Below are positions 1 to 64,000 of a stretch of DNA of 64,000 bases, piece after piece. Source of the DNA: Citrobacter youngae ATCC 29220 (lineage in GTDB: Bacteria > Pseudomonadota > Gammaproteobacteria > Enterobacterales > Enterobacteriaceae); the NCBI RefSeq assembly GCF_000155975.1, contig NZ_GG730300.1, positions 474,159 to 538,158 of the forward strand, in the 5' to 3' direction. The notes under the pieces are model-generated. The model saw only the letters and a program-made list of their open reading frames with translations. It had not been told where the DNA came from and made no database searches. The position numbers and the translations under genes were made by a program. Position 1 is the first letter of the stretch. Each line of letters begins with the position of its first letter.

Positions 1-1006
1 CTTCTTCCTCTGTTTCAGGTTTACGCCTGCGCGTTATCGGGCGTGGCTCGGGTTCTTCCGGTGGAACATAAGGCGGTGGTTCAGGTGTAGGGCCGAGCAC
101 GGCCTGACGTTTTTGCTCGGAGGGATCGACGTCCAGCAACAGCAGGTTGTAGTCAACGTTCAGCTCCTGACTCATCAGCCCCAGCAGCTCATCCTGTACC
201 CGTTCGATGGCGAAGTCTTCAGGCTGGTCGTTGAACAGTGACAGCGCGGAGGAAAAGAGATTATCAAAGGAACCGATATCTTCAGCCTCATGGCGCTGCC
301 AGAGATGTAATGATGCCGCCCGCAGTGACAGCAGCTTTTCCACCTGCGAGCGGCCCATCCCCGCGTACAGCACCTCGGGGATGCTGGGCAGTAGGTACTC
401 CAGCGCCTGTTCCATCCGGCTGATATGCGACTGATTAATGGGGTAGCCGTCGTTCTTCAGATGCTCCGCCAGCTCCCGTTGTGAAAGCTGGCACTTTTCC
501 ACCTGCTGGTACAGTTCCCGCGCCTTGTTGATCCCCAGCGCCCGCTCGATAAAGCTGAGTTTGCCATGCATATCGTTTTCCGCCAGATGGCCGATCAGGC
601 AGCGCAGTTCGCCCAACATGGGTTGATCGGATGTACCGGCCCACGGCTTGTACAGACACTGAATGCGCCAGAATCGTTCGTCATGCGTTTCGCGCCACAG
701 TTCGTTGAGGATCGACAGGCGGGTATTGCCGCCGTTGGCGATGATGAACCACTCCTGATCGGGACGACGGGTGATAGGCGGCGGCGTGTCCAGTCCACGA
801 CGACGGATCGATTCCTTGATGTCGTCATAGCTGGGGTTACGTATCAGTCGCGGATTGAGATCGTAAGGGCGAAGTTGTTCCAGCGTGACTATCATCGAGG
901 TTTCCATCAGCGGATCGGCAAATCGTTCATCGGGCGATCTTCCCCGATCAAAATTGCCCTGTAGCAGGCGGGACTGGAGTTCCGTCGAAGTCAGTTTGTT
1001 GTTCAT
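1..1006 (-). CDS. ParB-family partition protein of an integrative element (partial, runs off left edge)
   Basis: The ATG at 1006-1004 opens a frame that stays open to base 1, so only the N-terminal part (about 335 residues) is present. It reads MNNKLTSTELQSR, then a ParB/Spo0J-like part with 'LRPYDLNPRLIRNPSYDDIKES' split over residues 45-70 and 'NGGNTRLSIL' near residue 90, which are the usual ParB N-terminal boxes. A helix-turn-helix-like stretch follows (QRELAEHLKNDGY, INQSHISRM). The C-terminal part is rich in Pro, Glu and Arg. The start overlaps the dnaB stop (ATGA), so the two are translationally coupled. With dnaB and parA it forms the conserved partition/replication end of SPI-7/PAPI-1-type elements, where such a ParB is thought to help maintain the excised circle. 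Assignment rests on motifs and context. Confidence 0.85.
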   Translation of the reverse strand, partial: MNNKLTSTELQSRLLQGNFDRGRSPDERFADPLMETSMIVTLEQLRPYDLNPRLIRNPSYDDIKESIRRRGLDTPPPITRRPDQEWFIIANGGNTRLSILNELWRETHDERFWRIQCLYKPWAGTSDQPMLGELRCLIGHLAENDMHGKLSFIERALGINKARELYQQVEKCQLSQRELAEHLKNDGYPINQSHISRMEQALEYLLPSIPEVLYAGMGRSQVEKLLSLRAASLHLWQRHEAEDIGSFDNLFSSALSLFNDQPEDFAIERVQDELLGLMSQELNVDYNLLLLDVDPSEQKRQAVLGPTPEPPPYVPPEEPEPRPITRRRKPETEEE

Positions 1007-2358
1007 GACCCCACTCCCTGCTGGCTGAGCGATTCGAAGCGGGTTTGATCGCTGATAAATCGGGTTCGCACTGTGCCTATCGGGCCGTTGCGCTGTTTGC
1101 TGACAATGACTTCAGCGATACCTCGATCCAGCGTGTTTGGATCGTACAGTTCGTCGCGATAGAGGAATAAGATCACGTCGGCATCCTGCTCGATAGAGCC
1201 GGAATCGCGCAGATCGGCATTGCAGGGGCGTTTATTAAGGCGCGATTCCAGCGCCCGGTTAAGCTGCGACAGCGCCAGTACCGGGCAGTTGAGTTCCTTC
1301 GCCAGCGCTTTCAGCGATCGGGAGATCGTCGAGATCTCCTGATTGCGATTCTCCGCTCCGCCGCTGCGCATCAGTTGCAGGTAATCAACCACGATTAGCG
1401 AGGGAAGCCCGTACTGGCGCAGCGATCGTCTGGCCCGACTGCGTAGCAGGGATGGGGTGAGGATTCCGGAATCGTCGAGCAGCAGACGATCTTTCCACTC
1501 GTTCATCAGGATACTGGCGCTGAGGCCAATCTGCTGCCAGTCGTCATCACTCAGATCGCCGCTGCGTAGCCGGGTCTGCGAGACACGGCCAATCAGAGAA
1601 ACCAGCCGCAGCAGTAGCTGCTCTGCTGACATTTCCATGCTGTAGATTTGTACTGGCTGGGTGGGGAGGAGCATTAGCGCGTTGACGCACAGCGTCAGGG
1701 CGAAAGCGGTTTTACCTACGGAAGGGCGTGCGGCGGCGATAATCAGGTCGGCAGGCTGGAAGCCGCAGGTCAGGGCGTCGAGCTGTTCCAGCCCGGATGG
1801 CGTACCGCTGAGGCTACCGCGTTCGGCCTCATAGCGCTGAGCGATGCCTGCCAGCACGTTGTCAAAGCAAGCGTTGATGTCGGTCAGGCCGCCATCCTGA
1901 TGCGACCGCGCAATGGCAAACAGCTTTTGTTCGGCAAAGTTCAGTACATCGGCCACATTGCTGCGCGGCTGGCCTGCCATATCGCTCAGTTCATTGCCTA
2001 ATAACAGCAGCTGGCGCAGTTCGCCGTAGCTGGCAATATATTGTGCGTAGGGAATGATATTGGCGGCGCTGGGCGTGTTTTTTGACAACTCCGCCAGATA
2101 CGCGAAGCCGCCCACCTGTTCGAGCTGCTCTTGCTGTTCCAGCGATTCGCTCAGGGTGATCAGGTCGATGGGATTTCCCTGTTCGACCAGGGTTTGCATA
2201 TGGGAATAAATCGTCCGGTGCGCGGAGATGAAGAAGTCCTGCGCGGAAATCTGCGTGGTAACGTCATCCCAGCGATCGTTATCCAGCATCAGCCCGCCGA
2301 GCACCGATTGTTCCGCTTCGACGGAGTGGGGCGGTTGTGGCCGCTTGCGCTTACTCAT
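1003..2358 (-). CDS. dnaB: DnaB-type replicative helicase of the integrative element
   Basis: A 451-residue protein with the DnaB layout. The N-terminal domain begins PPHSVEAEQSVLGGLML (residues 9-25). The RecA-like core has Walker A ARPSVGKT at about 210-217, a Walker B VVDYLQLM and the SQLNR...R motif near the C terminus. The frame is open upstream to 2481, but the ATG at 2358 (MSKRKRPQPP) matches the family N terminus, and the upstream extension has no DnaB character. It begins 8 bp inside the end of the 2351-2725 gene, consistent with coupled translation. It is probably the element's own helicase, not the chromosomal dnaB, because it sits between parA and parB beside the attachment site. 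Confidence 0.9.
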   Translation of the reverse strand: MSKRKRPQPPHSVEAEQSVLGGLMLDNDRWDDVTTQISAQDFFISAHRTIYSHMQTLVEQGNPIDLITLSESLEQQEQLEQVGGFAYLAELSKNTPSAANIIPYAQYIASYGELRQLLLLGNELSDMAGQPRSNVADVLNFAEQKLFAIARSHQDGGLTDINACFDNVLAGIAQRYEAERGSLSGTPSGLEQLDALTCGFQPADLIIAAARPSVGKTAFALTLCVNALMLLPTQPVQIYSMEMSAEQLLLRLVSLIGRVSQTRLRSGDLSDDDWQQIGLSASILMNEWKDRLLLDDSGILTPSLLRSRARRSLRQYGLPSLIVVDYLQLMRSGGAENRNQEISTISRSLKALAKELNCPVLALSQLNRALESRLNKRPCNADLRDSGSIEQDADVILFLYRDELYDPNTLDRGIAEVIVSKQRNGPIGTVRTRFISDQTRFESLSQQGVGS

Positions 2359-2725
2359 CCCGATTACCCTCCTGACAGGCCAGAAAGGTTTCCCACAGCC
2401 GGGTCTGTTGATGCGGCGGTAGCAGTAAAAGCGGTAAATCACTGGAGTAGAGCGGCTTATTGTTGGACCAGCCGATTTCAAACAGCGGCCAGTCTCTGGG
2501 GGATGTCAGTGAACCGGAAGTATCCCGCAGTTCGTTCTCATCCTCTAGGTTGTAGCAGTCCACCTTTTCCGGTGGGATATGCCAGAGCAGCGACATTAAT
2601 ACCGGTAGCGTTTCCCGCGCTTCTTCACGATCGGCAGCTTCAAAGAATACGATCACTTCATCGTCTTTCTCAAAGGGATGTTGGGCGTAATAAGAGCAAA
2701 ATGCCCGCCAGATTTTCCGTTTCAT
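2351..2725 (-). CDS. Conserved small protein between parA and dnaB
   Basis: A 124-residue protein that I cannot assign to a named function. It overlaps the stop of parA by 4 bp (2722-2725) and the start of dnaB by 8 bp, so all three are probably read from one transcript. The sequence is acidic and rich in Trp, Leu and Pro, with no membrane segment, signal peptide or cysteine motif. A small gene in this position is common in SPI-7/PAPI-1-type partition clusters, which supports its being real. Confidence 0.7.
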   Translation of the reverse strand: MKRKIWRAFCSYYAQHPFEKDDEVIVFFEAADREEARETLPVLMSLLWHIPPEKVDCYNLEDENELRDTSGSLTSPRDWPLFEIGWSNNKPLYSSDLPLLLLPPHQQTRLWETFLACQEGNRDE

Positions 2726-3606
2726 GCGATGCCCTCCATCTGCTGATGGGGCAGGGCGAGAAACTGTGGGAACAGTTCTTCGGCCAGCATCCGCATAGTT
2801 TCAGCGGCGCAGGGCGTTGCCCGGCCTCTGGCGCGAGAGGTATCCAGACGATGCACCGGTATTCCCAGAGACGCCGCCCGACGATAAGCCACGCTGGCGT
2901 AAACCGGCGTCATCAGGATCTCGGTGGGCACCAGCAGCTCCTGTTCTTTCTGCTTATGCTGGAGAACCTGAAGCAGATTATGGTGAATTTCGCGAGCATC
3001 GTTAGTGTGGTCGAGCTTGTTGATCACCGCCTTCAGTGGCGGTAGTGGGATGCCGTAGCGGGTGAAGGGCTGGAGGTCACGGTACATTTGCAGCGTGCCG
3101 CGTAGAAACTCGCGTGCGGAGAGCATTTCCGGTAAAACAGGGGAGATTATGAGGTCGCTGGCTAACAGCACCATTTCCAGCGCGATGGTGCGTGCGCCAA
3201 TGGTGTCGATCAGAATGACGTCATAACCGGTTATCTGGCGTACCAGATGGCGCAGGCGGATCACACCGTCGGGCGCGGCCTGAAGCAGGCTCATCAGTTC
3301 ACCGCGCGGATCGTTGGAGATAATGATATCCAGTCCGGGAATGGTGGTGTGTGAGATGATGACTGCTGGATCCAGCTCGTTTTGCGCGATAAGCTCGTAA
3401 ACTCCGCCGGGGGCTTCGTTATCAAGAGGGTAATAGCTGCTGAGCGTCGGCTGGCGGATATCGGCGTCAATCATCAGGACTTTCAGCCCTTGATCGGCCA
3501 GGTAGCCGCCGAGGTTCGCCGTATCGGTGGTTTTCGCTACGCCACCTTTGGTGGAGAGGATAGCGGCAATTAGTGTAGGTAAATCAAGTGCATCTGCGTT
3601 TTTCAT
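2722..3606 (-). CDS. parA: ParA/Soj-family partition ATPase
   Basis: A 294-residue P-loop ATPase. The deviant Walker A box KGGVAKTT lies at residues 20-27. 'LKVLMIDADIRQPTLSSYY' follows at about 42-60, with the conserved Asp of the ParA family. Later 'YDVILIDTIG' is the Walker B region. It lacks an N-terminal helix-turn-helix, as in Soj-like ParA. It is the first gene of the leftward cluster parA, small gene, dnaB, parB. Its start lies only about 80 bp from the leuX-derived attachment site, the usual place for soj in PAPI-1/SPI-7-type elements, where it helps keep the excised form. Confidence 0.93.
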   Translation of the reverse strand: MKNADALDLPTLIAAILSTKGGVAKTTDTANLGGYLADQGLKVLMIDADIRQPTLSSYYPLDNEAPGGVYELIAQNELDPAVIISHTTIPGLDIIISNDPRGELMSLLQAAPDGVIRLRHLVRQITGYDVILIDTIGARTIALEMVLLASDLIISPVLPEMLSAREFLRGTLQMYRDLQPFTRYGIPLPPLKAVINKLDHTNDAREIHHNLLQVLQHKQKEQELLVPTEILMTPVYASVAYRRAASLGIPVHRLDTSRARGRATPCAAETMRMLAEELFPQFLALPHQQMEGIA

Positions 3607-3687
3607 AACCAGTGCCTTTTTCGTTGTCTGAAAAGGACTTCACTGTAAAAACGCTGATTTGTTAGTAGGTTAAGTTACCCGATCGCT

Positions 3688-3733
3688 TTGATTCAAAATC
3701 AACCGTAGAAATACGTGCCGGTTCGAGTCCGGC
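3688..3733. repeat. attR-like site: 3' part of tRNA-Leu (leuX)
   Basis: These 46 bases match the anticodon-stem-to-T-arm part of enterobacterial leuX, including the CAA anticodon context (TTGATTCAAAATCAACC) and the T-loop GGTTCGAGTCCGGC. The match stops before the acceptor stem: after CCGGC the sequence runs ACAGAAAACG, not CTTCGGCACCA. The tRNA 5' half is absent, so this is not a working tRNA gene. It is the direct-repeat copy left by site-specific integration. The intact leuX and the integrase gene are expected to the left of this window. Confidence 0.85.
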
Positions 3734-4032
3734 ACAGAAAACGATATGGCTGGAGTTCAAATCACGATTTTCTTGGCTAAGGGTTATGCTTATATGCATG
3801 TTCCCCTTATAATGGAACTTATTAACAATAAAAAAGTAAGAAAATTGAGACTTGATTTTTTACTTGAATTATTAAATCTATCATGCGCAGTTTAATAAAA
3901 TAAGCCCCTGAGATGACTAGGTAAAATGAAAGAAAGTTTAATGATTGGATATCTTTGGTGGTAACTCTTGATGCTGATGATGAATACAGAAATAAGAACG
4001 CCAGAACGGCGTCCTTAAATAACTAACAAGAT

Positions 4033-4257
4033 TTATCTTTTGGGTTTTATTAATGATTGTATCAATGGTATAATTAACCACCCTGTTAGTTGCTTCAGGT
4101 AGTCAACAATTGTACCATCCGATAATAAATAATGGAGAGCAAATAGAATGAGTATTAAAAATATATTTTTGCAAGTTAAAAATTTATTTAAATTTAAAAC
4201 TTTTATTCTGCCACGCATTGCGATTAGCGAACGCTTACGCGTCTTGGTGCTTTGCAC
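4033..4257 (-). CDS. Possible small membrane protein, doubtful
   Basis: A 74-residue frame with one or two hydrophobic segments (NIFLILILFALHYLL and WLIIPLIQSLI). Its first 15 or so codons fall inside an inverted repeat (4207-4282), so the start there is suspect. An internal ATG at about residue 14 would give a 61-residue protein. Base composition is AT-rich like the surrounding junction DNA. I do not recognise it. It may be a remnant or chance frame. Confidence 0.25.
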   Translation of the reverse strand: MQSTKTRKRSLIAMRGRIKVLNLNKFLTCKNIFLILILFALHYLLSDGTIVDYLKQLTGWLIIPLIQSLIKPKR

Positions 4258-4282
4258 TCGCGATATCGCAATGCGTGGCAGA
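4207..4282. repeat. 18-bp perfect inverted repeat with 40-nt spacer
   Basis: The left arm, TCTGCCACGCATTGCGAT at 4207-4224, is the exact reverse complement of the right arm at 4265-4282. The 40-nt spacer contains CGAACGCTTACGCG. The GC-rich arms stand out from the AT-rich DNA around them. No T-run follows on either strand, so it is not a normal intrinsic terminator. It could be a small mobile repeat or a palindromic element footprint. Confidence 0.6.
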
Positions 4283-4593
4283 GCTTAGCATGATTTTTCA
4301 AATAAGTCAATGTGTTAGTAATAATATCCTAATAAATTCTTGCTTCTTTATCCATAAATATTTTCATATCGCCCTCTAAATAATGTCCTGCCTGTGCATT
4401 CCTCATATAGCATTGATTTAAGTTGAAAATTATCTGAACCAATACTGTTTTTGTGAAAAAACTTTTTAACGAAATATGATGGCCTTGATAGACTACATTT
4501 TGCTGACGTAAGCACCCTTGAAATCACCATGGCATAAGGGCTATAATGATTTCACATGGTCTGTTATGTGTCACTTAAGGTTAAGGAGTGCGT

Positions 4594-5214
4594 ATGTCTG
4601 TTATAGCACTGGTCCGTCAGCGGATTAACCGCATGAGACGAGGTATACCGTTTTCTATCAGTGGGTTCTACCCGCTGGGAAGTCGCGCATCTGTACAGCA
4701 GGCTATGAGTCGTCTGGCAAAAGAAGGCATGATTGTTCGCGTAGATCGAGGATTTTATGCGCGACCGAAACCACTCAAGAATATTCCTTCCATCAAGATC
4801 GTAACCAGTGCTGAAAAGGTAGTAGCTGCATGGGCTAAAGAGCGTGGTTATAAAATTACCATCCAGGGGCTGGAGGCTGCTTATCGGCTGGGTATGCAGA
4901 CGCAAGCTCCGGTTAAGCGTATTTACTGGTCGAATGGTCCAACCAGAGAGTTTAAGGTTGGCAACGAGACTGTGATTGTTCAGCACAAGTCAGAAAGTAA
5001 ACTGAAGTGGCTGAATCGGCCTGAAGGGGAGTTGTTACGTGGGTTGCTGAGCCTGAGTGGAAAGTATGCCCGTCTGGAAGCAATCAAAAATGCTTTTAAC
5101 CGTCTTAATATCTCTTCCCGGGAAGCTCGCTCAGCCATTGCTAAGAAATTAGTGAGTGAACCAGCTCTTCAGGGATGGCGTACTCAGCTTGAACTCTTTC
5201 GGCAGGCTATCTGA
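4594..5214 (+). CDS. abiEi: AbiEi-type antitoxin/transcription regulator (DUF6088-like)
   Basis: About 206 residues. A strong Shine-Dalgarno AAGGAG at 4583-4588 lies 5 bases before the ATG at 4594. An in-frame GTG at 4588 overlaps that site and is less likely to be used. The N terminus is a winged helix-turn-helix ('SRASVQQAMSRLAKEGMIVRVDRGFYARP' at about 27-55 in split form), typical of AbiEi antitoxins that bind their own promoter. A DUF6088-like body follows. It ends in TGATG, overlapping the toxin start by one base. In the type IV AbiE system this protein represses the operon and counters the nucleotidyltransferase toxin. Confidence 0.85.
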   Translation: MSVIALVRQRINRMRRGIPFSISGFYPLGSRASVQQAMSRLAKEGMIVRVDRGFYARPKPLKNIPSIKIVTSAEKVVAAWAKERGYKITIQGLEAAYRLGMQTQAPVKRIYWSNGPTREFKVGNETVIVQHKSESKLKWLNRPEGELLRGLLSLSGKYARLEAIKNAFNRLNISSREARSAIAKKLVSEPALQGWRTQLELFRQAI

Positions 5215-6275
5215 TGAGCAGCATCTTTGAACTCTATAAAACTGAAGAAGGGCGGGGCCAACTTCAGGAAATATTCAGTTATGCTGCACAGAAGCACCCA
5301 TTGAGTCTGGGGGCGAGCTTTCTGGAAAAGGATCTCTGGGTTACAGAGATCCTACGTCTTCTGTTTGATGAAGGTTTTCTTCATCCATACACAGTCGCTT
5401 TTAAAGGTGGAACCTCATTAAGCAAGTGCTGGAATGTGATTGAGCGCTTTTCTGAAGATATCGATTTATCGATTCATTGGGCGGAACTTGCTGGTCATTC
5501 AGAAGAACAGGAACAAGAAGCCTGGAAAGCAAGTACCCGTAGTCGAAGTCAGAATCAGCGCTTTCGTGAACAACAGCAAACAAGACTCGAAGAATGGACC
5601 GCAGAGTTAGTGGAAAAACTTAATCAGCGTTTCCAGTCTTATGGTATTTCCGGCCTGGAGGCTCGTTTAGAGGCGGAAAGTAGGGGAGAAAAGGTCGATA
5701 TATTCTTTCCTCGTGTTCACGCTGATTCTGCGGCTTACCAGCGAGATCATATCTTATTGGAGTTCGGTGGTCGTAACCGAGGGAAACCGACGGATACAAT
5801 AACGGTAAGCAGTTATTTATCCGGAATAAAAGAGCTGGGTGAACTGGAGTTGCCATCTGCAACAGTCCAGGCTTATAACCCTGGTTATATTCTCTGGGAA
5901 AAAATTACCGCACTGCATCAGTTTTGTACCCAGGAAAAAGAGCTAAATGCAGAACGTCTATCCCGTCACTGGTACGATGTTGATTGCCTGTTACAGCATC
6001 AGTTTGCCGATCTTTATGATACAAAAGAAGCAATGCATAACGTGATTGAAATGAAGCAGCAGCGCTGGACCTTTCCTGGTGTGGATTATACGTTGGTTGC
6101 TAAAGGTGAGTTACGTCTGGTCCCTGAAGATGCTGGGCGCCTTGCTGCTATCGCTGAAGATCATCGTATTGCAATTGAGGGTGGCATGTTTTTTAAGGAG
6201 CCTGACGGCTTTGATAAAATTATTGAACGTCTCCAACAAGTTCAGGATGAATTTAATTGTGCTATGAAAAGATAA
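5214..6275 (+). CDS. abiEii: AbiEii-type nucleotidyltransferase toxin
   Basis: A 353-residue nucleotidyltransferase-fold protein. Visible motifs are EKDLW (38-42), GGTSLSK (65-71) and SEDIDL (80-85), the last with the two metal-binding Asp residues. Together they define the AbiEii/AbiGii toxin family, which pairs with AbiEi in abortive infection against phage and in plasmid or island stability. The start codon overlaps the antitoxin stop by one base. The module lies just outside the element's attachment site, so it may be a separate arrival or part of a composite island. No frame damage is seen. Confidence 0.9.
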   Translation: MSSIFELYKTEEGRGQLQEIFSYAAQKHPLSLGASFLEKDLWVTEILRLLFDEGFLHPYTVAFKGGTSLSKCWNVIERFSEDIDLSIHWAELAGHSEEQEQEAWKASTRSRSQNQRFREQQQTRLEEWTAELVEKLNQRFQSYGISGLEARLEAESRGEKVDIFFPRVHADSAAYQRDHILLEFGGRNRGKPTDTITVSSYLSGIKELGELELPSATVQAYNPGYILWEKITALHQFCTQEKELNAERLSRHWYDVDCLLQHQFADLYDTKEAMHNVIEMKQQRWTFPGVDYTLVAKGELRLVPEDAGRLAAIAEDHRIAIEGGMFFKEPDGFDKIIERLQQVQDEFNCAMKR

Positions 6276-6400
6276 TGGGACCTGATACGTTTAATTCCTA
6301 ATTCTGTGATCTTCTTCCAAGTAATGATATTAAGTGCCCATTCTGGGGGCAAATCCCCAAAATAAATTCTAACAACCCATTAATTTTCAATGAATTAAAC

Positions 6401-6420
6401 GAAAAGGCGAGTCCGGCCTT
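6401..6420 (-). terminator. Intrinsic terminator of the HNH gene
   Basis: Read on the minus strand, a 5-bp stem (AAGGC/GCCTT) with a 7-nt loop is followed by TTTTCG, just after the stop of the gene ending at 6432. The same bases also match part of the leuX 3' end (see findings). Confidence 0.45.
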
Positions 6421-6431
6421 CGCACTCATCC

Positions 6432-7268
6432 TCACCCTCGAAACACCTCTTTCCTGTGCCACTCCACAAACCCTTCTTTTGGATAATTCCCGCGCATCAT
6501 CGGCAGCGCTATCGATTTACCGTCGAAATCCCAGAACAGTATGCCCACCATGCCGCTGCCATTTACTGCGGGTGACACCAGAACTCGCATACTCTCATCA
6601 AGCCCAATCGAACCTTTATCAAAGGCTTTATGGTGGCGCCAGGCCGTTTGAAATCTCGCAGGGCCCGCCGTGCTGTTTCCATTCGATATGGGCGGCTTCC
6701 AGGGCAACCGAAGCACTGTCGTGGCGCATTCATAGTTATAGGCACGCAGAACCTGCTGGCGGAACAACGGGTCCCGCTGTTTACGGATTTGCAGGATATC
6801 AAATCCCAATTCATCGGCGATCTCTTCCTGAATGCTTTCGGTGAAGTGCGCTTCGAGGATTTGCTGGGCCAGGGCGTTGATTAGGTTGTTGCTCTTTTTC
6901 AGCAGGACTAAATGTTGTGCATCAAAGCCTCCGGCAACGTTATGCGTCACCAGTTCTCCGGCAGGAGGCTGTTTGCTTGAACAATGCTCGGCGTTTTGTA
7001 GCTCCCAGAACCCATCTCCCTGTAAGCGCCAGAATGGCATATCCGGGCGGTACTGCGCGCGCAGTGGTCCAAACCGCTCCAGCAGGCTATGCAACGGGTC
7101 GCGAACTTCCGAACCGTAGTCAAACAGGCGACCGTGACCCTGCTGATAACCCGCCAGCACATAAAGCAGCAGCAGAGGCTTGTGCGGCGCGCGCTGCTCG
7201 CCTTTACGCCAGATGGTGATGTCGGCAATTGCCTGTTGCAGGTTTTTACTGGAACTCATTGATTTCAT
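6432..7268 (-). pseudogene. Phosphorothioated-DNA-binding HNH restriction endonuclease with destroyed HNH core
   Basis: A continuous 278-residue frame. The N-terminal part (ITIWRKGEQRAPHKPLLLLY...) matches the sulfur-binding domain of ScoMcrA/SprMcrA-like enzymes that cut phosphorothioate-modified DNA. The C-terminal end (HHKAFDKGSIGL...FVEWHRKEVFRG) also matches. Between YNYECA and HHKAFDK the frame encodes unrelated residues. Reading the next frame restores the HNH signature (DSASVALEAAHIEW, then GGP and SNGLA). So there are two deletions: one just after the first zinc cysteine (1 mod 3) and one before HHK (2 mod 3). Together they restore the frame but remove the second CxxC cysteine and the LC.L cysteine and shift the catalytic His out of frame. 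With about 11 codons added back the length would match the family (about 290). The start is ATG 7268 or ATG 7259. Confidence 0.75.
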
Positions 7269-7372
7269 TACCAGGTAAATAATTGCGATGATGCTCGCAA
7301 AATATCACCTGATCACCAGGTGTGAGGCCGATACACTATCGACGTCATTTTATTGCTTACCTGTAAATGCTC

Positions 7373-7393
7373 AAAAAGGCGCCCGCAGGCGCC
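7373..7393 (-). terminator. Orphan intrinsic terminator on the minus strand
   Basis: GGCGCC (7378-7383), CGCA loop, GGCGCC (7388-7393), followed on the minus strand by five T (complement of 7373-7377). No minus-strand gene lies between it and tpl. Confidence 0.6.
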
Positions 7394-7508
7394 TCAATGA
7401 CAATCACATTCTCACCCCATGCTCCAGAAAACAACGCCTGTCACTATCTGGTCAAAAATGAGATCTAACTCACTGAAGCAAATAGCAAACTCTGAAACAA
7501 CACCGTTT

Positions 7509-7526
7509 TGTACACTTTACTTTACA
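7509..7526. promoter_or_regulatory. TyrR box
   Basis: TGTACA-N6-TTTACA, one mismatch from the TyrR consensus TGTAAA-N6-TTTACA. It lies about 430 bases upstream of the tpl start, in keeping with remote TyrR activation of this gene. Confidence 0.65.
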
Positions 7527-7531
7527 CTTTT

Positions 7532-7547
7532 GGTGATGTGGGTCACA
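7532..7547. promoter_or_regulatory. CRP-like site
   Basis: GGTGA-N6-TCACA, one mismatch from TGTGA-N6-TCACA, directly beside the TyrR box. Confidence 0.5.
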
Positions 7548-7730
7548 AATACAGGTCCGCGGAGTGATCCGACTCTCACAAAATGGGATGTACTTATTCA
7601 GCAATACATTATGATCACTGCCTGGAAAGTTAAGTTTTCAGTATTTCCCGTCGCAAGTAACGCTCAACCGCGAATGACAAAACAACACGCAAAAAAAACT
7701 TGTTGAATATAAATGGGTAAAAAAACAACG

Positions 7731-7746
7731 TGTGATTTGCATCACT
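7731..7746. promoter_or_regulatory. CRP-like site
   Basis: TGTGA-N6-TCACT, one mismatch from the CRP consensus. It lies about 210 bases before tpl, between the TyrR box and the gene. Confidence 0.55.
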
Positions 7747-7873
7747 CATATTTACAGATTTTAAAATTATTGCCAGTGATTAATGTTGACCATGCTATTT
7801 CCATAATCAATTAAATCTTGCATAGTGCCTGCACATTATTTCTCCCCCTGGATCAGGAGGCGAATAGTTATAT

Positions 7874-7895
7874 TTCATCAGGAACTACTGATGAA
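7874..7895 (+). promoter_or_regulatory. Hairpin in tpl leader
   Basis: TTCATCAG, six-nt loop, CTGATGAA: a perfect 8-bp stem about 60 bases upstream of the tpl start. It could be an RNA hairpin in the 5' leader or a protein-binding palindrome. No T-run follows. Confidence 0.4.
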
Positions 7896-7920
7896 CCAGG
7901 TATGCTTTACTTCACATTAA

Positions 7921-9324
<1,404 letters not shown>

Positions 9325-9336
9325 ATAATAGTTATG

Positions 9337-9362
9337 GCCCCATCTGACGATGGGGCTTTTTT
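9337..9362 (+). terminator. Intrinsic terminator after tpl
   Basis: GCCCCATC, TGAC loop, GATGGGGC, then six T. It would separate tpl from tutB or act as a partial terminator. Confidence 0.85.
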
Positions 9363-9513
9363 GTATTCTATTTCCATCAACAGGAAGCCTTTGCGGTGCC
9401 CGTTACCGTAACATAACGATAAAAAGTAAACCCTGACTCCGACATTTTTATTATCCGCATGATGTACAAATGACAGCTGTAATTATAACGAATAGTCTAC
9501 AGGAACATTTATC

Positions 9514-10779
9514 ATGGATATTAATGCCATTGAGCGACAGAGTAGTACTCCCGGACTGATTAGCGGAACCATGTTGGTTATCGCGACCGTGGTGGGTGGC
9601 GGAATGTTTTCCCTGCCGATTGCGATGGCCGGCGTATGGTTTCCCGGCGCTTCTGTTATTCTTCTGTTTATCGCCATTATGATGTTATTAACCGGTCTGA
9701 TGCTGGTTGAAGTTAATCTGCATTATGGCGCGGGCGCCAGCTTTAATACCTTTACCCAGGATTTATTAGGTCGAAAGTGGAATATTGTGGTCGGTATCGC
9801 TTTCGGCTTTGTGCTGTATATTCTGACCTATGCCTATATCTCCGGTTCGTCGGCGGTGATGGCGCAAACCGTGTTCAAATATAGCGGCGTACGTTTTCCG
9901 GCGAATATCTCGGTGGTGATCGTCAGTATGCTGGTCGGGGCGATTGCCTGGTACAGCTCCTTACTGGTTGGTCGCATCACTACCGTGTTGATAATCGGTA
10001 AGTTCGTGGCGTTCTTTGCCACCTTCTCCGGGCTGGTGGGTCATATCGAAGTGGCAAAACTCGTCGACAGCGTGGCGGTGGCGTTGCCCCATTCGCAGTA
10101 CCTGCCGTATATCCTGATGACGTTGCCGTTCTGCATTATCTCGTTTGGTTTTCACGGGAATGTGCCGAGTCTGGCCAAGCTGTATGGCACGAGCGGGATC
10201 TCAAACATTACGCGCTCGATCATCATCGGCACGCTGTTTGCCCTGCTGCTGTACATCTTCTGGCTCGGCGTCACGATGGGGAATATTAGCCGCGCTGAAT
10301 TTCCACCGATTATCGCCAAAGGCGGCAATATTGACGTGTTTGTCGAGGCCATTAGCGAACTGTTCACCAGCCGCTATATGGATCTTATCCTGACTTTCTT
10401 CGGTAACTTCGCGGTAGCCAGCTCCCTGCTGGCGGCAACTCTCGGCTTGTTTGATTATATCGCCGATTTGTTTCACTTCCCGGATGACGGCATGGGCCGC
10501 CTGAAAACCGCGCTGGTGACCTATTTCCCGCCAGCCGCCGTGTGCTTCTTCTTCCCGAATGGTTTTGTACACGCAATTGGTTACGCCGGTCTGGCCTTTA
10601 CCATCTGGAGCGTGATCCTGCCGCCGTTCCTGGTGAAAGCCGCTCGGAAACGTTTTTCCACCGCCAGCTATACCGCACCGTGTAATAACGCCGTGCTCAA
10701 CCTGGTGATCGTTTGTGGGGCAATTGTCTATCTGACGGTTGTTCTGGACGTATTTGGTTTGCTGCCAACGTTTCGTTAA
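9514..10779 (+). CDS. tutB: Tyrosine/aromatic amino acid permease (TutB-like)
   Basis: A 421-residue inner-membrane carrier of the HAAAP family (Mtr, TnaB, TyrP). The early motif GTMLVIATVVGGGMFSLP (residues 18-35) is the family's signature near TM1, and about eleven hydrophobic segments follow. It lies 190 bases after tpl on the same strand, the arrangement known for tutA(tpl)-tutB in Pantoea (Erwinia) herbicola, where TutB brings in tyrosine. By analogy with tnaA-tnaB it supplies substrate to the lyase. The ATG at 9514 follows AGGAAC, a fair ribosome site. A tryptophan permease role cannot be excluded from sequence alone. Confidence 0.9.
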   Translation: MDINAIERQSSTPGLISGTMLVIATVVGGGMFSLPIAMAGVWFPGASVILLFIAIMMLLTGLMLVEVNLHYGAGASFNTFTQDLLGRKWNIVVGIAFGFVLYILTYAYISGSSAVMAQTVFKYSGVRFPANISVVIVSMLVGAIAWYSSLLVGRITTVLIIGKFVAFFATFSGLVGHIEVAKLVDSVAVALPHSQYLPYILMTLPFCIISFGFHGNVPSLAKLYGTSGISNITRSIIIGTLFALLLYIFWLGVTMGNISRAEFPPIIAKGGNIDVFVEAISELFTSRYMDLILTFFGNFAVASSLLAATLGLFDYIADLFHFPDDGMGRLKTALVTYFPPAAVCFFFPNGFVHAIGYAGLAFTIWSVILPPFLVKAARKRFSTASYTAPCNNAVLNLVIVCGAIVYLTVVLDVFGLLPTFR

Positions 10780-10791
10780 CGCGGGGGCGTT

Positions 10792-10893
10792 ATGTTTCTG
10801 ACATTGCTGCGGATCCAGCATCCACTGGTCTACCGTTTTGCGTGGCTTCGTCTGTGGGTCAGGGTGTTAAGGGCGTGCAGGCTGCGTAAGTGA
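10792..10893 (+). CDS. Possible 33-residue basic small protein
   Basis: An ATG just 12 bases after the tutB stop opens a 33-codon frame ending TGA at 10891. The product is rich in Arg, Leu and Trp (MFLTLLRIQHPLVYRF..., ending RACRLRK) and would form a cationic amphipathic helix. The purine-rich GGGGGCG upstream is a modest ribosome site. It could be translated with tutB, but no homologue comes to mind. Confidence 0.3.
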   Translation: MFLTLLRIQHPLVYRFAWLRLWVRVLRACRLRK

Positions 10894-10921
10894 TAGGGGA
10901 GAACGTTTTCCTCTGCTTCCG

Positions 10922-11000
10922 TATGCGGCGCTTGCGACTTATCCGGCCTACAAATGAGCGTGAAACGTAGGCCTGATAAGCGAAGCGCCATCAGGCATTA
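10922..11000. repeat. REP/BIME element
   Basis: Two facing REP units: GCGACTTATCCGGCCTAC and GTAGGCCTGATAAGCG with the typical GGCGC/GCGCC flanks. Confidence 0.8.
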
Positions 11001-11075
11001 CACCCGGAAGTAGCGTGGTGGGATCAACGCGGAAAAGGCGTCGAACTTCTGCACCATCTTTTTCCAGAACAACAT
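10998..11075 (-). CDS. Possible 25-residue small protein
   Basis: On the minus strand ATG (11075-11073) starts MLFWKKMVQKFDAFSA and ends with TAA inside the REP edge. AGGA lies 8 bases before the ATG. The peptide is amphipathic and basic. The REP element could act as its transcript end. Unrecognised. Confidence 0.25.
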   Translation of the reverse strand: MLFWKKMVQKFDAFSALIPPRYFRV

Positions 11076-11716
11076 AACAACAATCCTCGATTCAAAACAT
11101 CGGCGCTATTTTAGTCAGCGCCGCCAAATCGTAAAGTCAGTTGCCGCGTTCCGATCCCTGGGCGGTGTAAACCTTTATGGTCACCGTGTCGTCAAATACG
11201 ATTGCCGCGAATGTGATGGGGTTGACAACGGGTTACGCCATCAGCATTGGTATTTTCAATTTCACTATTAAAAATACCCTACACAGTAAAAAGAGAGACT
11301 GCCATTCGTTTATTGCTATTCCTGATGGGCATATCAAACCTGATTTATATTTATTGCGAAATAATAATATCACTGGGTTAATATACTAAAAAGCCAGTAA
11401 AATACTCATAACTGGTTATTTTATAAATCTTTTTATCATGATGGCGGCGAGCGGGCTAATCACCTGAAACTGATTTTCAGGCATTCCGCATAGTTCTGCT
11501 TTTCAATATGAAAATGTGAGCAAGGCCGAAAGAAATAAACCAGGATGTTGCATGTGAGAGGTCTGTGAGGGATTATTTTGTTTTGTCATACAAATGAAAG
11601 TTCTGACATTTTGTAATGCCAGACAGCAGAAAGCTGGGCGTGATATAGGGCTGATCCTTAGCTTGGTAAAAGATATCAAGTGGAATAAACAGAAATGAAG
11701 CAATGGAGTAGTTATT
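11076..11716. other. Non-coding region upstream of lutA
   Basis: About 640 bases, AT-rich from 11240 on. A 70-codon plus-strand frame at 11177-11389 has no convincing ribosome site or composition and I do not support it. The lut promoter is expected in the last 150 bases, but I could not fix its boxes. Confidence 0.5.
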
Positions 11717-12436
11717 GTGAATGTAAATTTCTTTGTTACCTGTATTGGCGACGCACTGAAATCACGGATGGCACGAGACTCCGTATTGCTGCTGGAAAAA
11801 CTGGGCTGTCGCGTTAATTTCCCTGAGAAACAAGGGTGTTGCGGTCAGCCAGCCATCAACAGCGGCTATATCAACGAGGCGATCCCCGGGATGAAAAACC
11901 TGATCGCCGCCCTGGAAGACAATGACGATCCGATTATCTCTCCGGCAGGCTCTTGTACCTATGCGATAAAAAGCTACCCGACGTACCTCGCCGATGAGCC
12001 GGAGTGGGCGCTGCGGGCTGAAAACGTTGCCGCGCGTATGCAGGATCTCACCTCTCTTATCGTCAACAAACTGGGCGTGGTGGACGTTGGCGCCAGTCTG
12101 CAGGGGCGCGCCGTGTATCACCCTTCCTGCAGCCTGACCCGCAAGCTGGGGGTGAAGGAAGAGCCGCTCACGCTGTTGAAAAACGTGCGTGGGCTGGAGC
12201 TGCTGGAGTTTGCCGATCGGGACACCTGCTGCGGTTTTGGCGGCACATTCTCGGTCAAGATGGCCGAAATATCCGGCGAGATGGTGAAAGAGAAAGTTTT
12301 CCACCTGATGGATGCGAAACCGGAATATTTGATTGGCGCAGACGTCAGCTGCCTGCTGAATATTGGTGGTCGGCTGCAGCGGGAAGGCCAGCCGGTCAAA
12401 GTGATGCATATTGCTGAAGTGCTGATGAGCCGCTGA
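11717..12436 (+). CDS. lutA: L-lactate utilisation protein LutA (YkgE)
   Basis: A 239-residue Fe-S protein with two cysteine-rich CCG-type domains: GCCGQP (about residue 40) with SPAGSC (about 76-81), then HPSCS (about 135) and DTCCGFGG (about 170). This architecture is shared with heterodisulfide-reductase and glycolate-oxidase Fe-S subunits. LutABC together oxidise L-lactate to pyruvate in bacteria such as Bacillus; E. coli ykgEFG is the homologue. The start is GTG at 11717, with GGAG 9 bases upstream. It is the first gene of a tight three-gene operon. Confidence 0.93.
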   Translation: MNVNFFVTCIGDALKSRMARDSVLLLEKLGCRVNFPEKQGCCGQPAINSGYINEAIPGMKNLIAALEDNDDPIISPAGSCTYAIKSYPTYLADEPEWALRAENVAARMQDLTSLIVNKLGVVDVGASLQGRAVYHPSCSLTRKLGVKEEPLTLLKNVRGLELLEFADRDTCCGFGGTFSVKMAEISGEMVKEKVFHLMDAKPEYLIGADVSCLLNIGGRLQREGQPVKVMHIAEVLMSR

Positions 12437-12446
12437 GGGGAAAGAG

Positions 12447-13874
12447 ATGTCGATAAAAACCAGCGATGTAGAATTTAAACTGCGCATTCGTCAGCAGATT
12501 GAAGACCCAATCATGCGCAAAGCCGTGGCTAATGCGCAGGAGCGTATCGGCGCGAACCGGCAAAAAATGGTCGATGAGTTAGGCCACTGGGAAGAGTGGC
12601 GCGATCGTGCCAGCCAGATCCGCGATCGCGTGCTGAGCAATCTCGACGCTTACCTGTATCAACTCTCCGAAAAAGTGACGCAAAACGGCGGCCACGTCTG
12701 TTTCGCCAAAACCAAAGAAGAGGCCACCCGCTATATTCTGCAGGTCGCGCAGAGTAAAAATGCGCAGAAGGTGGTGAAGTCCAAGTCGATGGTGACCGAA
12801 GAGATCGGCGTCAATCATGTCTTGCAGGATGCCGGAATTCAGGTGATCGAAACCGATCTGGGCGAATATATTCTGCAACTGGATCAGGATCCGCCCTCGC
12901 ACGTCGTGGTCCCGGCTATTCATAAAGATCGTTACCAGATCCGCCGCGTGCTGCACGAGCGCCTGGGCTATGACGGTCCGGAAACCCCGGAAGCCATGAC
13001 TCTGTTCATTCGCCAGAAGATCCGCGAGGATTTCCTGAGCGCTGAAATCGGCATTACCGGCTGTAACTTTGCCGTGGCGGAAACCGGCTCGGTATGTCTG
13101 GTAACCAACGAAGGCAACGCGCGCATGTGCACCACGCTGCCGAAAACGCACATTGCGGTGATGGGGATGGAGCGTATTGCGCCGACCTTTGCCGAGGTGG
13201 ATGTGCTGATCACCATGCTGGCGCGCAGCGCCGTGGGCGCGCGTCTGACGGGCTACAACACCTGGCTGACCGGCCCGCGTGAGGCGGATAACGTTGACGG
13301 ACCGGAAGAGTTCCACCTGGTGATTGTCGACAACGGTCGCTCGCAGGTGCTGGGCTCTGAGTTCCGCGATGTGCTGCGCTGCATCCGCTGCGGGGCCTGT
13401 ATGAACACCTGCCCGGCGTACCGCCACATCGGCGGGCACGGCTATGGCTCTATCTATCCCGGCCCTATCGGCGCGGTGATTTCTCCGCTGCTCGGCGGCT
13501 ATAAAGATTTTAAAGACCTGCCTTACGCCTGTTCTTTATGCACGGCCTGTGACAGCGTTTGCCCGGTGCGGATTCCGCTGTCAAAACTGATCCTGCGTCA
13601 TCGTCGGGTGATGGCCGAGGAGGGCATTACCCCGAAAGCCGAGCGGCGGGCGATCAAAATGTTCGCTTATGCCAATAGCCATCCCGGGATGTGGAAAGTC
13701 GGGATGATGGCGGGCGCGCATGCGGCGAGCTGGTTTATCAATGGCGGCAAAACCCCGTTCAGGGTCGGCGCGATTGGTGACTGGATGGAGGCGCGCGATC
13801 TGCCTGACGCAGACGGCGAGAGCTTCCGCAGCTGGTTTAAGAAACATCAGGCGCAGGAGAAAAAAAATGGATAA
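12447..13874 (+). CDS. lutB: L-lactate utilisation Fe-S protein LutB (YkgF)
   Basis: A 475-residue protein. The N-terminal two thirds form the LUD domain, followed by a two-cluster ferredoxin domain with CIRCGACMNTCP (about 312-323) and CSLCTACDSVCP (about 362-373). The C-terminal tail is LutB-specific. It is the electron-transfer core of the LutABC lactate oxidase. The ATG lies 10 bases after lutA with ribosome site GAGGGGAAAGAG. The end overlaps lutC by 8 bp. Confidence 0.94.
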   Translation: MSIKTSDVEFKLRIRQQIEDPIMRKAVANAQERIGANRQKMVDELGHWEEWRDRASQIRDRVLSNLDAYLYQLSEKVTQNGGHVCFAKTKEEATRYILQVAQSKNAQKVVKSKSMVTEEIGVNHVLQDAGIQVIETDLGEYILQLDQDPPSHVVVPAIHKDRYQIRRVLHERLGYDGPETPEAMTLFIRQKIREDFLSAEIGITGCNFAVAETGSVCLVTNEGNARMCTTLPKTHIAVMGMERIAPTFAEVDVLITMLARSAVGARLTGYNTWLTGPREADNVDGPEEFHLVIVDNGRSQVLGSEFRDVLRCIRCGACMNTCPAYRHIGGHGYGSIYPGPIGAVISPLLGGYKDFKDLPYACSLCTACDSVCPVRIPLSKLILRHRRVMAEEGITPKAERRAIKMFAYANSHPGMWKVGMMAGAHAASWFINGGKTPFRVGAIGDWMEARDLPDADGESFRSWFKKHQAQEKKNG

Positions 13875-14562
13875 CCGTACCGCGTTTTTAACCACCGTCG
13901 CCCAGGCGCTGGGCCGCCCGCTGCGCTACGAACCGCAGGCGGATGCCGCGCCGGTTAACAACTATGCCAACGAGCGCCTGACCGAACTGAGCCCCGAGCA
14001 GCGCTGCGAGGCGTTTATCCAGTTTGCCAGCGAAGTGATGCTGGCTCGCTGCGAACTCACCAGCGAGGACCAGGCCGCAGACGCGGCGCTTCGCCTGTGC
14101 GAAGAATTGGGTCAGCAGCCGGTGGTACTGAGCGGCGACAGCCGGCTGGTGGAACTGGGCATCACCGAACGTTTGCAGCAGGCATGCAACGCGGCGGTCT
14201 GGGATCCGGCGCGCGGTAGCGAAAATATTACCCAGGCCGAGCGGGCGAAAGTCGGCGTGGTGTATGCCGAGTATGGCCTGACCGAGTCCGGCGGCGTGGT
14301 GCTGTTTTCCGCGCCGGAGCGCGGGCGTTCCCTGAGCCTGTTGCCGGAGTCGTCGATTTTCGTGCTGCGTAAAAGCACCATCCTGCCGCGCGTGGCGCAG
14401 CTGGCGGAAAAACTGCATCAGAAAGCGCAGGCCGGTGAGCGGATGCCTTCGTGCATTAACATCATCAGCGGACCCAGTTCGACCGCGGATATTGAGCTTA
14501 TCAAGGTGGTTGGGGTGCATGGCCCGGTGAAGGCGGTGTATCTGATTATTGAGGATTGCTGA
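13867..14562 (+). CDS. lutC: L-lactate utilisation protein LutC (YkgG)
   Basis: A 231-residue LUD-domain protein. The open frame extends upstream to 13720, but ATG 13867 (MDNRTAFLTTVAQALG) is the family start and overlaps lutB by 8 bp, so the longer frame is a shadow. The C-terminal LUD motif includes AEYGLTESGG and the final ISGPSSTADIEL (about residues 199-210). It completes the lactate-oxidising complex with LutA and LutB. No lactate permease or LutR-type regulator is adjacent. Confidence 0.93.
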   Translation: MDNRTAFLTTVAQALGRPLRYEPQADAAPVNNYANERLTELSPEQRCEAFIQFASEVMLARCELTSEDQAADAALRLCEELGQQPVVLSGDSRLVELGITERLQQACNAAVWDPARGSENITQAERAKVGVVYAEYGLTESGGVVLFSAPERGRSLSLLPESSIFVLRKSTILPRVAQLAEKLHQKAQAGERMPSCINIISGPSSTADIELIKVVGVHGPVKAVYLIIEDC

Positions 14563-14576
14563 GGCGGAATTAAGAA

Positions 14577-14603
14577 CCGCTCTGGCGCGACTGACCAGAG
14601 CGG
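14577..14603. terminator. Hairpin between convergent lutC and gntP
   Basis: CCGCTCTGG, 9-nt loop, CCAGAGCGG. There is no strong T-run on either side, but its place between two convergent genes supports a bidirectional terminator. Confidence 0.55.
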
Positions 14604-14611
14604 GACAGACT

Positions 14612-15955
14612 TTATGCAATCATGCTAATGATCAACACGATTATCAGACCCACCACGGAGTTCACCAGCTCCAGCAGACCCCAGGTTTTCAGCGTATCCT
14701 TCACCGACAGGTCAAAGTAGCCTTTGAACAGCCAGAACGAGGCATCGTTGATGTGGGTCAGGGTGTTGGAGCCTGCCGCCGTTGCCAGCACCAGCAGTGC
14801 CGGGTCGACGCCGACCAGTTGACCGGTTGCCGGGTCGAGAATGGCTGCGCTGATAATCCCCGCGGCCGTCATTGCCGACACCACGCCCTGACCGGTTGCC
14901 AGACGAATTAGCACGGTTATTAACCACGCCATGATGTACGGAGAGATATTGCCGTGCGACATCAGCATGCCGATGGTATCGCCGATGCCGGTATCGATAA
15001 TGGTCTGCTTCAGTACGCCGCCCGCGCCGATGATCAGGATCACCATGGCGATACTTTTCACCGCATTTTCAAAGGCGTTCATCACCCACTGCATGTCGTG
15101 ACCGCGGGCGGTACCAAACAGCACGAAGGCGACAATCATGGCGATGAACATCGCAATCGGCGAAGATCCTAAGAAGTTGACCACTTCCCACGCCTGCGTC
15201 CCTTTCACCAGCCAGATGTTGGCGATGGTGGTGGAGATCATGATGATCGCCGGGATCAGCGGTACCAGAATAGACACGCCGAAAGACGGCAGATTGTTCT
15301 GGTCAACCGGTACGTCGGCCTTCATGAATGACGGCGTCGGACGCTCAAGGTTGCCGAGGAACTTCGGCAGGATAAGCCCGGCGCAGATCACGCTCGGAAT
15401 GGTGACCAGAATACCGTAGATGTAGACCATGCCCATGTCAGCGCCGTAGGCGTTGACCAGCGCGACCGGACCCGGCTGCGGCGGGAACAGCGAGTGGGCG
15501 GTTGTCGCGGCGGCAACGGCGGGGATCGCCAGCTTGAGGAACGGGATCTTCGCTTCTGCGGCAATCACGATCACCAGCGGCGCCAGCATAATAAATGCCA
15601 CTTCGTAGAACATCGCCAGGCCGAAGATCAAACCGATAATGATCACCGACAGCTGCACGTAGCGCAGGCCGAGGCGCGCCAGCAGCGTATGGGCAATCTG
15701 ATGCGCCGCGCCGGAGTCAACCATCAGCTTACCGATGACCGCCCCGAATACCACGATAATCGCCAGCTCTCCCAGCGTACTGCCGAAGCCGGATTTCATG
15801 GTGTGCAGCAGCTCCATTAAATCCATTCCCGCCAGCATGCCGACGGAGAGCGCCGCCAGCAGCAGGGCGACCATCGAGTTTATTTTGAATCTTAGATTCA
15901 GTACCAGCATCAGACCGATGCCGAATACGACCCACAGAATATTGAGAACGTGCAT
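14612..15955 (-). CDS. gntP: Gluconate/fructuronate:H+ symporter GntP
   Basis: A 447-residue inner-membrane carrier with about 12-14 hydrophobic segments and family motifs [21 protein letters not shown] (split about 62-82), FPPQPGP and [18 protein letters not shown] near the C terminus. Length and N terminus ([20 protein letters not shown]) agree with E. coli GntP, and the divergent placement next to uxuAB is the same. GntP is a high-affinity gluconate carrier that also takes fructuronate, the substrate made in the uxu pathway. CRP- and UxuR-like sites lie in the shared upstream region. Confidence 0.96.
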
Positions 15956-16012
15956 GTAACGTCACCCTTTATTTGGTTGAACTATTATGATTTTGGTTGA
16001 GATGTTACATGT

Positions 16013-16026
16013 ATTGGTTAACCATT
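16013..16026. promoter_or_regulatory. UxuR/ExuR-like operator 1
   Basis: ATTGGTTAACCATT with the perfect 10-bp palindrome TGGTTAACCA at its core. It resembles the hexuronate-regulator pattern TTGGTATACCAA and lies between gntP and uxuA. Confidence 0.6.
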
Positions 16027-16028
16027 GA

Positions 16029-16044
16029 TGCGATAAGTGTCACA
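16029..16044. promoter_or_regulatory. CRP-like site
   Basis: TGCGA-N6-TCACA, one mismatch from consensus, adjoining operator 1. It could serve gntP, uxuA or both. Confidence 0.5.
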
Positions 16045-16115
16045 TTACGTTACATGTTTGCCTGTTAACTGGACAGGTTGCTAGTTAACTGGCGCTTCAG
16101 AATGTTGTTATCGTG

Positions 16116-16131
16116 ATTTGGTTAACCAATT
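16116..16131. promoter_or_regulatory. UxuR/ExuR-like operator 2
   Basis: A perfect 12-bp palindrome TTGGTTAACCAA (16118-16129), about 90 bases before uxuA and 103 bases from operator 1. Two operators at this distance would allow DNA looping. Confidence 0.65.
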
Positions 16132-16172
16132 TTGTGGTTTAGGTTGACATGTAATACCAAAAGGAGGAATTT

Positions 16173-16265
16173 ATGCGCCATATCGTCGAGTCCATAACAT
16201 CAATGAGGAATAAAACATGGAACAGACATGGCGCTGGTATGGTCCTAACGACCCGGTCACCTTAG
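16173..16265 (+). CDS. Possible upstream ORF in the uxuA leader
   Basis: ATG 16173 stands 5 bases after a near-perfect ribosome site AAGGAGG (16161-16167), stronger than that of uxuA itself. It encodes 30 residues ([14 protein letters not shown]...) and ends at TAG 16263-16265, overlapping the uxuA start in another frame. It may couple or limit uxuA translation. The peptide itself looks unconserved in kind. Confidence 0.35.
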
Positions 16266-17401
16266 CGGATGTGCGTCAGGCGGGTGCCACGGGCGTTGTC
16301 ACCGCCTTGCACCATATCCCGAACGGGGACGTGTGGACGGTTGATGAGATCCTAAAGCGCAAAGCGATTGTTGAGCAGGCGGGCCTGGTCTGGTCGGTCG
16401 TCGAGAGCGTGCCAATCCACGAAGATATTAAAACCCGTTCCGGTAACTATCTGCAGTGGATCGCCAACTATCAGCAAAGCCTGCGTAACCTGGCGCAGTG
16501 CGGCATTCGTACCGTGTGCTACAACTTCATGCCGGTTCTCGACTGGACCCGTACCGATCTGGAATACGTCCTGCCGGACGGTTCCAAAGCGCTGCGTTTT
16601 GATCAGATTGAATTTGCCGCTTTTGAGCTGCATATCCTCAAACGTCCGGGCGCGGAAGCGGACTACACCGCTGAAGAGGTCGTCCAGGCGAATGAACGCT
16701 TTGCCACCATGAGCGAAGAAGACAAAGCGCGTCTGACCCGCAATATCATCGCCGGTCTGCCGGGCGCGGAAGAAGGTTATACCCTCGATCGGTTCCGTCA
16801 GCACCTTGAACGTTACAAAGACATTGATAAAGCCGCACTGCGCGAGAATTTCGCCGTCTTCCTGAAAGCGATCATTCCGGTGGCGGAAGAGGTGGGGGTA
16901 CGTATGGCGGTACACCCGGACGATCCGCCGCGCCCGATCCTCGGCCTGCCGCGCATTGTGTCTACCGTGGAAGATATGCAGTGGATGGTCGAGACGGTCA
17001 GCAGCATGGCGAACGGTTTTACCATGTGCACCGGCTCTTACGGCGTTCGTGCGGACAACGACCTGGTCGACATGATCAAACAGTTCGGCCCGCGCATTTA
17101 CTTCACCCATCTGCGCTCCACGCTGCGTGAAGATAACCCGAAAACCTTCCATGAAGCGGCGCATCTCAATGGTGACGTTGACATGTACGAAGTGGTGAAA
17201 GCGATCGTCGAAGAAGAGCAGCGCCGTAAAGCCGAAGGCAAAGAGGATCTGATCCCGATGCGTCCGGATCACGGGCACCAGATGCTTGACGATCTGAAAA
17301 AGAAAACCAACCCAGGCTATTCCGCGATTGGTCGCCTGAAAGGGCTGGCGGAAGTGCGCGGCGTTGAGATGGCTATCCAGCGTGCTTTCTTCAGCCGCTA
17401 A
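16217..17401 (+). CDS. uxuA: D-mannonate dehydratase
   Basis: A 394-residue enzyme that converts D-mannonate to 2-keto-3-deoxygluconate, the last step of the fructuronate branch before KDG kinase. It starts [23 protein letters not shown], and carries the metal/substrate motifs AVHPDDPP (about 232-239), CTGSYG (about 273-278) and MRPDHGHQ (about 352-359). The length equals E. coli UxuA. It forms an operon with uxuB, divergent from gntP. Confidence 0.97.
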
Positions 17402-17410
17402 AGCAGACTT

Positions 17411-17437
17411 GCCGGTCACCTGCCTGGCCGGCTTTTT
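17411..17437 (+). terminator. Intercistronic hairpin between uxuA and uxuB
   Basis: GCCGG ... CCGGC followed by TTTTTCCTTTT. It probably acts as a partial terminator or RNA stabiliser, since uxuB lacks an obvious promoter of its own. Confidence 0.45.
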
Positions 17438-17481
17438 CCTTTTCTCTTCCGTTGGTCTTGCAACGGGTTCTGGAGTTCACG

Positions 17482-18957
17482 ATGACTACGACAATTGCCA
17501 ATAGCGACCTGCCGGTTGCGCGCCCTGCATGGGACAGCTCGCGCCTGCAATCCCGCATTGTTCACCTGGGATGCGGCGCTTTTCACCGCGCGCATCAGGC
17601 GCTGTACACCCATCATCTGCTGGAAACCACCGACAGCGACTGGGGGATCTGTGAAGTTAACCTGATGCCGGGTAACGACTGCGTGCTGATTGAAAATCTG
17701 CGCAAGCAGCAACTGCTGTATACCGTGGCGGAAAAAGGCGCGGACAACACCGTGCTGAAAGTGATTGGCTCGATGAAAGAAGCGCTGCACCCGGATCTTG
17801 ACGGTTGCGACGGTATTTTACAGGCCATGGCGCGCCCGCAGACGGCAATTGTCTCGCTGACGGTCACGGAAAAAGGCTACTGCACCGATGCTGCCAGCGG
17901 TCAGTTAGATCTCAATAACCCGCTGATTAAACACGATCTGGCGAATCCAGCCGCGCCGAAATCGGCGATTGGTTACATTGTACAGGCGCTGCATCTGCGT
18001 CGTGAGCAGGGGCTGGCGGCCTTTACCGTGATGTCCTGCGATAACGTGCGTGAGAATGGTCATGTGGCGAAAGTTGCGGTGTTGGGTCTGGCGCAGGCGC
18101 GCGACCCGCAGCTGGCGCAGTGGATTGAAGCAAACGCCACTTTCCCGTGCACCATGGTAGACCGCATCGTTCCGGCGGCGACGCCGGAAACGTTGCAGGA
18201 AATTGCCGACCAGCTGGGCGTTTACGACCCGTGCGCTATCGCCTGCGAGCCGTTCCGCCAGTGGGTGATTGAAGATAACTTTGTCAACGGTCGCCCTGAC
18301 TGGGACAACGTCGGTGCGCAATTTGTTGCCGACGTAGTCCCGTTTGAAATGATGAAACTGCGTATGCTTAACGGCAGCCACTCTTTCCTCGCGTATCTGG
18401 GCTATCTCGGCGGCTATGAAACTATCGCTGATACCATGACCAATCCGGCGTACCGCAAAGCGGCGTTCGCGCTGATGATGCAGGAGCAAGCGCCGACGCT
18501 GTCGATGCCGGAAGGCACCGACCTCAACGCCTATGCGACGCTGTTGATCGAACGTTTCAGCAACCCATCTTTGCGCCACCGCACCTGGCAGATTGCGATG
18601 GACGGCAGCCAGAAACTGCCGCAGCGCCTGCTGGATCCGGTGCGTCTGCATCTGCAAAACGGCAGCGGCTGGCGTCACCTGGCGCTGGGCGTTGCGGGCT
18701 GGATGCGCTACACCCACGGCGTGGATGAGCAGGGACAGGCGATTGAGGTTGTTGACCCGATGCTGGCTGAATTCCAGCGTATAAACCAACGGTACCAGGG
18801 GGCTGAACGCGTGACGGCGCTGCTGGGGCTGAGCGGGATTTTTGGTCATGATTTGGCGGAAAACGCCGATTTTGTTGAGGCGGTTATCGCCATGTATCAA
18901 CAACTGTGCGAGCTGGGCGCACGCGAGTGTGTGGCCGCGCTAAACGCTGACGTATAA
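17482..18957 (+). CDS. uxuB: D-fructuronate (mannonate) oxidoreductase
   Basis: A 491-residue NAD-dependent polyol dehydrogenase. It reduces D-fructuronate to D-mannonate, the substrate of UxuA. The frame opens at 17452, but ATG 17482 (MTTTIANSDLPVARPAWD) fits E. coli UxuB and has GGAG 7 bases upstream. N-terminal Rossmann motif IVHLGCGAFHRAHQ, catalytic-domain motifs MVDRIVPAAT and KLRMLNGSHSFLAYLG are visible. It follows uxuA by 80 bases. Confidence 0.96.
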   Translation: MTTTIANSDLPVARPAWDSSRLQSRIVHLGCGAFHRAHQALYTHHLLETTDSDWGICEVNLMPGNDCVLIENLRKQQLLYTVAEKGADNTVLKVIGSMKEALHPDLDGCDGILQAMARPQTAIVSLTVTEKGYCTDAASGQLDLNNPLIKHDLANPAAPKSAIGYIVQALHLRREQGLAAFTVMSCDNVRENGHVAKVAVLGLAQARDPQLAQWIEANATFPCTMVDRIVPAATPETLQEIADQLGVYDPCAIACEPFRQWVIEDNFVNGRPDWDNVGAQFVADVVPFEMMKLRMLNGSHSFLAYLGYLGGYETIADTMTNPAYRKAAFALMMQEQAPTLSMPEGTDLNAYATLLIERFSNPSLRHRTWQIAMDGSQKLPQRLLDPVRLHLQNGSGWRHLALGVAGWMRYTHGVDEQGQAIEVVDPMLAEFQRINQRYQGAERVTALLGLSGIFGHDLAENADFVEAVIAMYQQLCELGARECVAALNADV

Positions 18958-18970
18958 TCTCCGCATTATG

Positions 18971-19005
18971 ACGGGTCAATCAAAATACGTATTTGGTTGA
19001 CCCGT
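18971..19005. promoter_or_regulatory. Long palindrome between uxuB and uxuR
   Basis: The outer arms ACGGGTCAA (18971-18979) and TTGACCCGT (18997-19005) enclose the 12-bp palindrome AAATACGTATTT (18983-18994). TTTTCTGTTTTT follows, so the outer hairpin fits the uxuB terminator. The inner part with TATTTGGTTGACC resembles a UxuR-type half-operator and may serve uxuR autoregulation. Confidence 0.55.
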
Positions 19006-19089
19006 TTTCTGTTTTTGGCTTACTGCAAATGCTATAGTTCGATACCTATTCACCGTATCTGATTAAACGCTTCTGACGGACATAACACT

Positions 19090-19863
19090 ATGAAATCGAA
19101 CACTTCTCAGCAAAGACCCTACCAGGAAGTGGGCGCCATGATCCGCGATCTGATTGTCCGGACGCCATACCTGCCCGGCGAGCGTCTGCCGCCGGAGCGT
19201 GAAATTGCCGAGAGGCTCAATGTCACTCGTACGGTGGTACGCGAAGCGTTAATCATGCTGGAAATTAAGGGCCTGGTCGAAGTCCGCCGCGGCGCCGGGA
19301 TCTACGTGCTCGACAATGCGGATGCGCAGACCATCGACGGGAATGATGTCAATCACTGCAACGATGCCGGACCGTTTGAGCTGCTGCAGGCACGCCAGCT
19401 GCTGGAAAGCAATATCGCCGAGTTTGCCGCGCTGCAGGCCACCCGCGAAGACATCGTTAAAATGCGTCAGGCGTTGCAACTGGAAGAGCGTGAGCTATCC
19501 TCCGGCGAGCCGAACGGTTCAGAAAGCGGTGATATGCAGTTTCATCTGGCGATTGCCGAAGCCACGCATAACAGCATGCTGGTGGAGCTGTTTCGCCAGT
19601 CATGGCAGTGGCGTGAGAACAACCCGATGTGGATCCAACTGCACAGCCATCTTGATGATACCCATTACCGTAAAGAATGGATGGGCGACCATAAACAAAT
19701 CCTGGCGGCGCTAATCAAGAAGGACGCCCGTGCGGCTAAACTGGCGATGTGGCAGCACCTGGAAAACGTCAAACAGCGTCTGCTGGAATTTTCCAATGTC
19801 GATGATATCGACTTTGATGGCTATCTGTTTGAGTCCTGGCCGCTGGATAAAGTTAACGCCTGA
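19090..19863 (+). CDS. uxuR: GntR/FadR-family repressor of the hexuronate genes
   Basis: A 257-residue regulator with an N-terminal winged helix (PYQEVGAMIRDLIV, then LPPERE, LNVTRTVVREALIMLE at about 35-57) and a C-terminal FCD ligand-binding domain (MQFHLAIAEATHNSMLVELFRQSWQ). In E. coli UxuR binds fructuronate and represses uxuAB and gntP together with ExuR. The same gene order here and the TTGGTTAACCAA palindromes upstream of uxuA support the same role. It is transcribed separately after the uxuB palindrome. Confidence 0.95.
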   Translation: MKSNTSQQRPYQEVGAMIRDLIVRTPYLPGERLPPEREIAERLNVTRTVVREALIMLEIKGLVEVRRGAGIYVLDNADAQTIDGNDVNHCNDAGPFELLQARQLLESNIAEFAALQATREDIVKMRQALQLEERELSSGEPNGSESGDMQFHLAIAEATHNSMLVELFRQSWQWRENNPMWIQLHSHLDDTHYRKEWMGDHKQILAALIKKDARAAKLAMWQHLENVKQRLLEFSNVDDIDFDGYLFESWPLDKVNA

Positions 19864-20509
19864 TTTTTCTTTCTCTGCCACGCGGGCTGTTGCGGCCCGC
19901 AGGGTACTTTTCAGCACACGAATTATTGTCTGATACCCCTTATTTTCACCTCCTGAACGCCACGTAAAAAATTGTTTCCATCGCCGCAGGTGATGATTTT
20001 TACGCCGTCTCCGTGTGGCATAAATTGATTTATATCAATTAAAAACAACTTATTTTTGCATGCGAAAAAATAGGCTATTTACCTTATTTTTACCTTTTCG
20101 TGCGTATTTTTAGACAAAATGGGGCGGCATTAAGTGAGAATCAAAGTGATTCCCGTCGTGTTTCGGCCGGGAGGGCTTTGCATAACAGGCCATTAAAACC
20201 AGCAGGTTGCGCCAAAGTTGACATTAATAACGTTGCGTAACTTATTGGCTGTAATGATGTTTTGATTGGTCGTCCTGTTTTTGTCAATGATTCATAAGCT
20301 TTTAATCAAATGAATAAGAATTAATATATGTAAAGCTAAGATTACACATTATTCTATAAACAAGTTATCTTTCATTTGAAATAACGTTCCATTTATCCAT
20401 TCTTTATTAACAGTTTCATTACTATTGTGCCTGTATTTTGCCGTTGACTTGTTTTTACACTGACTGCATATTTCATCGCCATAAGTGTGTTTGCGTTCAG
20501 GAGATGACA
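19864..20509. other. Long intergenic region with an FNR box and RNA-like hairpins
   Basis: About 646 bases without a supported protein gene. It contains a GC-rich hairpin after uxuR (GCGGGC...GCCCGC near 19883), the FNR box at 20025-20038 and two overlapping hairpins at 20138-20152 and 20151-20172. The last 200 bases are AT-rich and probably hold the promoter of the small regulator gene at 20510. Confidence 0.55.
20025..20038. promoter_or_regulatory. Perfect FNR box
   Basis: TTGAT-N4-ATCAA exactly matches the FNR consensus. No annotated start lies close: the nearest downstream gene begins about 470 bases away. Confidence 0.6.
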
Positions 20510-20719
20510 ATGCCCTCTCGAGATTACCCTGATATTCGAAAAGCCAGGGGAACCCGATCAAAAGATATGGTTCTTTTAAGTGCCCGTGTCGATACCTCTC
20601 TGTGGGAATATGTTCGAACGCTGGCATTTGAAACCCGTAAAAGTAAACAAGATATTATTGCCGAAGCATTAATGCTGTATCGCTCTGTTAATGAGAGCGT
20701 GAACGAAGAATCCCAGTAA
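20510..20719 (+). CDS. Small ribbon-helix-helix (CopG-like) protein
   Basis: 69 residues from ATG 20510, chosen because CAGGAG (20498-20503) lies 6 bases upstream; an ATG at 20504 touches that site. The segment KDMVLLSARVDTSLWEYVRTLA followed by ETRKSKQDIIAEALMLY (in split reading) has the beta-strand, helix, helix pattern of RHH DNA-binding proteins. It precedes the porin gene on the same strand by 180 bases. It could be a lone transcription factor or an antitoxin without an obvious toxin. I do not know a name for it. Confidence 0.7.
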   Translation: MPSRDYPDIRKARGTRSKDMVLLSARVDTSLWEYVRTLAFETRKSKQDIIAEALMLYRSVNESVNEESQ

Positions 20720-20897
20720 TTACTCTCTGTTCGGGTTTTATTTAAAACCCAAAATGATATGTGTCTTGCCACTTTATTATTACCTTCATTGGTGTGTTAG
20801 AGGTTTTCCCCTTTTCCATAGGGGGCTTTTTTATGCGGGCGTTCTGCCTTCATAACAAAGTTGATAGCAAAATTCACAATTAAAAGTGAGTAACAAC

Positions 20898-21905
20898 ATG
20901 AAAAAGTCAGTAGTGGCATTAGCTGTAATGGCATTAGGGGTTACCTCCGTTCATGCAGCGGAAATTTATAATAAAGATGGCAACAAACTGGATCTGTACG
21001 GCAAAGTAAAAGCGGTCCACTCATGGACTGACGGCACTGACGCCGATGGTACCTACGCGCGTCTGGGTTTTCGCGGTGAGACTCAAATCAACGATCAACT
21101 GACTGGCTATGGCCAGTTTGAAAGTCAGTTTGATGCCTCTAAAGCAGAAGGTTCTCAGAATGGCGTCAATACACGTCTGGCGTTTGCTGGCCTGGATTAT
21201 GGCCATGACGTTAGCTTTGACTACGGTCGTAACTACGGTATCGCTTACGACGTGGGAGCTTACACTGACACTCTTTCAGAGTTCGGCGGTGACTCCTTTG
21301 AAGATACTGACCGCTTCCTTACTACACGCACTTCTGGCGTTGCAACACTCCGCACCAAAAATCTGTTTGGCGCCGTTGATGGGCTGAACGTTGGCGCGCA
21401 ATACCAGGGCCAGGATGACACTGACGCTAACCCGGCAAAACAACATGGCAATGGCTACGGTTTCTCCCTGGGCTATGACAATATCGCGGATTCCGGCGTA
21501 TCTGCGATTGCAGCCTACACCAACAGTTCTGTGACGGCTCAGCAGAAGCAAAAAGGTTGGGATGGCGAAAAAGCAGAGTTCTGGGGCGCGGGTCTGAAAT
21601 ATGATGCTAACGCTATCTACGTAGCAACCATGTACGGCGAGTCCCATAACCTGATTCAGGATGCGGACAAAGCTGAACACTTTGAAGCGATGGCTGCGTA
21701 TGTGTTTGATTTTGGTCTGCGTCCGAACGTGGCTTACGTCCATGCGCGTGACAATAACAATAATGACCTGACCGAATATGTGGCGCTGGGTACCGACTAC
21801 TACTTCAATAAAAATATGGTGGCTGATGTAGGTTACAAAATTAACCTGCTTGATGGCGCCGACGGTGACAACCAGGTTGTTGCGGGTCTGACCTATCAGT
21901 TCTGA
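20898..21905 (+). CDS. Outer-membrane general porin (OmpC/OmpF/PhoE family)
   Basis: 335 residues from ATG 20898 (MKKSVVALAVMALGVTSVHA, a clear Sec signal cleaved before AEIYNKDG). The mature form of about 315 residues is shorter than OmpC. The 16-strand trimeric porin pattern is clear: GNKLDLYGKV, ETQINDQLTGYGQFE, the eyelet loop-3 motif SEFGGDSF, GVATLRTKNLFG and the terminal aromatic F (LTYQF) needed for Bam recognition. It does not match any E. coli K-12 porin by name, so I leave the symbol blank. A strong terminator follows. Confidence 0.92.
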   Translation: MKKSVVALAVMALGVTSVHAAEIYNKDGNKLDLYGKVKAVHSWTDGTDADGTYARLGFRGETQINDQLTGYGQFESQFDASKAEGSQNGVNTRLAFAGLDYGHDVSFDYGRNYGIAYDVGAYTDTLSEFGGDSFEDTDRFLTTRTSGVATLRTKNLFGAVDGLNVGAQYQGQDDTDANPAKQHGNGYGFSLGYDNIADSGVSAIAAYTNSSVTAQQKQKGWDGEKAEFWGAGLKYDANAIYVATMYGESHNLIQDADKAEHFEAMAAYVFDFGLRPNVAYVHARDNNNNDLTEYVALGTDYYFNKNMVADVGYKINLLDGADGDNQVVAGLTYQF

Positions 21906-21925
21906 TTTGTTGTGATTATATGTAA

Positions 21926-21953
21926 AAGGCGTCTTTTGTAAGACGCCTTTTTT
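21926..21953 (+). terminator. Intrinsic terminator of the porin gene
   Basis: AAGGCGTCTT, TTGT loop, AAGACGCCTT, then TTTT. Confidence 0.9.
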
Positions 21954-22084
21954 GCGTCTAAAGTGAGTTTATAAATTAACGGTTGTGAATGATAAATTTC
22001 CTGGCGGGTATTTTGTTCGTTATTTAGGGTTTGTTCAATGTTGACATTAAATAACGAACTAATCTGAAGAGACCCATGGTGAAT

Positions 22085-23272
22085 TTATACTCTTTTAGGG
22101 TTGGCGAAATGCTGTTTATATAATTGCGTGAGGCTGATGAGCGCCGCAATAAACAACGCGGCTGCGCCACACAGCGTGGCGTTAACGATCGCCTGAGCGC
22201 CGCTTCCCAGCAGGCTGGTTAATAGCGGACCAAGTATTTGCCCAATGCCGTAAGTCAGGGTGACCAGACCCAGCAGATTAATATTGCGCGGCACGCTAAG
22301 TTGACGGGCGAGCGGCATCACCAGCGAAGTGGTTCCCATAAACGTTGCGCCAAAACCCACACTGCTTATCACCAGCAACGGCAAGGAGTCGCTGGCGAGC
22401 GTCATCACCACGCAGGCGCTTTGAATCAGCAAATTCGCCGTCAGGCATTGCAGTATCCCCCAACGTCGAGCGGCCCACAGCCAGGCGAAGCAGCCGGGTA
22501 TTATCGATATGCCGACCAGCGACCAGAGATGGGCCGTCAGCAGCGGCGATCCGGCGCTTTTCGCCATCAGCGGCAGGTAGGTGGCGACAATGATATAGCC
22601 GAAACCGGCCAGCCCGTACAGCAGCGCCAATAGCCACCAGGACATAGGCTGATGCTCCGTTTTTACCTGTGCGGCGGCGGGGAGCGCGTGGTCGCGAGAG
22701 GGCAGGAGCAAAACCAGGAGCACAAAGAACAGAGCGGAGGCCGCCGCCGCCCCCAGCCACAGCGTGTGTGATGACAGCGCAAAATACAGACCGCTGATGA
22801 CATATTCATTGCCCAGCAAAATGCCTGCGCCAACGCCGGAGAATAACGCCGCAATCACGAAGGGATGCCGGGTATGGTGCAAGACGATCGTCGAACCAAA
22901 GATCATCATCCCTGCGCTGGCAACACCCGCCAGAAAGCGAGTCAGCATCACCAGTGCGGGCTGTGTTAAGCATGCCATCGCCAGAATCAGCCCGGCGGTG
23001 GCGAGCGCGGAGATTAGCAACATCGGGCGTAAGCGTGAGGGAAGATGGAAAAGCCCAAAGGAGAAGAGCAGGCTTCCCGCCAGGTATCCGGCGTAGTTGG
23101 CGCTGGCAATCCATGAAAGCTGGTCAAACGTAAATTGACCTTCCGACAGCAGTACCGGCAGCATCGGCGTATACAGAAAACGCCCAATCCCCATCCCCAG
23201 CGTTAGGACCAGCATGCCAAACAGCGCGACGCTGATGGCATGACGATTTGACTCTGGGCTTCCCTGGGACAT
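22085..23272 (-). CDS. yjiJ: MFS transporter YjiJ
   Basis: 395 residues from ATG 23272 (a GTG at 23284 would add four). About twelve membrane segments, with the YbfB/YjiJ-family N-terminal motif [19 protein letters not shown] and '[15 protein letters not shown]'. Substrate unknown; the family is a compact MFS branch that keeps the GRF-Y-P motif. Its place near yjiN and mdtM agrees with E. coli. Confidence 0.88.
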
Positions 23273-23369
23273 ACGGACTCTCACTTCACGCTGGTAGCTG
23301 TATGATTGTTATATTACATGCGCAAATGATAATGAAAAGTAAAATAAAAACGAGAATTTTACTTTCTCC

Positions 23370-24650
23370 TTAAAAATTCGCCAGCGTCAGCAGGGAAGGA
23401 ATTTGCGACAACAGATACAGCACCAGCCCAATGGAACCGCCGACCAGCGTGCCGTTGACGCGGATAAACTGCAAATCTTTGCCGATGTTCAGCTCAATTT
23501 GCTGCGACATATCGCGTGCGTCCCAGCTTTTCACCGTGTCGCTGATGTGGCGCGTCAGGAAGGTGGCAAACTCCGGCGCAACCTTGTGCGCGGCCTGCTC
23601 CAGATGTCCATTCAGTGAGGCGCGCAGGGCGCTGTCGGCAACCAGCGTTTCGCCGAACCACTGCCCGGCATTGGCGATGCGCTGCTTCACGCGGGAATCG
23701 TCAGCGCTAATGTCGGTTTTCAGCCACTGACGCAGGTCTGCCCACAGCTCGCCAAGATAACGGTTGAAGGCTTCATCTTCCTTCAGATAACTTTTGAGGC
23801 TTTCCGCTCGCACGGCCATTTCCGGATCGTGTTTGAGTTTGTCGATAAGCTTAAACGTCGCGCGATCGAAGGCGTGGCGAATCTGATGCGCGCGATCGTG
23901 GCTGATGTCATCCAGCAAGGAGTTAACGGCATCAGAAACCAGTTCGGCGCTGTGCTCGCCCAGCCATTCGGTCGGCAGGATCTTCGCTTTCAGCGGATGT
24001 TCGGTCTCCAGCCAGTGTACGATCTGCCGGGCGATAAATGCCCGTGAACTGTCGCGTTGTAGCAGGGTAATGAGTTGCGCGATCAGCGTGTCGAGGAGCA
24101 CCTGATGGCGATTGTTTTTGGTCATGCTTTCCAGCATCAGGGCGCTGGTTTCAGAGAGATCGACCTTATCAATGGCCTTGTGCACCGCCCGCTTGATCAG
24201 CCGCTGAATGCGGGCGTCGTCGGTCAGTTCGAGAAAACCGCTCATTATTTGCAGCAGGTGCTGACCAATGCGCCGGGCGTTTTCCGGCTGGCTGAACCAG
24301 TTCCCGATCAATAGCGCCGGTTCATGGCGGCGGATCAGCGCGACCAGAGACTGGGTATCGAGAAATTTTTCCTGCACAAACTGACCGAGATTTTCCCCGA
24401 TCCGATCTTTATTGCGCGGAATAATCGCCGTGTGTTGCGAGATAAATGGGATCGGCACCCGGCGAAAAAGCGCCACCACGGCAAACCAGTCCGCCAGCGC
24501 GCCGACCATCGCCGCTTCCGCAATCGCCTTAATCCCTAGCACCCAGAAGTTAGGCGGTAGGAACAACGTAATGACGAAAGCGGCGGCCGCGATCAGCAGC
24601 AATGAGAGCGCCAGTCGTTTGGCGCGTTTGAGTTCAGCAATTTTATTCAT
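23370..24650 (-). CDS. yjiN: DUF445-family inner-membrane protein YjiN
   Basis: 426 residues from ATG 24650 ([16 protein letters not shown]); the frame is open upstream to 24704 but the family start is internal. Two N-terminal hydrophobic segments with the DUF445 motif [20 protein letters not shown] (about 45-64) precede a long, charged, helical domain. One membrane segment closes the C terminus ([14 protein letters not shown]). Function unknown. It is convergent with nothing and stands before a leftward LysR gene, as a single unit. Confidence 0.93.
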
Positions 24651-24724
24651 AGGCTTAAGAATAGAGCCAGACGGCAGGATCGCGCAAAAATTGTGGTGCG
24701 CCACCCATTTTGGGTGGCCAGATC

Positions 24725-25651
24725 TTACTCCGGGATCCAGTTGTCCCAGGCGGGTAAGGGACCGAGCTCCGCCACCAGAAAATCGATAAACGATCGCACC
24801 TTCGGGTTGCTGTACTTGCTGGGAAAATACAGCGCGTACAGGGCGTGAGTTTCGCAGGTGATGGTGCCGTCGAGCATCAGCGGCGTTATCTCTTCTTTTT
24901 GAATATGGTCGCCAATCAGGTAGGTGGGCAAATACGCCACGCCCTGATCTTCCAGTACCGACTTCAGCAATACCAGACTGCTATTGGCCTGGATCGGCAT
25001 ATGCAGTTTGAGCTGGTGCAGACGGTCCTGTTCATCCGCCACTTTCAGCACCGGCGTGAGACCCGGGTAAACCAGACAATCATGGTTGACTAAATCGCTC
25101 CGACGCTGGGGCATGCCTTTTTTGGCAAGGTAGCCGGGCGAAGCGCAGTACGCCCAGCGGACAGGCACCAGCTTGCGCATCGCATAGTTTTGCGGCGGGG
25201 CGCTAGAGATTCGCAGGGCGATGTCGAAATCCGTTTCGTTCAGATTCACGAAGTTATCGTTGAGATCGATATACAGATTCACATCCGGGAACTGGGCGCG
25301 ATATTTATCCACCAGGTTTACCAGCCGGGAATAACCAAATGCAATTGAGCAGGTTATGCGTAATTCACCCTGGGGGCTGTGGTAATAACCGGAAGTAGTA
25401 TTCAGAGTTTCATCGAATTCTTTCAAAAGCTTATTGGCACGGTTAAATAAATATTGCCCGGCATCGGTCAGGGTAATACTGCGGGTGGTGCGTTTAATTA
25501 ACGTCGTGCCCAGCGTGTCTTCCATGGCGGCCAGGCTTTTACTGACCGCAGACGGAGATACATTGAGCTGCGCCGCGGCTTCCGACAATCCGCCGCAGTC
25601 GACGATTTTGGTGAAAAACTCCAGATGCTTGAGTGAAATCGGCGTACTCAT
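24725..25651 (-). CDS. LysR-family transcription regulator
   Basis: 308 residues from ATG 25651, with AAAGGA 6 bases upstream; the ten extra upstream codons lack such a site. The N-terminal helix-turn-helix ([21 protein letters not shown] then [12 protein letters not shown]) and the substrate-binding domain of the CrgA/DsdC-like branch are plain. It is divergent from a symporter and a cystathionine lyase gene, which it most likely controls. Not part of the E. coli yjiN-mdtM interval. Confidence 0.9.
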
Positions 25652-25777
25652 ATTTTCCTTTAATTCATAAGTGATTTGCAAAAACGGTACGAATAAGCCG
25701 TTACATTCGTGATTTAAACATGCAACTATTGAATCACAGGAAACAACTTGCTGGCAAAATGAAAAAATAACAACTTA

Positions 25778-25793
25778 AGTGAGTTGCGTCACA
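25778..25793. promoter_or_regulatory. CRP-like site upstream of the symporter
   Basis: AGTGA-N6-TCACA, one mismatch from consensus, about 85 bases before the symporter start in the divergent LysR/symporter region. Confidence 0.5.
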
Positions 25794-25874
25794 AAATATA
25801 AGGAGGCGAATCAGCAACGCATCAAATTGTGAATTTAATCTCATTTTATATTTTTTAATTGAAAGGTACCGATT

Positions 25875-27107
25875 ATGTGGTCACGACTCGAACCCTACAG
25901 ATCGTCGATTATTTTATTAGTTGCTCTGGTGATTGGCGGCTTATTAGGCATTTATGCCCCAGCGTTGGCAGGTAAACTCCAGCCAATAGGTCAGATATTC
26001 CTGAACCTGTTATTTATGATTATTGTGCCGCTGGTGGGGATCAGCGTCATGTCTTCTATTGCCAGTATGACCGACCTGAAAAGGCTGGGCCGTATTATGG
26101 CGATTATCTTTATTGTATCGATCGCGATGGCCTTTATTCCGGCTGCCGGGATCGTCGCGCTGGCGCTCTGGTATAACCCGGCACAGGGCGTCACTATCGA
26201 TCTCTCGCAGTCCGTCCAGGCGGGCAGCGGCAAGATGGATTTTGTGAGCATGATTACCACCAGCGATTTTATCGGGCTGTTTTCTAAGTCCAATATCCTG
26301 GCGCTGATCGTAATGGCGATCGTTGCTGGCGTGGCGATTGGTCAGTCGGATCAGGCCGGCAAACGCATTGCGTCGCTGCTGGAAGATGCCAACACGGTGA
26401 TCATGAAGATCGTCTCGATCATCATGAAGGTGGCGCCGATTGGCCTGGGCTGCTATTTCGCCGCCACCATGGCCAGCCAGGACTCTGCTCTGCTGTTAAC
26501 CTTTGCCCGCGCCATTGGCCTGTTTATGGTCGCGACGCTGGTGTACTTTGTTTTTGGCTCGATTCTCTATTCGTATATTGGCGGCGGTATTCCGGCGGTG
26601 AAAGCCTTCTGGCGCAACGCGATTGAGCCGTCTGCGACCGCGCTGGGAACCTGCTCTTCCCTGGGGACGCTGCCGGTGACGCTGCGCGCCGGTAAAGCGA
26701 TGGGGATCAACCCGGAAATCGTTGATGTCTCCATTCCGCTGCTGGTGAACCTGAACAAAGGCGGCGTGGCGATGATAGCTGCGCTGAAAATTGTCTTTAT
26801 CTATTCCGTGCTGGGTATGGAGTTCACCACCGAAACCTTCTTCCTGACGATGCTGATTGCGGTGCTCTCCGCCATTATCGTCGGCGGCGTGCCGGGCGGG
26901 GCGTTCCTCGGTGAGATCTTTATTGTCACCACGCTGGGTCTGCCAATGGAAGCGATCCCGATGCTGGTGGTACTGGGGACGATTACCGATGCGCCAGCCA
27001 CATTGATTAACGTAATTCATGATTTGAATGCGGCGCAGATTGTCGAACGGTTTGCTGGAAAAAAGCAGACTAACGCTGAAATAAACTCTACTGCTGCGGT
27101 GGTATAG
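25875..27107 (+). CDS. Dicarboxylate/amino acid:cation symporter (DAACS family)
   Basis: A 410-residue carrier with the GltP/DctA/TcyP fold: eight membrane helices and two re-entrant loops. The first loop region reads [17 protein letters not shown], which keeps the serine-rich motif. The TM7 region has LLVNLNKGG, and the second loop reads [13 protein letters not shown], with DAPATLINV in TM8. The neighbouring lyase suggests a sulfur amino acid such as cystathionine or cystine as substrate; the family also carries glutamate, aspartate and C4-dicarboxylates, so this is inference. Probably one transcript with the lyase 31 bases downstream. Confidence 0.88.
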
Positions 27108-27138
27108 GTTTTCACACGGATTAAGAACAGGAGAAGTT

Positions 27139-28329
27139 ATGAAAGACGCTATGAAGCTTGAAACGCATCTGGTCGTTGCCGGTCGCGACAAACGCTACAC
27201 CCAGGGAGCGGTGAATCCGGTGATCCAACGCGCCTCTTCGCTGGTATTCGATACCGTGAAGGACAAAAAATTTGCCACCGCCAACCGCGCGAACGGCGAG
27301 CTGTTTTATGGTCGTCGCGGAACCTACACCCACTTTGCTTTCCAGAAGGCCATGAGCGAGCTGGAAGGCGGCGTTGGCTGCGCGCTGTATCCGTGCGGCG
27401 CTGCGGCGGTGACCAATGCGATTCTGGCGTTTGTGCAAAGCGGCGATCACATTCTGATGACGGGCGCGGCCTACGAACCAACCCAGGATTTTTGCAATAA
27501 GATCCTGAGTAAATTTAATGTGGCAACAACGTATTACGATCCGCTGATTGGGGCTGGCATCGTCGATCTCCTGCGGCCGGAAACGAAGGTGGTGTTCCTC
27601 GAATCGCCGAGCTCTATCACGATGGAAGTTCAGGATGTACCGGGAATGGTGAAGGCTATTCGCGCGGTAAACCCGGAAATTGTCATTATGATCGACAACA
27701 CATGGGCGGCTGGCGTTCTCTTCAAAGCACTGGATTTCGGGGTGGATATTTCCATTCAGGCGGGCACCAAGTACACCATTGGTCATTCGGACGGCATGCT
27801 GGGAACGGCGGTGTCCAACGCTCGCTGTTGGGACCGTTTACGTGAGAACTCCTATCTGATGGGGCAAACGCTGGATGCCGACACGGCCTACAACGGTAGC
27901 CGTGGATTACGTACGCTGGCGGTACGTCTGAAACAGCATCAGGAGAGCAGCATTCACATTGCCCGCTGGCTGTCGGCAAGGCCGGAAGTGGCGCGGGTGA
28001 ATCATCCGGCATTGGCGGAATGCCCAGGCCATGAGTATTTTCAGCGTGACTTTACCGGAAGCTCAGGCCTGTTTTCATTTGTGCTGAAAAAGAGGCTGAC
28101 CGACGAGCAGATGGCGAATTTTCTTGATAACTTTTCGTTGTTTCATATGGCTTATTCGTGGGGGGGATTTGAGTCGCTCATTCTGGCGAATCAACCGGAA
28201 GAGCTGAACAGCATTCGCCCGGCCGGAGAGGTTGATTTCAGCGGCACGCTGGTCAGGGTGCATATTGGTCTGGAAGATGTTGACGACCTGATTGCCGATC
28301 TGGCAGCGGGATTGGCGCGCATCGCGTGA
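27139..28329 (+). CDS. Cystathionine beta-lyase-like PLP enzyme (MetC paralogue)
   Basis: A 396-residue Cys/Met-metabolism PLP enzyme. The PLP lysine is Lys211 in [13 protein letters not shown], Tyr112 stacks on the cofactor, Asp186 (IDNTW) binds the pyridine nitrogen, and YGRRGTYTH (57-65) is the neighbouring-subunit phosphate motif. Numbers are one higher than in E. coli MetC (Lys210, Tyr111, Asp185). It probably splits cystathionine or cystine to pyruvate, ammonia and a thiol. AGGAG stands 6 bases before the ATG. Being in an operon with a carrier under LysR control suggests catabolic use, unlike housekeeping metC. Confidence 0.9.
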
Positions 28330-28334
28330 GGTGA

Positions 28335-28425
28335 GGCGCTCGCCGCCGGATGGCGCTGACGCTTATCCGGCCTACCCGGTTACGTAGGTCGGATGAAGCG
28401 CCTGCCCGGCTTCGCTATGACGTTA
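28335..28425. repeat. REP/BIME element
   Basis: Two facing REP units: GCCGGATGGCGCTGACGC / TTATCCGGCCTAC and GTAGGTCGGATGAAGCGCC. Confidence 0.75.
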
Positions 28426-28568
28426 TATTCACAATCAAATTAACTCATAACTAGTCATTTAAGATCATATTTTATCAAAAGTAATCTTAATCACAATTTT
28501 TATCATCACTCCTGGGTAGCATAGTCACTGATTTTTTAGGGTTACTGGCACAGAGGGGATGATGAGTT

Positions 28569-29129
28569 ATGAAGCTAAAAGATTTATTCACGAGGACACC
28601 AACTGAACGCCGCCGTTATGGCATCGCCGTATTAGTCGGCATCGTTTCTGGCGTACTGTCTGCATTTGTTAAGTGGGGGGCCGAAGTTCCCCTTCCTCCC
28701 AGGACATTTTCTCTGGGAAGAGATGAGTTTAATCCCCCGTACCTTTTTCTCAGAGACTATTTGGGGATTGACCCTACGCAAACGGTCTATACCTTTTCGG
28801 AGCATGTGATTAATCCAGTTATGGTCACGCACATCATATTTTCATTAGTGTTTGCAGTGGGGTATTGTGTTGCAGCTGAAATCTTTCCCAAAGTTAAACT
28901 TTGGCAGGGGGTACTGGCAGGTTTAATCGTGACGGTAGCGGTTCATGGCATCTTCATTCCCGCGCTTCATCTTTCGCCGCCCTTGTCTCAGCTACCCTTT
29001 GATGAATATGCGTCGGAAATTATCGGGCATATTTTCTGGTTCTGGGTCATTGAAATGATTCGTCGCGACCTGCGTAATCGGATCACGCATGAACCCGATG
29101 CGGAAATTCCGTTATCTCTCGTCAGATAA
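28569..29129 (+). CDS. YagU-family (DUF1440) inner-membrane protein
   Basis: 186 residues, with GAGGGGATGATGAGTT upstream of the ATG. It shares with E. coli YagU the segments [23 protein letters not shown] (residues 32-46), [27 protein letters not shown] and the C-terminal [19 protein letters not shown] (split). About three to four membrane segments. It is shorter than YagU (204) because the loop before PPY is reduced. YagU has been linked to acid resistance in E. coli; that role is unproven here. It sits alone between a REP and a convergent terminator. Confidence 0.85.
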
Positions 29130-29152
29130 TTAAAAATAGATCCACTCGTATG

Positions 29153-29213
29153 GCGCGCCCCCGCCCGCGAAACGCCAATAGTGGTGTTCACGAACGGGGG
29201 CCGTTTATTGAAG
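29153..29213. terminator. Bidirectional terminator between the YagU-like gene and mdtM
   Basis: A GCGCCCCCG arm and a CGGGGGC arm enclose a structured loop between two convergent genes. TTTATT follows on the plus strand. Confidence 0.5.
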
Positions 29214-29214
29214 A

Positions 29215-30456
29215 TTAGCTCTCAGCGGCTAACGCGTTTGCTTCATGCTGACGTACACGCTTCAGTAAGCCTGCCAGCGTGAACACCACGGCAATACCTG
29301 CCACCACCGCCAGCAGATGAAACGAAATCCTGCCGCCGTTAAACCACAACCAACGGCCTATTTCGACAGAAACCGCCATCACCGTCAGGATCACCATATT
29401 CAACGACGCGGAAACCGTCCCTTTCGGTAACTTGTTGGAAAACAGCGTAAAGCGGAATAACGTCGGGAAGATCATTCCAATGCCAAACGCATACAGACTG
29501 GTCCCCAGCACTGACCACAACCAGACGTGCGGCCACAGTATGTTGCCCGCCATTAATACCGCCAGCCCGCTCAATTGAATGGGAGCCGCTCTCCAGATAA
29601 AACGTGGCCGGGTCGGATCCTTCACGAAGCGGACTACCACCATATTGGCGACGATCACCGCGCCAAATACCGGTGCCTGCGCCCAGGCAAACTGGGATGT
29701 GGTCATGCCGCCTGCATCAATCAGGATCACGGGAGAGACCGCCACCCAGCTCATCATCGGGATATAGCTCAACGATAGCGTGGCTGCGCCAAACAGGAAC
29801 ACCCGGTTGCGGAAAACGTCGCGGAAATCACGCACTACGCCGAGCGCGCTGAACGGCACCGCCCCGCGCTGGACGGTTTCTGGCATCGCTAACGCGAGTC
29901 CAGTCAGTGCGATAAGCCCCATGACGGCGATAATGGCAAACAGGAACTTCCAGTGTACAAAGTGCATCAGCGCGGCTCCGGAAAGCGGGCCGATAACCGG
30001 CGCCACCAGCACAATGGAGGTGATTATCGCCATCAGCTTAATGGCCTTTGTTTGCCCGAATGCCTCCTGCACCGTGACATAGCCGACGGTGGCAATAAAG
30101 CAGATGCTGGTGCCCTGAATAAAACGGGCAACCAGAAATTGCGTCATTGAGGTGGTGAACAATGTGGCTGTGCAGGCGAGCGTAAAAATTAGCGCCCCCG
30201 CAATCAGTACCGGTCGACGACCAATCCGGTCGGAAAGCGGTCCTAACAGCCACTGCAGCGCCATGCCGCCCGCCAGATAGAGGCTGACCGCCGCAGGCGC
30301 CAGGCTGACGTCGGCGTTGAAATCACGCACAACATTGATGATGCCGGGCTGGATCAGGTCCGTCGACAGATAGGCAGCGAAATCATATAAAATCAACGCA
30401 ATAGGGAAAAATAGCGTCGTAGCGCGTTGGGAGAAAAACGCGATAATCCGTTGCAT
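29215..30456 (-). CDS. mdtM: Multidrug/bile-salt efflux MFS transporter MdtM
   Basis: 413 residues from ATG 30456 ([26 protein letters not shown]); the frame is open to 30507 but the internal ATG is the family start. Twelve-TM drug:H+ antiporter of the MdfA/MdtM branch, with motif [13 protein letters not shown] (residues about 71-83) and motif [10 protein letters not shown]. The Asp in '[17 protein letters not shown]' (about 22 and 30) fits the charged TM1 residues needed for H+ coupling. E. coli MdtM exports chloramphenicol, quaternary ammonium compounds and bile salts. Position between yjiN and yjiR agrees with E. coli. Confidence 0.95.
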
Positions 30457-30778
30457 AAAACAGCTCCTTGTCGGGAGAACACCCTCAACGGGAATAGCGA
30501 AATTCAATACCGTCTTTGAGACGTCAGGCCGATGACAGAATAAAAGCAGACTGCAAATGTACTGAATTTCATGTAATCAAAAACGCTGCCTGCGTGAAGC
30601 GCAAACAGGAGAAACGCTCACTAACGCAGGGTCAGAAAACGTAACGATTACAGGTAACAATCAGCACATCGCACCTCAGGAAGAGTGGGTTGAACGGAAA
30701 TTAGCCATCTGCAGTGTAATGCGGTTTTACTGTTTATTAAATGAGTTTATCGGGTTAATTCGTAGAAATTAAACGTAC
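30457..30778. other. Non-coding gap, nothing notable
   Basis: About 320 bases between mdtM and the LysE-family gene. I see no frame with a ribosome site and no clear regulatory palindrome; the mdtM promoter must lie at its left end. Confidence 0.5.
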
Positions 30779-31441
30779 TTAACAGAATGTGCCGCGCGTG
30801 AGGCTTTGCACCAGGCGTACTGCAATCAGGCTTCCAAAAACAATCAATACACCGCCAGCAATACGCTCGATCCATAAGATCCCTTTCGTTAGCCGCCGCT
30901 GGATCTGGGGCAGGCCGATGAACATCACGATCAGCAGATCCCACAACAGCACCACGCTGGTCATCCAGATCCCGCTCATGCTTTGTTGTAAAAGCGTTAC
31001 GGATGGGCCGAGCAGGGCGGTCATCAGCGCCAGATAAAACAGCGCATTTTTAGGGTTGAGCAATGACGAGGCGAGCCCCAGTAACAGCTGTTTGCCAAAC
31101 CCTGGGCAGGTGGCCTGGGTATTTTCCCCGGTCAGGGCTTGCGGGCGGCTGCGTATCAGCAGGCTGCCAATCCACAATAAATAGAGCGCGCCCAGCAGCT
31201 CAATCACCGTAAACAGCAGAGGAAGCTGGCGCAGGAGCCCCCAACCGACAATCGCCAGCAGGATATATAGCCCATTTCCGATGGCAATCCCCACACATAG
31301 CCCAACGCTGCCGCGCATCCGGTAACGTACGGCGTAACCGACCAGTAAAAAGAAGTCCGGACCGGGGCTGAGGAGTGCGACAAAATGCGCCAGCGCCAGC
31401 GCGGGAAAAGCAGACGGAAAAAGTACAGAAAGCAGTGACAT
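30779..31441 (-). CDS. LysE/RhtB-family amino acid exporter
   Basis: 220 residues from ATG 31441 (MSLLSVLFPSAFPALALAHF); ten upstream codons are less likely. The family signature ALLSPGPDFFLL (residues about 23-34) and a LLNPKNALFY motif are present, with six membrane segments. RhtB-type proteins export homoserine, threonine, leucine or similar amino acids; the substrate cannot be read here. It lies 48 bases after the AraC-family gene on the same strand, so the regulator probably drives it. Confidence 0.88.
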   Translation of the reverse strand: MSLLSVLFPSAFPALALAHFVALLSPGPDFFLLVGYAVRYRMRGSVGLCVGIAIGNGLYILLAIVGWGLLRQLPLLFTVIELLGALYLLWIGSLLIRSRPQALTGENTQATCPGFGKQLLLGLASSLLNPKNALFYLALMTALLGPSVTLLQQSMSGIWMTSVVLLWDLLIVMFIGLPQIQRRLTKGILWIERIAGGVLIVFGSLIAVRLVQSLTRGTFC

Positions 31442-31489
31442 AGTGACCTCAGAACAGGAATCAGCGATCACCCTACGCCTGGCAGAACG

Positions 31490-32305
31490 TTAATTATTGT
31501 CTGATATTGATCGCCCCAACGCGTATTGGCGCGGTGTGGCCGCCGTATAGCGAACAAAGGTGCGGTGGAAATGACTCTGGTCGGCAAACCCACTCTGGTA
31601 GCCGACATCGGCAATTTCGTCCCCGGCCCGCAGCCGTCTGCGGGCATAGTCAACCCTCAGGATGTTCAGGTAACTCCCTGGCGTCAGGCCGGTCTCCTGC
31701 TTAAAGGTCCGAATCAGCGTTTCTTTACGCATGCGGCACTCATACGCCAGAGCGTCCAGCGAAGGCGGCGCAATCAAACTGGACTGCAGCTGTTCACGCA
31801 GATACTGGCTGGTGGCGCTTAGGCTTTGCGCTTTTACCGATTGCAACGGCAGCGAGCGAATCAATGCCTGTGCGGCATCGGGTATCTGGGGTGTTTGGTT
31901 TCGCTGCATGAGCGCCACGAGGCGCAAATAGCGCTGGAATAAGTGCGGATCGCGGATAACGGGATGACGTGAGCAAAGCTGCTGGCTGCTGCTCAGTGCT
32001 GGCAGATGGGCCAGGCACCACCGGGTATCAAGGTAGAGCATATGATAACTGCGAAACAGCCCATTAACGGGGTTACAGCTGTGAGGCGCCAGTGGCGGGA
32101 TCACAATGAGATCGCCTGCGCTCAGGCGGTATTCTTTGCCATCGCACTGGCAGCACGTCTCCCCCTCAAGAATCGCCCCAACCGAGAGCTGAGAATGGTG
32201 ATGACGTTTATAGTCCAGCTGACTACGCCAGGTGCTGCGCAGCTCCAGCCAGGGAAACTGTTCATCACGCCAGAATGATTGCGGAATATCCCGGGTATGC
32301 GTCAC
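31490..32305 (-). CDS. AraC-family transcription regulator
   Basis: 271 residues from GTG 32305, chosen because GAGGA lies 6 bases upstream; the longer frame to 32410 starts in sequence without family features. The N-terminal cupin (HHHSQLSVGAILEG, then LSAGDLIVIPPLAPHSC) would bind ligand. The C-terminal double helix-turn-helix reads LDALAYECRMRKETLIRTFKQ and IADVGYQSGFADQSHFHRTF. It heads a unit with the LysE-type exporter and may sense the exported amino acid. Confidence 0.88.
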   Translation of the reverse strand: MTHTRDIPQSFWRDEQFPWLELRSTWRSQLDYKRHHHSQLSVGAILEGETCCQCDGKEYRLSAGDLIVIPPLAPHSCNPVNGLFRSYHMLYLDTRWCLAHLPALSSSQQLCSRHPVIRDPHLFQRYLRLVALMQRNQTPQIPDAAQALIRSLPLQSVKAQSLSATSQYLREQLQSSLIAPPSLDALAYECRMRKETLIRTFKQETGLTPGSYLNILRVDYARRRLRAGDEIADVGYQSGFADQSHFHRTFVRYTAATPRQYALGRSISDNN

Positions 32306-32535
32306 ATCGAGTCCTCGCTGAAAATGATGATTTGTTATAGCACAGGCAGTGTGACGAAAAAGTGGAAATGTACGCTGGCATCGCGATTCTGCGTGACGCG
32401 TTCCAGACAAATGCAGACGTTACAAAGGGACGTTTTTATCTCTGAAAGCGTCTCGCAAAGAGAGAAAGTTGCAGGTGAGGATGTGGCATAGCAGCGCTAC
32501 TGTCACGGCATCTTATTCCCAGGTGATGGATCGCC

Positions 32536-33486
32536 ATGAGTAAAGTAACGACTTCTACCCCGCATGACGCGGTCTTTAAAACGTTTTTACGTCACCCAGA
32601 GACCGCACGGGATTTTTTGCAAATACATCTTCCTGCCTCGTTACGCGAACTTTGCGATCTTCAGACGCTGAAACTCGAGTCAGATAGTTTCATTGAAGAG
32701 GATTTACGCGCGTATTATTCAGACGTACTTTGGTCGGTGAATACGACGGAAGGGGATGGCTATATTTATGTGGTGATTGAACACCAGAGTACACCGGATG
32801 CGCATATGGCATTTCGGTTGATGCGCTATGCCGTCGCGGCTATGCAGAAACATCTGGATGCCGGGCACCCGCAATTACCGCTGGTGGTGCCGATGCTGTT
32901 TTATCACGGCGCTAAAAGTCCGTACCCCTATTCTCTATGTTGGCTGGACGAGTTTGCCAGCCCGCAGCTGGCGCGTCAGGTGTATGCTGCGGCGTTTCCG
33001 TTGGTGGACATTACGGTTATTCCAGATGACGAAATTGTGCAGCATCGACGCATGGCGCTGCTGGAGTTAATTCAAAAACATATCCGTCAGCGCGATCTTA
33101 TGGGACTTATCGAACAAATTGTTTCCCTGCTACTTACTGGAGTGACTAATGACAGCCAGATAAAGACGCTGTTTAATTATATTTTGCAAACTGGCGATGC
33201 ACCTCGATTCAGTGAGTTTATTCGTGGAGTCGCTGAACGTTCACCGCAGCATAAGGAGCATTTGATGACGATCGCGGACAGATTGCATGAGGCAGGGCTA
33301 CAGAAAGGCAGGCTGGAAGGTCGACAAGAAGGTCGACAAGAAGGTCGGCAAGAAGGGCTTCTTGAAGGGCGGCGAGATGAGGCGCTCCGTATTGCCCGCA
33401 CCATGCTGAAAGACGGCATCGATATCAGCACGGTACAAAAAATTACCCGGCTTTCCGCAGAAGATATTCAGAGTTTAAGCCATTAG
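32536..33486 (+). CDS. rpnD: Rpn-family recombination-promoting nuclease
   Basis: 316 residues. The PF04754-type core has [20 protein letters not shown] (in split form, residues 9-28), the PD-(D/E)XK residues in YYSDVLW (about 60-66) and [10 protein letters not shown] (about 78-87), and [12 protein letters not shown]. The C terminus carries a short GRQEG repeat typical of Rpn proteins. Rpn enzymes are Ca-stimulated DNA nucleases that promote RecA-independent recombination. In E. coli K-12 the same slot (between mdtM and yjiR) holds yjiP/yjiQ (rpnD) in broken form; here the gene is intact. Confidence 0.88.
33319..33354 (+). repeat. Three tandem 12-bp units within rpnD
   Basis: GGTCGACAAGAA twice, then GGTCGGCAAGAA, encoding repeated G-R-Q-E. 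Unit length is a multiple of three, so copy changes would keep the frame. Confidence 0.9.
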
Positions 33487-33537
33487 ATCTACCAGCAATC
33501 ATGTGTACGTCAGCCTGGTCGTGGCGGATTTGCTGAT

Positions 33538-34950
33538 TTATTCTATCGCCGTTTTCACCGCCTCGCCGAGCTTCTGCATCACTTCCTGATGCTTCTCGTC
33601 TGGCGGCAACGCACAGTTAATGCGCACGCAGTTGCGATATTTACCGGATGCGGAGAACAGCGAGCCAGGCGCGACCTGGATTTTCAGGCGACAGAGCTGT
33701 TTGGCAACGCAGACCATATCGACCTGCTGCGGTAATTCCACCCATAGCATAAAGCCGCCTTTCGGCCGGGTAACGCAAATGTCGCAGGGAAAATATTCTC
33801 GTACCCAGCAGGTGTAGATTTCCATATTTCGCTGGTAGATCTGGCGCATACGCCGGATATGCCGATGATAATGGCCCTCGCGTACGAAGGCGGCTGCCGC
33901 CAGCTGCGTGGCAGGCACGCTGGTGCCGATAACGGCGTATTTCATATGCAGCAGTTTGTCATAATAGCGGCCTGGGATGACCCAACCCACGCGCAGTCCT
34001 GGGGCTACGGATTTGGTAAATGAACTGCAAAGTATTACACGACCGTCGCTGTCCCAGGAGTGGATGGTGCGCGGGCGGGGGTACTCCGTTGCCAGTTCGC
34101 CATACACATCGTCTTCAAAAATGACGATGTCGTGGCGTTGGGCGAGGGCGAGCACCGCACGTTTGCGCGCATCCGGCATAATAAATCCGAGCGGATTATT
34201 GCAGTTGGGAACCAGCAGGACCCCTTTGATCGGCCACTGATCCAGCGCCAGTTCCAGCGCTTCAATGCTGATCCCGGTATCCGGATCGGTTGGGATCTCA
34301 ATAACCTTGATCCCAAGGCCGCGCAGCAGCTGCATGGTGCCGTAATAGGCGGGAGACTCAACGGCGACAATGTCGCCAGGCTGACAGACCGTTAGGAGCG
34401 CCAGCGACATCCCGCTCTGACTGCCGCTGGTGATGACAATATCATCTGCGTCGACCACCGAACCGCCGTCCAGCATCAGGCGTGCAATCTGATTGCGTAA
34501 TTCACGGCAGCCGTAGATTTCATCGTAGCCCAGGACTGCGCGCAGATTATGCTGCGCCACGCGACTGAGTTCGCGCCACAGCGGCTTCAGGCTGGGTTGA
34601 TTGATATCGGGAACGCCGCTGCTGAAAGGTGTGATCGATCTATCCGCGTTGCCCTTCAGCATATCCAGCACCTGATCCCACTGGGTTATCTCGACCGGAC
34701 GCTGCACCGGGCGTGACATCGGCGGCACCGGCGGCTGCGCTTTTTGTGGCGCGACGAAATAACCGGAGCGCGGCTGCGGCGTGATCAGCTGTAGTTGTTC
34801 CAGCGTCTGATAGGCCTGCTGGACGGTACTGATGCTGACCCCATGCTCCTGACTCAGGCTGCGCACCGACGGCAGTTTTTCCCCGTGACGATACAGCCCT
34901 TGTTCTATACGTTCGGCCAGCAAATTAGCCAGATGTTGGTAACGCGTCAT
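33538..34950 (-). CDS. yjiR: MocR-type regulator YjiR (GntR helix-turn-helix plus aminotransferase fold)
   Basis: 470 residues. The N-terminal winged helix (LYRHGEKLPSVRSLSQEHGVSISTVQQAYQTLE at about 19-51, read in parts) is followed by a linker and a fold-type-I aminotransferase domain with the PLP lysine in SSFTKSVAPGLR, and NPLGF and EDDVYGEL motifs. MocR proteins sense PLP or an amino-acid adduct. E. coli yjiR is the counterpart, with the same divergent yjiS. Four related 9-bp repeats in the shared region suggest control of both genes. Confidence 0.94.
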   Translation of the reverse strand: MTRYQHLANLLAERIEQGLYRHGEKLPSVRSLSQEHGVSISTVQQAYQTLEQLQLITPQPRSGYFVAPQKAQPPVPPMSRPVQRPVEITQWDQVLDMLKGNADRSITPFSSGVPDINQPSLKPLWRELSRVAQHNLRAVLGYDEIYGCRELRNQIARLMLDGGSVVDADDIVITSGSQSGMSLALLTVCQPGDIVAVESPAYYGTMQLLRGLGIKVIEIPTDPDTGISIEALELALDQWPIKGVLLVPNCNNPLGFIMPDARKRAVLALAQRHDIVIFEDDVYGELATEYPRPRTIHSWDSDGRVILCSSFTKSVAPGLRVGWVIPGRYYDKLLHMKYAVIGTSVPATQLAAAAFVREGHYHRHIRRMRQIYQRNMEIYTCWVREYFPCDICVTRPKGGFMLWVELPQQVDMVCVAKQLCRLKIQVAPGSLFSASGKYRNCVRINCALPPDEKHQEVMQKLGEAVKTAIE

Positions 34951-34971
34951 GCTGTATCCCTCATGGGTGCC

Positions 34972-35072
34972 ATACAGATTAAAAAACCAGTACAGATTGA
35001 CGTGAAAAAAGCGATGCAGAACCCTTTTTAACCAATCTGTATGTTAAATAAAAGTACTTTGTGAGTCTGTAT
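34972..35072. promoter_or_regulatory. Four YjiR-type operator repeats between yjiR and yjiS
   Basis: ATACAGATT (34972-34980), GTACAGATT (34990-34998), AATCTGTAT (35034-35042) and AGTCTGTAT (35063-35071). Two point one way and two the other, spaced 18, then about 44 and 29 bases. Direct plus inverted repeats are the usual MocR binding layout. Confidence 0.6.
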
Positions 35073-35127
35073 TGTCCCGGGCCAGATCCGTGAAGATAAA
35101 GCCTCTGGCAAGGCGGGGAGGCAAGGT

Positions 35128-35292
35128 ATGGAATTTCATGAGAATAAAGCAAAACAGCCGTTTATTGGTTTCGTGCAGATCTGGCAGGCATACAAAGCGT
35201 GGCGGCTACGGGGGCAAACGCGGCGCGTATTGCAACAGATGAGCGACGAACGACTGCGTGACGTCGGGCTGCGACGCGATCAGGTGGAGTAA
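35128..35292 (+). CDS. yjiS: DUF1127 small protein YjiS
   Basis: 54 residues starting MEFHENKAKQPFIGFVQIW. The C-terminal DUF1127 motif TRRVLQQMSDERLRDVGLRR (residues 31-50) is plain. Ribosome site GGGAGG lies 8 bases before the ATG. Same length and divergent position to yjiR as in E. coli. Small arginine-rich DUF1127 proteins have been linked to RNA binding and phosphate or carbon metabolism in other bacteria; no role is known here. A strong terminator follows. Confidence 0.93.
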   Translation: MEFHENKAKQPFIGFVQIWQAYKAWRLRGQTRRVLQQMSDERLRDVGLRRDQVE

Positions 35293-35307
35293 TTATTTTC
35301 TATCGAC

Positions 35308-35340
35308 AGAGGCCGGGTGTTAGCGCATCCGGCCTCTTTT
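35308..35340 (+). terminator. Intrinsic terminator after yjiS
   Basis: AGAGGCCGG, 12-nt loop, CCGGCCTCT, then TTT. Confidence 0.85.
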
Positions 35341-35440
35341 ACATTCACGGTATTTATCAATTTATGCTTGTTGATAGTCTGTTTCTTGATACTTACTCTG
35401 ATAGGTATTATTTTCTTCTCAGCGATGAGGGGAAAGAAAC

Positions 35441-35905
35441 ATGACGGAAGATGAACGGTTTGCCCGCCGCCCGATGGGGATGCGCATGGCGATGGTGGTG
35501 CGCCAGTGGCGGGCCATTATTGATACTGCCATCACCGATACCGGCCTGACGCAGTCAAGCTGGACGGTGCTGATGCAGCTGCATCAACTGGGAGACAACG
35601 TTTCGGTCAGTGAACTGGCCCAGGTGCAGGGCATCGAACTGCCGCCGCTGATGCGTACCCTCACGCTACTGGAAAAGCAGGGCTATCTTCTGCGTTCCAT
35701 ATCGCCTTATGACAAACGCATCCGACTGCTGACGCTGACCGCGCAAGGCCGTACAAGACTGGAAGAACTTAACCGGGTGATTGAGATGTATCAACATCGT
35801 GTCACCTGCACCATTCCTGAAGCGGAGCTTGCCGCCTTCAGCGCGACGTTAAATCAAATCGCCTGCAATTTGCGGACAATCCGCGAAGAAGACAATCAAC
35901 ATTAA
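35441..35905 (+). CDS. MarR-family regulator of the adjacent efflux genes
   Basis: 154 residues with the MarR winged helix: TQSSWTVLMQLHQLGDNVSVSELA, LPPLMRTLTLLEKQGYLLR and the wing SPYDKRIRLLTLT (about 36-100). It resembles SlyA-type proteins found before EmrA-like operons. The stop is 6 bases before the next start, so it is the first gene of a three-gene operon and probably represses it, being released by a small aromatic compound. Confidence 0.9.
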   Translation: MTEDERFARRPMGMRMAMVVRQWRAIIDTAITDTGLTQSSWTVLMQLHQLGDNVSVSELAQVQGIELPPLMRTLTLLEKQGYLLRSISPYDKRIRLLTLTAQGRTRLEELNRVIEMYQHRVTCTIPEAELAAFSATLNQIACNLRTIREEDNQH

Positions 35906-35911
35906 AAAACT

Positions 35912-36979
35912 ATGATGACCCCAGAACAAAAATTTGCCCGTTGGGTAAGGGTGAGTATTGCCGCTTTCCTGGTGATATTCGCCTGGTTTATCGTTGCTGA
36001 TATCTGGATCCCGCTGACGCCGGACTCCACGGTGATGCGCGTGGTAACACCCGTTTCCTCACGCGTATCCGGCTACGTCTCGCAGGTGTATGTGCACAAC
36101 AATAGCCAGGTGAAGAAGGGCGATCTGCTGTACGAGCTGGATCCGACCCCGTTTATCAATAAGGTTGAGGCCGCGCAAATCGCCCTTGAGCAGGCGAAGC
36201 TGAGCAACCAGCAATTAGATGCGCAGATCGCCTCTGCGCGTGCCAACCTGCGCACCGCGCAATTCAACGCCCGTAACGATAAGACCACCTTTGACCGCTA
36301 TCAACGCCTGAGTGCCATGCAGAATGTGTCGCAATCCGATCTCGACAAGGTGCGCACCGCCTGGCAGACCAGCGAGCAGTCGGTGGCGGCGCTGAATGCC
36401 AGTATTCAGAACCTGCTGATCCAGCGCGGTGAGCGTGATGACAGCCGCAACGTGACGCTGCAAAAATACCGTAACGCGCTGGAAGAAGCGCAGTTGAACC
36501 TCGGCTGGACGAAGGTACATGCAGAGACCGACGGCACGGTGAGCAATCTCCAGCTTAGCCCCGGACTGTATGCAACCGCCGCCACCCCGCTGCTGGCGCT
36601 GGTCAGCCACCAGACCGATATTGTGGCCGACTTTCGCGAGAAAAGCCTGCGCCACACTCGCGTGGATACCGATGCCGCCGTGGTGTTCGACGCCATGCCG
36701 GGCAAGGTTTTCTCTGCCCGCGTTACCAGTAGTGATGCCGGTATTCTGGCGGGTCAGGAACAGGTTAACGGCCAGCTGTCGCAGCCGGAACAGTCCACCC
36801 GCTGGGTGCGCGATGCCCAGCGTATGCGCATTCATGTGGCGCTGAACGAATCGCTCGATGCGCCGTTACCGACCGGGGCGCGCGCCACGGTACAGCTGTA
36901 CAACAGCGAAGGAATGTTCGCCCGCACCTTTGCCGGGGCGCAGATCCACCTTGTTAGCTGGCTGCATTATGTCTATTAA
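35912..36979 (+). CDS. HlyD/EmrA-family membrane fusion protein
   Basis: 355 residues (a second ATG follows at 35915). One N-terminal membrane anchor (VSIAAFLVIFAWFIVADIW), then a biotinyl-lipoyl-like half VTPVSSRVSGYVSQVYVHNNSQVKKGDLLYELD (about 46-78, read in parts), a long coiled-coil hairpin (about 85-190) and the returning beta-barrel half (VHAETDGTVSNLQLSPG). Such proteins bridge an inner-membrane pump to an outer-membrane channel. Its partner is the overlapping DUF2955 gene, as in AaeA/AaeB-like pairs. Confidence 0.92.
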   Translation: MMTPEQKFARWVRVSIAAFLVIFAWFIVADIWIPLTPDSTVMRVVTPVSSRVSGYVSQVYVHNNSQVKKGDLLYELDPTPFINKVEAAQIALEQAKLSNQQLDAQIASARANLRTAQFNARNDKTTFDRYQRLSAMQNVSQSDLDKVRTAWQTSEQSVAALNASIQNLLIQRGERDDSRNVTLQKYRNALEEAQLNLGWTKVHAETDGTVSNLQLSPGLYATAATPLLALVSHQTDIVADFREKSLRHTRVDTDAAVVFDAMPGKVFSARVTSSDAGILAGQEQVNGQLSQPEQSTRWVRDAQRMRIHVALNESLDAPLPTGARATVQLYNSEGMFARTFAGAQIHLVSWLHYVY

Positions 36980-38033
36980 TACGCTGGCCCACGTCTTTAC
37001 GCCGCACGGGAATATTGTCTATACCGCCAATGATTTTCGCCAGACCCTGCGTATCTCCGTTGCCGGGACAATCGCGCTGAGCATCTCAACCTTCTACAAC
37101 GTGCAGTACGGCGTGTTTTTTGTGGTTTATCCGCTGATGCTGCTGTCGCTGGTGCCGGTGTTCAACCGCCATGTGGCAAAACAGTTTGTGTTCAGCGCGG
37201 CGGTAAACTGCGTTGAAATGGTGCTAATCGTTGGTTATCTCTCACAGTGGCCGCCGATCATGACGCTGGTGGTGTTTGGCCTGTACGTGATGCGTTTTCG
37301 CTTTATGAGCAAAGGGCCGCTGTTTCTGCTCGGCTCAATGGGCGTGGTGTGCCAGAGCACGATGCTCAACTTTATGAGCTATCCCACCACCAACTGGCAT
37401 ACGTTGATGTTCTCCAATATGGAAGCCTGCGTCATGGCGGTGGCGCTGAGCGCGCTGCTGCATTATCTGATCCCGGACGTGGCTCCCCGCCTGCCGCCGC
37501 CGCGCATTGAAAAAGATGCCGCCCGGGTGCGCCACGAGTCGCTGCTTTCCGGTACGGTGGCGACGATGATTTTTGTTGTCTTCCAGATCTGCGACTTGAG
37601 TGATTCGCTGTCGGCGCTGATGGCGGGCATTTTGATCCTGTTTCCGATGCACTATCGCGGCGCGGTGATCAGCTCGATCTGGCGCGTGGTCGGCGTGGTG
37701 CTGGCCTGTCTGTATATTCTGCTGGTGCAGCTGCTTATCTATGATTTCAGCAACCATATGGTGCTGATGATGCCGCTGATTGGCCTCGGGCTGGCGTTCA
37801 GCGCCCGCCTGCACGTAATGGAAAAAGTCGGCGCGGGCGTGGGGTTTGCCAGTATTACCACCATCGGCATTATGTTTGGCCAGAACCTGCACCCGGATCG
37901 GGACCTGGTATTCAGCGATCTGTACCGCATCACCTCCGTCACCGTCGCGCTGGTGGCAACGCTGACGATGGTATTTTTGGTACACCGGGTGTTGAACTGC
38001 TTTGCCGCGACGCGGTTTGTTATTACCGAGTGA
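36969..38033 (+). CDS. DUF2955-family inner-membrane efflux protein
   Basis: 354 residues from ATG 36969 (MSINTLAHVF), which overlaps the fusion-protein gene by 11 bp; the frame is open upstream to 36858 only as a shadow. About ten membrane helices in two blocks of five, with the DUF2955 motifs FRQTLRISVAGTIAL and PHSxDVAPRLPPP-like linker. The family is related to the FUSC/AaeB aromatic-acid exporters but about half the length. With the MarR and HlyD genes it makes an efflux unit, probably for aromatic or organic acids. Confidence 0.88.
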   Translation: MSINTLAHVFTPHGNIVYTANDFRQTLRISVAGTIALSISTFYNVQYGVFFVVYPLMLLSLVPVFNRHVAKQFVFSAAVNCVEMVLIVGYLSQWPPIMTLVVFGLYVMRFRFMSKGPLFLLGSMGVVCQSTMLNFMSYPTTNWHTLMFSNMEACVMAVALSALLHYLIPDVAPRLPPPRIEKDAARVRHESLLSGTVATMIFVVFQICDLSDSLSALMAGILILFPMHYRGAVISSIWRVVGVVLACLYILLVQLLIYDFSNHMVLMMPLIGLGLAFSARLHVMEKVGAGVGFASITTIGIMFGQNLHPDRDLVFSDLYRITSVTVALVATLTMVFLVHRVLNCFAATRFVITE

Positions 38034-38041
38034 GTGGGGGG

Positions 38042-38138
38042 GGGTAAGTGCCGGATGGCGGCGTAAACGCCTTATCCGGCCTACGGAAAAGTGCCATCTG
38101 TAGGCCCGGTAAGCGCAGCGCCACCGGGCATCAGGGCG
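38042..38138. repeat. REP/BIME element
   Basis: GTGCCGGATGGCGGCGTAAA ... TTATCCGGCCTACG facing TGTAGGCCCGGTAAGCGCAG. Confidence 0.85.
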
Positions 38139-38139
38139 G

Positions 38140-38484
38140 TTATTTCTGTCTGCGCGGCTTCGCCGAAATTACCTCGATAAACTCCTGCACCTGCTGCTGC
38201 TTACGCGCGGACAGCTTGCATACCCGACGCAGCGACTGCAATAACGCCGGCTCTTCTGGTTCCGGCAGCTTTGTCGTCAGCACAATGCAGCCAGGCATCA
38301 CTCTGACATCGAATTTGCAGCCAGTGGTAAAACCGGCGGCTTCCAGCCACTGGCCTTTCATAATAATTGCCGGAACATGCGTGTAATCCGGATAACGACT
38401 CGCATAAGTGACGGTACCCAGACGATTATTTGCCGGGGAGACTTCTGGATCGGTGAATTCTGCAATAGAATGCGGGGTAGTCAT
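38140..38484 (-). CDS. symE: SymE-family toxin
   Basis: 114 residues. The SpoVT/AbrB-like SymE fold shows in [14 protein letters not shown] and [34 protein letters not shown] (read in parts). In E. coli SymE is an SOS-induced protein that condenses nucleoids or cuts RNA and is held down by the antisense RNA SymR. Its place beside the hsd genes is the same here. A LexA-like box lies upstream and a SymR match overlaps the 5' end. Confidence 0.93.
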
Positions 38485-38555
38485 GGTCTCTATTCCTATT
38501 CCAATAGTGATTGTGATTAGCGAGGCGCTCGTGTTGCAGCACGGGCGTCTTGCGA
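38479..38555 (+). ncRNA. symR: SymR antisense RNA
   Basis: Opposite strand to the symE leader and first codons. The sequence starts AGTCAT and shares with E. coli SymR the block ATAGTGATTGTGATTAGCGA and a GC-rich 3' hairpin (GCTCGTG/GCACGGGC near 38526-38546). A -10 box TAGAAT at 38466-38471 fits the 5' end. It would block SymE translation by pairing. Ends are estimated from the E. coli RNA of 77 nt. Confidence 0.75.
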
Positions 38556-38562
38556 AAAATAC

Positions 38563-38578
38563 CTGTACATATCATCAG
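38563..38578. promoter_or_regulatory. LexA box upstream of symE
   Basis: CTGT-N8-TCAG, one mismatch from CTGT-N8-ACAG, about 80 bases before the symE start. SOS control of symE is known in E. coli. Confidence 0.6.
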
Positions 38579-38656
38579 GGAATAGAAGGAAAGTCCAGCT
38601 GAAAATGAATGAAAATAACGGCGTGGATGCGGGGATGGATTATTTATGGTGATGGG

Positions 38657-38684
38657 AATAAAGCGGCTATTTAGCCGCTTTATT
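38657..38684. terminator. Bidirectional terminator between hsdS and symE
   Basis: A 13-bp perfect stem (AATAAAGCGGCTA / TAGCCGCTTTATT) with a 2-base loop, just beyond the hsdS stop. Confidence 0.75.
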
Positions 38685-38700
38685 GGTTTCTGGGGGCGGG

Positions 38701-40416
38701 TTAATTTATGGCGGCGTCGGTGAGGGCGTCGGCCAGGTGGAGCTGGGTTTGTTGGGTAGTTTGAATATGATATTTTAGTTTTTCACAGATGCTTATTAAT
38801 TCATTTGCTTTTGAAATAATACGATCTTGTTCACTTTGAGATAGAAGAGGAAATAGTGTCATCTCTAACTGCTTCGTAGATATATGTGGAACACCATTAC
38901 TTCTTCCAGGATCAATTGAATTTATGAAAAAGTAAGATTTCAACCATGTTGTTAAGAAGGTGTTAGACACCGTGTTGGCATAATTTTTAAATTTTGCTAC
39001 TCGTTGGAGAAGCAAGCATGGCAAATCTGATTTTCTGATGGTGGCATATTTTAACCCAGTATTAATAATTGGGCGGTCTAATGAAATGACAATATCGTTC
39101 TCTGATAAAACATAATTTTCGAAATCATCTCTCATTTCATTTGGTATATACACTACATCCTTCCAATTGGTCACTCCGTGAGCAATGTTTGCATTCCGTA
39201 ATAAACGTAATCCTGCAGGGCTAAACCACTCACTTTTAAAGGCATATCCATTTAGAAAATTAAAAATAGAACCCAGGCGACACCATTCCCACCCACTCGG
39301 CAGTTCAAACGGTTTTTCCTCATCACTAATCGGCGGCAACGGTTTTTGCTTTTTAATTTTCCCGTCTTTTACCAATTGCGTTTTTTCCTGCGCAATACGT
39401 TTGAGGAGTTCAGAGGCCGGTTCGTCATTCGGATCCTGCGGCACCAGTTTGCCCATTACCGCCAGTTGCAGAATGGTCTGTTTTAAGGCGTCAATGCTGG
39501 CTTCGGTGGTAAACAGCGTGTCGAAATGTTCGCTGATACGCGCCCAGTTTTCGGCCAGTTCATCGGCGTTCTGGCTGCCGGTTAGCGTGGTCAGCAGGGT
39601 TTCAACCAACTGTTGATGGGCGTCCAGACTGGTCAGGGAGTGCTGTTCTAGCTGGTCGCAGAGGGACATTAACTGTTCGATCTTGGCGTTAATATTAATT
39701 TGTGTCTTAATTGGTGAAATAATAACAGGGATAGATATTAATTTTGCTTGGTTAAGTTTTGGAACAGTTGTTCCAGTAATAAAATGTGCTAGATCGGAAA
39801 TAGTTAAGTAATTAACTAAAAACTCATTGGTTATAATTGATTTAAATACTTTTAGTACATGCGCATGATTATTTACCCAACTTTTTCCTGAAATACAGAA
39901 CGCAGTCTTATCACCCTTCCTCCATTTAGCACCATCCTCTCCAACAAGCACTAATTTATCATCAAATATATAATCGCTGACATGATCAACAATGCCTGAA
40001 GCGCCATAATAAGGATATATACCCTGTGTTCGCTCATCTTTTGAAATGGGTTTCCTCATATAGTCTAAAACTTCTACTATTTCTCCTAGACGAACCCATT
40101 CCCACCCCACCGGCAGCTCAAACGGTTTCTCCTCCTCACTAATCTCCGGCAGCGGCTTGGTCTTTTTAATTTTCCCCTGCTTTACCAGCTCGGCCTTTTC
40201 CGCCGCAATACGCTCCAGCAGCACCGACGCCGGTTCATCGTTCGGATCCTGCGGCACCAGCTTGCCGCGCACTGCCAGCTCCAGAATCAGCTCGCGCAGC
40301 TTCTTAATGCCGTACAGGTCGATCTTACCCGAGCTGCCGCGCCCGGCCGTGGAGCGGGTTTGCAGCGCCGTGGTCCAGGTGTCGATATGGTCGACAATCA
40401 GTTTTTCCACCGCCAT
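38701..40416 (-). CDS. hsdS: Type I restriction specificity subunit HsdS (type IB-like)
   Basis: 571 residues, the size of EcoAI-type (IB) S subunits. Two homologous conserved blocks, each LxLAVxGKLVPQDPNDEPAS...LPxGWEWxRLG (about 45-112 and 316-385), flank two target-recognition domains of about 180 residues. Each TRD is clearly richer in A+T than the conserved blocks, a sign of exchange between strains. The start overlaps the hsdM stop by one base (TGATG). Sequence specificity cannot be deduced. Confidence 0.95.
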   Translation of the reverse strand: MAVEKLIVDHIDTWTTALQTRSTAGRGSSGKIDLYGIKKLRELILELAVRGKLVPQDPNDEPASVLLERIAAEKAELVKQGKIKKTKPLPEISEEEKPFELPVGWEWVRLGEIVEVLDYMRKPISKDERTQGIYPYYGASGIVDHVSDYIFDDKLVLVGEDGAKWRKGDKTAFCISGKSWVNNHAHVLKVFKSIITNEFLVNYLTISDLAHFITGTTVPKLNQAKLISIPVIISPIKTQININAKIEQLMSLCDQLEQHSLTSLDAHQQLVETLLTTLTGSQNADELAENWARISEHFDTLFTTEASIDALKQTILQLAVMGKLVPQDPNDEPASELLKRIAQEKTQLVKDGKIKKQKPLPPISDEEKPFELPSGWEWCRLGSIFNFLNGYAFKSEWFSPAGLRLLRNANIAHGVTNWKDVVYIPNEMRDDFENYVLSENDIVISLDRPIINTGLKYATIRKSDLPCLLLQRVAKFKNYANTVSNTFLTTWLKSYFFINSIDPGRSNGVPHISTKQLEMTLFPLLSQSEQDRIISKANELISICEKLKYHIQTTQQTQLHLADALTDAAIN

Positions 40417-41885
40417 CAGTTGGCCTCCTTACCGGAGAGCGCCGCGCCGAGAATATCGCGCAGCTGGTGGCGCAGGGTCTGAATTTCTTCCTGCTGTTTG
40501 GCATATTGCGCCAGCAGTTCGTCCGGATCGTGGCTGACGGTTTCCGCCTGGTGCGGGTTTTTGATATCGAGATTGAAGTTGCGGGCAATCACCTCGTCGA
40601 TGCTGACCTTCCACGCCTGTTCGTTCTCGACGCGGCTGGCGAAGCCGTCGGCCTCGTTGCCCCACCAGTCGATCTCGGCCTGGAATTCTTCAAACTTCAT
40701 TGGTTTGGTTTTGCTGTAGTTCTTCACGCCCGCCGGGTACGGGTGCTCGTAGAACCAGATCTCTTTGGTCGGCTGACCTTTGGTAAAGAACAGCAGGTTA
40801 GTTTTGATCCCGGTGTACGGGTTAAACACGCCGTTCGGCAGACGCACGATGGTGTGCAGGTTGCACTCCTCGGTGAGCAGCTTTTTGATCTTGGTTTTCA
40901 CGCCTTCGCCAAACAGCGTGCCGTCCGGCAGCACCACCGCCGCGCGGCCGTTTTTCGCCAGCACTTCAACGATCAGTTGCAGGAACAGATCCGCCGTTTC
41001 GCGGGTCTGCATTTCTGCCGGGAAGTTCTTCTCGATGCCGTCTTCTTCGGTGCCGCCGAACGGTGGGTTGGTGACAATCACATCCAGCTGTTCATCCCAC
41101 GACGACAGCGGCTTATTGAGGGTGTTGTCGTGACGAATTTGCACCGGCACTTCGATGCCGTGCAGCAGCATATTGGTGGTCGCCAGCAGGTGCGGGAGCT
41201 GTTTTTTCTCTACGCCGTGGATCTGCTGTTGCAGTGTCTGGTGATCGGCCACGCTCTTCACGTAGTTGTTTTTTACGTGATCGAACGCGCAGGCGAGGAA
41301 GCCGCCGGTGCCGCAGGCCGGGTCCATAATCGACTCGCCTAGCTTCGGATCGACGCGATCGACCATAAAGCGGGTGACGGCACGCGGGGTATAAAACTCA
41401 CCGGCATTACCCGCCGATTGCAGATCTTTGAGGATCTGTTCGTAAATGTCGCCGAACAGGTGGCGTTCGCTGGCGCTGGTAAAGTCAATTTCGTTGAGCT
41501 TGTTGATCACCTGACGCAGCAGGGTGCCGTTTTTCATGTAGTTATAGGCATCGCTGAACGCCTGTCTGACCACAAAGCCGCGCGGGTTTTTATCGATGGG
41601 GGCGGTGAGGTTTTTCAGCGCCGGGAACAGGTCATCGTTGACGAACTCCAGCAGGGAATCGCCGGTAATGCCCTCAGCGTTCGCCGCCCAGGTGCGCCAC
41701 AGGTAGCGCTGCGGGATAGGGGACTGATAGTTATCCTGCTCCAGTTCCAGCGCCTCTTCCTGGGCGTCAAAGATTTTCAGAAACAGCAGCCAGGAGAGCT
41801 GGCCGAGGCGCTGCGCATCGCCGTCCACGCCGGCGTCTTTGCGCATAATGTCCTGTAAGGATTTGATCACTGAACTGATTGACAT
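40416..41885 (-). CDS. hsdM: Type I DNA methyltransferase subunit HsdM
   Basis: 489 residues from ATG 41885 (MSISSVIKSLQDIMRKDAG); an ATG four codons earlier has no ribosome site. N6-adenine methyltransferase with SAM motif DPACGTGGF and catalytic motif NPPFGG, preceded by the HsdM helical N-terminal domain. With length 489 it agrees with the EcoAI (type IB) M subunit. It modifies host DNA with HsdS and forms the R2M2S nuclease with HsdR. Confidence 0.96.
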   Translation of the reverse strand: MSISSVIKSLQDIMRKDAGVDGDAQRLGQLSWLLFLKIFDAQEEALELEQDNYQSPIPQRYLWRTWAANAEGITGDSLLEFVNDDLFPALKNLTAPIDKNPRGFVVRQAFSDAYNYMKNGTLLRQVINKLNEIDFTSASERHLFGDIYEQILKDLQSAGNAGEFYTPRAVTRFMVDRVDPKLGESIMDPACGTGGFLACAFDHVKNNYVKSVADHQTLQQQIHGVEKKQLPHLLATTNMLLHGIEVPVQIRHDNTLNKPLSSWDEQLDVIVTNPPFGGTEEDGIEKNFPAEMQTRETADLFLQLIVEVLAKNGRAAVVLPDGTLFGEGVKTKIKKLLTEECNLHTIVRLPNGVFNPYTGIKTNLLFFTKGQPTKEIWFYEHPYPAGVKNYSKTKPMKFEEFQAEIDWWGNEADGFASRVENEQAWKVSIDEVIARNFNLDIKNPHQAETVSHDPDELLAQYAKQQEEIQTLRHQLRDILGAALSGKEAN

Positions 41886-41959
41886 GATGTATTCCATGTT
41901 TCATTAACAATAAGGCCTTCTGCTACGCGGCGGCGGCAGAAGGCGCAAAAGGGGAGTGG

Positions 41960-44383
41960 TTACGCGGAGCGGGGCGGTAAGTGGTAGATTTCGCTCTCCA
42001 GCTCGCTGATGGCCTGATTATACCCGTTACGGTCGCCGAATCCGCTTTTAATGATCTCCGGCAGCGTACCCATGCTGTCGAACGGCTTGAGCTTCAGCAC
42101 CTGAATACTCTCTATTTCCTGCACGCCCGCGTCGGCGTATTTATCCAGCAGCGTATTCAGCACCGCCTGCGCGGCGTCGGAGTATTTGGTGAAGTAGTTG
42201 CGTTTACGCACGTTCTCCGCCCGCTCTTTGCGGGTTAACGGCGGCTGACCATACACCACGTGGCACAGCATGTCGAACGGGTCGAGCTCTTTACCGACCT
42301 CTTCCGCCAGCACTTCCCAGATAATCCCCTGCTGCTCCAGCTCCTTGATGATGGCCTCTTTGCGTTCGGCGTCCTGCCACTTGCGGGTGAAATCATCCAG
42401 CGAGGCGTACTCTTTGAGCAGCGTTTTGCGGGTGTAATCTTTGAAGGATTCGGTGACCAGCTTGCCATCGGCGTCGTAATACTGCACGCGCTGGGCAATC
42501 ACGCCGACAGCGACGCCGTTAACGTGAAACTTACGTACTTTGTTTTCTTCGTCTTCCGGCAGCGGGCCGACATCGTCTGCACCGGTGACGGTATACGGCG
42601 CGGGATCTTCATCGGCCCCGGTGATGTCATCTTCAGTCTCTTCTTCGTGCTCGTCGAACTGCTCTTCAAAATCAGACTCCGGGTCGGCGATATCCTCCGG
42701 CGTGGTGTCCATCACCTTTTCCGGGATGCCGTCGAAGCGTTCGTCGGCGAACAGTTCGGTGGCCTTTTTGAAGTCGAGAATGGTGAACCATAGCTTGCCA
42801 TAGCGTTCATCAATGCGGGTACCGCGGCCGATGATCTGCTTGAATTTGGTCATCGACTGAATGTTTTGGTCCAGCACCACCAGTTTGCAGGTTTTGGCGT
42901 CGACGCCGGTGGTCATCAGTTCGGAGGTGGTGGCGATAACCGGATAGGCCTTTTTGGGGTTAATAAAGTTATCCAGTTGGGCTTTGCCGATGTCGTCATC
43001 GCCGGTGATTTTCATCACGTACTTGTCGTTCTTCTTGACCTGTTCCGGGTTGAGATTGACCAGCGCGCGGCGCATCCGCTCCGCGTGATCGATGTCATTA
43101 CAGAAGATGATGGTTTTATCCATCGGATTGGTGCGTTTGAGGTAATCGGTAATGGTTTTCGCCACCAGTTCGGTGCGTTCATCAATCACCATCGTGCGAT
43201 CAAAATCTTTCTGGTTGTAGATACGGTCGTCGATCAGTTCGCCGTTTTTATCCGTCTGGCCTTTGGTCGGGCGCCAGCCCTGGAGATCAACGTCGATATC
43301 GACGCGCACCACTTTATAAGGGGCAAGGAAGCCGTCTTCGATGCCTTCTTTCAGCGAGTAGATATAGACCGGGTCGCCGAAGTAGTCGGTACTGGAGACT
43401 TCATGAGTCTCTTTCGGCGTGGCGGTTAAGCCAATCTGTGTGGCGGAGCTGAAATAGTCGAGGATTTCGCGCCACGCGCTGTCTTCGGAGGCGCTGCCGC
43501 GATGGCATTCGTCGATCACAATCAGGTCAAAGAAATCCGGGGCTACTTGTTTAAAGGCCTTTTGATCTTCTTCCGGGCCGGTGATGGCCTGATACAGCGC
43601 GAGGTGGATTTCAAATGCCGGATCGATGGTGCGTCCGCTGACTTTGGTCATTGCCGTGCCAAACGGCAGGAAGTCGTTAGTTTTAGTTTGATTGACCAGA
43701 ATGTTGCGATCGGCGAGAAACAGGATCCGCTTTTTACTTTTCGCTTTCCATAAGCGCCAGATGATCTGGAAGGCGGTGTAGGTTTTCCCCGTTCCGGTCG
43801 CCATCACCAGCAGAACGCGGCTCTGCCCGGCGGAAACGGCTTCAATGGTTTTATTGATGGCCTGTAGTTGGTAATAACGCGGCGCTTTGCCGCTGTTATC
43901 GTCGTAGTAGTCCTGGGTAATCACCGGAAGCTGGGCTTGCGTGTAACCCTTCCAGACGCAGTATTTTTGCCATAATTCGTCAGGTGTTGGAAATTCGTCG
44001 AGGGTGATTTCTCGCTCAATCGCGGCAGTTGCTGTTTTATCGTGGAAGATAAAACCGTCGCCGTTAGAAGCAAACGCAAAGGGAACGTCCAGCAGGTGGG
44101 CATAATCCAGTGCCTGCTGCATGCCTTTGCCGATTTCATGTTTATTGGCTTTGGCTTCGATCACCGCCAGCGGCATGTTTAATTTGTGATACAGCACGAT
44201 ATCGGCGGATTTCACCGTTCTCCGCGCCGCGACTTTGCCGCGTACGATGACCTTACCGTCCCGGAGTTTGACCTCTTGTCTGATTTGCGTTGTGTGGTTC
44301 CAGCCAGCATCGAGGATGGCGGGGATAACGCATTTGGTGATGATGTCTGCTTCCGTCAGGGTACTCAGGTTCAGGTCAGCCAT
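41960..44383 (-). CDS. hsdR: Type I restriction endonuclease subunit HsdR (type IB-like)
   Basis: 807 residues, much shorter than EcoKI HsdR (about 1170) and near EcoAI HsdR, so type IB. The nuclease PD-(D/E)XK residues are Asp61 (SADIVLY) and Glu76-Ala-Lys78 (VIEAK). The SF2 translocase has Walker A ATGTGKT (195-201), DECH (291-294), TATPK and the C-terminal helicase [10 protein letters not shown]. An acidic linker ([18 protein letters not shown] in part) joins the C-terminal HsdM-binding domain. It lies 74 bases upstream of hsdM on the same strand. No frame damage, so the system looks active. Confidence 0.97.
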
Positions 44384-44478
44384 GTCCGTTCTCTACCGAT
44401 AATGGGATTGCTCTGATTTTACACATTATTGTTATGCAAGCCATGAACAGAAATGGCTTTGCTACTGCGTTTTGCCCG

Positions 44479-45645
44479 TTACTCAATCCCCAGCTCATCA
44501 AACCGCTGCAAATCTACATCCAGCAGCTCGACCGCATTGCTGCGTCGAATGCCAACGTTATTTTCAATCAACATTTCCAGCAGGCGATCGCCATCAATTA
44601 ACGTAATCGGTGCTGCGCCCGGAAACAGCGCTGCTTCCGCGCATTTGGCGGCAAACTTGCCGGTGGTGATCAGCGTGCCGCGAATGGCTTTATGGTAGGG
44701 CAGTGCGCCGCGCAGCTGATCGATATACGGGCGGGTAATGGTGTTCTGCATCCGTTTTACCTGCACCACTTCGGTAATGGTGGTGATGCCCACCTGTACC
44801 TTACCAATCACGTCCACGCCTTTATCACCAGAGGCTTTGGTGACCTCGACCTCTTCATAGCCCATCGCTTCAAGAAGCTGCGCTACAAGATGCTCAAACT
44901 TGTACGGATTCATGGTGGAGAGCTGCTCGCGCAGCACCCCTTTTTGCTGCTCGTTGTAGCGTTTTACCGCATCGAGCAGCGCCTTACGCGGATCCGCCTT
45001 TTTCGTTGGCAGCGCTTGTGTCAGCCACTGGCGACCTGCGTCAGTAATGCGGTAGCTCATCCCTTCTCTGGCCGCCAGTTGGCGGTCAATCAGGTTATAC
45101 AGACGCGAGTAGAGCGTGCTTTTTGCCGAGCGGTCGGAGGCAAATTTAGAATGCTGATGCAAAAACGCCAGCCATTCTGGTAGCAGATCCCCACGGCGCG
45201 ACATTTCACGACCGGCAAGCAGTTCCAGCAGTTGTATCAGCCCTTCCTGATCGTCCAGCCAGCGCAGAGTTTCGTCGTCGTCTTGCAGAAAACGTTCGCC
45301 ACGAGCGGTCGGTGCCCAGATGTCATCGGCGGTGCTTGCCATCAGATCAAACAGCGGGTAGTTGAGGAACAGGTAGCAGCCGTAGCTGTGGCGTGGGTTC
45401 AGAATATGATTGTCGGTTTGCCAGATACGTAGTGCAATTTCGGCATCCTCACCGCTTAAGCGCTCGTTGATCCATAAATCAGGTTCTGACCAGTCGACCG
45501 GGTTTTGTGGGGTACCGGTTTGTTCAAAGATGGCGGTAATCATACTGCGTACCGATTTCAGGGAGTAACCTGAAACGGCTTTCATCATCGCTTTAACCTG
45601 GGCGTAGGTCGGAAAAAGCGGGGTAATCACTTTGTAATTTTTCAC
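44479..45645 (-). CDS. Mrr-family restriction endonuclease (variant)
   Basis: 388 residues; the C-terminal Mrr_cat domain (about 245-365) has the nuclease residues Glu251, Asp278 (GDKGVDVIG) and Gln295-Val-Lys297 (EVVQVKR). E. coli K-12 Mrr is 304 residues with a different N-terminal half; this protein has a longer, unrelated-looking N terminus of about 230 residues with a winged-helix-like middle (MSYRITDAGRQWLTQ). It occupies the K-12 mrr position upstream of hsdR. It probably restricts modified (methylated) DNA, though the recognised modification is unknown. Confidence 0.85.
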   Translation of the reverse strand: MKNYKVITPLFPTYAQVKAMMKAVSGYSLKSVRSMITAIFEQTGTPQNPVDWSEPDLWINERLSGEDAEIALRIWQTDNHILNPRHSYGCYLFLNYPLFDLMASTADDIWAPTARGERFLQDDDETLRWLDDQEGLIQLLELLAGREMSRRGDLLPEWLAFLHQHSKFASDRSAKSTLYSRLYNLIDRQLAAREGMSYRITDAGRQWLTQALPTKKADPRKALLDAVKRYNEQQKGVLREQLSTMNPYKFEHLVAQLLEAMGYEEVEVTKASGDKGVDVIGKVQVGITTITEVVQVKRMQNTITRPYIDQLRGALPYHKAIRGTLITTGKFAAKCAEAALFPGAAPITLIDGDRLLEMLIENNVGIRRSNAVELLDVDLQRFDELGIE

Positions 45646-45735
45646 GTTTATCCCTTAACAAATGCAATGGCAATAGCTTGCCATACCAGGTGAAAAATTC
45701 CATGGGATGAATCATTTATCGGAATGAAAACTGCC

Positions 45736-45772
45736 CATGCCGGATGGCGGCTACGCCTTATCTGGCCTACAA
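45736..45772. repeat. Single REP unit
   Basis: TGCCGGATGGCGGCTACGCC followed by TTATCTGGCCTACA. Confidence 0.8.
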
Positions 45773-45835
45773 AATTCAATCCCTGATCGTCAAATTGTGA
45801 AGCTATTTCCAACAATCCAGGTATAATCGTAAGAT

Positions 45836-45865
45836 AATTGTATATACGTTTTTGTATATACAATT
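45836..45865. promoter_or_regulatory. Inverted-repeat operator of brnTA
   Basis: AATTGTATATAC, 6-nt spacer, GTATATACAATT: a perfect 12-bp inverted repeat. A -10 box TATAAT lies at 45822-45827, so the operator covers the transcription start. BrnA-type antitoxins are known to repress their own operon. Confidence 0.7.
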
Positions 45866-45878
45866 AGGGATGAAATAC

Positions 45879-46166
45879 ATGCCAATGGAGTTTGAATGGG
45901 ATGCAAACAAGGCACAAAGTAACCACCGTAAACATGGTGTTCGCTTTGAGGATGCAGTATTGGTTTTCGACGACCCACGGCATATGTCCAGACAGGATCG
46001 TTATGAGAACGGTGAGTATCGGTGGCAGACCATCGGTCTTGTTCATGGCATTGCGGTTATTTTGGTTGCCCATAGCGTTAGATTTGAAAGTGGCGTTGAA
46101 GTCATTCGTATCATCAGTGCCAGAAAGGCAGACAGTAAAGAGAGGAATCGTTATGAGCATAGTTAA
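45879..46166 (+). CDS. brnT: BrnT-family RNase toxin
   Basis: 95 residues from ATG 45879 (MPMEFEWDANKAQSN). The BrnT fold shows in EFEWDANKAQSNHRKHGVRFEDAV, ENGEYRWQTIG and the terminal VIRIISARKADSKERNRYE (read in parts), with the family's Arg, His and Glu residues. BrnT is a RelE-like ribonuclease; in Brucella it is induced by stress. It overlaps brnA by 14 bp. AGGGATGAAATAC precedes the ATG, a moderate ribosome site. Confidence 0.93.
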   Translation: MPMEFEWDANKAQSNHRKHGVRFEDAVLVFDDPRHMSRQDRYENGEYRWQTIGLVHGIAVILVAHSVRFESGVEVIRIISARKADSKERNRYEHS

Positions 46167-46455
46167 ACATAAACGCGGCAGCGTATCCGCGCTGAGTGCT
46201 CAGCATGAGGCTGAACTGAAGGCGCTGGCGAATAAACCGGATGATGATATTGATTATAGCGACATTCCCGTGACCGAAGATGAGCAGTGGTCAGAGGCTA
46301 GTCGCGGTAAGTTTTTCCGTCCGTTGAAAACGCAGGCATCGGTGCGCATTGATGCCGATGTGATGGAGTGGCTAAAGCGCCCCGGGAAGGGTTACCAGAC
46401 GCGGCTAAATGCTATTTTGCGCGAGGCTATGCTGAGAGAGCAAAACAAGAAATAG
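46153..46455 (+). CDS. brnA: BrnA-family antitoxin
   Basis: 100 residues from ATG 46153, with AGGA 6 bases upstream. N-terminal part is charged and flexible; the C-terminal ribbon-helix-helix (KTQASVRIDADVMEWLKRPGKGYQTRLNAILREAM, read in parts, about 60-95) is the DNA-binding BrnA domain. It neutralises BrnT and represses the operon through the palindrome at 45836-45865. Confidence 0.92.
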   Translation: MSIVKHKRGSVSALSAQHEAELKALANKPDDDIDYSDIPVTEDEQWSEASRGKFFRPLKTQASVRIDADVMEWLKRPGKGYQTRLNAILREAMLREQNKK

Positions 46456-46469
46456 CCTATACCGGGGCT

Positions 46470-46555
46470 GTGAGTGCCGGATGGCGGCTACGCCTTATCC
46501 GGCCTACAAGGCGCGGGATTTCCAGGCCCGGTCACATCGCGTCACCGGGCAATTC
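46470..46555. repeat. REP/BIME element
   Basis: GTGCCGGATGGCGGCTACGC, TTATCCGGCCTACA and a second, inverted unit ending CACCGGGCAATTC. Confidence 0.8.
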
Positions 46556-46564
46556 AGCAGAGGA

Positions 46565-47521
46565 TTACTTCTTCAACCCCGCAAACGCGGCTCTGATCTC
46601 ATCTTCCGGCAGGTTAATGCCGATAAACACCAGCAGGCTGTGCGGCTGTTCGTCGCCCCACGGGCGGTCCCAGTCGGCGCTGTACAGGCGCTGGACGCCC
46701 TGGAACAGCAGGCGGTTGGGCTCGCCGTCAATCCACAGCATGCCTTTGTAGCGCAGCAGTTTCTCGGCGGATTCCAGCAGCAGGTTTTCCATCACTCGCG
46801 ACACGTCGCTGATGTTCACCGGATAGTCCAGTTCGACGACGATCGAGGAGATATCGTTTTGCTTGTCGGCGATAAAGTGGAAGCGCGGTTTGGCGTTGAC
46901 TACGTTCTCTTCCAGCATAAAACCATTGGTGTCGAACAGCAGGGAAAGATCGATATCGCCATGCGTCACGGTGTAAATCGGCGCACGGGCGTTGATGCGC
47001 GCCAGGCGCTCACGCAGTTTCTCGCTTTCGCCTGCGACGTCGGTTTTGGTCAGCAGGATACGGTCGGCGTAGCCTACCTGCGACTGGGCGATGGTGAACT
47101 GGTTCATCTGCTCGTCGGCATGTACCGCGTCAACCAGCGCAATTACGCCATCCAGCAGGTAGCGTTCGCAAATCACGTCATGGGAGAAAAAGGTCTGGAT
47201 AATCGGGCCGGGGTCGGCCATGCCGGTGCACTCGATCACCAGACGGTCGAAATGGATGGTGCCTTTGTCGAGGTTGTCGAGCAGATCTAATAGTGCGTCT
47301 TCCAGCTCACTGGAGCGGGTACAGCAAATGCAGCCGTTGGTCAGGGTTTTGATCTGCGTAGCGCGATCGCCGATCAGCTGATCGTCCACCGAGACTTCGC
47401 CGAATTCGTTTTCGATAACGGCAATCTTGTAACCGTGCTGCTCGTTGAGAATATGGCGCAGCAGGGTGGTTTTACCCGCGCCAAGAAAACCGGTGAGTAG
47501 GGTAACTGCAATCGGGGTCAT
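46565..47521 (-). CDS. yjiA: G3E-family GTPase / metal chaperone YjiA
   Basis: 318 residues of the COG0523 group. Walker A GFLGAGKTT (residues 11-19), the metal site CICCT (about 64-68) and a C-terminal CobW-type domain (about 210-315). E. coli YjiA binds Zn, Ni or Co and has weak GTPase activity. It lies 12 bases downstream of yjiX on the same strand, as in E. coli. Confidence 0.96.
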   Translation of the reverse strand: MTPIAVTLLTGFLGAGKTTLLRHILNEQHGYKIAVIENEFGEVSVDDQLIGDRATQIKTLTNGCICCTRSSELEDALLDLLDNLDKGTIHFDRLVIECTGMADPGPIIQTFFSHDVICERYLLDGVIALVDAVHADEQMNQFTIAQSQVGYADRILLTKTDVAGESEKLRERLARINARAPIYTVTHGDIDLSLLFDTNGFMLEENVVNAKPRFHFIADKQNDISSIVVELDYPVNISDVSRVMENLLLESAEKLLRYKGMLWIDGEPNRLLFQGVQRLYSADWDRPWGDEQPHSLLVFIGINLPEDEIRAAFAGLKK

Positions 47522-47533
47522 TCACTTCTCCTT

Positions 47534-47728
47534 CTAACAGCAACTGCTTCCGCCGCTACCGTAGCGGGCTTCCTGGCGCTCGCGGAAGAATTCTTCGTAG
47601 GTCATGTACGGCTTATCGGGATGGTTGGTCTTCATGTGCTCGACGTAGTTGTCGTAGTCCGGAATGCCAATCAGCATCTTCGCTGCCTGACCGAGATATT
47701 TTTTTGCCTGACCTAAAGTATCAAACAT
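47534..47728 (-). CDS. yjiX: YbdD/YjiX-family small protein
   Basis: 64 residues ([21 protein letters not shown]...). Conserved [24 protein letters not shown] (read in parts) and a terminal GGSSCC. The family accompanies CstA-type pyruvate carriers. It sits between btsT and yjiA on the same strand, with a REP element before it, as in E. coli. Confidence 0.95.
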
Positions 47729-47751
47729 GAGACGCCCTGTTAATGAATAAA

Positions 47752-47828
47752 GCCGGATGGCGGCTTGCGCCTGATCCGGCCCACGTTAAGTGCATTTTGT
47801 AGGCCGGGTAAGCGTGCGCCACCCGGCT
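47752..47828. repeat. REP/BIME element between btsT and yjiX
   Basis: GCCGGATGGCGGCTTGCGCC ... GATCCGGCCCAC facing TGTAGGCCGGGTAAGCGTGC. Confidence 0.85.
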
Positions 47829-47833
47829 TCAGG

Positions 47834-49984
47834 TTAGTGGTGTGAAGAGGTCTTCACGCCGCCTTCCGGCACCGGTACATACGGCGTCTCTTTATCGGAG
47901 CGACCGTTGATGGCGCGGGCTTTCTGCCAGGTACGGAACCCGTAGAAAATGATGCTGTACACCACCACCAGGAACAGAATACTCAGACCTGCGTTGGTGT
48001 AGTTGTTGACGACGATGTGGTTCATGTTGGCAATCTGCTGCGCGGTCAGTTCGCCGCCGTTAGCAATCTTCTCTTTGTACTGATTCGCCATAAAGAAGAA
48101 TCCTTCCATCTGCGGGTTGGTGCTGAACAGTTTCAGACCCAGCGCCCAGGTGGTGCAGATCAGCAGCCATACTGCCGGAACCACGGTCACCCAGATGTAT
48201 TTGGTGCGCTGCATTTTAACCAGCACCACGGTGCCCAGAACCAGCGCCACGGCGGCCAGCATCTGGTTAGAGATACCGAACAGCGGCCACAGGCTCTTCA
48301 CGCCGCCCAGCGGGTCAACCACGCCCTGATACAGCAGGTAACCCCACAGGCCGACGCAGCCCGCAGTACCTACAACGCCTGCAACCAGGGAGTCGGTTTT
48401 CTTCAGGAACGGGACGAAGTTACCCAGTAAATCCTGCAGCATAAAGCGGCCAGAACGGGTACCGGCATCCAGTGCGGTCAGGATGAACAGCGCTTCAAAC
48501 AGAATACCGAAGTGGTACCAGAAGCCCATATCAGCCATCGGCAGGACTTTGTGGAACACGTGAGCGATACCAACGGCCAGCGTCGGCGCGCCGCCTGCGC
48601 GGTTCAGAACGGATGGTTCACCGATGTCTTTCGCGGTCTGCAGGATCTGCTCAGGCGAAATCACGAAGCCCCAGGAGCTGACGGTCGCCGCTGCGTGCGC
48701 GGTGACGTCTTTCAACTGCGCCATAATCAGCGGTGCGTTTTCGCCACCCATTTCATGCAGGTTCGGCATGGTGATGCCAAGGCCCGCAGGCGGGGTGTTC
48801 ATCGCGAAGTACAGACCTGGTTCGATGATGGAGGCAGCAACCAGCGCCATAATCGCCACGAAGGATTCCATCAGCATCGCGCCGTAACCGATAAAGCGCG
48901 CGTCGGTTTCACAGGCCAGCAGCTTCGGCGTGGTACCGGAAGCAATCAGCGCGTGGAAGCCAGATACCGCACCACAGGCGATGGTGATGAACAGGAACGG
49001 GAACAGAGCGCCTTTCCACAGCGGACCGGTACCGTCAACGTACTGGGTCATTGCCGGCATTTTCAGTTCCGGGTTGAGGATAACAATCCCCACCGCCAGA
49101 CCGACGATAACGCCGATTTTCAGGAAGGTCGCCAGATAGTCGCGCGGGGCGAGGATCAGCCAGACCGGCAGCAGCGCAGAGATAAACGCGTAGCCGATCA
49201 GGGTAAAGGTAATGGTGGTGTCTTTAAAGGTCAGCGCCGGGCCCCAGAACGGGTCGTGCGCAATCACGCCGCCGAAGTAGATGGTGGCGACCAGCAGCAC
49301 AATACCAATTACCGACACTTCGCCCACACGGCCTGGGCGCAGGAATCGCATGTAGATCCCCATGAACAGCGCAATCGGTACGGTTGAGCAGACGGTGAAC
49401 ACACCCCACGGGCTTTCCGCCAGCGCTTTCACCACGATCAGCGCCAGTACCGCCAGGATGATGATCATGATTAAGAAGCAGCCGAACAGGGCAATGGTTC
49501 CCGGGATCGGGCCCATCTCTTCTTTGATCATCTCGCCCAGAGATGCGCCGTTACGGCGGGAAGAGATAAACAGCACCATAAAGTCCTGTACCGCACCGGC
49601 CAGCACGACGCCTGCCAGCAGCCACAGCGTACCGGGCAGGTAGCCCATCTGCGCGGCCAGTACCGGTCCAACCAGCGGACCTGCACCTGCGATAGCGGCA
49701 AAGTGGTGACCAAACAAGACGTTACGGTTAGTAGGAACGTAGTTCAGACCATCATTGTTGATGACCGCCGGCGTGGCGCGCGTGGGGTCAAGTTTCATCA
49801 CCTTTTGGGCGATGTACAGGCTGTAGTAACGATAGGCCACCAGATAAACTGAAACTGAGGCGACCACGATCCACAGGGCACTAATGTGCTCACCCCGACG
49901 TAATGCCACTACCGAGAGGCAGAATGCACCGATGATTCCGAGAATCACCCAGGGTATGTGCTTGAATATCTTTTTCGTATCCAT
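47834..49984 (-). CDS. btsT: Pyruvate:H+ symporter BtsT (YjiY)
   Basis: A 716-residue CstA-family carrier with about 16-18 membrane segments. The N terminus MDTKKIFKHIPWVILGIIGAF and the motif LFGHHFAAIAGAGPLVGPVLAAQ (read in parts) are typical. E. coli BtsT takes up pyruvate under control of the sensor-regulator BtsSR. Three 8-bp direct repeats of the BtsR type lie at 50117-50164, about 130-180 bases upstream. The yjiX-yjiA genes follow in the same direction. Confidence 0.96.
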   Translation of the reverse strand: MDTKKIFKHIPWVILGIIGAFCLSVVALRRGEHISALWIVVASVSVYLVAYRYYSLYIAQKVMKLDPTRATPAVINNDGLNYVPTNRNVLFGHHFAAIAGAGPLVGPVLAAQMGYLPGTLWLLAGVVLAGAVQDFMVLFISSRRNGASLGEMIKEEMGPIPGTIALFGCFLIMIIILAVLALIVVKALAESPWGVFTVCSTVPIALFMGIYMRFLRPGRVGEVSVIGIVLLVATIYFGGVIAHDPFWGPALTFKDTTITFTLIGYAFISALLPVWLILAPRDYLATFLKIGVIVGLAVGIVILNPELKMPAMTQYVDGTGPLWKGALFPFLFITIACGAVSGFHALIASGTTPKLLACETDARFIGYGAMLMESFVAIMALVAASIIEPGLYFAMNTPPAGLGITMPNLHEMGGENAPLIMAQLKDVTAHAAATVSSWGFVISPEQILQTAKDIGEPSVLNRAGGAPTLAVGIAHVFHKVLPMADMGFWYHFGILFEALFILTALDAGTRSGRFMLQDLLGNFVPFLKKTDSLVAGVVGTAGCVGLWGYLLYQGVVDPLGGVKSLWPLFGISNQMLAAVALVLGTVVLVKMQRTKYIWVTVVPAVWLLICTTWALGLKLFSTNPQMEGFFFMANQYKEKIANGGELTAQQIANMNHIVVNNYTNAGLSILFLVVVYSIIFYGFRTWQKARAINGRSDKETPYVPVPEGGVKTSSHH

Positions 49985-50116
49985 AGTAAAACCTGGTATC
50001 TAATTAATAATTGGCCGAAGCCGCGTGGGTTTGATCTTGTGTTTGAGGAGGTAAATTGACTGCTATGTTGGGGGGATCTTGCCAGAGAATTACGCGCGTA
50101 AAGCAAGGTAAATAAG

Positions 50117-50164
50117 TGAGCGGTTATATGTCAGCTTAAGCGGTTCCACGTGTCAGCGAGCGGT
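50117..50164 (-). promoter_or_regulatory. Three BtsR-type direct repeats upstream of btsT
   Basis: On the minus strand: ACCGCTCG, ACCGCTTA and ACCGCTCA, each starting 20 bases from the next (12-nt spacers). The 8-mers match the ACC(G/A)CT(C/T)A pattern reported for E. coli YehT/BtsR at the yjiY promoter. Confidence 0.6.
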
Positions 50165-50291
50165 TCACGGTGCCAATGAGTGGGGATATTTATGTGATTG
50201 AGATCACTAATAAACCCGTTTAGATCTTTGGCTGGCGGTGGGGATCGACGAATCGTCGATGCTGAGATCGATTCAGTTAGCACGAATTCCA

Positions 50292-50318
50292 TAAAGTTTT
50301 CCCTTTCCAGGCCGAAAA
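50292..50318 (+). promoter_or_regulatory. Sigma28 (FliA) promoter of tsr
   Basis: TAAAGTTT, 11-nt spacer, GCCGAAAA: near-perfect match to the flagellar class 3 consensus TAAAGTTT-N11-GCCGATAA. Confidence 0.85.
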
Positions 50319-50349
50319 TTCTGACATCTGTCTAGCGGAAAGAGAAAAC

Positions 50350-52011
50350 ATGTTAAAACGAATGAAGATTGTTACCAGCTTACTGCTGGTATTGGCGCTG
50401 TTTGGCCTTTTACAGCTCGCCTCGGGCGGCTTGTTTTTTAACTCACTGAAGAATGACAAAGAGAACTTTACCGTTCTGCAAACCATTCGCCAGCAGCAGT
50501 CTGCGCTGAACGCCACCTGGGTTGAGCTGCTGCAAACGCGTAATACCCTGAACCGGGCGGGCATTCGCTACATGATGGATCAGAGCAATATTGGCAGCGG
50601 CGCCACCGTTGCCGAACTGATGCAGGTGGCGAGTACGGCGCTGAAACTGACGGAAAAAAATTGGGCGATTTACGAGTCGCTCCCGCGCGATCCGCGTCAA
50701 AGCGAAGCCGCGTTCCAGGAGATCAACCGTACCTATGATATCTATCACGGCGCGCTGGCGGAGCTGATCCAGTTACTGGGTGAAGGCAAGATCAACGCCT
50801 TCTTTGACCAACCGACGCAAAGCTATCAGGACGGTTTTGAGAAGCAGTACATGAGTTACATGCAGCAGAACGATCGCCTGTATGACATTGCGGTTGAGGA
50901 CAATAACGCTTCCTATAGCCAGGCGATGTGGGTGCTGGTCTGTGTGCTGATTACCGTACTGGCGGCAATTATTGCGGTGTGGTTTGGCATTAAACTGACG
51001 CTGATCTCCCCGATGAACCGTCTGATTGAAAGCATTCGCCACATCGCCAGCGGTGATTTGGTTAAGCGTATTGAGGTGGAAGGTTCCAACGAGATTGGCC
51101 AACTGGCGGAAAGCCTGCGCCACATGCAGGGTGAGCTGATGAACACCGTGGGTGACGTGCGTAACGGCGCCAACGCGATTTACAGCGGGGCCAGCGAGAT
51201 CGCGATGGGCAATAACGATCTTTCCTCGCGTACCGAGCAGCAGGCCGCTTCTCTGGAAGAAACGGCGGCCAGCATGGAACAGCTGACGGCGACCGTGAAG
51301 CAAAACGCTGAAAACGCGCGTCAGGCCAGCCATCTGGCGCTGAGTGCTTCTGAAACCGCGCAGAAAGGCGGCAAAGTGGTGGATAACGTGGTGCAAACCA
51401 TGCGCGACATCGCTTCCAGTTCGCAGAAAATCGCCGATATTATCAGCGTTATCGACGGTATTGCCTTCCAGACCAACATTCTGGCGCTCAATGCCGCGGT
51501 AGAAGCCGCGCGTGCGGGCGAGCAGGGGCGTGGTTTTGCGGTGGTTGCGGGTGAAGTGCGTAACCTGGCCCAGCGTAGTGCGCAGGCCGCGCGCGAAATT
51601 AAGAGCCTGATTGAAGACTCGGTCAGCCGTGTGGACGTGGGTTCAACGCTGGTGGAGAGCGCCGGTGAAACCATGGATGAGATCGTTAATGCGGTAACCC
51701 GCGTGACCGATATCATGGGAGAAATCGCCTCCGCTTCTGATGAGCAGAGCCGTGGTATTGACCAGGTGGGTCTGGCCGTTGCAGAGATGGATCGCGTGAC
51801 GCAGCAGAACGCCTCGCTGGTGGAAGAGTCCGCTGCTGCCGCGGCGGCGCTGGAAGAGCAGGCCAGCCGTCTGACCCAGGCCGTGGCCGTGTTCCGTATT
51901 CAGCATGACCAACAGCGCGCGCGCGACGTTGCCGCCGCAAAACCGGTTTCAACGGTCCAGCCGCGCAAAGCGGCGGTAACGGATGCCGGGGATAATTGGG
52001 AAACGTTCTAA
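50350..52011 (+). CDS. tsr: Serine chemoreceptor Tsr
   Basis: A 553-residue methyl-accepting chemotaxis protein. TM1 (residues about 7-30), a periplasmic four-helix domain with the serine-binding Arg64, Asn68, Arg69 and Arg73 in [15 protein letters not shown]2 (about 190-212), HAMP, then the methylation helices and the hairpin tip [31 protein letters not shown] (read in parts). The C-terminal pentapeptide NWETF for CheR/CheB docking is present. The sigma28 promoter and position match E. coli and Salmonella. Confidence 0.97.
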
Positions 52012-52015
52012 GCCT

Positions 52016-52198
52016 GTGATGCCGGATGGCGCTGCCGCTTATCCGGCCTACGGGGAGTGTTACGGTATTTCCGGATGGCGCTGTCGCTTATCCGGCCTAC
52101 GAGGAGTGTTACGGCGCTGTCGCTTATCCGGCCTACGGGGAGCGTTACGACCTATGGAGAAACGTAGGCCCGATAAGGCGTAGCCGCCATCGGGCAAT
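52016..52198. repeat. BIME cluster with four REP units
   Basis: GCCGGATGGCGCTGCCGC / TTATCCGGCCTACG is repeated three times in direct orientation with spacers GGGGAGTGTTACG or GAGGAGTGTTACG. A fourth, inverted unit (GTAGGCCCGATAAGGCGTAG) ends at the stop of the acetyltransferase gene. Confidence 0.9.
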
Positions 52199-52713
52199 CA
52201 GCGCAACATCAGGCGCATGGCGCAGCGTGATTCAAACGCCAGGCCGTGCGCCGCTTCCTCTTCTCTTTTCTGGCGCAACATGGCGGGAAGCGTCTCGTCA
52301 GCCAGCATTTCAAACCCCAGCCTCGCATATAGCGGCGCATTCCACGGCACATCGCGGAAGGTGGTCAGCGTGAGCGACGTATAACCTTTCTCGCGCGCCT
52401 GCCCGGCAACATAGCCCATCAACCTGCGGCCAATGCCTTTTCCCTGCCACTCCAGATACAGTGAAAGTTCAGCAATAAACAGCGATGCCCCCAGCGTTTC
52501 GGCTACCAAAAAACCGACCGGACGCTCATCGACCTGCGCCAGCCAGCTCATGCCTGCGGCGGCAAATGCCCGATGCTGGGCAACCGATATAATCTGGTCG
52601 TCGGCAATCCACGCCTGGTCGGGGATGAGTAAAAAACGTTGTCCCGCAGATCGTTCGATGGCGGGGAGGTTGGCGGTATCCGCCAGCGTGGTGGAGCGCA
52701 AGGTGATGTTCAT
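52198..52713 (-). CDS. GNAT-family N-acetyltransferase
   Basis: 171 residues. The acetyl-CoA loop (Q/R-x-x-G-x-G/A) is seen as WQGKGIGRRLMG (about 89-100), preceded by SLFIAELSLYLE and followed by LTLTTFRDVPWNAPLYARLGFE. Substrate unknown; small-molecule or protein amine. It ends against the BIME cluster and is not part of the K-12 tsr-lgoT interval as I remember it. Confidence 0.88.
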   Translation of the reverse strand: MNITLRSTTLADTANLPAIERSAGQRFLLIPDQAWIADDQIISVAQHRAFAAAGMSWLAQVDERPVGFLVAETLGASLFIAELSLYLEWQGKGIGRRLMGYVAGQAREKGYTSLTLTTFRDVPWNAPLYARLGFEMLADETLPAMLRQKREEEAAHGLAFESRCAMRLMLR

Positions 52714-52765
52714 ATGGAGAGCATAACATGCCCGATAAGCGCGGGGTTATCGGGCATCAGGAAGA

Positions 52766-54127
52766 TTAATCTTTACGCGGATCGCTGATGGGTTGGCGCA
52801 CCAGGAAGATATAGGCGAGGGCGCCCACCATGGTGACGCAGCCGCAGATGATCAGCGCCAGACGGAAAGAGTTGGTGGTATCCACAATAAAGCCGGTAAC
52901 GATCGGCGCGAAGGACGCGCAGATAAAGCTGGCAAAGTTTTGGATACTGCCCACGGAGGCGGTCATACGTGAGGCAACAGCCACGTGGATCAAGCCCCAG
53001 CAGGAGGTGCCGGCGAAGTGGATACAGAACAGCGCCATACCGATCAGTAACACGGCGGCCATCGACGTTGTCGCCTGCGGCACGATGAAGGTAAAGGCCG
53101 CAGAGCAGAACATCCCGGCGATAATACAAATCTTACGGCTCTTAATCGGCGCCATGCCCCCTTTCACCAGCCAGTCGGTAACAAAACCGTTGATCAGCAT
53201 GCCCGCTGCGCCAAACAGGAATGGAATAGCCGCCATTAAGCCGGTGCTTTTTAAATCCAGGTTGTAGGAGGTTTGCAGGTAGCCCGGCAGCCAGGCCAGA
53301 TATAACCATGCGGTATAGTTAATGCCGCTAAAGCCCAGCATCATGCCCCACATGGTACGGTTGCGGAACAGGCTGCGCCATTCGGCAAAGCTCAGCGGAT
53401 CGCGGCGGGCATTGACGCTGCCAGCGTTCAGGTAAGCCTGTTCAGTGGCGCTCAGCGCAATTTGTTCGCGGTTGCGGTACAGCATGTACCAGCCGATGGC
53501 GAGGAAAATGCCCAGCACGCCGATGGTGATAAACATCCAGCGCCAGCCCATGACCAGCATCATGGCAGCCAGAATCGGCGGGCTAACGGCGACGCCAATG
53601 GTTGAGGCGGCATTGAATAAACCCATTGGGCGACCGCGCTCTTTGATGTTAAACCAGTCGTTGATGACCTTTACGCCGCACGGGTTCATGGGCGCTTCGC
53701 CGATCCCCATGCCGATACGCACCAGCACAAACTGAGTGAAGCTGTGCACCATCCCGGACAGCGCCTGAAACAGTGACCAGAAGAACATCCCGAGTCCCAG
53801 CATAATGCGCGGACCTTTGCGATCCAGCAGCGGGCCGCAGGGCAGTTGCGCAATACCGTAAGCGAGAGAGAAGACCGACAGCAGGACGCCGATTTGCGTG
53901 GCGTTCAGCCCCAGTTCTTCACGAATCGTTAAGTTGGCGACAGATAATGAACTACGGTCGAGATAATTAATCACCGCAGCAAAGAATAATAAAATCATTG
54001 CTGTGGTTTGAATACGCTTTATTCGGCTACTGCGTTGCACCATGCCCTCGGGCGGAACATTAGTATCCGCAGATGACGACGTGCCAAACGAAGAACTCGG
54101 GTCGAGGGTAATATTATTTTTTTCCAC
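52766..54127 (-). CDS. lgoT: L-galactonate:H+ symporter LgoT (YjjL)
   Basis: A 453-residue MFS carrier of the anion:cation (ACS/phthalate) family with twelve membrane segments. The N-terminal tail MEKNNITLDPSSSFGTSSSAD and the motif INYLDRSSLSVANLTIREELGL (split) agree with E. coli LgoT. Conserved GMGIGEAPMNPCGVKVINDWF (split) and MMLGFSGINYTAWLYLAWLPG (split). It takes up L-galactonate for LgoD. Confidence 0.95.
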   Translation of the reverse strand: MEKNNITLDPSSSFGTSSSADTNVPPEGMVQRSSRIKRIQTTAMILLFFAAVINYLDRSSLSVANLTIREELGLNATQIGVLLSVFSLAYGIAQLPCGPLLDRKGPRIMLGLGMFFWSLFQALSGMVHSFTQFVLVRIGMGIGEAPMNPCGVKVINDWFNIKERGRPMGLFNAASTIGVAVSPPILAAMMLVMGWRWMFITIGVLGIFLAIGWYMLYRNREQIALSATEQAYLNAGSVNARRDPLSFAEWRSLFRNRTMWGMMLGFSGINYTAWLYLAWLPGYLQTSYNLDLKSTGLMAAIPFLFGAAGMLINGFVTDWLVKGGMAPIKSRKICIIAGMFCSAAFTFIVPQATTSMAAVLLIGMALFCIHFAGTSCWGLIHVAVASRMTASVGSIQNFASFICASFAPIVTGFIVDTTNSFRLALIICGCVTMVGALAYIFLVRQPISDPRKD

Positions 54128-54340
54128 GCCGGACTCCTGAACCTCAATAATTTATTTTTCACACAGCCGGGCTGTGCAGTATTGAAAAAATACCAGTGAT
54201 GAATCAATTTTCTCATCACCGCTCACAAAAGTTTTTAATGCAGCCGACTTAGCGTGAGCATAGGCAAGAGGTATTTTTCAGGCGTTTTTATTTTTATAAA
54301 ATCGTGCTCCCGGTAGTGGTTTGCTGTTTTTTATCGGTAC

Positions 54341-55255
54341 TTAATGCGCGGCAGCGCTACTTTGATTGATGGAGCGAATCATCGATTGTTTGGCTGAATT
54401 CAAATGGTTACAGAGCGCCAGGGTGGCATCCAGGTCGCTGCGGCAGATCAGCGCGCTGAGGATGGTCATATGCTCATCGATGGCAATGATGTTGCGCTGC
54501 TTGAGGTCGCTTTCATCCCACTGATAGTGGAAGTGGAAAATCACGGAGATGATTTCAAGTGATTGATTAAAAAATATATTATCGGCTGCGGAGAGCAGTA
54601 AAGCATGAAACTCGCGGTCTAACTGCGAGAACATACGAAAGCTGCTGCCGATGCTGTCGCGCAGGATCCGGTGGCGTTCCAGCAGCGTTTTAGCCTGCAG
54701 CCAGCGCGGGTCATCGTCGGGCAGATTGAGGAAATGCTGCAGGGAATGGGTTTCCAGCATCTCTCTGAGTTCAAACAGCTGTTCCGCATAGGCCTGATCG
54801 AACTGCTTCATGCTCCACTGGCCGCGTTTTTCGTTTTTAATCAGGTTGTAACGTTCGAATTTTAAAAGATATTCCCGCACGACTACCGGGCTGACCCCCG
54901 CGGCTCTGGCAAGCTGCAGTTCGGAGAAACTCTCGCCTGCGCGCAGCTGGCGCTGGTTGATCATGGTGAAAAAAGCCTGCTCAAAAATCCGGTTTTGCTC
55001 GGTCATGGAGGCGGTGGTGCAGGCAAAACCGTCGTCATGGTCGGGTTTACGTACGATGACGTAGTGGCTGCCGACCTGGGTCAGTACCCCGCATTCGCCT
55101 AAGTGGCTCAGCATATGGCGCACGGTGGTGCGGCTGATGTTGTACATCTCCGCCAGCGCGCTTTGCGACGGCAGGGGGGAAGGGATATGACCACGCGCCA
55201 TATCATCGATTATCTGGTTTATCACATTGTGGCGTAAGTTCTGTGAACGGCTCAT
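54341..55255 (-). CDS. lgoR: GntR-family regulator LgoR (YjjM)
   Basis: 304 residues. The N terminus has a winged helix (SQSALAEMYNISRTTVRHMLSHLGE, about 29-53 in parts). The middle has a second helix-turn-helix-like block (SFSELQLARAAGVSPVVVREYLLKFE, about 104-129 in parts), followed by an FCD-type domain. Two wHTH blocks are unusual in this family but match my memory of E. coli YjjM. It is divergent from lgoD and 213 bases upstream of lgoT, so it can control both. E. coli LgoR activates lgoD. Confidence 0.92.
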   Translation of the reverse strand: MSRSQNLRHNVINQIIDDMARGHIPSPLPSQSALAEMYNISRTTVRHMLSHLGECGVLTQVGSHYVIVRKPDHDDGFACTTASMTEQNRIFEQAFFTMINQRQLRAGESFSELQLARAAGVSPVVVREYLLKFERYNLIKNEKRGQWSMKQFDQAYAEQLFELREMLETHSLQHFLNLPDDDPRWLQAKTLLERHRILRDSIGSSFRMFSQLDREFHALLLSAADNIFFNQSLEIISVIFHFHYQWDESDLKQRNIIAIDEHMTILSALICRSDLDATLALCNHLNSAKQSMIRSINQSSAAAH

Positions 55256-55392
55256 GTTTTCTCCTTTTTGGCTATTAAAACCCGATTTAAAACATTTTTA
55301 TGCGTTGAAATTCACAGAATGCGTTTCCGCTTTCTCCGGTTTTTTTATTTTCGTTGATATCTGACACAACAAAAAAACAGGAGAGCACAATC

Positions 55393-56415
55393 ATGTCTAC
55401 GATGAATACGTTGATTTGCCAGGAACCTAAAAAATTAGTCTGGAAAGAGCGTGAAATCCCTATTCCTGGTGAGGATGAAGCATTAATAAAAATTAAATCG
55501 GTGGGGATTTGTGGTACCGATATTCATGCCTGGGGCGGCAATCAGCCTTTTTTCAGCTATCCACGTGTATTAGGCCATGAAATATGTGGGGAAATTGTCG
55601 GGCTGGGCAAAAATATACAAAATATGAAAAATGGTCAGCAGGTGGCGGTTATTCCTTACGTGGCCTGTCAGCAGTGTCCGGCATGCCTGAGCGGGCGTAC
55701 CAACTGCTGCGAGAAGATTTCGGTGATTGGCGTGCATCAGGATGGCGGTTTCAGTGAATATCTGGCCGTTCCGGTGACCAACCTGCTGGATGCGCAGGGC
55801 ATTGACCCACAGGCGGCGGCGCTGATTGAACCCTATGCCATTAGCGCGCATGCGGTACGTCGGGCGGCGGTGGCGCCGGGTGAGCAGGTGCTGGTGGTGG
55901 GGGCTGGTCCGATTGGTCTGGGCGCGGCGGCGATCGCCAAAGCCGATGGCGCACAGGTCGTGGTGGCGGATACCAGCCCTGCGCGCCGGGAGCATGTGGT
56001 TTCCCGGTTGGGACTCCCGGTTATCGACCCGTCCGCTGAGGATTTTGATGCGCAGCTGCGCGCCCGGTTCGGCGGTTCGCTGGCGCAAAAGGTCATTGAC
56101 GCCACCGGGAACCAGCATGCAATGAACAACACGGTGAATTTGATTCGCCATGGCGGCAGCATCGTTTTTGTTGGGCTGTTCAAAGGGGATTTGCAGTTCT
56201 CCGATCCGGAGTTCCACAAAAAAGAGACCACCATGATGGGCAGTCGCAACGCCACGCCGGAAGATTTCGCCAAAGTGGGGCGCCTGATGTCGGAAGGCAA
56301 ACTGACCGCCGACATGATGCTCACGCACCGTTACGCGTTTGCCCAACTGGCGGAAGTTTACGAGCGGGATGTGATTAACAACCGTGAGCTGATTAAAGGC
56401 GTGATCACGTTCTGA
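55393..56415 (+). CDS. lgoD: L-galactonate oxidoreductase LgoD (YjjN)
   Basis: 340 residues from ATG 55393 ([21 protein letters not shown]), with AGGAG upstream; 13 earlier codons are a shadow. Zinc-dependent MDR alcohol dehydrogenase: catalytic zinc ligands in [14 protein letters not shown] and GHEICGE, structural zinc cysteines [15 protein letters not shown], Rossmann motif [12 protein letters not shown]. It oxidises L-galactonate at C5 to D-tagaturonate. The next gene, 10 bases downstream, encodes the enzyme for tagaturonate. Confidence 0.96.
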
Positions 56416-56425
56416 GAGGATAAGT

Positions 56426-57874
56426 GTGATGAAAACATTGAATCGACGTGATTTTCCGGGTGTCAGCTACCCCACGCGCGTGATCCAGTTTGGTGAAGGT
56501 AACTTCCTGCGGGCGTTTGTCGACTGGCAGCTGGATATCCTTAATGAGAAAACGGATCTCAATGCTGGCGTGACCATTGTGCGCCCAATCAATACCGATT
56601 TTCCGCCGTCGCTGAATACCCAGGACGGGCTATATACCACGCTTATCCGCGGGTTGAACGAGCAGGGCGAAGCGGTAAGCGAGGCGCGGCTGATTCGCTC
56701 GGTGAATAACGAAATCAACCCGTATCAGGATTTCGCCGCGTATCTGGCGCTGGCGCACAATGCGGATATTCGCTTTGTGTTTTCGAATACCACCGAAGCC
56801 GGGATTAGCTATCACGCCGCAGACCGGGTGGATGATGCCCCGCCGGTGAGTTTTCCGGCCAAACTGACGCGACTGCTGCTGGAGCGTTTTAACCATTTTG
56901 CGGGGGCGCTGGATAAGGGCTGGGTGATTATCCCCTGCGAACTGATCGACTACAACGGCGATGCGCTTAAAACGCTGGTGCTGCAGTATGCGCAGGACTG
57001 GCAGCTTCCTGCGGCGTTTGCCGACTGGGTGGAAACGGCGAATACCTTTTGCTCCACGCTGGTTGACCGCATTGTTACCGGCTACCCGCGTGAAGAAGCC
57101 GCCGCGCTTGAAGCTACGCTGGGCTATCACGATGCGTTTCTCGATACCGCGGAGCATTTTTACCTGTTCGTGATCCAGGGACCGACATGGCTGGCTGACG
57201 AGTTAAAGCTGGCGCAATGCCCGCTGAATATCCGGGTAGTCAGCGATATCAGGCCGTACAAGGAGCGTAAGGTCGCCATTCTGAACGGCGCGCATACGGC
57301 GCTGGTGCCGGTGGCGTGGCTGTGCGGGCTGGAGACCGTCGGCGAAGCGATGCAGGATGCCGATGTCCGCCGCTTTGTCGAGCGGGCGATTGGTGAGGAG
57401 ATTATTCCGGTGTTGGATCTCCCTGCGGATGAACTGCGTGAATTTGCTGGCGCGGTGAGCGGGCGTTTTCAGAACCCCTACATTCGCCACCAGTTGCTTT
57501 CCATTGCGCTTAACGGGATGACCAAATTCCGTACCCGCATTTTGCCGCAGCTGCTGGCGGGCCAGCAAAATGGATGCTGGCCTGAGCGCTTAACCTTTGC
57601 GCTTGCTGCGCTGTTGGCGTTTTATCGCGGCGAACGGGCTGGGGAAGGCTATCCATTGCAGGATGACGAGCAGTGGATAAATCTGTATGCCAGCCTGTGG
57701 CCGCGAGTCGGCCATGACCTGACGCTGCGCGAGCTGGTCGATACCGTGCTCGGCGATGCCGCGCACTGGGGGGACGATCTGACGATGTTGCCAGGACTTG
57801 CAGAGCAGGTGACGGCCAACCTGGAAATGATTCTGGCGCAGGGAATGCGTCAGGCGGTGAACGGTCTGAGATAA
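56426..57874 (+). CDS. uxaB: D-tagaturonate reductase (altronate oxidoreductase) UxaB
   Basis: 482 residues of the polyol dehydrogenase family ([35 protein letters not shown], read in parts). Family motifs [37 protein letters not shown] and [21 protein letters not shown] (split) identify UxaB rather than UxuB. It reduces D-tagaturonate to D-altronate. In E. coli K-12 uxaB lies elsewhere on the chromosome; here it follows lgoD by 10 bases, forming lgoD-uxaB. Whether this is the only copy or a second one cannot be told from this window. Confidence 0.92.
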
Positions 57875-57884
57875 GGTTGCCATG

Positions 57885-57918
57885 CAGCGCCCGGTGTTGT
57901 GTTGGGCGCTGTTTTTTT
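57885..57918 (+). terminator. Intrinsic terminator after uxaB
   Basis: CAGCGCCC, 11-nt loop, GGGCGCTG, then seven or more T. Confidence 0.92.
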
Positions 57919-58023
57919 TATCAGGCAAGATCACAAAACAGGAATAAAGCGGCATCTGGCGCGTCAATGAGGGATTGTTTAGCGGCATCATTATTACCAC
58001 GGTAACAATCATGAGAGAGTACG

Positions 58024-60789
58024 ATGCGCAAAGATGTCCTGCTGGCTTTTCTGACCAATCAGACCGATTTTTTCGATCCTGAGCATATCAGCGAGGTTTT
58101 CACCGCGCGTTATCTGGCGCAGCGTTTCAACATGCAGCGCAACACCGCCAGCCATTATCTGAACCAGCTGGTTGCACAGGGGATTCTGGTTAAAATCAAT
58201 ACCCGTCCCGTTTATTTCCTGCATAAACAGGCCTTTGCTCAACAATTCTTTGCCCTGCCGCGCAATGAATATGCCAGCGTGGCAGAGCTGCTGGCGCAAG
58301 GGGAGGAGGAGCGCCAGCCGGGCGATCACTTTTCTCTGCTGATTGGCCACAACGAAAGCCTGAAAAAACCGATAGAGCAGCTGAAGACCGCGTTGTTCTA
58401 CCCTGACGGCGGGCTGCCGCTGTTGATTACCGGGGAGAGCGGCACGGGGAAGAGCTATATTGCGCAGTTGATGCATGAGTACGCCATCGCGCAGGAACTG
58501 ATCGCCCCGGATGCCCCCTTTATCACCTTTAACTGTGCGCAATATGCCAGTAATCCGGAGCTGCTCGCCGCGAACCTGTTCGGCTATGTGAAGGGAGCCT
58601 TCACCGGAGCGCTGAACGACAAAGCGGGCGCGTTTGAAGCGGCGCACGGGGGGATGCTGTTTCTCGATGAGGTACACCGGCTGAACGCCGACGGTCAGGA
58701 AAAACTGTTCACCTGGCTCGATCGCGGCGAGATCTACCGGGTGGGCGAGACGGCGCAAGGGCATCCGGTGTCCGTCCGGCTGGTGTTTGCCACCACCGAA
58801 GAGCTGCATAGTACGTTTCTGACCACCTTCTTGCGCAGGATCCCGATCCAGGTCAGCCTGCCGGATCTTCAGCAACGCAGCCGTCAGGAAAAAGAGGCGT
58901 TGATCCTGCTGTTCTTCTGGTCAGAGGCGAAAACGTTATCAGCCACCTTGACGCTTAAGCCTCGCCTGCTGCAGATCCTCAATCAGTATGTCTACCGCGG
59001 TAACGTCGGCGAACTGAAAAATGCGGTGAAGTATGCGGTGGCGACCGCATGGGCGAAAAAGCCGGGGCGGGAGTCGGTCACCGTGTCGTTGCACGATCTG
59101 CCCGATGCCATGCTGACTGCGCTGCCGTCGCTGAATGAGCCGATTACAGAGGAAGAACCGGTCATCGTTACGCCGCAGAGCAACCTGCTCTGGCTGCTGC
59201 GCGCACGTGATGAAACGCAGGGCATGATCCATGACACTCAGTGTCTGGTGCTGGCGCTGTACGAGTCCGTTCGCTGTGCAAAGGAGAGCTGGGAGACGGT
59301 ACAAAAGCGCATGGGGGATGAGATCGAAACGCTGTTTGATCGGCTGATCTTCAGCGGCGACGATCGCTCCCACTCCCAGCGGTTGTTGCTGATAACCAGC
59401 CAGGTAAGAGAGGAGTTCTGGCGGCTGGAAAAACGCTTCAATATGCAGCTCAACGGCAACTGCATTTACGCGCTCAGCCACTATTTGATCCACCGCGCTA
59501 CGCTGGCTCCCTCGCGCCTGAACAGCGAACAGGTCCGCCAGCTGGATACCTTTCTCGCCCAGAAATTTCCGCTGCTGTATAGCTTCTGCCAGCAAATTCT
59601 GGACACGCTCACCCAGAAGCTGGATCTGGAGCCGCGGCGGATCGATGTTTTGCTGCTGGTGCTCTGGCTGCATAAGCAGGGGGTAACCAGCCAAAAACAG
59701 GTCACTCACGCGGTGATCCTCGCGCATGGTTACGCCACTGCCAGCAGTATTGCCAACGTGGCGAACCGGTTGCTGAAAAATAATGTTTTTGAATCGTTCG
59801 ATATGCCGCTGGATGTCACGCCAGAGGCGATCGCTCAGCAGGTGATGCGTTATCTGGAAAGCCACCCGCTGGCATCAGGATTGATGATTCTCGTGGATAT
59901 GGGCTCGCTGAAGGCCATACATCAACACTTCGACAGAGCTATCTCAACGCCGGTGACCATCGTCAATAACGTCTCAACCAGCATGGCGCTGTATGTGGGC
60001 GAGCGCATTTTGCAGGGACATTTTATTGAGGATATTGCCCGCGATATTGCTCAGGATTTACCGGTGGAGCATCAGCTTTATTGGCCGAAAAACAGCAAAC
60101 CCAAAGCCATTCTGACCACCTGCGCCACCGGAATCGGCGTGGCGACCAATCTTTGTTCACTGCTGCAGGCCAGTATCCCGGAGGCTCTGGGAATTGAAGT
60201 GGTGGCCTGCGACTATGCCATGCTGGCGAACAATAAACAGCAGGAGCCAGTGTTTAGCCGTTATGACGTGCTGGCGATAGTCGGCACGTTAGATCCGCAA
60301 ATCCGCAGTCTTCCCTGGATCTCGCTGGATTCCCTGATTTCAGGGGAGGGGAATCAGCAACTGAGGACGCTGTTTGGCGCGTTAACCACGCCGGAACAGG
60401 TGACGGAAATTAATAATCTGATCCTGAAAAACTTCTCGCTCAGAAGGGTGATCGAGTCAGTCACCATTTTGGATACCGGCAAAGTGATTAATCACGTTGA
60501 ACAGTTTTTGCTGCGCTATGAGCATCTGGCGGGGCAGATTGTTTCTAACGAGCGCAAGGTTGCGCTGTACGTGCACATCAGTTGTTTGATTGAGCGTTTG
60601 ATCCGCCATGCGGGGATCACCGCCCACAGCGGGCACCAGTGTCCGGAACACGAGCTGAATATGCTGCGCGAAGCGTTTAGTGTCATTGAGAGTAACTACA
60701 GTGTCAAAATCCCCGGCGCAGAGCTTTGCTATATCCATAATATTCTGACCTTCGACACAGAATATATCGAGCAAGATCAACAGTTTTAA
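58024..60789 (+). CDS. gfrR: Sigma54-dependent, PTS-regulated activator of the gfr operon (LevR/DgaR type)
   Basis: 921 residues. N-terminal helix-turn-helix (about 26-55, ARYLAQRFNMQRNTASHYL). AAA+ sigma54 activator domain with Walker A GESGTGKS (137-144) and sigma54-contact loop GAFTGA (191-196). Then a PRD (about 460-560), a mannose-type EIIA-like domain (about 570-700, GLMILVDMGSL) and a second C-terminal PRD (about 815-915). PTS proteins would phosphorylate the histidines to set activity. It directly precedes a sigma54 promoter and the mannose-family PTS genes, so it is their activator. The tsr-to-gfr neighbourhood fits Salmonella gfrR. Confidence 0.92.
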   Translation: MRKDVLLAFLTNQTDFFDPEHISEVFTARYLAQRFNMQRNTASHYLNQLVAQGILVKINTRPVYFLHKQAFAQQFFALPRNEYASVAELLAQGEEERQPGDHFSLLIGHNESLKKPIEQLKTALFYPDGGLPLLITGESGTGKSYIAQLMHEYAIAQELIAPDAPFITFNCAQYASNPELLAANLFGYVKGAFTGALNDKAGAFEAAHGGMLFLDEVHRLNADGQEKLFTWLDRGEIYRVGETAQGHPVSVRLVFATTEELHSTFLTTFLRRIPIQVSLPDLQQRSRQEKEALILLFFWSEAKTLSATLTLKPRLLQILNQYVYRGNVGELKNAVKYAVATAWAKKPGRESVTVSLHDLPDAMLTALPSLNEPITEEEPVIVTPQSNLLWLLRARDETQGMIHDTQCLVLALYESVRCAKESWETVQKRMGDEIETLFDRLIFSGDDRSHSQRLLLITSQVREEFWRLEKRFNMQLNGNCIYALSHYLIHRATLAPSRLNSEQVRQLDTFLAQKFPLLYSFCQQILDTLTQKLDLEPRRIDVLLLVLWLHKQGVTSQKQVTHAVILAHGYATASSIANVANRLLKNNVFESFDMPLDVTPEAIAQQVMRYLESHPLASGLMILVDMGSLKAIHQHFDRAISTPVTIVNNVSTSMALYVGERILQGHFIEDIARDIAQDLPVEHQLYWPKNSKPKAILTTCATGIGVATNLCSLLQASIPEALGIEVVACDYAMLANNKQQEPVFSRYDVLAIVGTLDPQIRSLPWISLDSLISGEGNQQLRTLFGALTTPEQVTEINNLILKNFSLRRVIESVTILDTGKVINHVEQFLLRYEHLAGQIVSNERKVALYVHISCLIERLIRHAGITAHSGHQCPEHELNMLREAFSVIESNYSVKIPGAELCYIHNILTFDTEYIEQDQQF

Positions 60790-60836
60790 TCTCTTTATCC
60801 CACTCTTGTTCTTTTCCCGGCGGCGGGCCACTTTTT

Positions 60837-60853
60837 CTGGCACGCCGCTTGCT
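60837..60853 (+). promoter_or_regulatory. Sigma54 (-24/-12) promoter of the gfr operon
   Basis: CTGGCACGCCGCTTGCT matches TGGCACG-N4-TTGCT exactly, with the GG and GC pairs 10 bases apart. It lies 38 bases before the gfrA start and belongs to the regulator just upstream. Confidence 0.92.
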
Positions 60854-60890
60854 CTGTTTACAGCAGTGGAGTCTGTTTTCAGAGGTAAGG

Positions 60891-61313
60891 ATGAAGAGAC
60901 AGTATATTTTTGCCAGTCACGGCACGCTTGCCAGCGGCGTTTTAAATTCCGTTGAACTGATTTTAGGCAAACGCGACAACGTGCTAACGCTGTGCGCCTA
61001 TGTTGAAGAAGGTGTGGACTTAAGCCAACAGGTTGATGCGCTGATGGCGCAGATTCCGCAGGACGCTGAAGTTATCGCTCTGACCGATATCTTCGCGGGA
61101 AGCGTCAACAATGAATTCGTGCGCTATTTATCACGCGATCATTTTCACCTGCTGGCCGGAATAAATCTGCCGTTGGTGATTGACCTGTTTATGTCGGAAG
61201 AGGAGGGCAATGCCGCGCAGATCATTTCCGCCGCGCTGACGAACTCCAAAGAAAATATTCAGTATTGCAATCAGACCATCACCAGCGCCATGCATGGCGA
61301 TAAAGACTTTTAA
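60891..61313 (+). CDS. gfrA: Mannose-family PTS EIIA component
   Basis: 140 residues from ATG 60891 (MKRQYIFASHGTLASG); the longer open frame starts inside the sigma54 promoter and cannot be used. The phosphorylation site is His10 in ASHG. It takes phosphate from HPr and passes it to EIIB. AGAGG lies 7 bases upstream. First gene of a five-gene set IIA-IIB-IIC-IID-deglycase. Confidence 0.93.
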   Translation: MKRQYIFASHGTLASGVLNSVELILGKRDNVLTLCAYVEEGVDLSQQVDALMAQIPQDAEVIALTDIFAGSVNNEFVRYLSRDHFHLLAGINLPLVIDLFMSEEEGNAAQIISAALTNSKENIQYCNQTITSAMHGDKDF

Positions 61314-61327
61314 GGGGAGGGAGAATC

Positions 61328-61789
61328 ATGATTGTATTTTTGCGCGTTGATCATCGCTTATTACATGGTCAGGTAGCGTTTTCATGGACGCAATATGTTG
61401 ACGCTGACTGCATCCTTATTGCCAATGACAGCGTACCCAACGATGAATTACGCAAAACAACGATAAAAATGGCTAAACCACCGGCGGTTAAATTAGTCAT
61501 TAAAAATATTAACGATGCTATTGAGGCGATTAAAAGCGGCGTTACCGATAAATATAAGCTGTTTATTGTCGTAGAGTCGGTCACCGACGCCTGGCGTTTG
61601 GCACGTGAGCTGCCAGAAATAAAAAGCATCAATCTCGGCGGCACTAAAGTCCGTGAGGGAAGCCAGAATATTTCCAAAGCGATCAATTTGTTAGCCGAAG
61701 AAGTGGCCCAACTTCAGGAGCTGGCGGCTGCCGGCGTTGAGGTTGAGATTCGCCTGGTGCCCAACGATCGCAAACAACGCTTTGCCTGA
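61328..61789 (+). CDS. gfrB: Mannose-family PTS EIIB component
   Basis: 153 residues. The signature LRVDHRLLHGQV has the phosphorylated histidine His13. It passes phosphate to the incoming sugar-amine at EIIC/EIID. Starts 14 bases after gfrA with AGGGGAGGGAG upstream, a strong ribosome site. Confidence 0.94.
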   Translation: MIVFLRVDHRLLHGQVAFSWTQYVDADCILIANDSVPNDELRKTTIKMAKPPAVKLVIKNINDAIEAIKSGVTDKYKLFIVVESVTDAWRLARELPEIKSINLGGTKVREGSQNISKAINLLAEEVAQLQELAAAGVEVEIRLVPNDRKQRFA

Positions 61790-61814
61790 ACGGATAACTT
61801 CCTGAGGATACATT

Positions 61815-62594
61815 ATGGTAGAGGCACTTTTACTCGGTCTGGTGGCGTTTATCGCCCAGTCTGAATATGCGCTGGGAACCTCGTTGATATCCAGACCTAT
61901 CGTGACGGGACTACTGACGGGTCTGGTACTGGGGGATATGGAAACCGGTATTGTGATGGGGGCGACGCTTGAGCTGGCGTTTATTGGTTCGTTCTCGGTG
62001 GGAGCATCGCTACCGCCGGACGTAGTCACCGGCGGTATTTTGGGCGTTGCTTTTGCAATTAACTCCGGCGCGGGCGCTGAGACCGCGCTGTTGCTGGGTC
62101 TGCCCATCGCCACGTTGGCGCTGATCGTAAAAAATATCTATAACGGGATGTTTATCCCGCTGCTTTGTCATAAAGCCGACGCGTACGCTGAAGTGGGAAA
62201 TACCCGCGGTATTGAACGAATGCACTTAATTTCCGGCATTGGGCTTTCGCTGACTTTGGGGATTATTGTCACCGTCTCTTATCTCGCCGGTGTGAATGTG
62301 GTGAAAGGTTTTCTCGATGCCATTCCGGAATTTATTAAACATGGTTTAAGCGTTGCCACCGGGATTATTCCGGCGCTTGGTTTCGCCATGCTGGCGCGTC
62401 TGTTAATTAATAAAAAGGTTGCCCCTTATTTTTTCCTCGGTTTTGTATTAATGGCCTACCTGAAAATACCGGTCACCGGTATCGCGATTCTCGGCGCGAT
62501 TGTCGCCGTGGTGATGGTGAATATGCCGAAAATAAATCAATCTCAGACTGCACCCGCACAAGGAGCGCCTCATGACGATGAAGATGATTTCTGA
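61815..62594 (+). CDS. gfrC: Mannose-family PTS EIIC component
   Basis: 259 residues with seven to eight membrane segments and the EIIC motif GLVLGDMETGIVMGATLELAFIG (read in parts, about 34-56). It forms the membrane channel with EIID. The gene overlaps gfrD by 23 bp, in another frame. Confidence 0.93.
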   Translation: MVEALLLGLVAFIAQSEYALGTSLISRPIVTGLLTGLVLGDMETGIVMGATLELAFIGSFSVGASLPPDVVTGGILGVAFAINSGAGAETALLLGLPIATLALIVKNIYNGMFIPLLCHKADAYAEVGNTRGIERMHLISGIGLSLTLGIIVTVSYLAGVNVVKGFLDAIPEFIKHGLSVATGIIPALGFAMLARLLINKKVAPYFFLGFVLMAYLKIPVTGIAILGAIVAVVMVNMPKINQSQTAPAQGAPHDDEDDF

Positions 62595-63432
62595 AGACGA
62601 GCGCCAGCAGGCGGAAACCACAGGAGAAGTCACAGGAGAAGTGACCGCGCGCGATCTCCGCCGTGTCTTCTGGCGCTCCTTCATGATGGAGTTTTCCTGG
62701 AACTATGAGCGACAGATGAACCTGGCGTTCGCATATACGCTTATTCCGGTACTGAAAAAGCTCTATACCCGCAAAGAAGATTTGGCGCAGGCGCTGAAAC
62801 GCCACCTCGCTTTCTTTAATACCACGCCGCATATCGTCACCCTGATCCTTGGGATCACCGTGGCTATGGAGGAGAAAAACAGCCAGCAGAAAGGCATGGA
62901 TGCGACATCCATTGATAACGTTAAGGCATCGCTGATGGGGCCGTTGGCGGGAATCGGCGACTCCTTTTTCTGGGGAACGCTGCGCCTGATTGCCACCGGT
63001 ATCGGCACCAGCCTGGCGCTAAAGGGCAATATCCTCGGCCCTATTCTGTTCCTGCTGGTCTTCAATGTGCCGCATATTCTGGTGCGCTGGCTGTTTACCC
63101 GCTGGGGATATGTGCTGGGCACCGGCGTGCTCCAGCGAATACAGCAAAGCGGCATGATGGAGAGCCTGACCTACGGTGCTTCGATCATTGGCCTGATGGT
63201 AGTGGGCGCTATGACGGCGTCGATGATTGATATCACGATCCCTACCACCTTTGGTACGGGGGAGGCGAAAACCCATGTGCAGGACATTATCAACGACATT
63301 ATGCCCTGCCTGTTACCGCTGGTGAGCTTTGCCATCGTTTGCTGGCTGCTGGGCAAGAAGGTTAAGCCATTAACCATTATTGGCGGTATCGCGCTGGTCG
63401 GTATTTTGGGCTCCTGGATTGGTCTTTTTTAA
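62572..63432 (+). CDS. gfrD: Mannose-family PTS EIID component
   Basis: 286 residues; AAGGAG 6 bases before ATG 62572 sets the start. The EIID family motifs LRRVFWRSFMMEFSWNYERQMN (about 28-49, split), MEEKNSQQKGMD, IKASLMGPLAGIGDSFFWGT-like (NVKASLMGPLAGIGDSFFW) and a C-terminal membrane anchor are present. It completes the permease. Confidence 0.94.
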   Translation: MTMKMISEDERQQAETTGEVTGEVTARDLRRVFWRSFMMEFSWNYERQMNLAFAYTLIPVLKKLYTRKEDLAQALKRHLAFFNTTPHIVTLILGITVAMEEKNSQQKGMDATSIDNVKASLMGPLAGIGDSFFWGTLRLIATGIGTSLALKGNILGPILFLLVFNVPHILVRWLFTRWGYVLGTGVLQRIQQSGMMESLTYGASIIGLMVVGAMTASMIDITIPTTFGTGEAKTHVQDIINDIMPCLLPLVSFAIVCWLLGKKVKPLTIIGGIALVGILGSWIGLF

Positions 63433-63441
63433 GAGGAAAAA

Positions 63442-64000
63442 ATGATGTCACCAACCATGCTGACGTATATCAATGAAGAGTCTGCAACGCTGGCCCGCAT
63501 CCTGCGTGAATACCGTCAAACGCTGGCCGATATTTCCGACTTTGCACACCACCGCAAAATAGAACGGATCACGATACTGGCGACCGGGTCGTCATTAAAT
63601 GCGGCATATTGCGCCCGTTATTTTTTCGAAAAGTTCGCGATAAATATCGATATTAAAGAGCCGTACACCTTTACCCATTATGAATATCTCGACCCGCAGG
63701 TTGACATGGTGATCGCGATTTCACAAAGCGGTAAAAGCGCCTCCACGCTGGATGCCATGCGCAAAGTGCAGGCGCAGGGGATTCCGGTTTTTGCACTGAC
63801 TTCCGATCGGCAGAGCCCCGTTGGGCTGGCCTGCGACTATCCGCTGGATATTCTGACCGGCATCGAGAAGGTTGGATTTGTGACCCGTGGATTCAGCGCC
63901 ACCGTGCTCAATTTACTGCTGATCGCGCTGCTGCTGGCCCGCCAGCAGCAGCGCCTGGATGAGCGCGAAATGGCGGATTATCTGGCGCAGCTTGAGCGCC
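63442..64000 (+). CDS. gfrE: SIS-domain deglycase, glucoselysine-6-phosphate type (partial)
   Basis: Starts at ATG 63442 (GAGG 5 bases before; a second ATG follows at 63445) and runs off the right edge after about 186 residues. The first SIS domain shows ILATGSSLNAAYCARYFFE and the sugar-phosphate loop VIAISQSGKSASTLDAM (about 93-109). In Salmonella, gfrE and gfrF follow the PTS genes and split glucoselysine-6-P and fructoselysine-6-P to lysine and sugar phosphate. The family and order support gfrE; a glucosamine-6-P-like enzyme is a weaker alternative. Confidence 0.85.
   Translation, partial: MMSPTMLTYINEESATLARILREYRQTLADISDFAHHRKIERITILATGSSLNAAYCARYFFEKFAINIDIKEPYTFTHYEYLDPQVDMVIAISQSGKSASTLDAMRKVQAQGIPVFALTSDRQSPVGLACDYPLDILTGIEKVGFVTRGFSATVLNLLLIALLLARQQQRLDEREMADYLAQLER

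Follow-up and report, generated by a model that had tools for sequence, protein, structure and literature searches.

Is a restriction gene with an open frame and no nuclease core kept by selection as a non-cutting reader of phosphorothioate (PT) DNA, or is it decaying with its frame preserved by chance? The question is raised by a gene in a stretch of 64,000 nucleotides from Citrobacter youngae ATCC 29220, which was analysed at its full length and is called the window here. An open ORF of 278 aa runs from 7268 to 6432 on the minus strand (Table 1), which bears out the original prediction of a frame open across 278 codons, made with no strand given. The family was also named correctly at the outset: the fold of a sulfur-binding domain (SBD) is matched, and the window protein scores 324.4 bits against the NCBIfam model NF045808 (PT-DNA_restrict; curated cut-off 180) despite its lost active site, the intact ortholog reaching 450.6 bits. 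The gene is called EcoWI-like through this family model, the EcoWI sequence itself lying outside the comparison. We consider it very probable that a gene for an EcoWI-like PT-dependent endonuclease of the SBD-HNH type, at a leuX island hot spot in Citrobacter, was recently inactivated here and is now a pseudogene. Because of three small deletions it no longer encodes the HNH active site, half of the zinc site or four SBD residues; the product, if made, should be unable to cut DNA and would probably bind PT-DNA poorly or with the wrong specificity, and the strain would have lost the restriction of PT-marked DNA by this gene. The gene is a decayed member of an already characterised restriction family, real but ordinary, and taken alone a decayed single gene matters little.

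Table 1. Features of the window around the degenerate restriction gene.
Feature	Position	Strand	Basis
DnaB-like (by translation reading) and ParA-like genes, end of the putative element	1003..3606	-	ORFs, domain matches
Second leuX-derived copy, 66.6 kb from leuX; adjoins parA-dnaB genes	3687..3721	+	sequence match
AbiEi/AbiEii module between the two attachment copies	4588..6275	+	domain matches
leuX 3'-end attachment-site core, few bases past the stop codon	6408..6423	-	sequence GCGAAGGCCGGACTCG = leuX 3' end
Degenerate EcoWI-like SBD-HNH phosphorothioate-dependent endonuclease gene, 278 codons	6432..7268	-	ORF, codon alignment, NF045808
C-terminal HNH-domain remnant from the retained HH, without confident predicted fold	6435..6635	-	ORF, PADLOC, AlphaFold
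11-bp deletion junction (6635|6636); translation back in ancestral frame	6635..6636	-	codon alignment
94-nt block in wrong frame; HNH core in ancestral frame	6636..6729	-	codon alignment
22-bp deletion junction (6729|6730) and sole remaining ATGCGCCA repeat copy (6722-6729)	6722..6730	-	codon alignment
Sulfur-binding domain, residues 1-163; mostly confident predicted fold	6780..7268	-	AlphaFold, Foldseek
12-bp in-frame deletion junction (6977|6978); four residues gone at the loop equivalent to ScoMcrA S187-R191	6977..6978	-	codon and profile alignments
Sulfur pocket M77-P78 (ScoMcrA Y164/P165), intact	7035..7040	-	alignments; residue roles PMC6224610
Sulfur pocket H29-K30 (ScoMcrA H116/R117), intact	7179..7184	-	alignments; residue roles PMC6224610

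Three deletions and the loss of the nuclease

The genome of the window (G000; 10 contigs, 100% complete) holds this gene as the single match of a genome search, with no second copy, intact or otherwise. Eight of 16 other Citrobacter genomes, sampled at one per species, carry the gene, seven in intact form and one, Citrobacter sp. wls619 (G009; locus L007 = L050), broken by a TAG inside the SBD. The codon alignment of the window gene with ten relatives (these eight carriers and two more distant sequences) revealed three deletions of 12, 22 and 11 bp that are private to the window, being absent from 8/8 other Citrobacter carriers and from both outgroups; tested as a pseudogene, the gene thus has lesions that orthologs at the same locus do not share. 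Two cancelling losses of about 22 and 11 bases had been proposed, and the alignment matches them exactly: together they amount to 33 bp, so that the frame is regained and the 94 nt (31 codons) between them are misread, and the HNH segment noticed beforehand in the next frame is real and represents the ancestral frame between the two deletions. The survey of other Citrobacter suggested with that prediction found the same deletions in none of the 8 carriers among the 16 genomes, leaving them private to the window's genome in this sample. A search for copies with the same deletions gave no near match in E. coli genomes and plasmids, among which records very near the window's genome may be absent, and the exact 22-bp deletion junction was not found in viral contigs.

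Two ATGCGCCA repeats bound the 22-bp loss exactly, so that its junction shows 8 bp of homology. In the intact C. braakii gene, repeat pairs of this kind spaced 4-40 bp apart number only two. The junction homology of the 12-bp and 11-bp deletions is 1 bp each. Judged by its junction, the 22-bp loss is a typical slippage or misalignment deletion. Two nearby frameshifts that cancel are also what an assembly or sequencing error might leave behind, a reading that we hold to be highly improbable, as the losses of 22, 11 and 12 bp are unlike homopolymer errors, the position of one of them at 8-bp direct repeats speaks against faulty assembly, alignment is normal over the remainder of the gene and the genome is complete in few contigs.

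In the numbering of the intact C. braakii ortholog (L002/L047), our reference for residues, C185, C188, C224 and H227 are taken as zinc ligands, and H205, N219 and H228 as the HNH triad; these assignments were drawn from the CxxC/CxxH motif of PMC7461809, the ScoMcrA residues of PMC6224610 and our own alignment. All seven positions are invariant in 38/38 chosen intact homologs. In the window protein the CxxC/CxxH site is incomplete, since C188 and C224 (two of the four ligands) are deleted, one by each frameshifting deletion, just as the loss of zinc-binding cysteines had been foreseen; the catalytic triad is likewise incomplete, two of its three residues (H205 and N219) being lost through the frameshift. 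C185, H227 and H228 are kept, the first of them, the first Cys of CxxC, because the repeat rebuilds its codon. No HNH match to the window protein was found in Pfam; the intact C. braakii protein matches Pfam HNH_2 at 41.1 bits, and the PADLOC HNH models still match the C-terminal remnant of the window protein. A practical warning follows, in that score-based annotation could count a protein whose active site is lost as active because it passes the curated NCBI cut-off.

Predicted structures were built on alignments of 38 and 52 rows, for which we selected sequences manually among the 67 loci that have a homologous ORF, passing over same-genome duplicates, broken genes and some of the close copies; L077 (a 38% partial match) had fallen below the threshold for the 67-locus set. 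The AlphaFold model of the window protein (52-row family alignment) is mostly confident for residues 4-163, and all of residues 164-278 have a pLDDT <50; in the model of the intact ortholog (38 rows) the C-terminal half lies mostly at pLDDT 50-85. Foldseek gave 14 matches at E<=0.001 for the window model, to SBDs or ScoMcrA only. The C-terminal domain of the intact ortholog resembles the HNH modification-dependent nucleases TagI and VcaM4I, weakly by Foldseek (VcaM4I E=0.004, TagI E=0.021) and, for TagI, better by sequence profile (E=3e-6) and VIA (Z 8.8), whereas both are absent among the best 50 of 104 matches of the window model. From the open frame one might suppose that the protein is a functional variant in its own right, with a novel middle section; however, the 31 codons there correspond to the HNH core of close relatives read out of frame, and no confident fold is predicted for the region, and we find this barely credible. 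With the EcoWI-like enzymes the window protein shares the architecture of an SBD followed by an HNH domain (PMC7461809) and a conserved sulfur pocket (HK and MP), but its HNH triad, zinc site and part of its base-reading loop are damaged, and an active nuclease is not expected.

The sulfur-binding domain and selection

The SBD had been described as untouched, which holds for the sulfur pocket and fails for the domain as a whole, as the 12-bp in-frame deletion, unnoticed until now, lies inside it. The window model has the same SBD fold as ScoMcrA (PDB 5ZMM/5ZMN/5ZMO) and SprMcrA (7CC9/7CCD/7CCJ), and the model of the intact ortholog matches these SBDs with Z 20.3 (5zmo) and Z 17.5 (7ccd); ScoMcrA additionally has an SRA domain (PMC6224610). 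Identity to the two SBDs is ~20%, and unlike them the window protein lacks four residues at the S187-R191 loop equivalent. In ScoMcrA this loop (S187-R-G-R-R191) enters the major groove and contacts bases (PMC6224610). The profile alignment to ScoMcrA is gapless across the loop, and by our own count on it the 12-bp deletion maps to the equivalents of ScoMcrA residues 185-188; between C96 and the next Pro (P105) there are 4 residues in the window versus 7-8 in the 38 chosen homologs. Since the base-reading loop is shortened, sequence-specific reading of PT-DNA by the window protein is probably impaired.

It could be argued that after the loss of the HNH domain selection kept the SBD as a non-cutting binder of PT-DNA, acting as a silencer or decoy, and the ORF is indeed open, the sulfur pocket intact, the SBD predicted to fold and codons 1-184 at an omega <1 (p=0.028). 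Nevertheless, we regard such a nuclease-dead reader, one of the two outcomes originally envisaged, as very unlikely: the base-reading loop lacks four residues, codons 1-100 evolve at an omega of 0.55, the genome has no DndC or DndD over the cut-off and so gives no hint that the strain makes a PT mark for it to read, none of the homologs inspected belongs to a stable SBD-only lineage, and restoration of the frame is irrelevant to an SBD that lies upstream of it. It is the loss in the loop and the raised dN/dS on the window branch that leave the idea poorly supported, the dN/dS being weaker evidence than the loop deletion.

The branch codon model behind these values covers nine sequences and was run with our own Python script on a fixed tree, weakly supported (bootstrap 56-99), with four codon sets tried; L009 was excluded from tree and model because its C-terminus is divergent, perhaps recombinant, and L020 was kept in the tree and excluded from the model because it is too distant. 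Over the whole gene, omega is 0.314 on the window branch versus 0.094 elsewhere, with a p=0.011 that is uncorrected over nine tips and fails Bonferroni, and the value on the window branch is also below 1 (p=0.0095). The window alone among the nine tips has a significantly raised omega; that of L019 is significantly lower. The omega of 0.55 for codons 1-100 is above background (LRT 4.3) and indistinguishable from 1 (LRT 0.56), that of codons 1-184 is 0.32 (p=0.061 versus background, p=0.028 versus 1), and after the second deletion the difference in omega is non-significant (LRT 0.9). Tip-specific changes comprise 11 replacement and 9 silent ones in the window (two and two of them within the frameshifted block) and 27 and 51 in the seven other Citrobacter tips pooled, a comparison that is suggestive only. 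Of ten residues specific to the window, five occur in none of the 38 homologs, a share that does not clearly exceed that of the other tips, some of which sit in that alignment and are favoured by it.

An omega <1, with most of the branch constrained, speaks against decay, as do the intact sulfur pocket, a nearly unchanged start region and the lack of any gained stop codon; the omega is what a recent inactivation would give, but weak selection that still continues would give it too. A branch that was first constrained and lately relaxed would also account for it: by our own arithmetic, about a quarter of the branch at an omega of 1 gives 0.31. Nor does the cancellation of the two frameshifts call for selection, since the shifted frame is naturally open: it runs open for 58 codons in 9/10 relatives and is stop-free in the tenth, the second deletion comes only 31 codons on, and between the deletion sites it is stop-free in 10/10 relatives. 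Any further small indel has about a one-in-three chance of restoring the frame, so that the cancellation can be put down to coincidence. Moreover, the SBD lies upstream of both frameshifts and, if selected, would not need the frame to be restored; with the shifted frame open besides, the in-frame cancellation is uninformative about the SBD. Hence, of the two outcomes first proposed, decay that happens to keep the frame is the one we favour. A non-cutting PT-DNA binder with an altered sequence preference, in which the pocket is kept, the loop shortened and the nuclease gone, is in our estimation very improbable; if true, it would be a silencer or decoy against sulfur-marked DNA, e.g., of dnd islands targeting leuX.

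The leuX site, neighbouring genes and the PT mark

The core of the leuX (tRNA-Leu CAA) 3' end follows the stop codon within ~8 bp in 11/31 loci (L047-L050, L052-L055, L059, L063 and L072), from Citrobacter, Enterobacter, Silvania and Huaxiibacter, and the EcoWI-like gene thus seems to be a regular occupant of the end of leuX islands. In the window's genome leuX lies 69 kb from the gene, and in 7/7 carriers with both on one contig (of nine carriers) the distance is 8-76 kb; in G002 and G011 the two are split between contigs. The second leuX-derived copy may mark the distal boundary of an integrated element. Among 17 Citrobacter genomes, a near full-length match to the parA-dnaB end is present only in G000 and G009, where G009:C70:271709-274427 corresponds to window 1003-3721.

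The gene is broken, by different lesions, in 2/2 carriers with the parA-dnaB end versus 0/7 others (Fisher p=0.028, post hoc). Possibly, the arrival of the leuX element or of a past dnd island selected for the loss of PT restriction, which would overlap with decay as its cause. In line with this, both carriers of parA-dnaB among the nine Citrobacter carriers are broken, dnd islands have been described at leuX (PMC2663466), dndC/D lie ~6-9 kb from leuX in G006, and the dnd-positive G153 has a broken homolog ~3 kb away. However, the association is post hoc and concerns two cases whose locus histories may not be independent, given their shared upstream similarity and common lack of a second HNH gene, and G158 carries dnd together with a full-length homolog; we therefore think such favoured inactivation unlikely.

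The two loci in question, L050 and the window, share a short extra upstream similarity, and neither has the second HNH gene of L048, L049 and L072. In L049 (2772-3869) a SymE-like gene and the second HNH gene stand between tpl and the restriction gene; the SymE-like gene is kept by L050 and L047, which have no second HNH gene, and the window has neither there, a 61%-identical SymE-like match lying elsewhere in it at 38158-38487. A further SBD-HNH gene, divergent and with an HNH motif (L010), lies ~5 kb from leuX in G009; no such second gene was found in the window's genome. Upstream of the start (window 7269-7330, minus strand), ~55 bp are conserved, and this holds even for L051, in which the flank beyond them is unrelated. 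They contain nested inverted repeats, TTGCGA...TCGCAA inside ATCAGGT...ACCTGAT, with one outer half-site changed in the window, and form a possible operator.

Self-tolerance towards an own dnd system was considered as a cause of the loss and rejected, as the window's genome has no DndC or DndD above the cut-off: DndC gave no match at E<=0.001, and DndD gave a weak one of 25 bits against a cut-off of 246, similar to weak matches in 15/16 other genomes. G006 is the one Citrobacter with DndC and DndD over the cut-off, and it has no EcoWI-like gene. Among 295 family-level genomes, DndC exceeds the cut-off in 18, and the window protein finds a match, in many cases a partial one, in 59; of the 18, G158 has a full-length homolog, G153 a broken one and G149 a short weak match only, which is too few to test exclusion. 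The broken SBD-HNH homolog of G153 (L097, G153:C4:284000-292000) lies ~3 kb from dndC. In Salmonella and in E. coli B7A, dnd islands, which produce PT-DNA, use leuX (PMC2663466). This setting is of greater weight than the decay of the gene itself: as the site is shared, strain-level data could test whether PT readers and writers compete for one integration site, and such a rivalry at leuX is the lead worth following.

Breakage across the family

Decay in the SBD-HNH family is not rare. The HNH motif is kept in 65/67 loci with a homologous ORF, a set that includes several duplicates, the same genome having been reached in two ways; it is missing from L073 and L076. At L007/L050, L059 and L074 the gene is split by stops or a frameshift. 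The homologs inspected include no stable SBD-only lineage, and the SBD-only fragments look broken: among the candidates, L092 and L096 proved to be divergent SBD-HNH proteins and L093 and L095 fragments, and L094 matches only from residue 97 on and is N-terminally truncated or broken. In the titles and abstract openings of the literature searched we found no report of a natural inactive SBD-HNH gene; in PMC7461809, <3.6% of PT-dependent enzymes are placed near dnd clusters, and inactive enzymes are raised there as one explanation.

Two further arrangements were seen. In Enterobacter sp. JUb54 (L073, 3962-5236) an unrelated sequence stands in place of the HNH half; its match to Rep (REP_ORF2-G2P) is below threshold. 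L090 and L091, two more of the SBD-only candidates, proved to be SBD-X-HNH fusions, in which a lengthened linker connects the SBD to a more distantly related HNH-like C-terminus within a single frame of ~450 codons.
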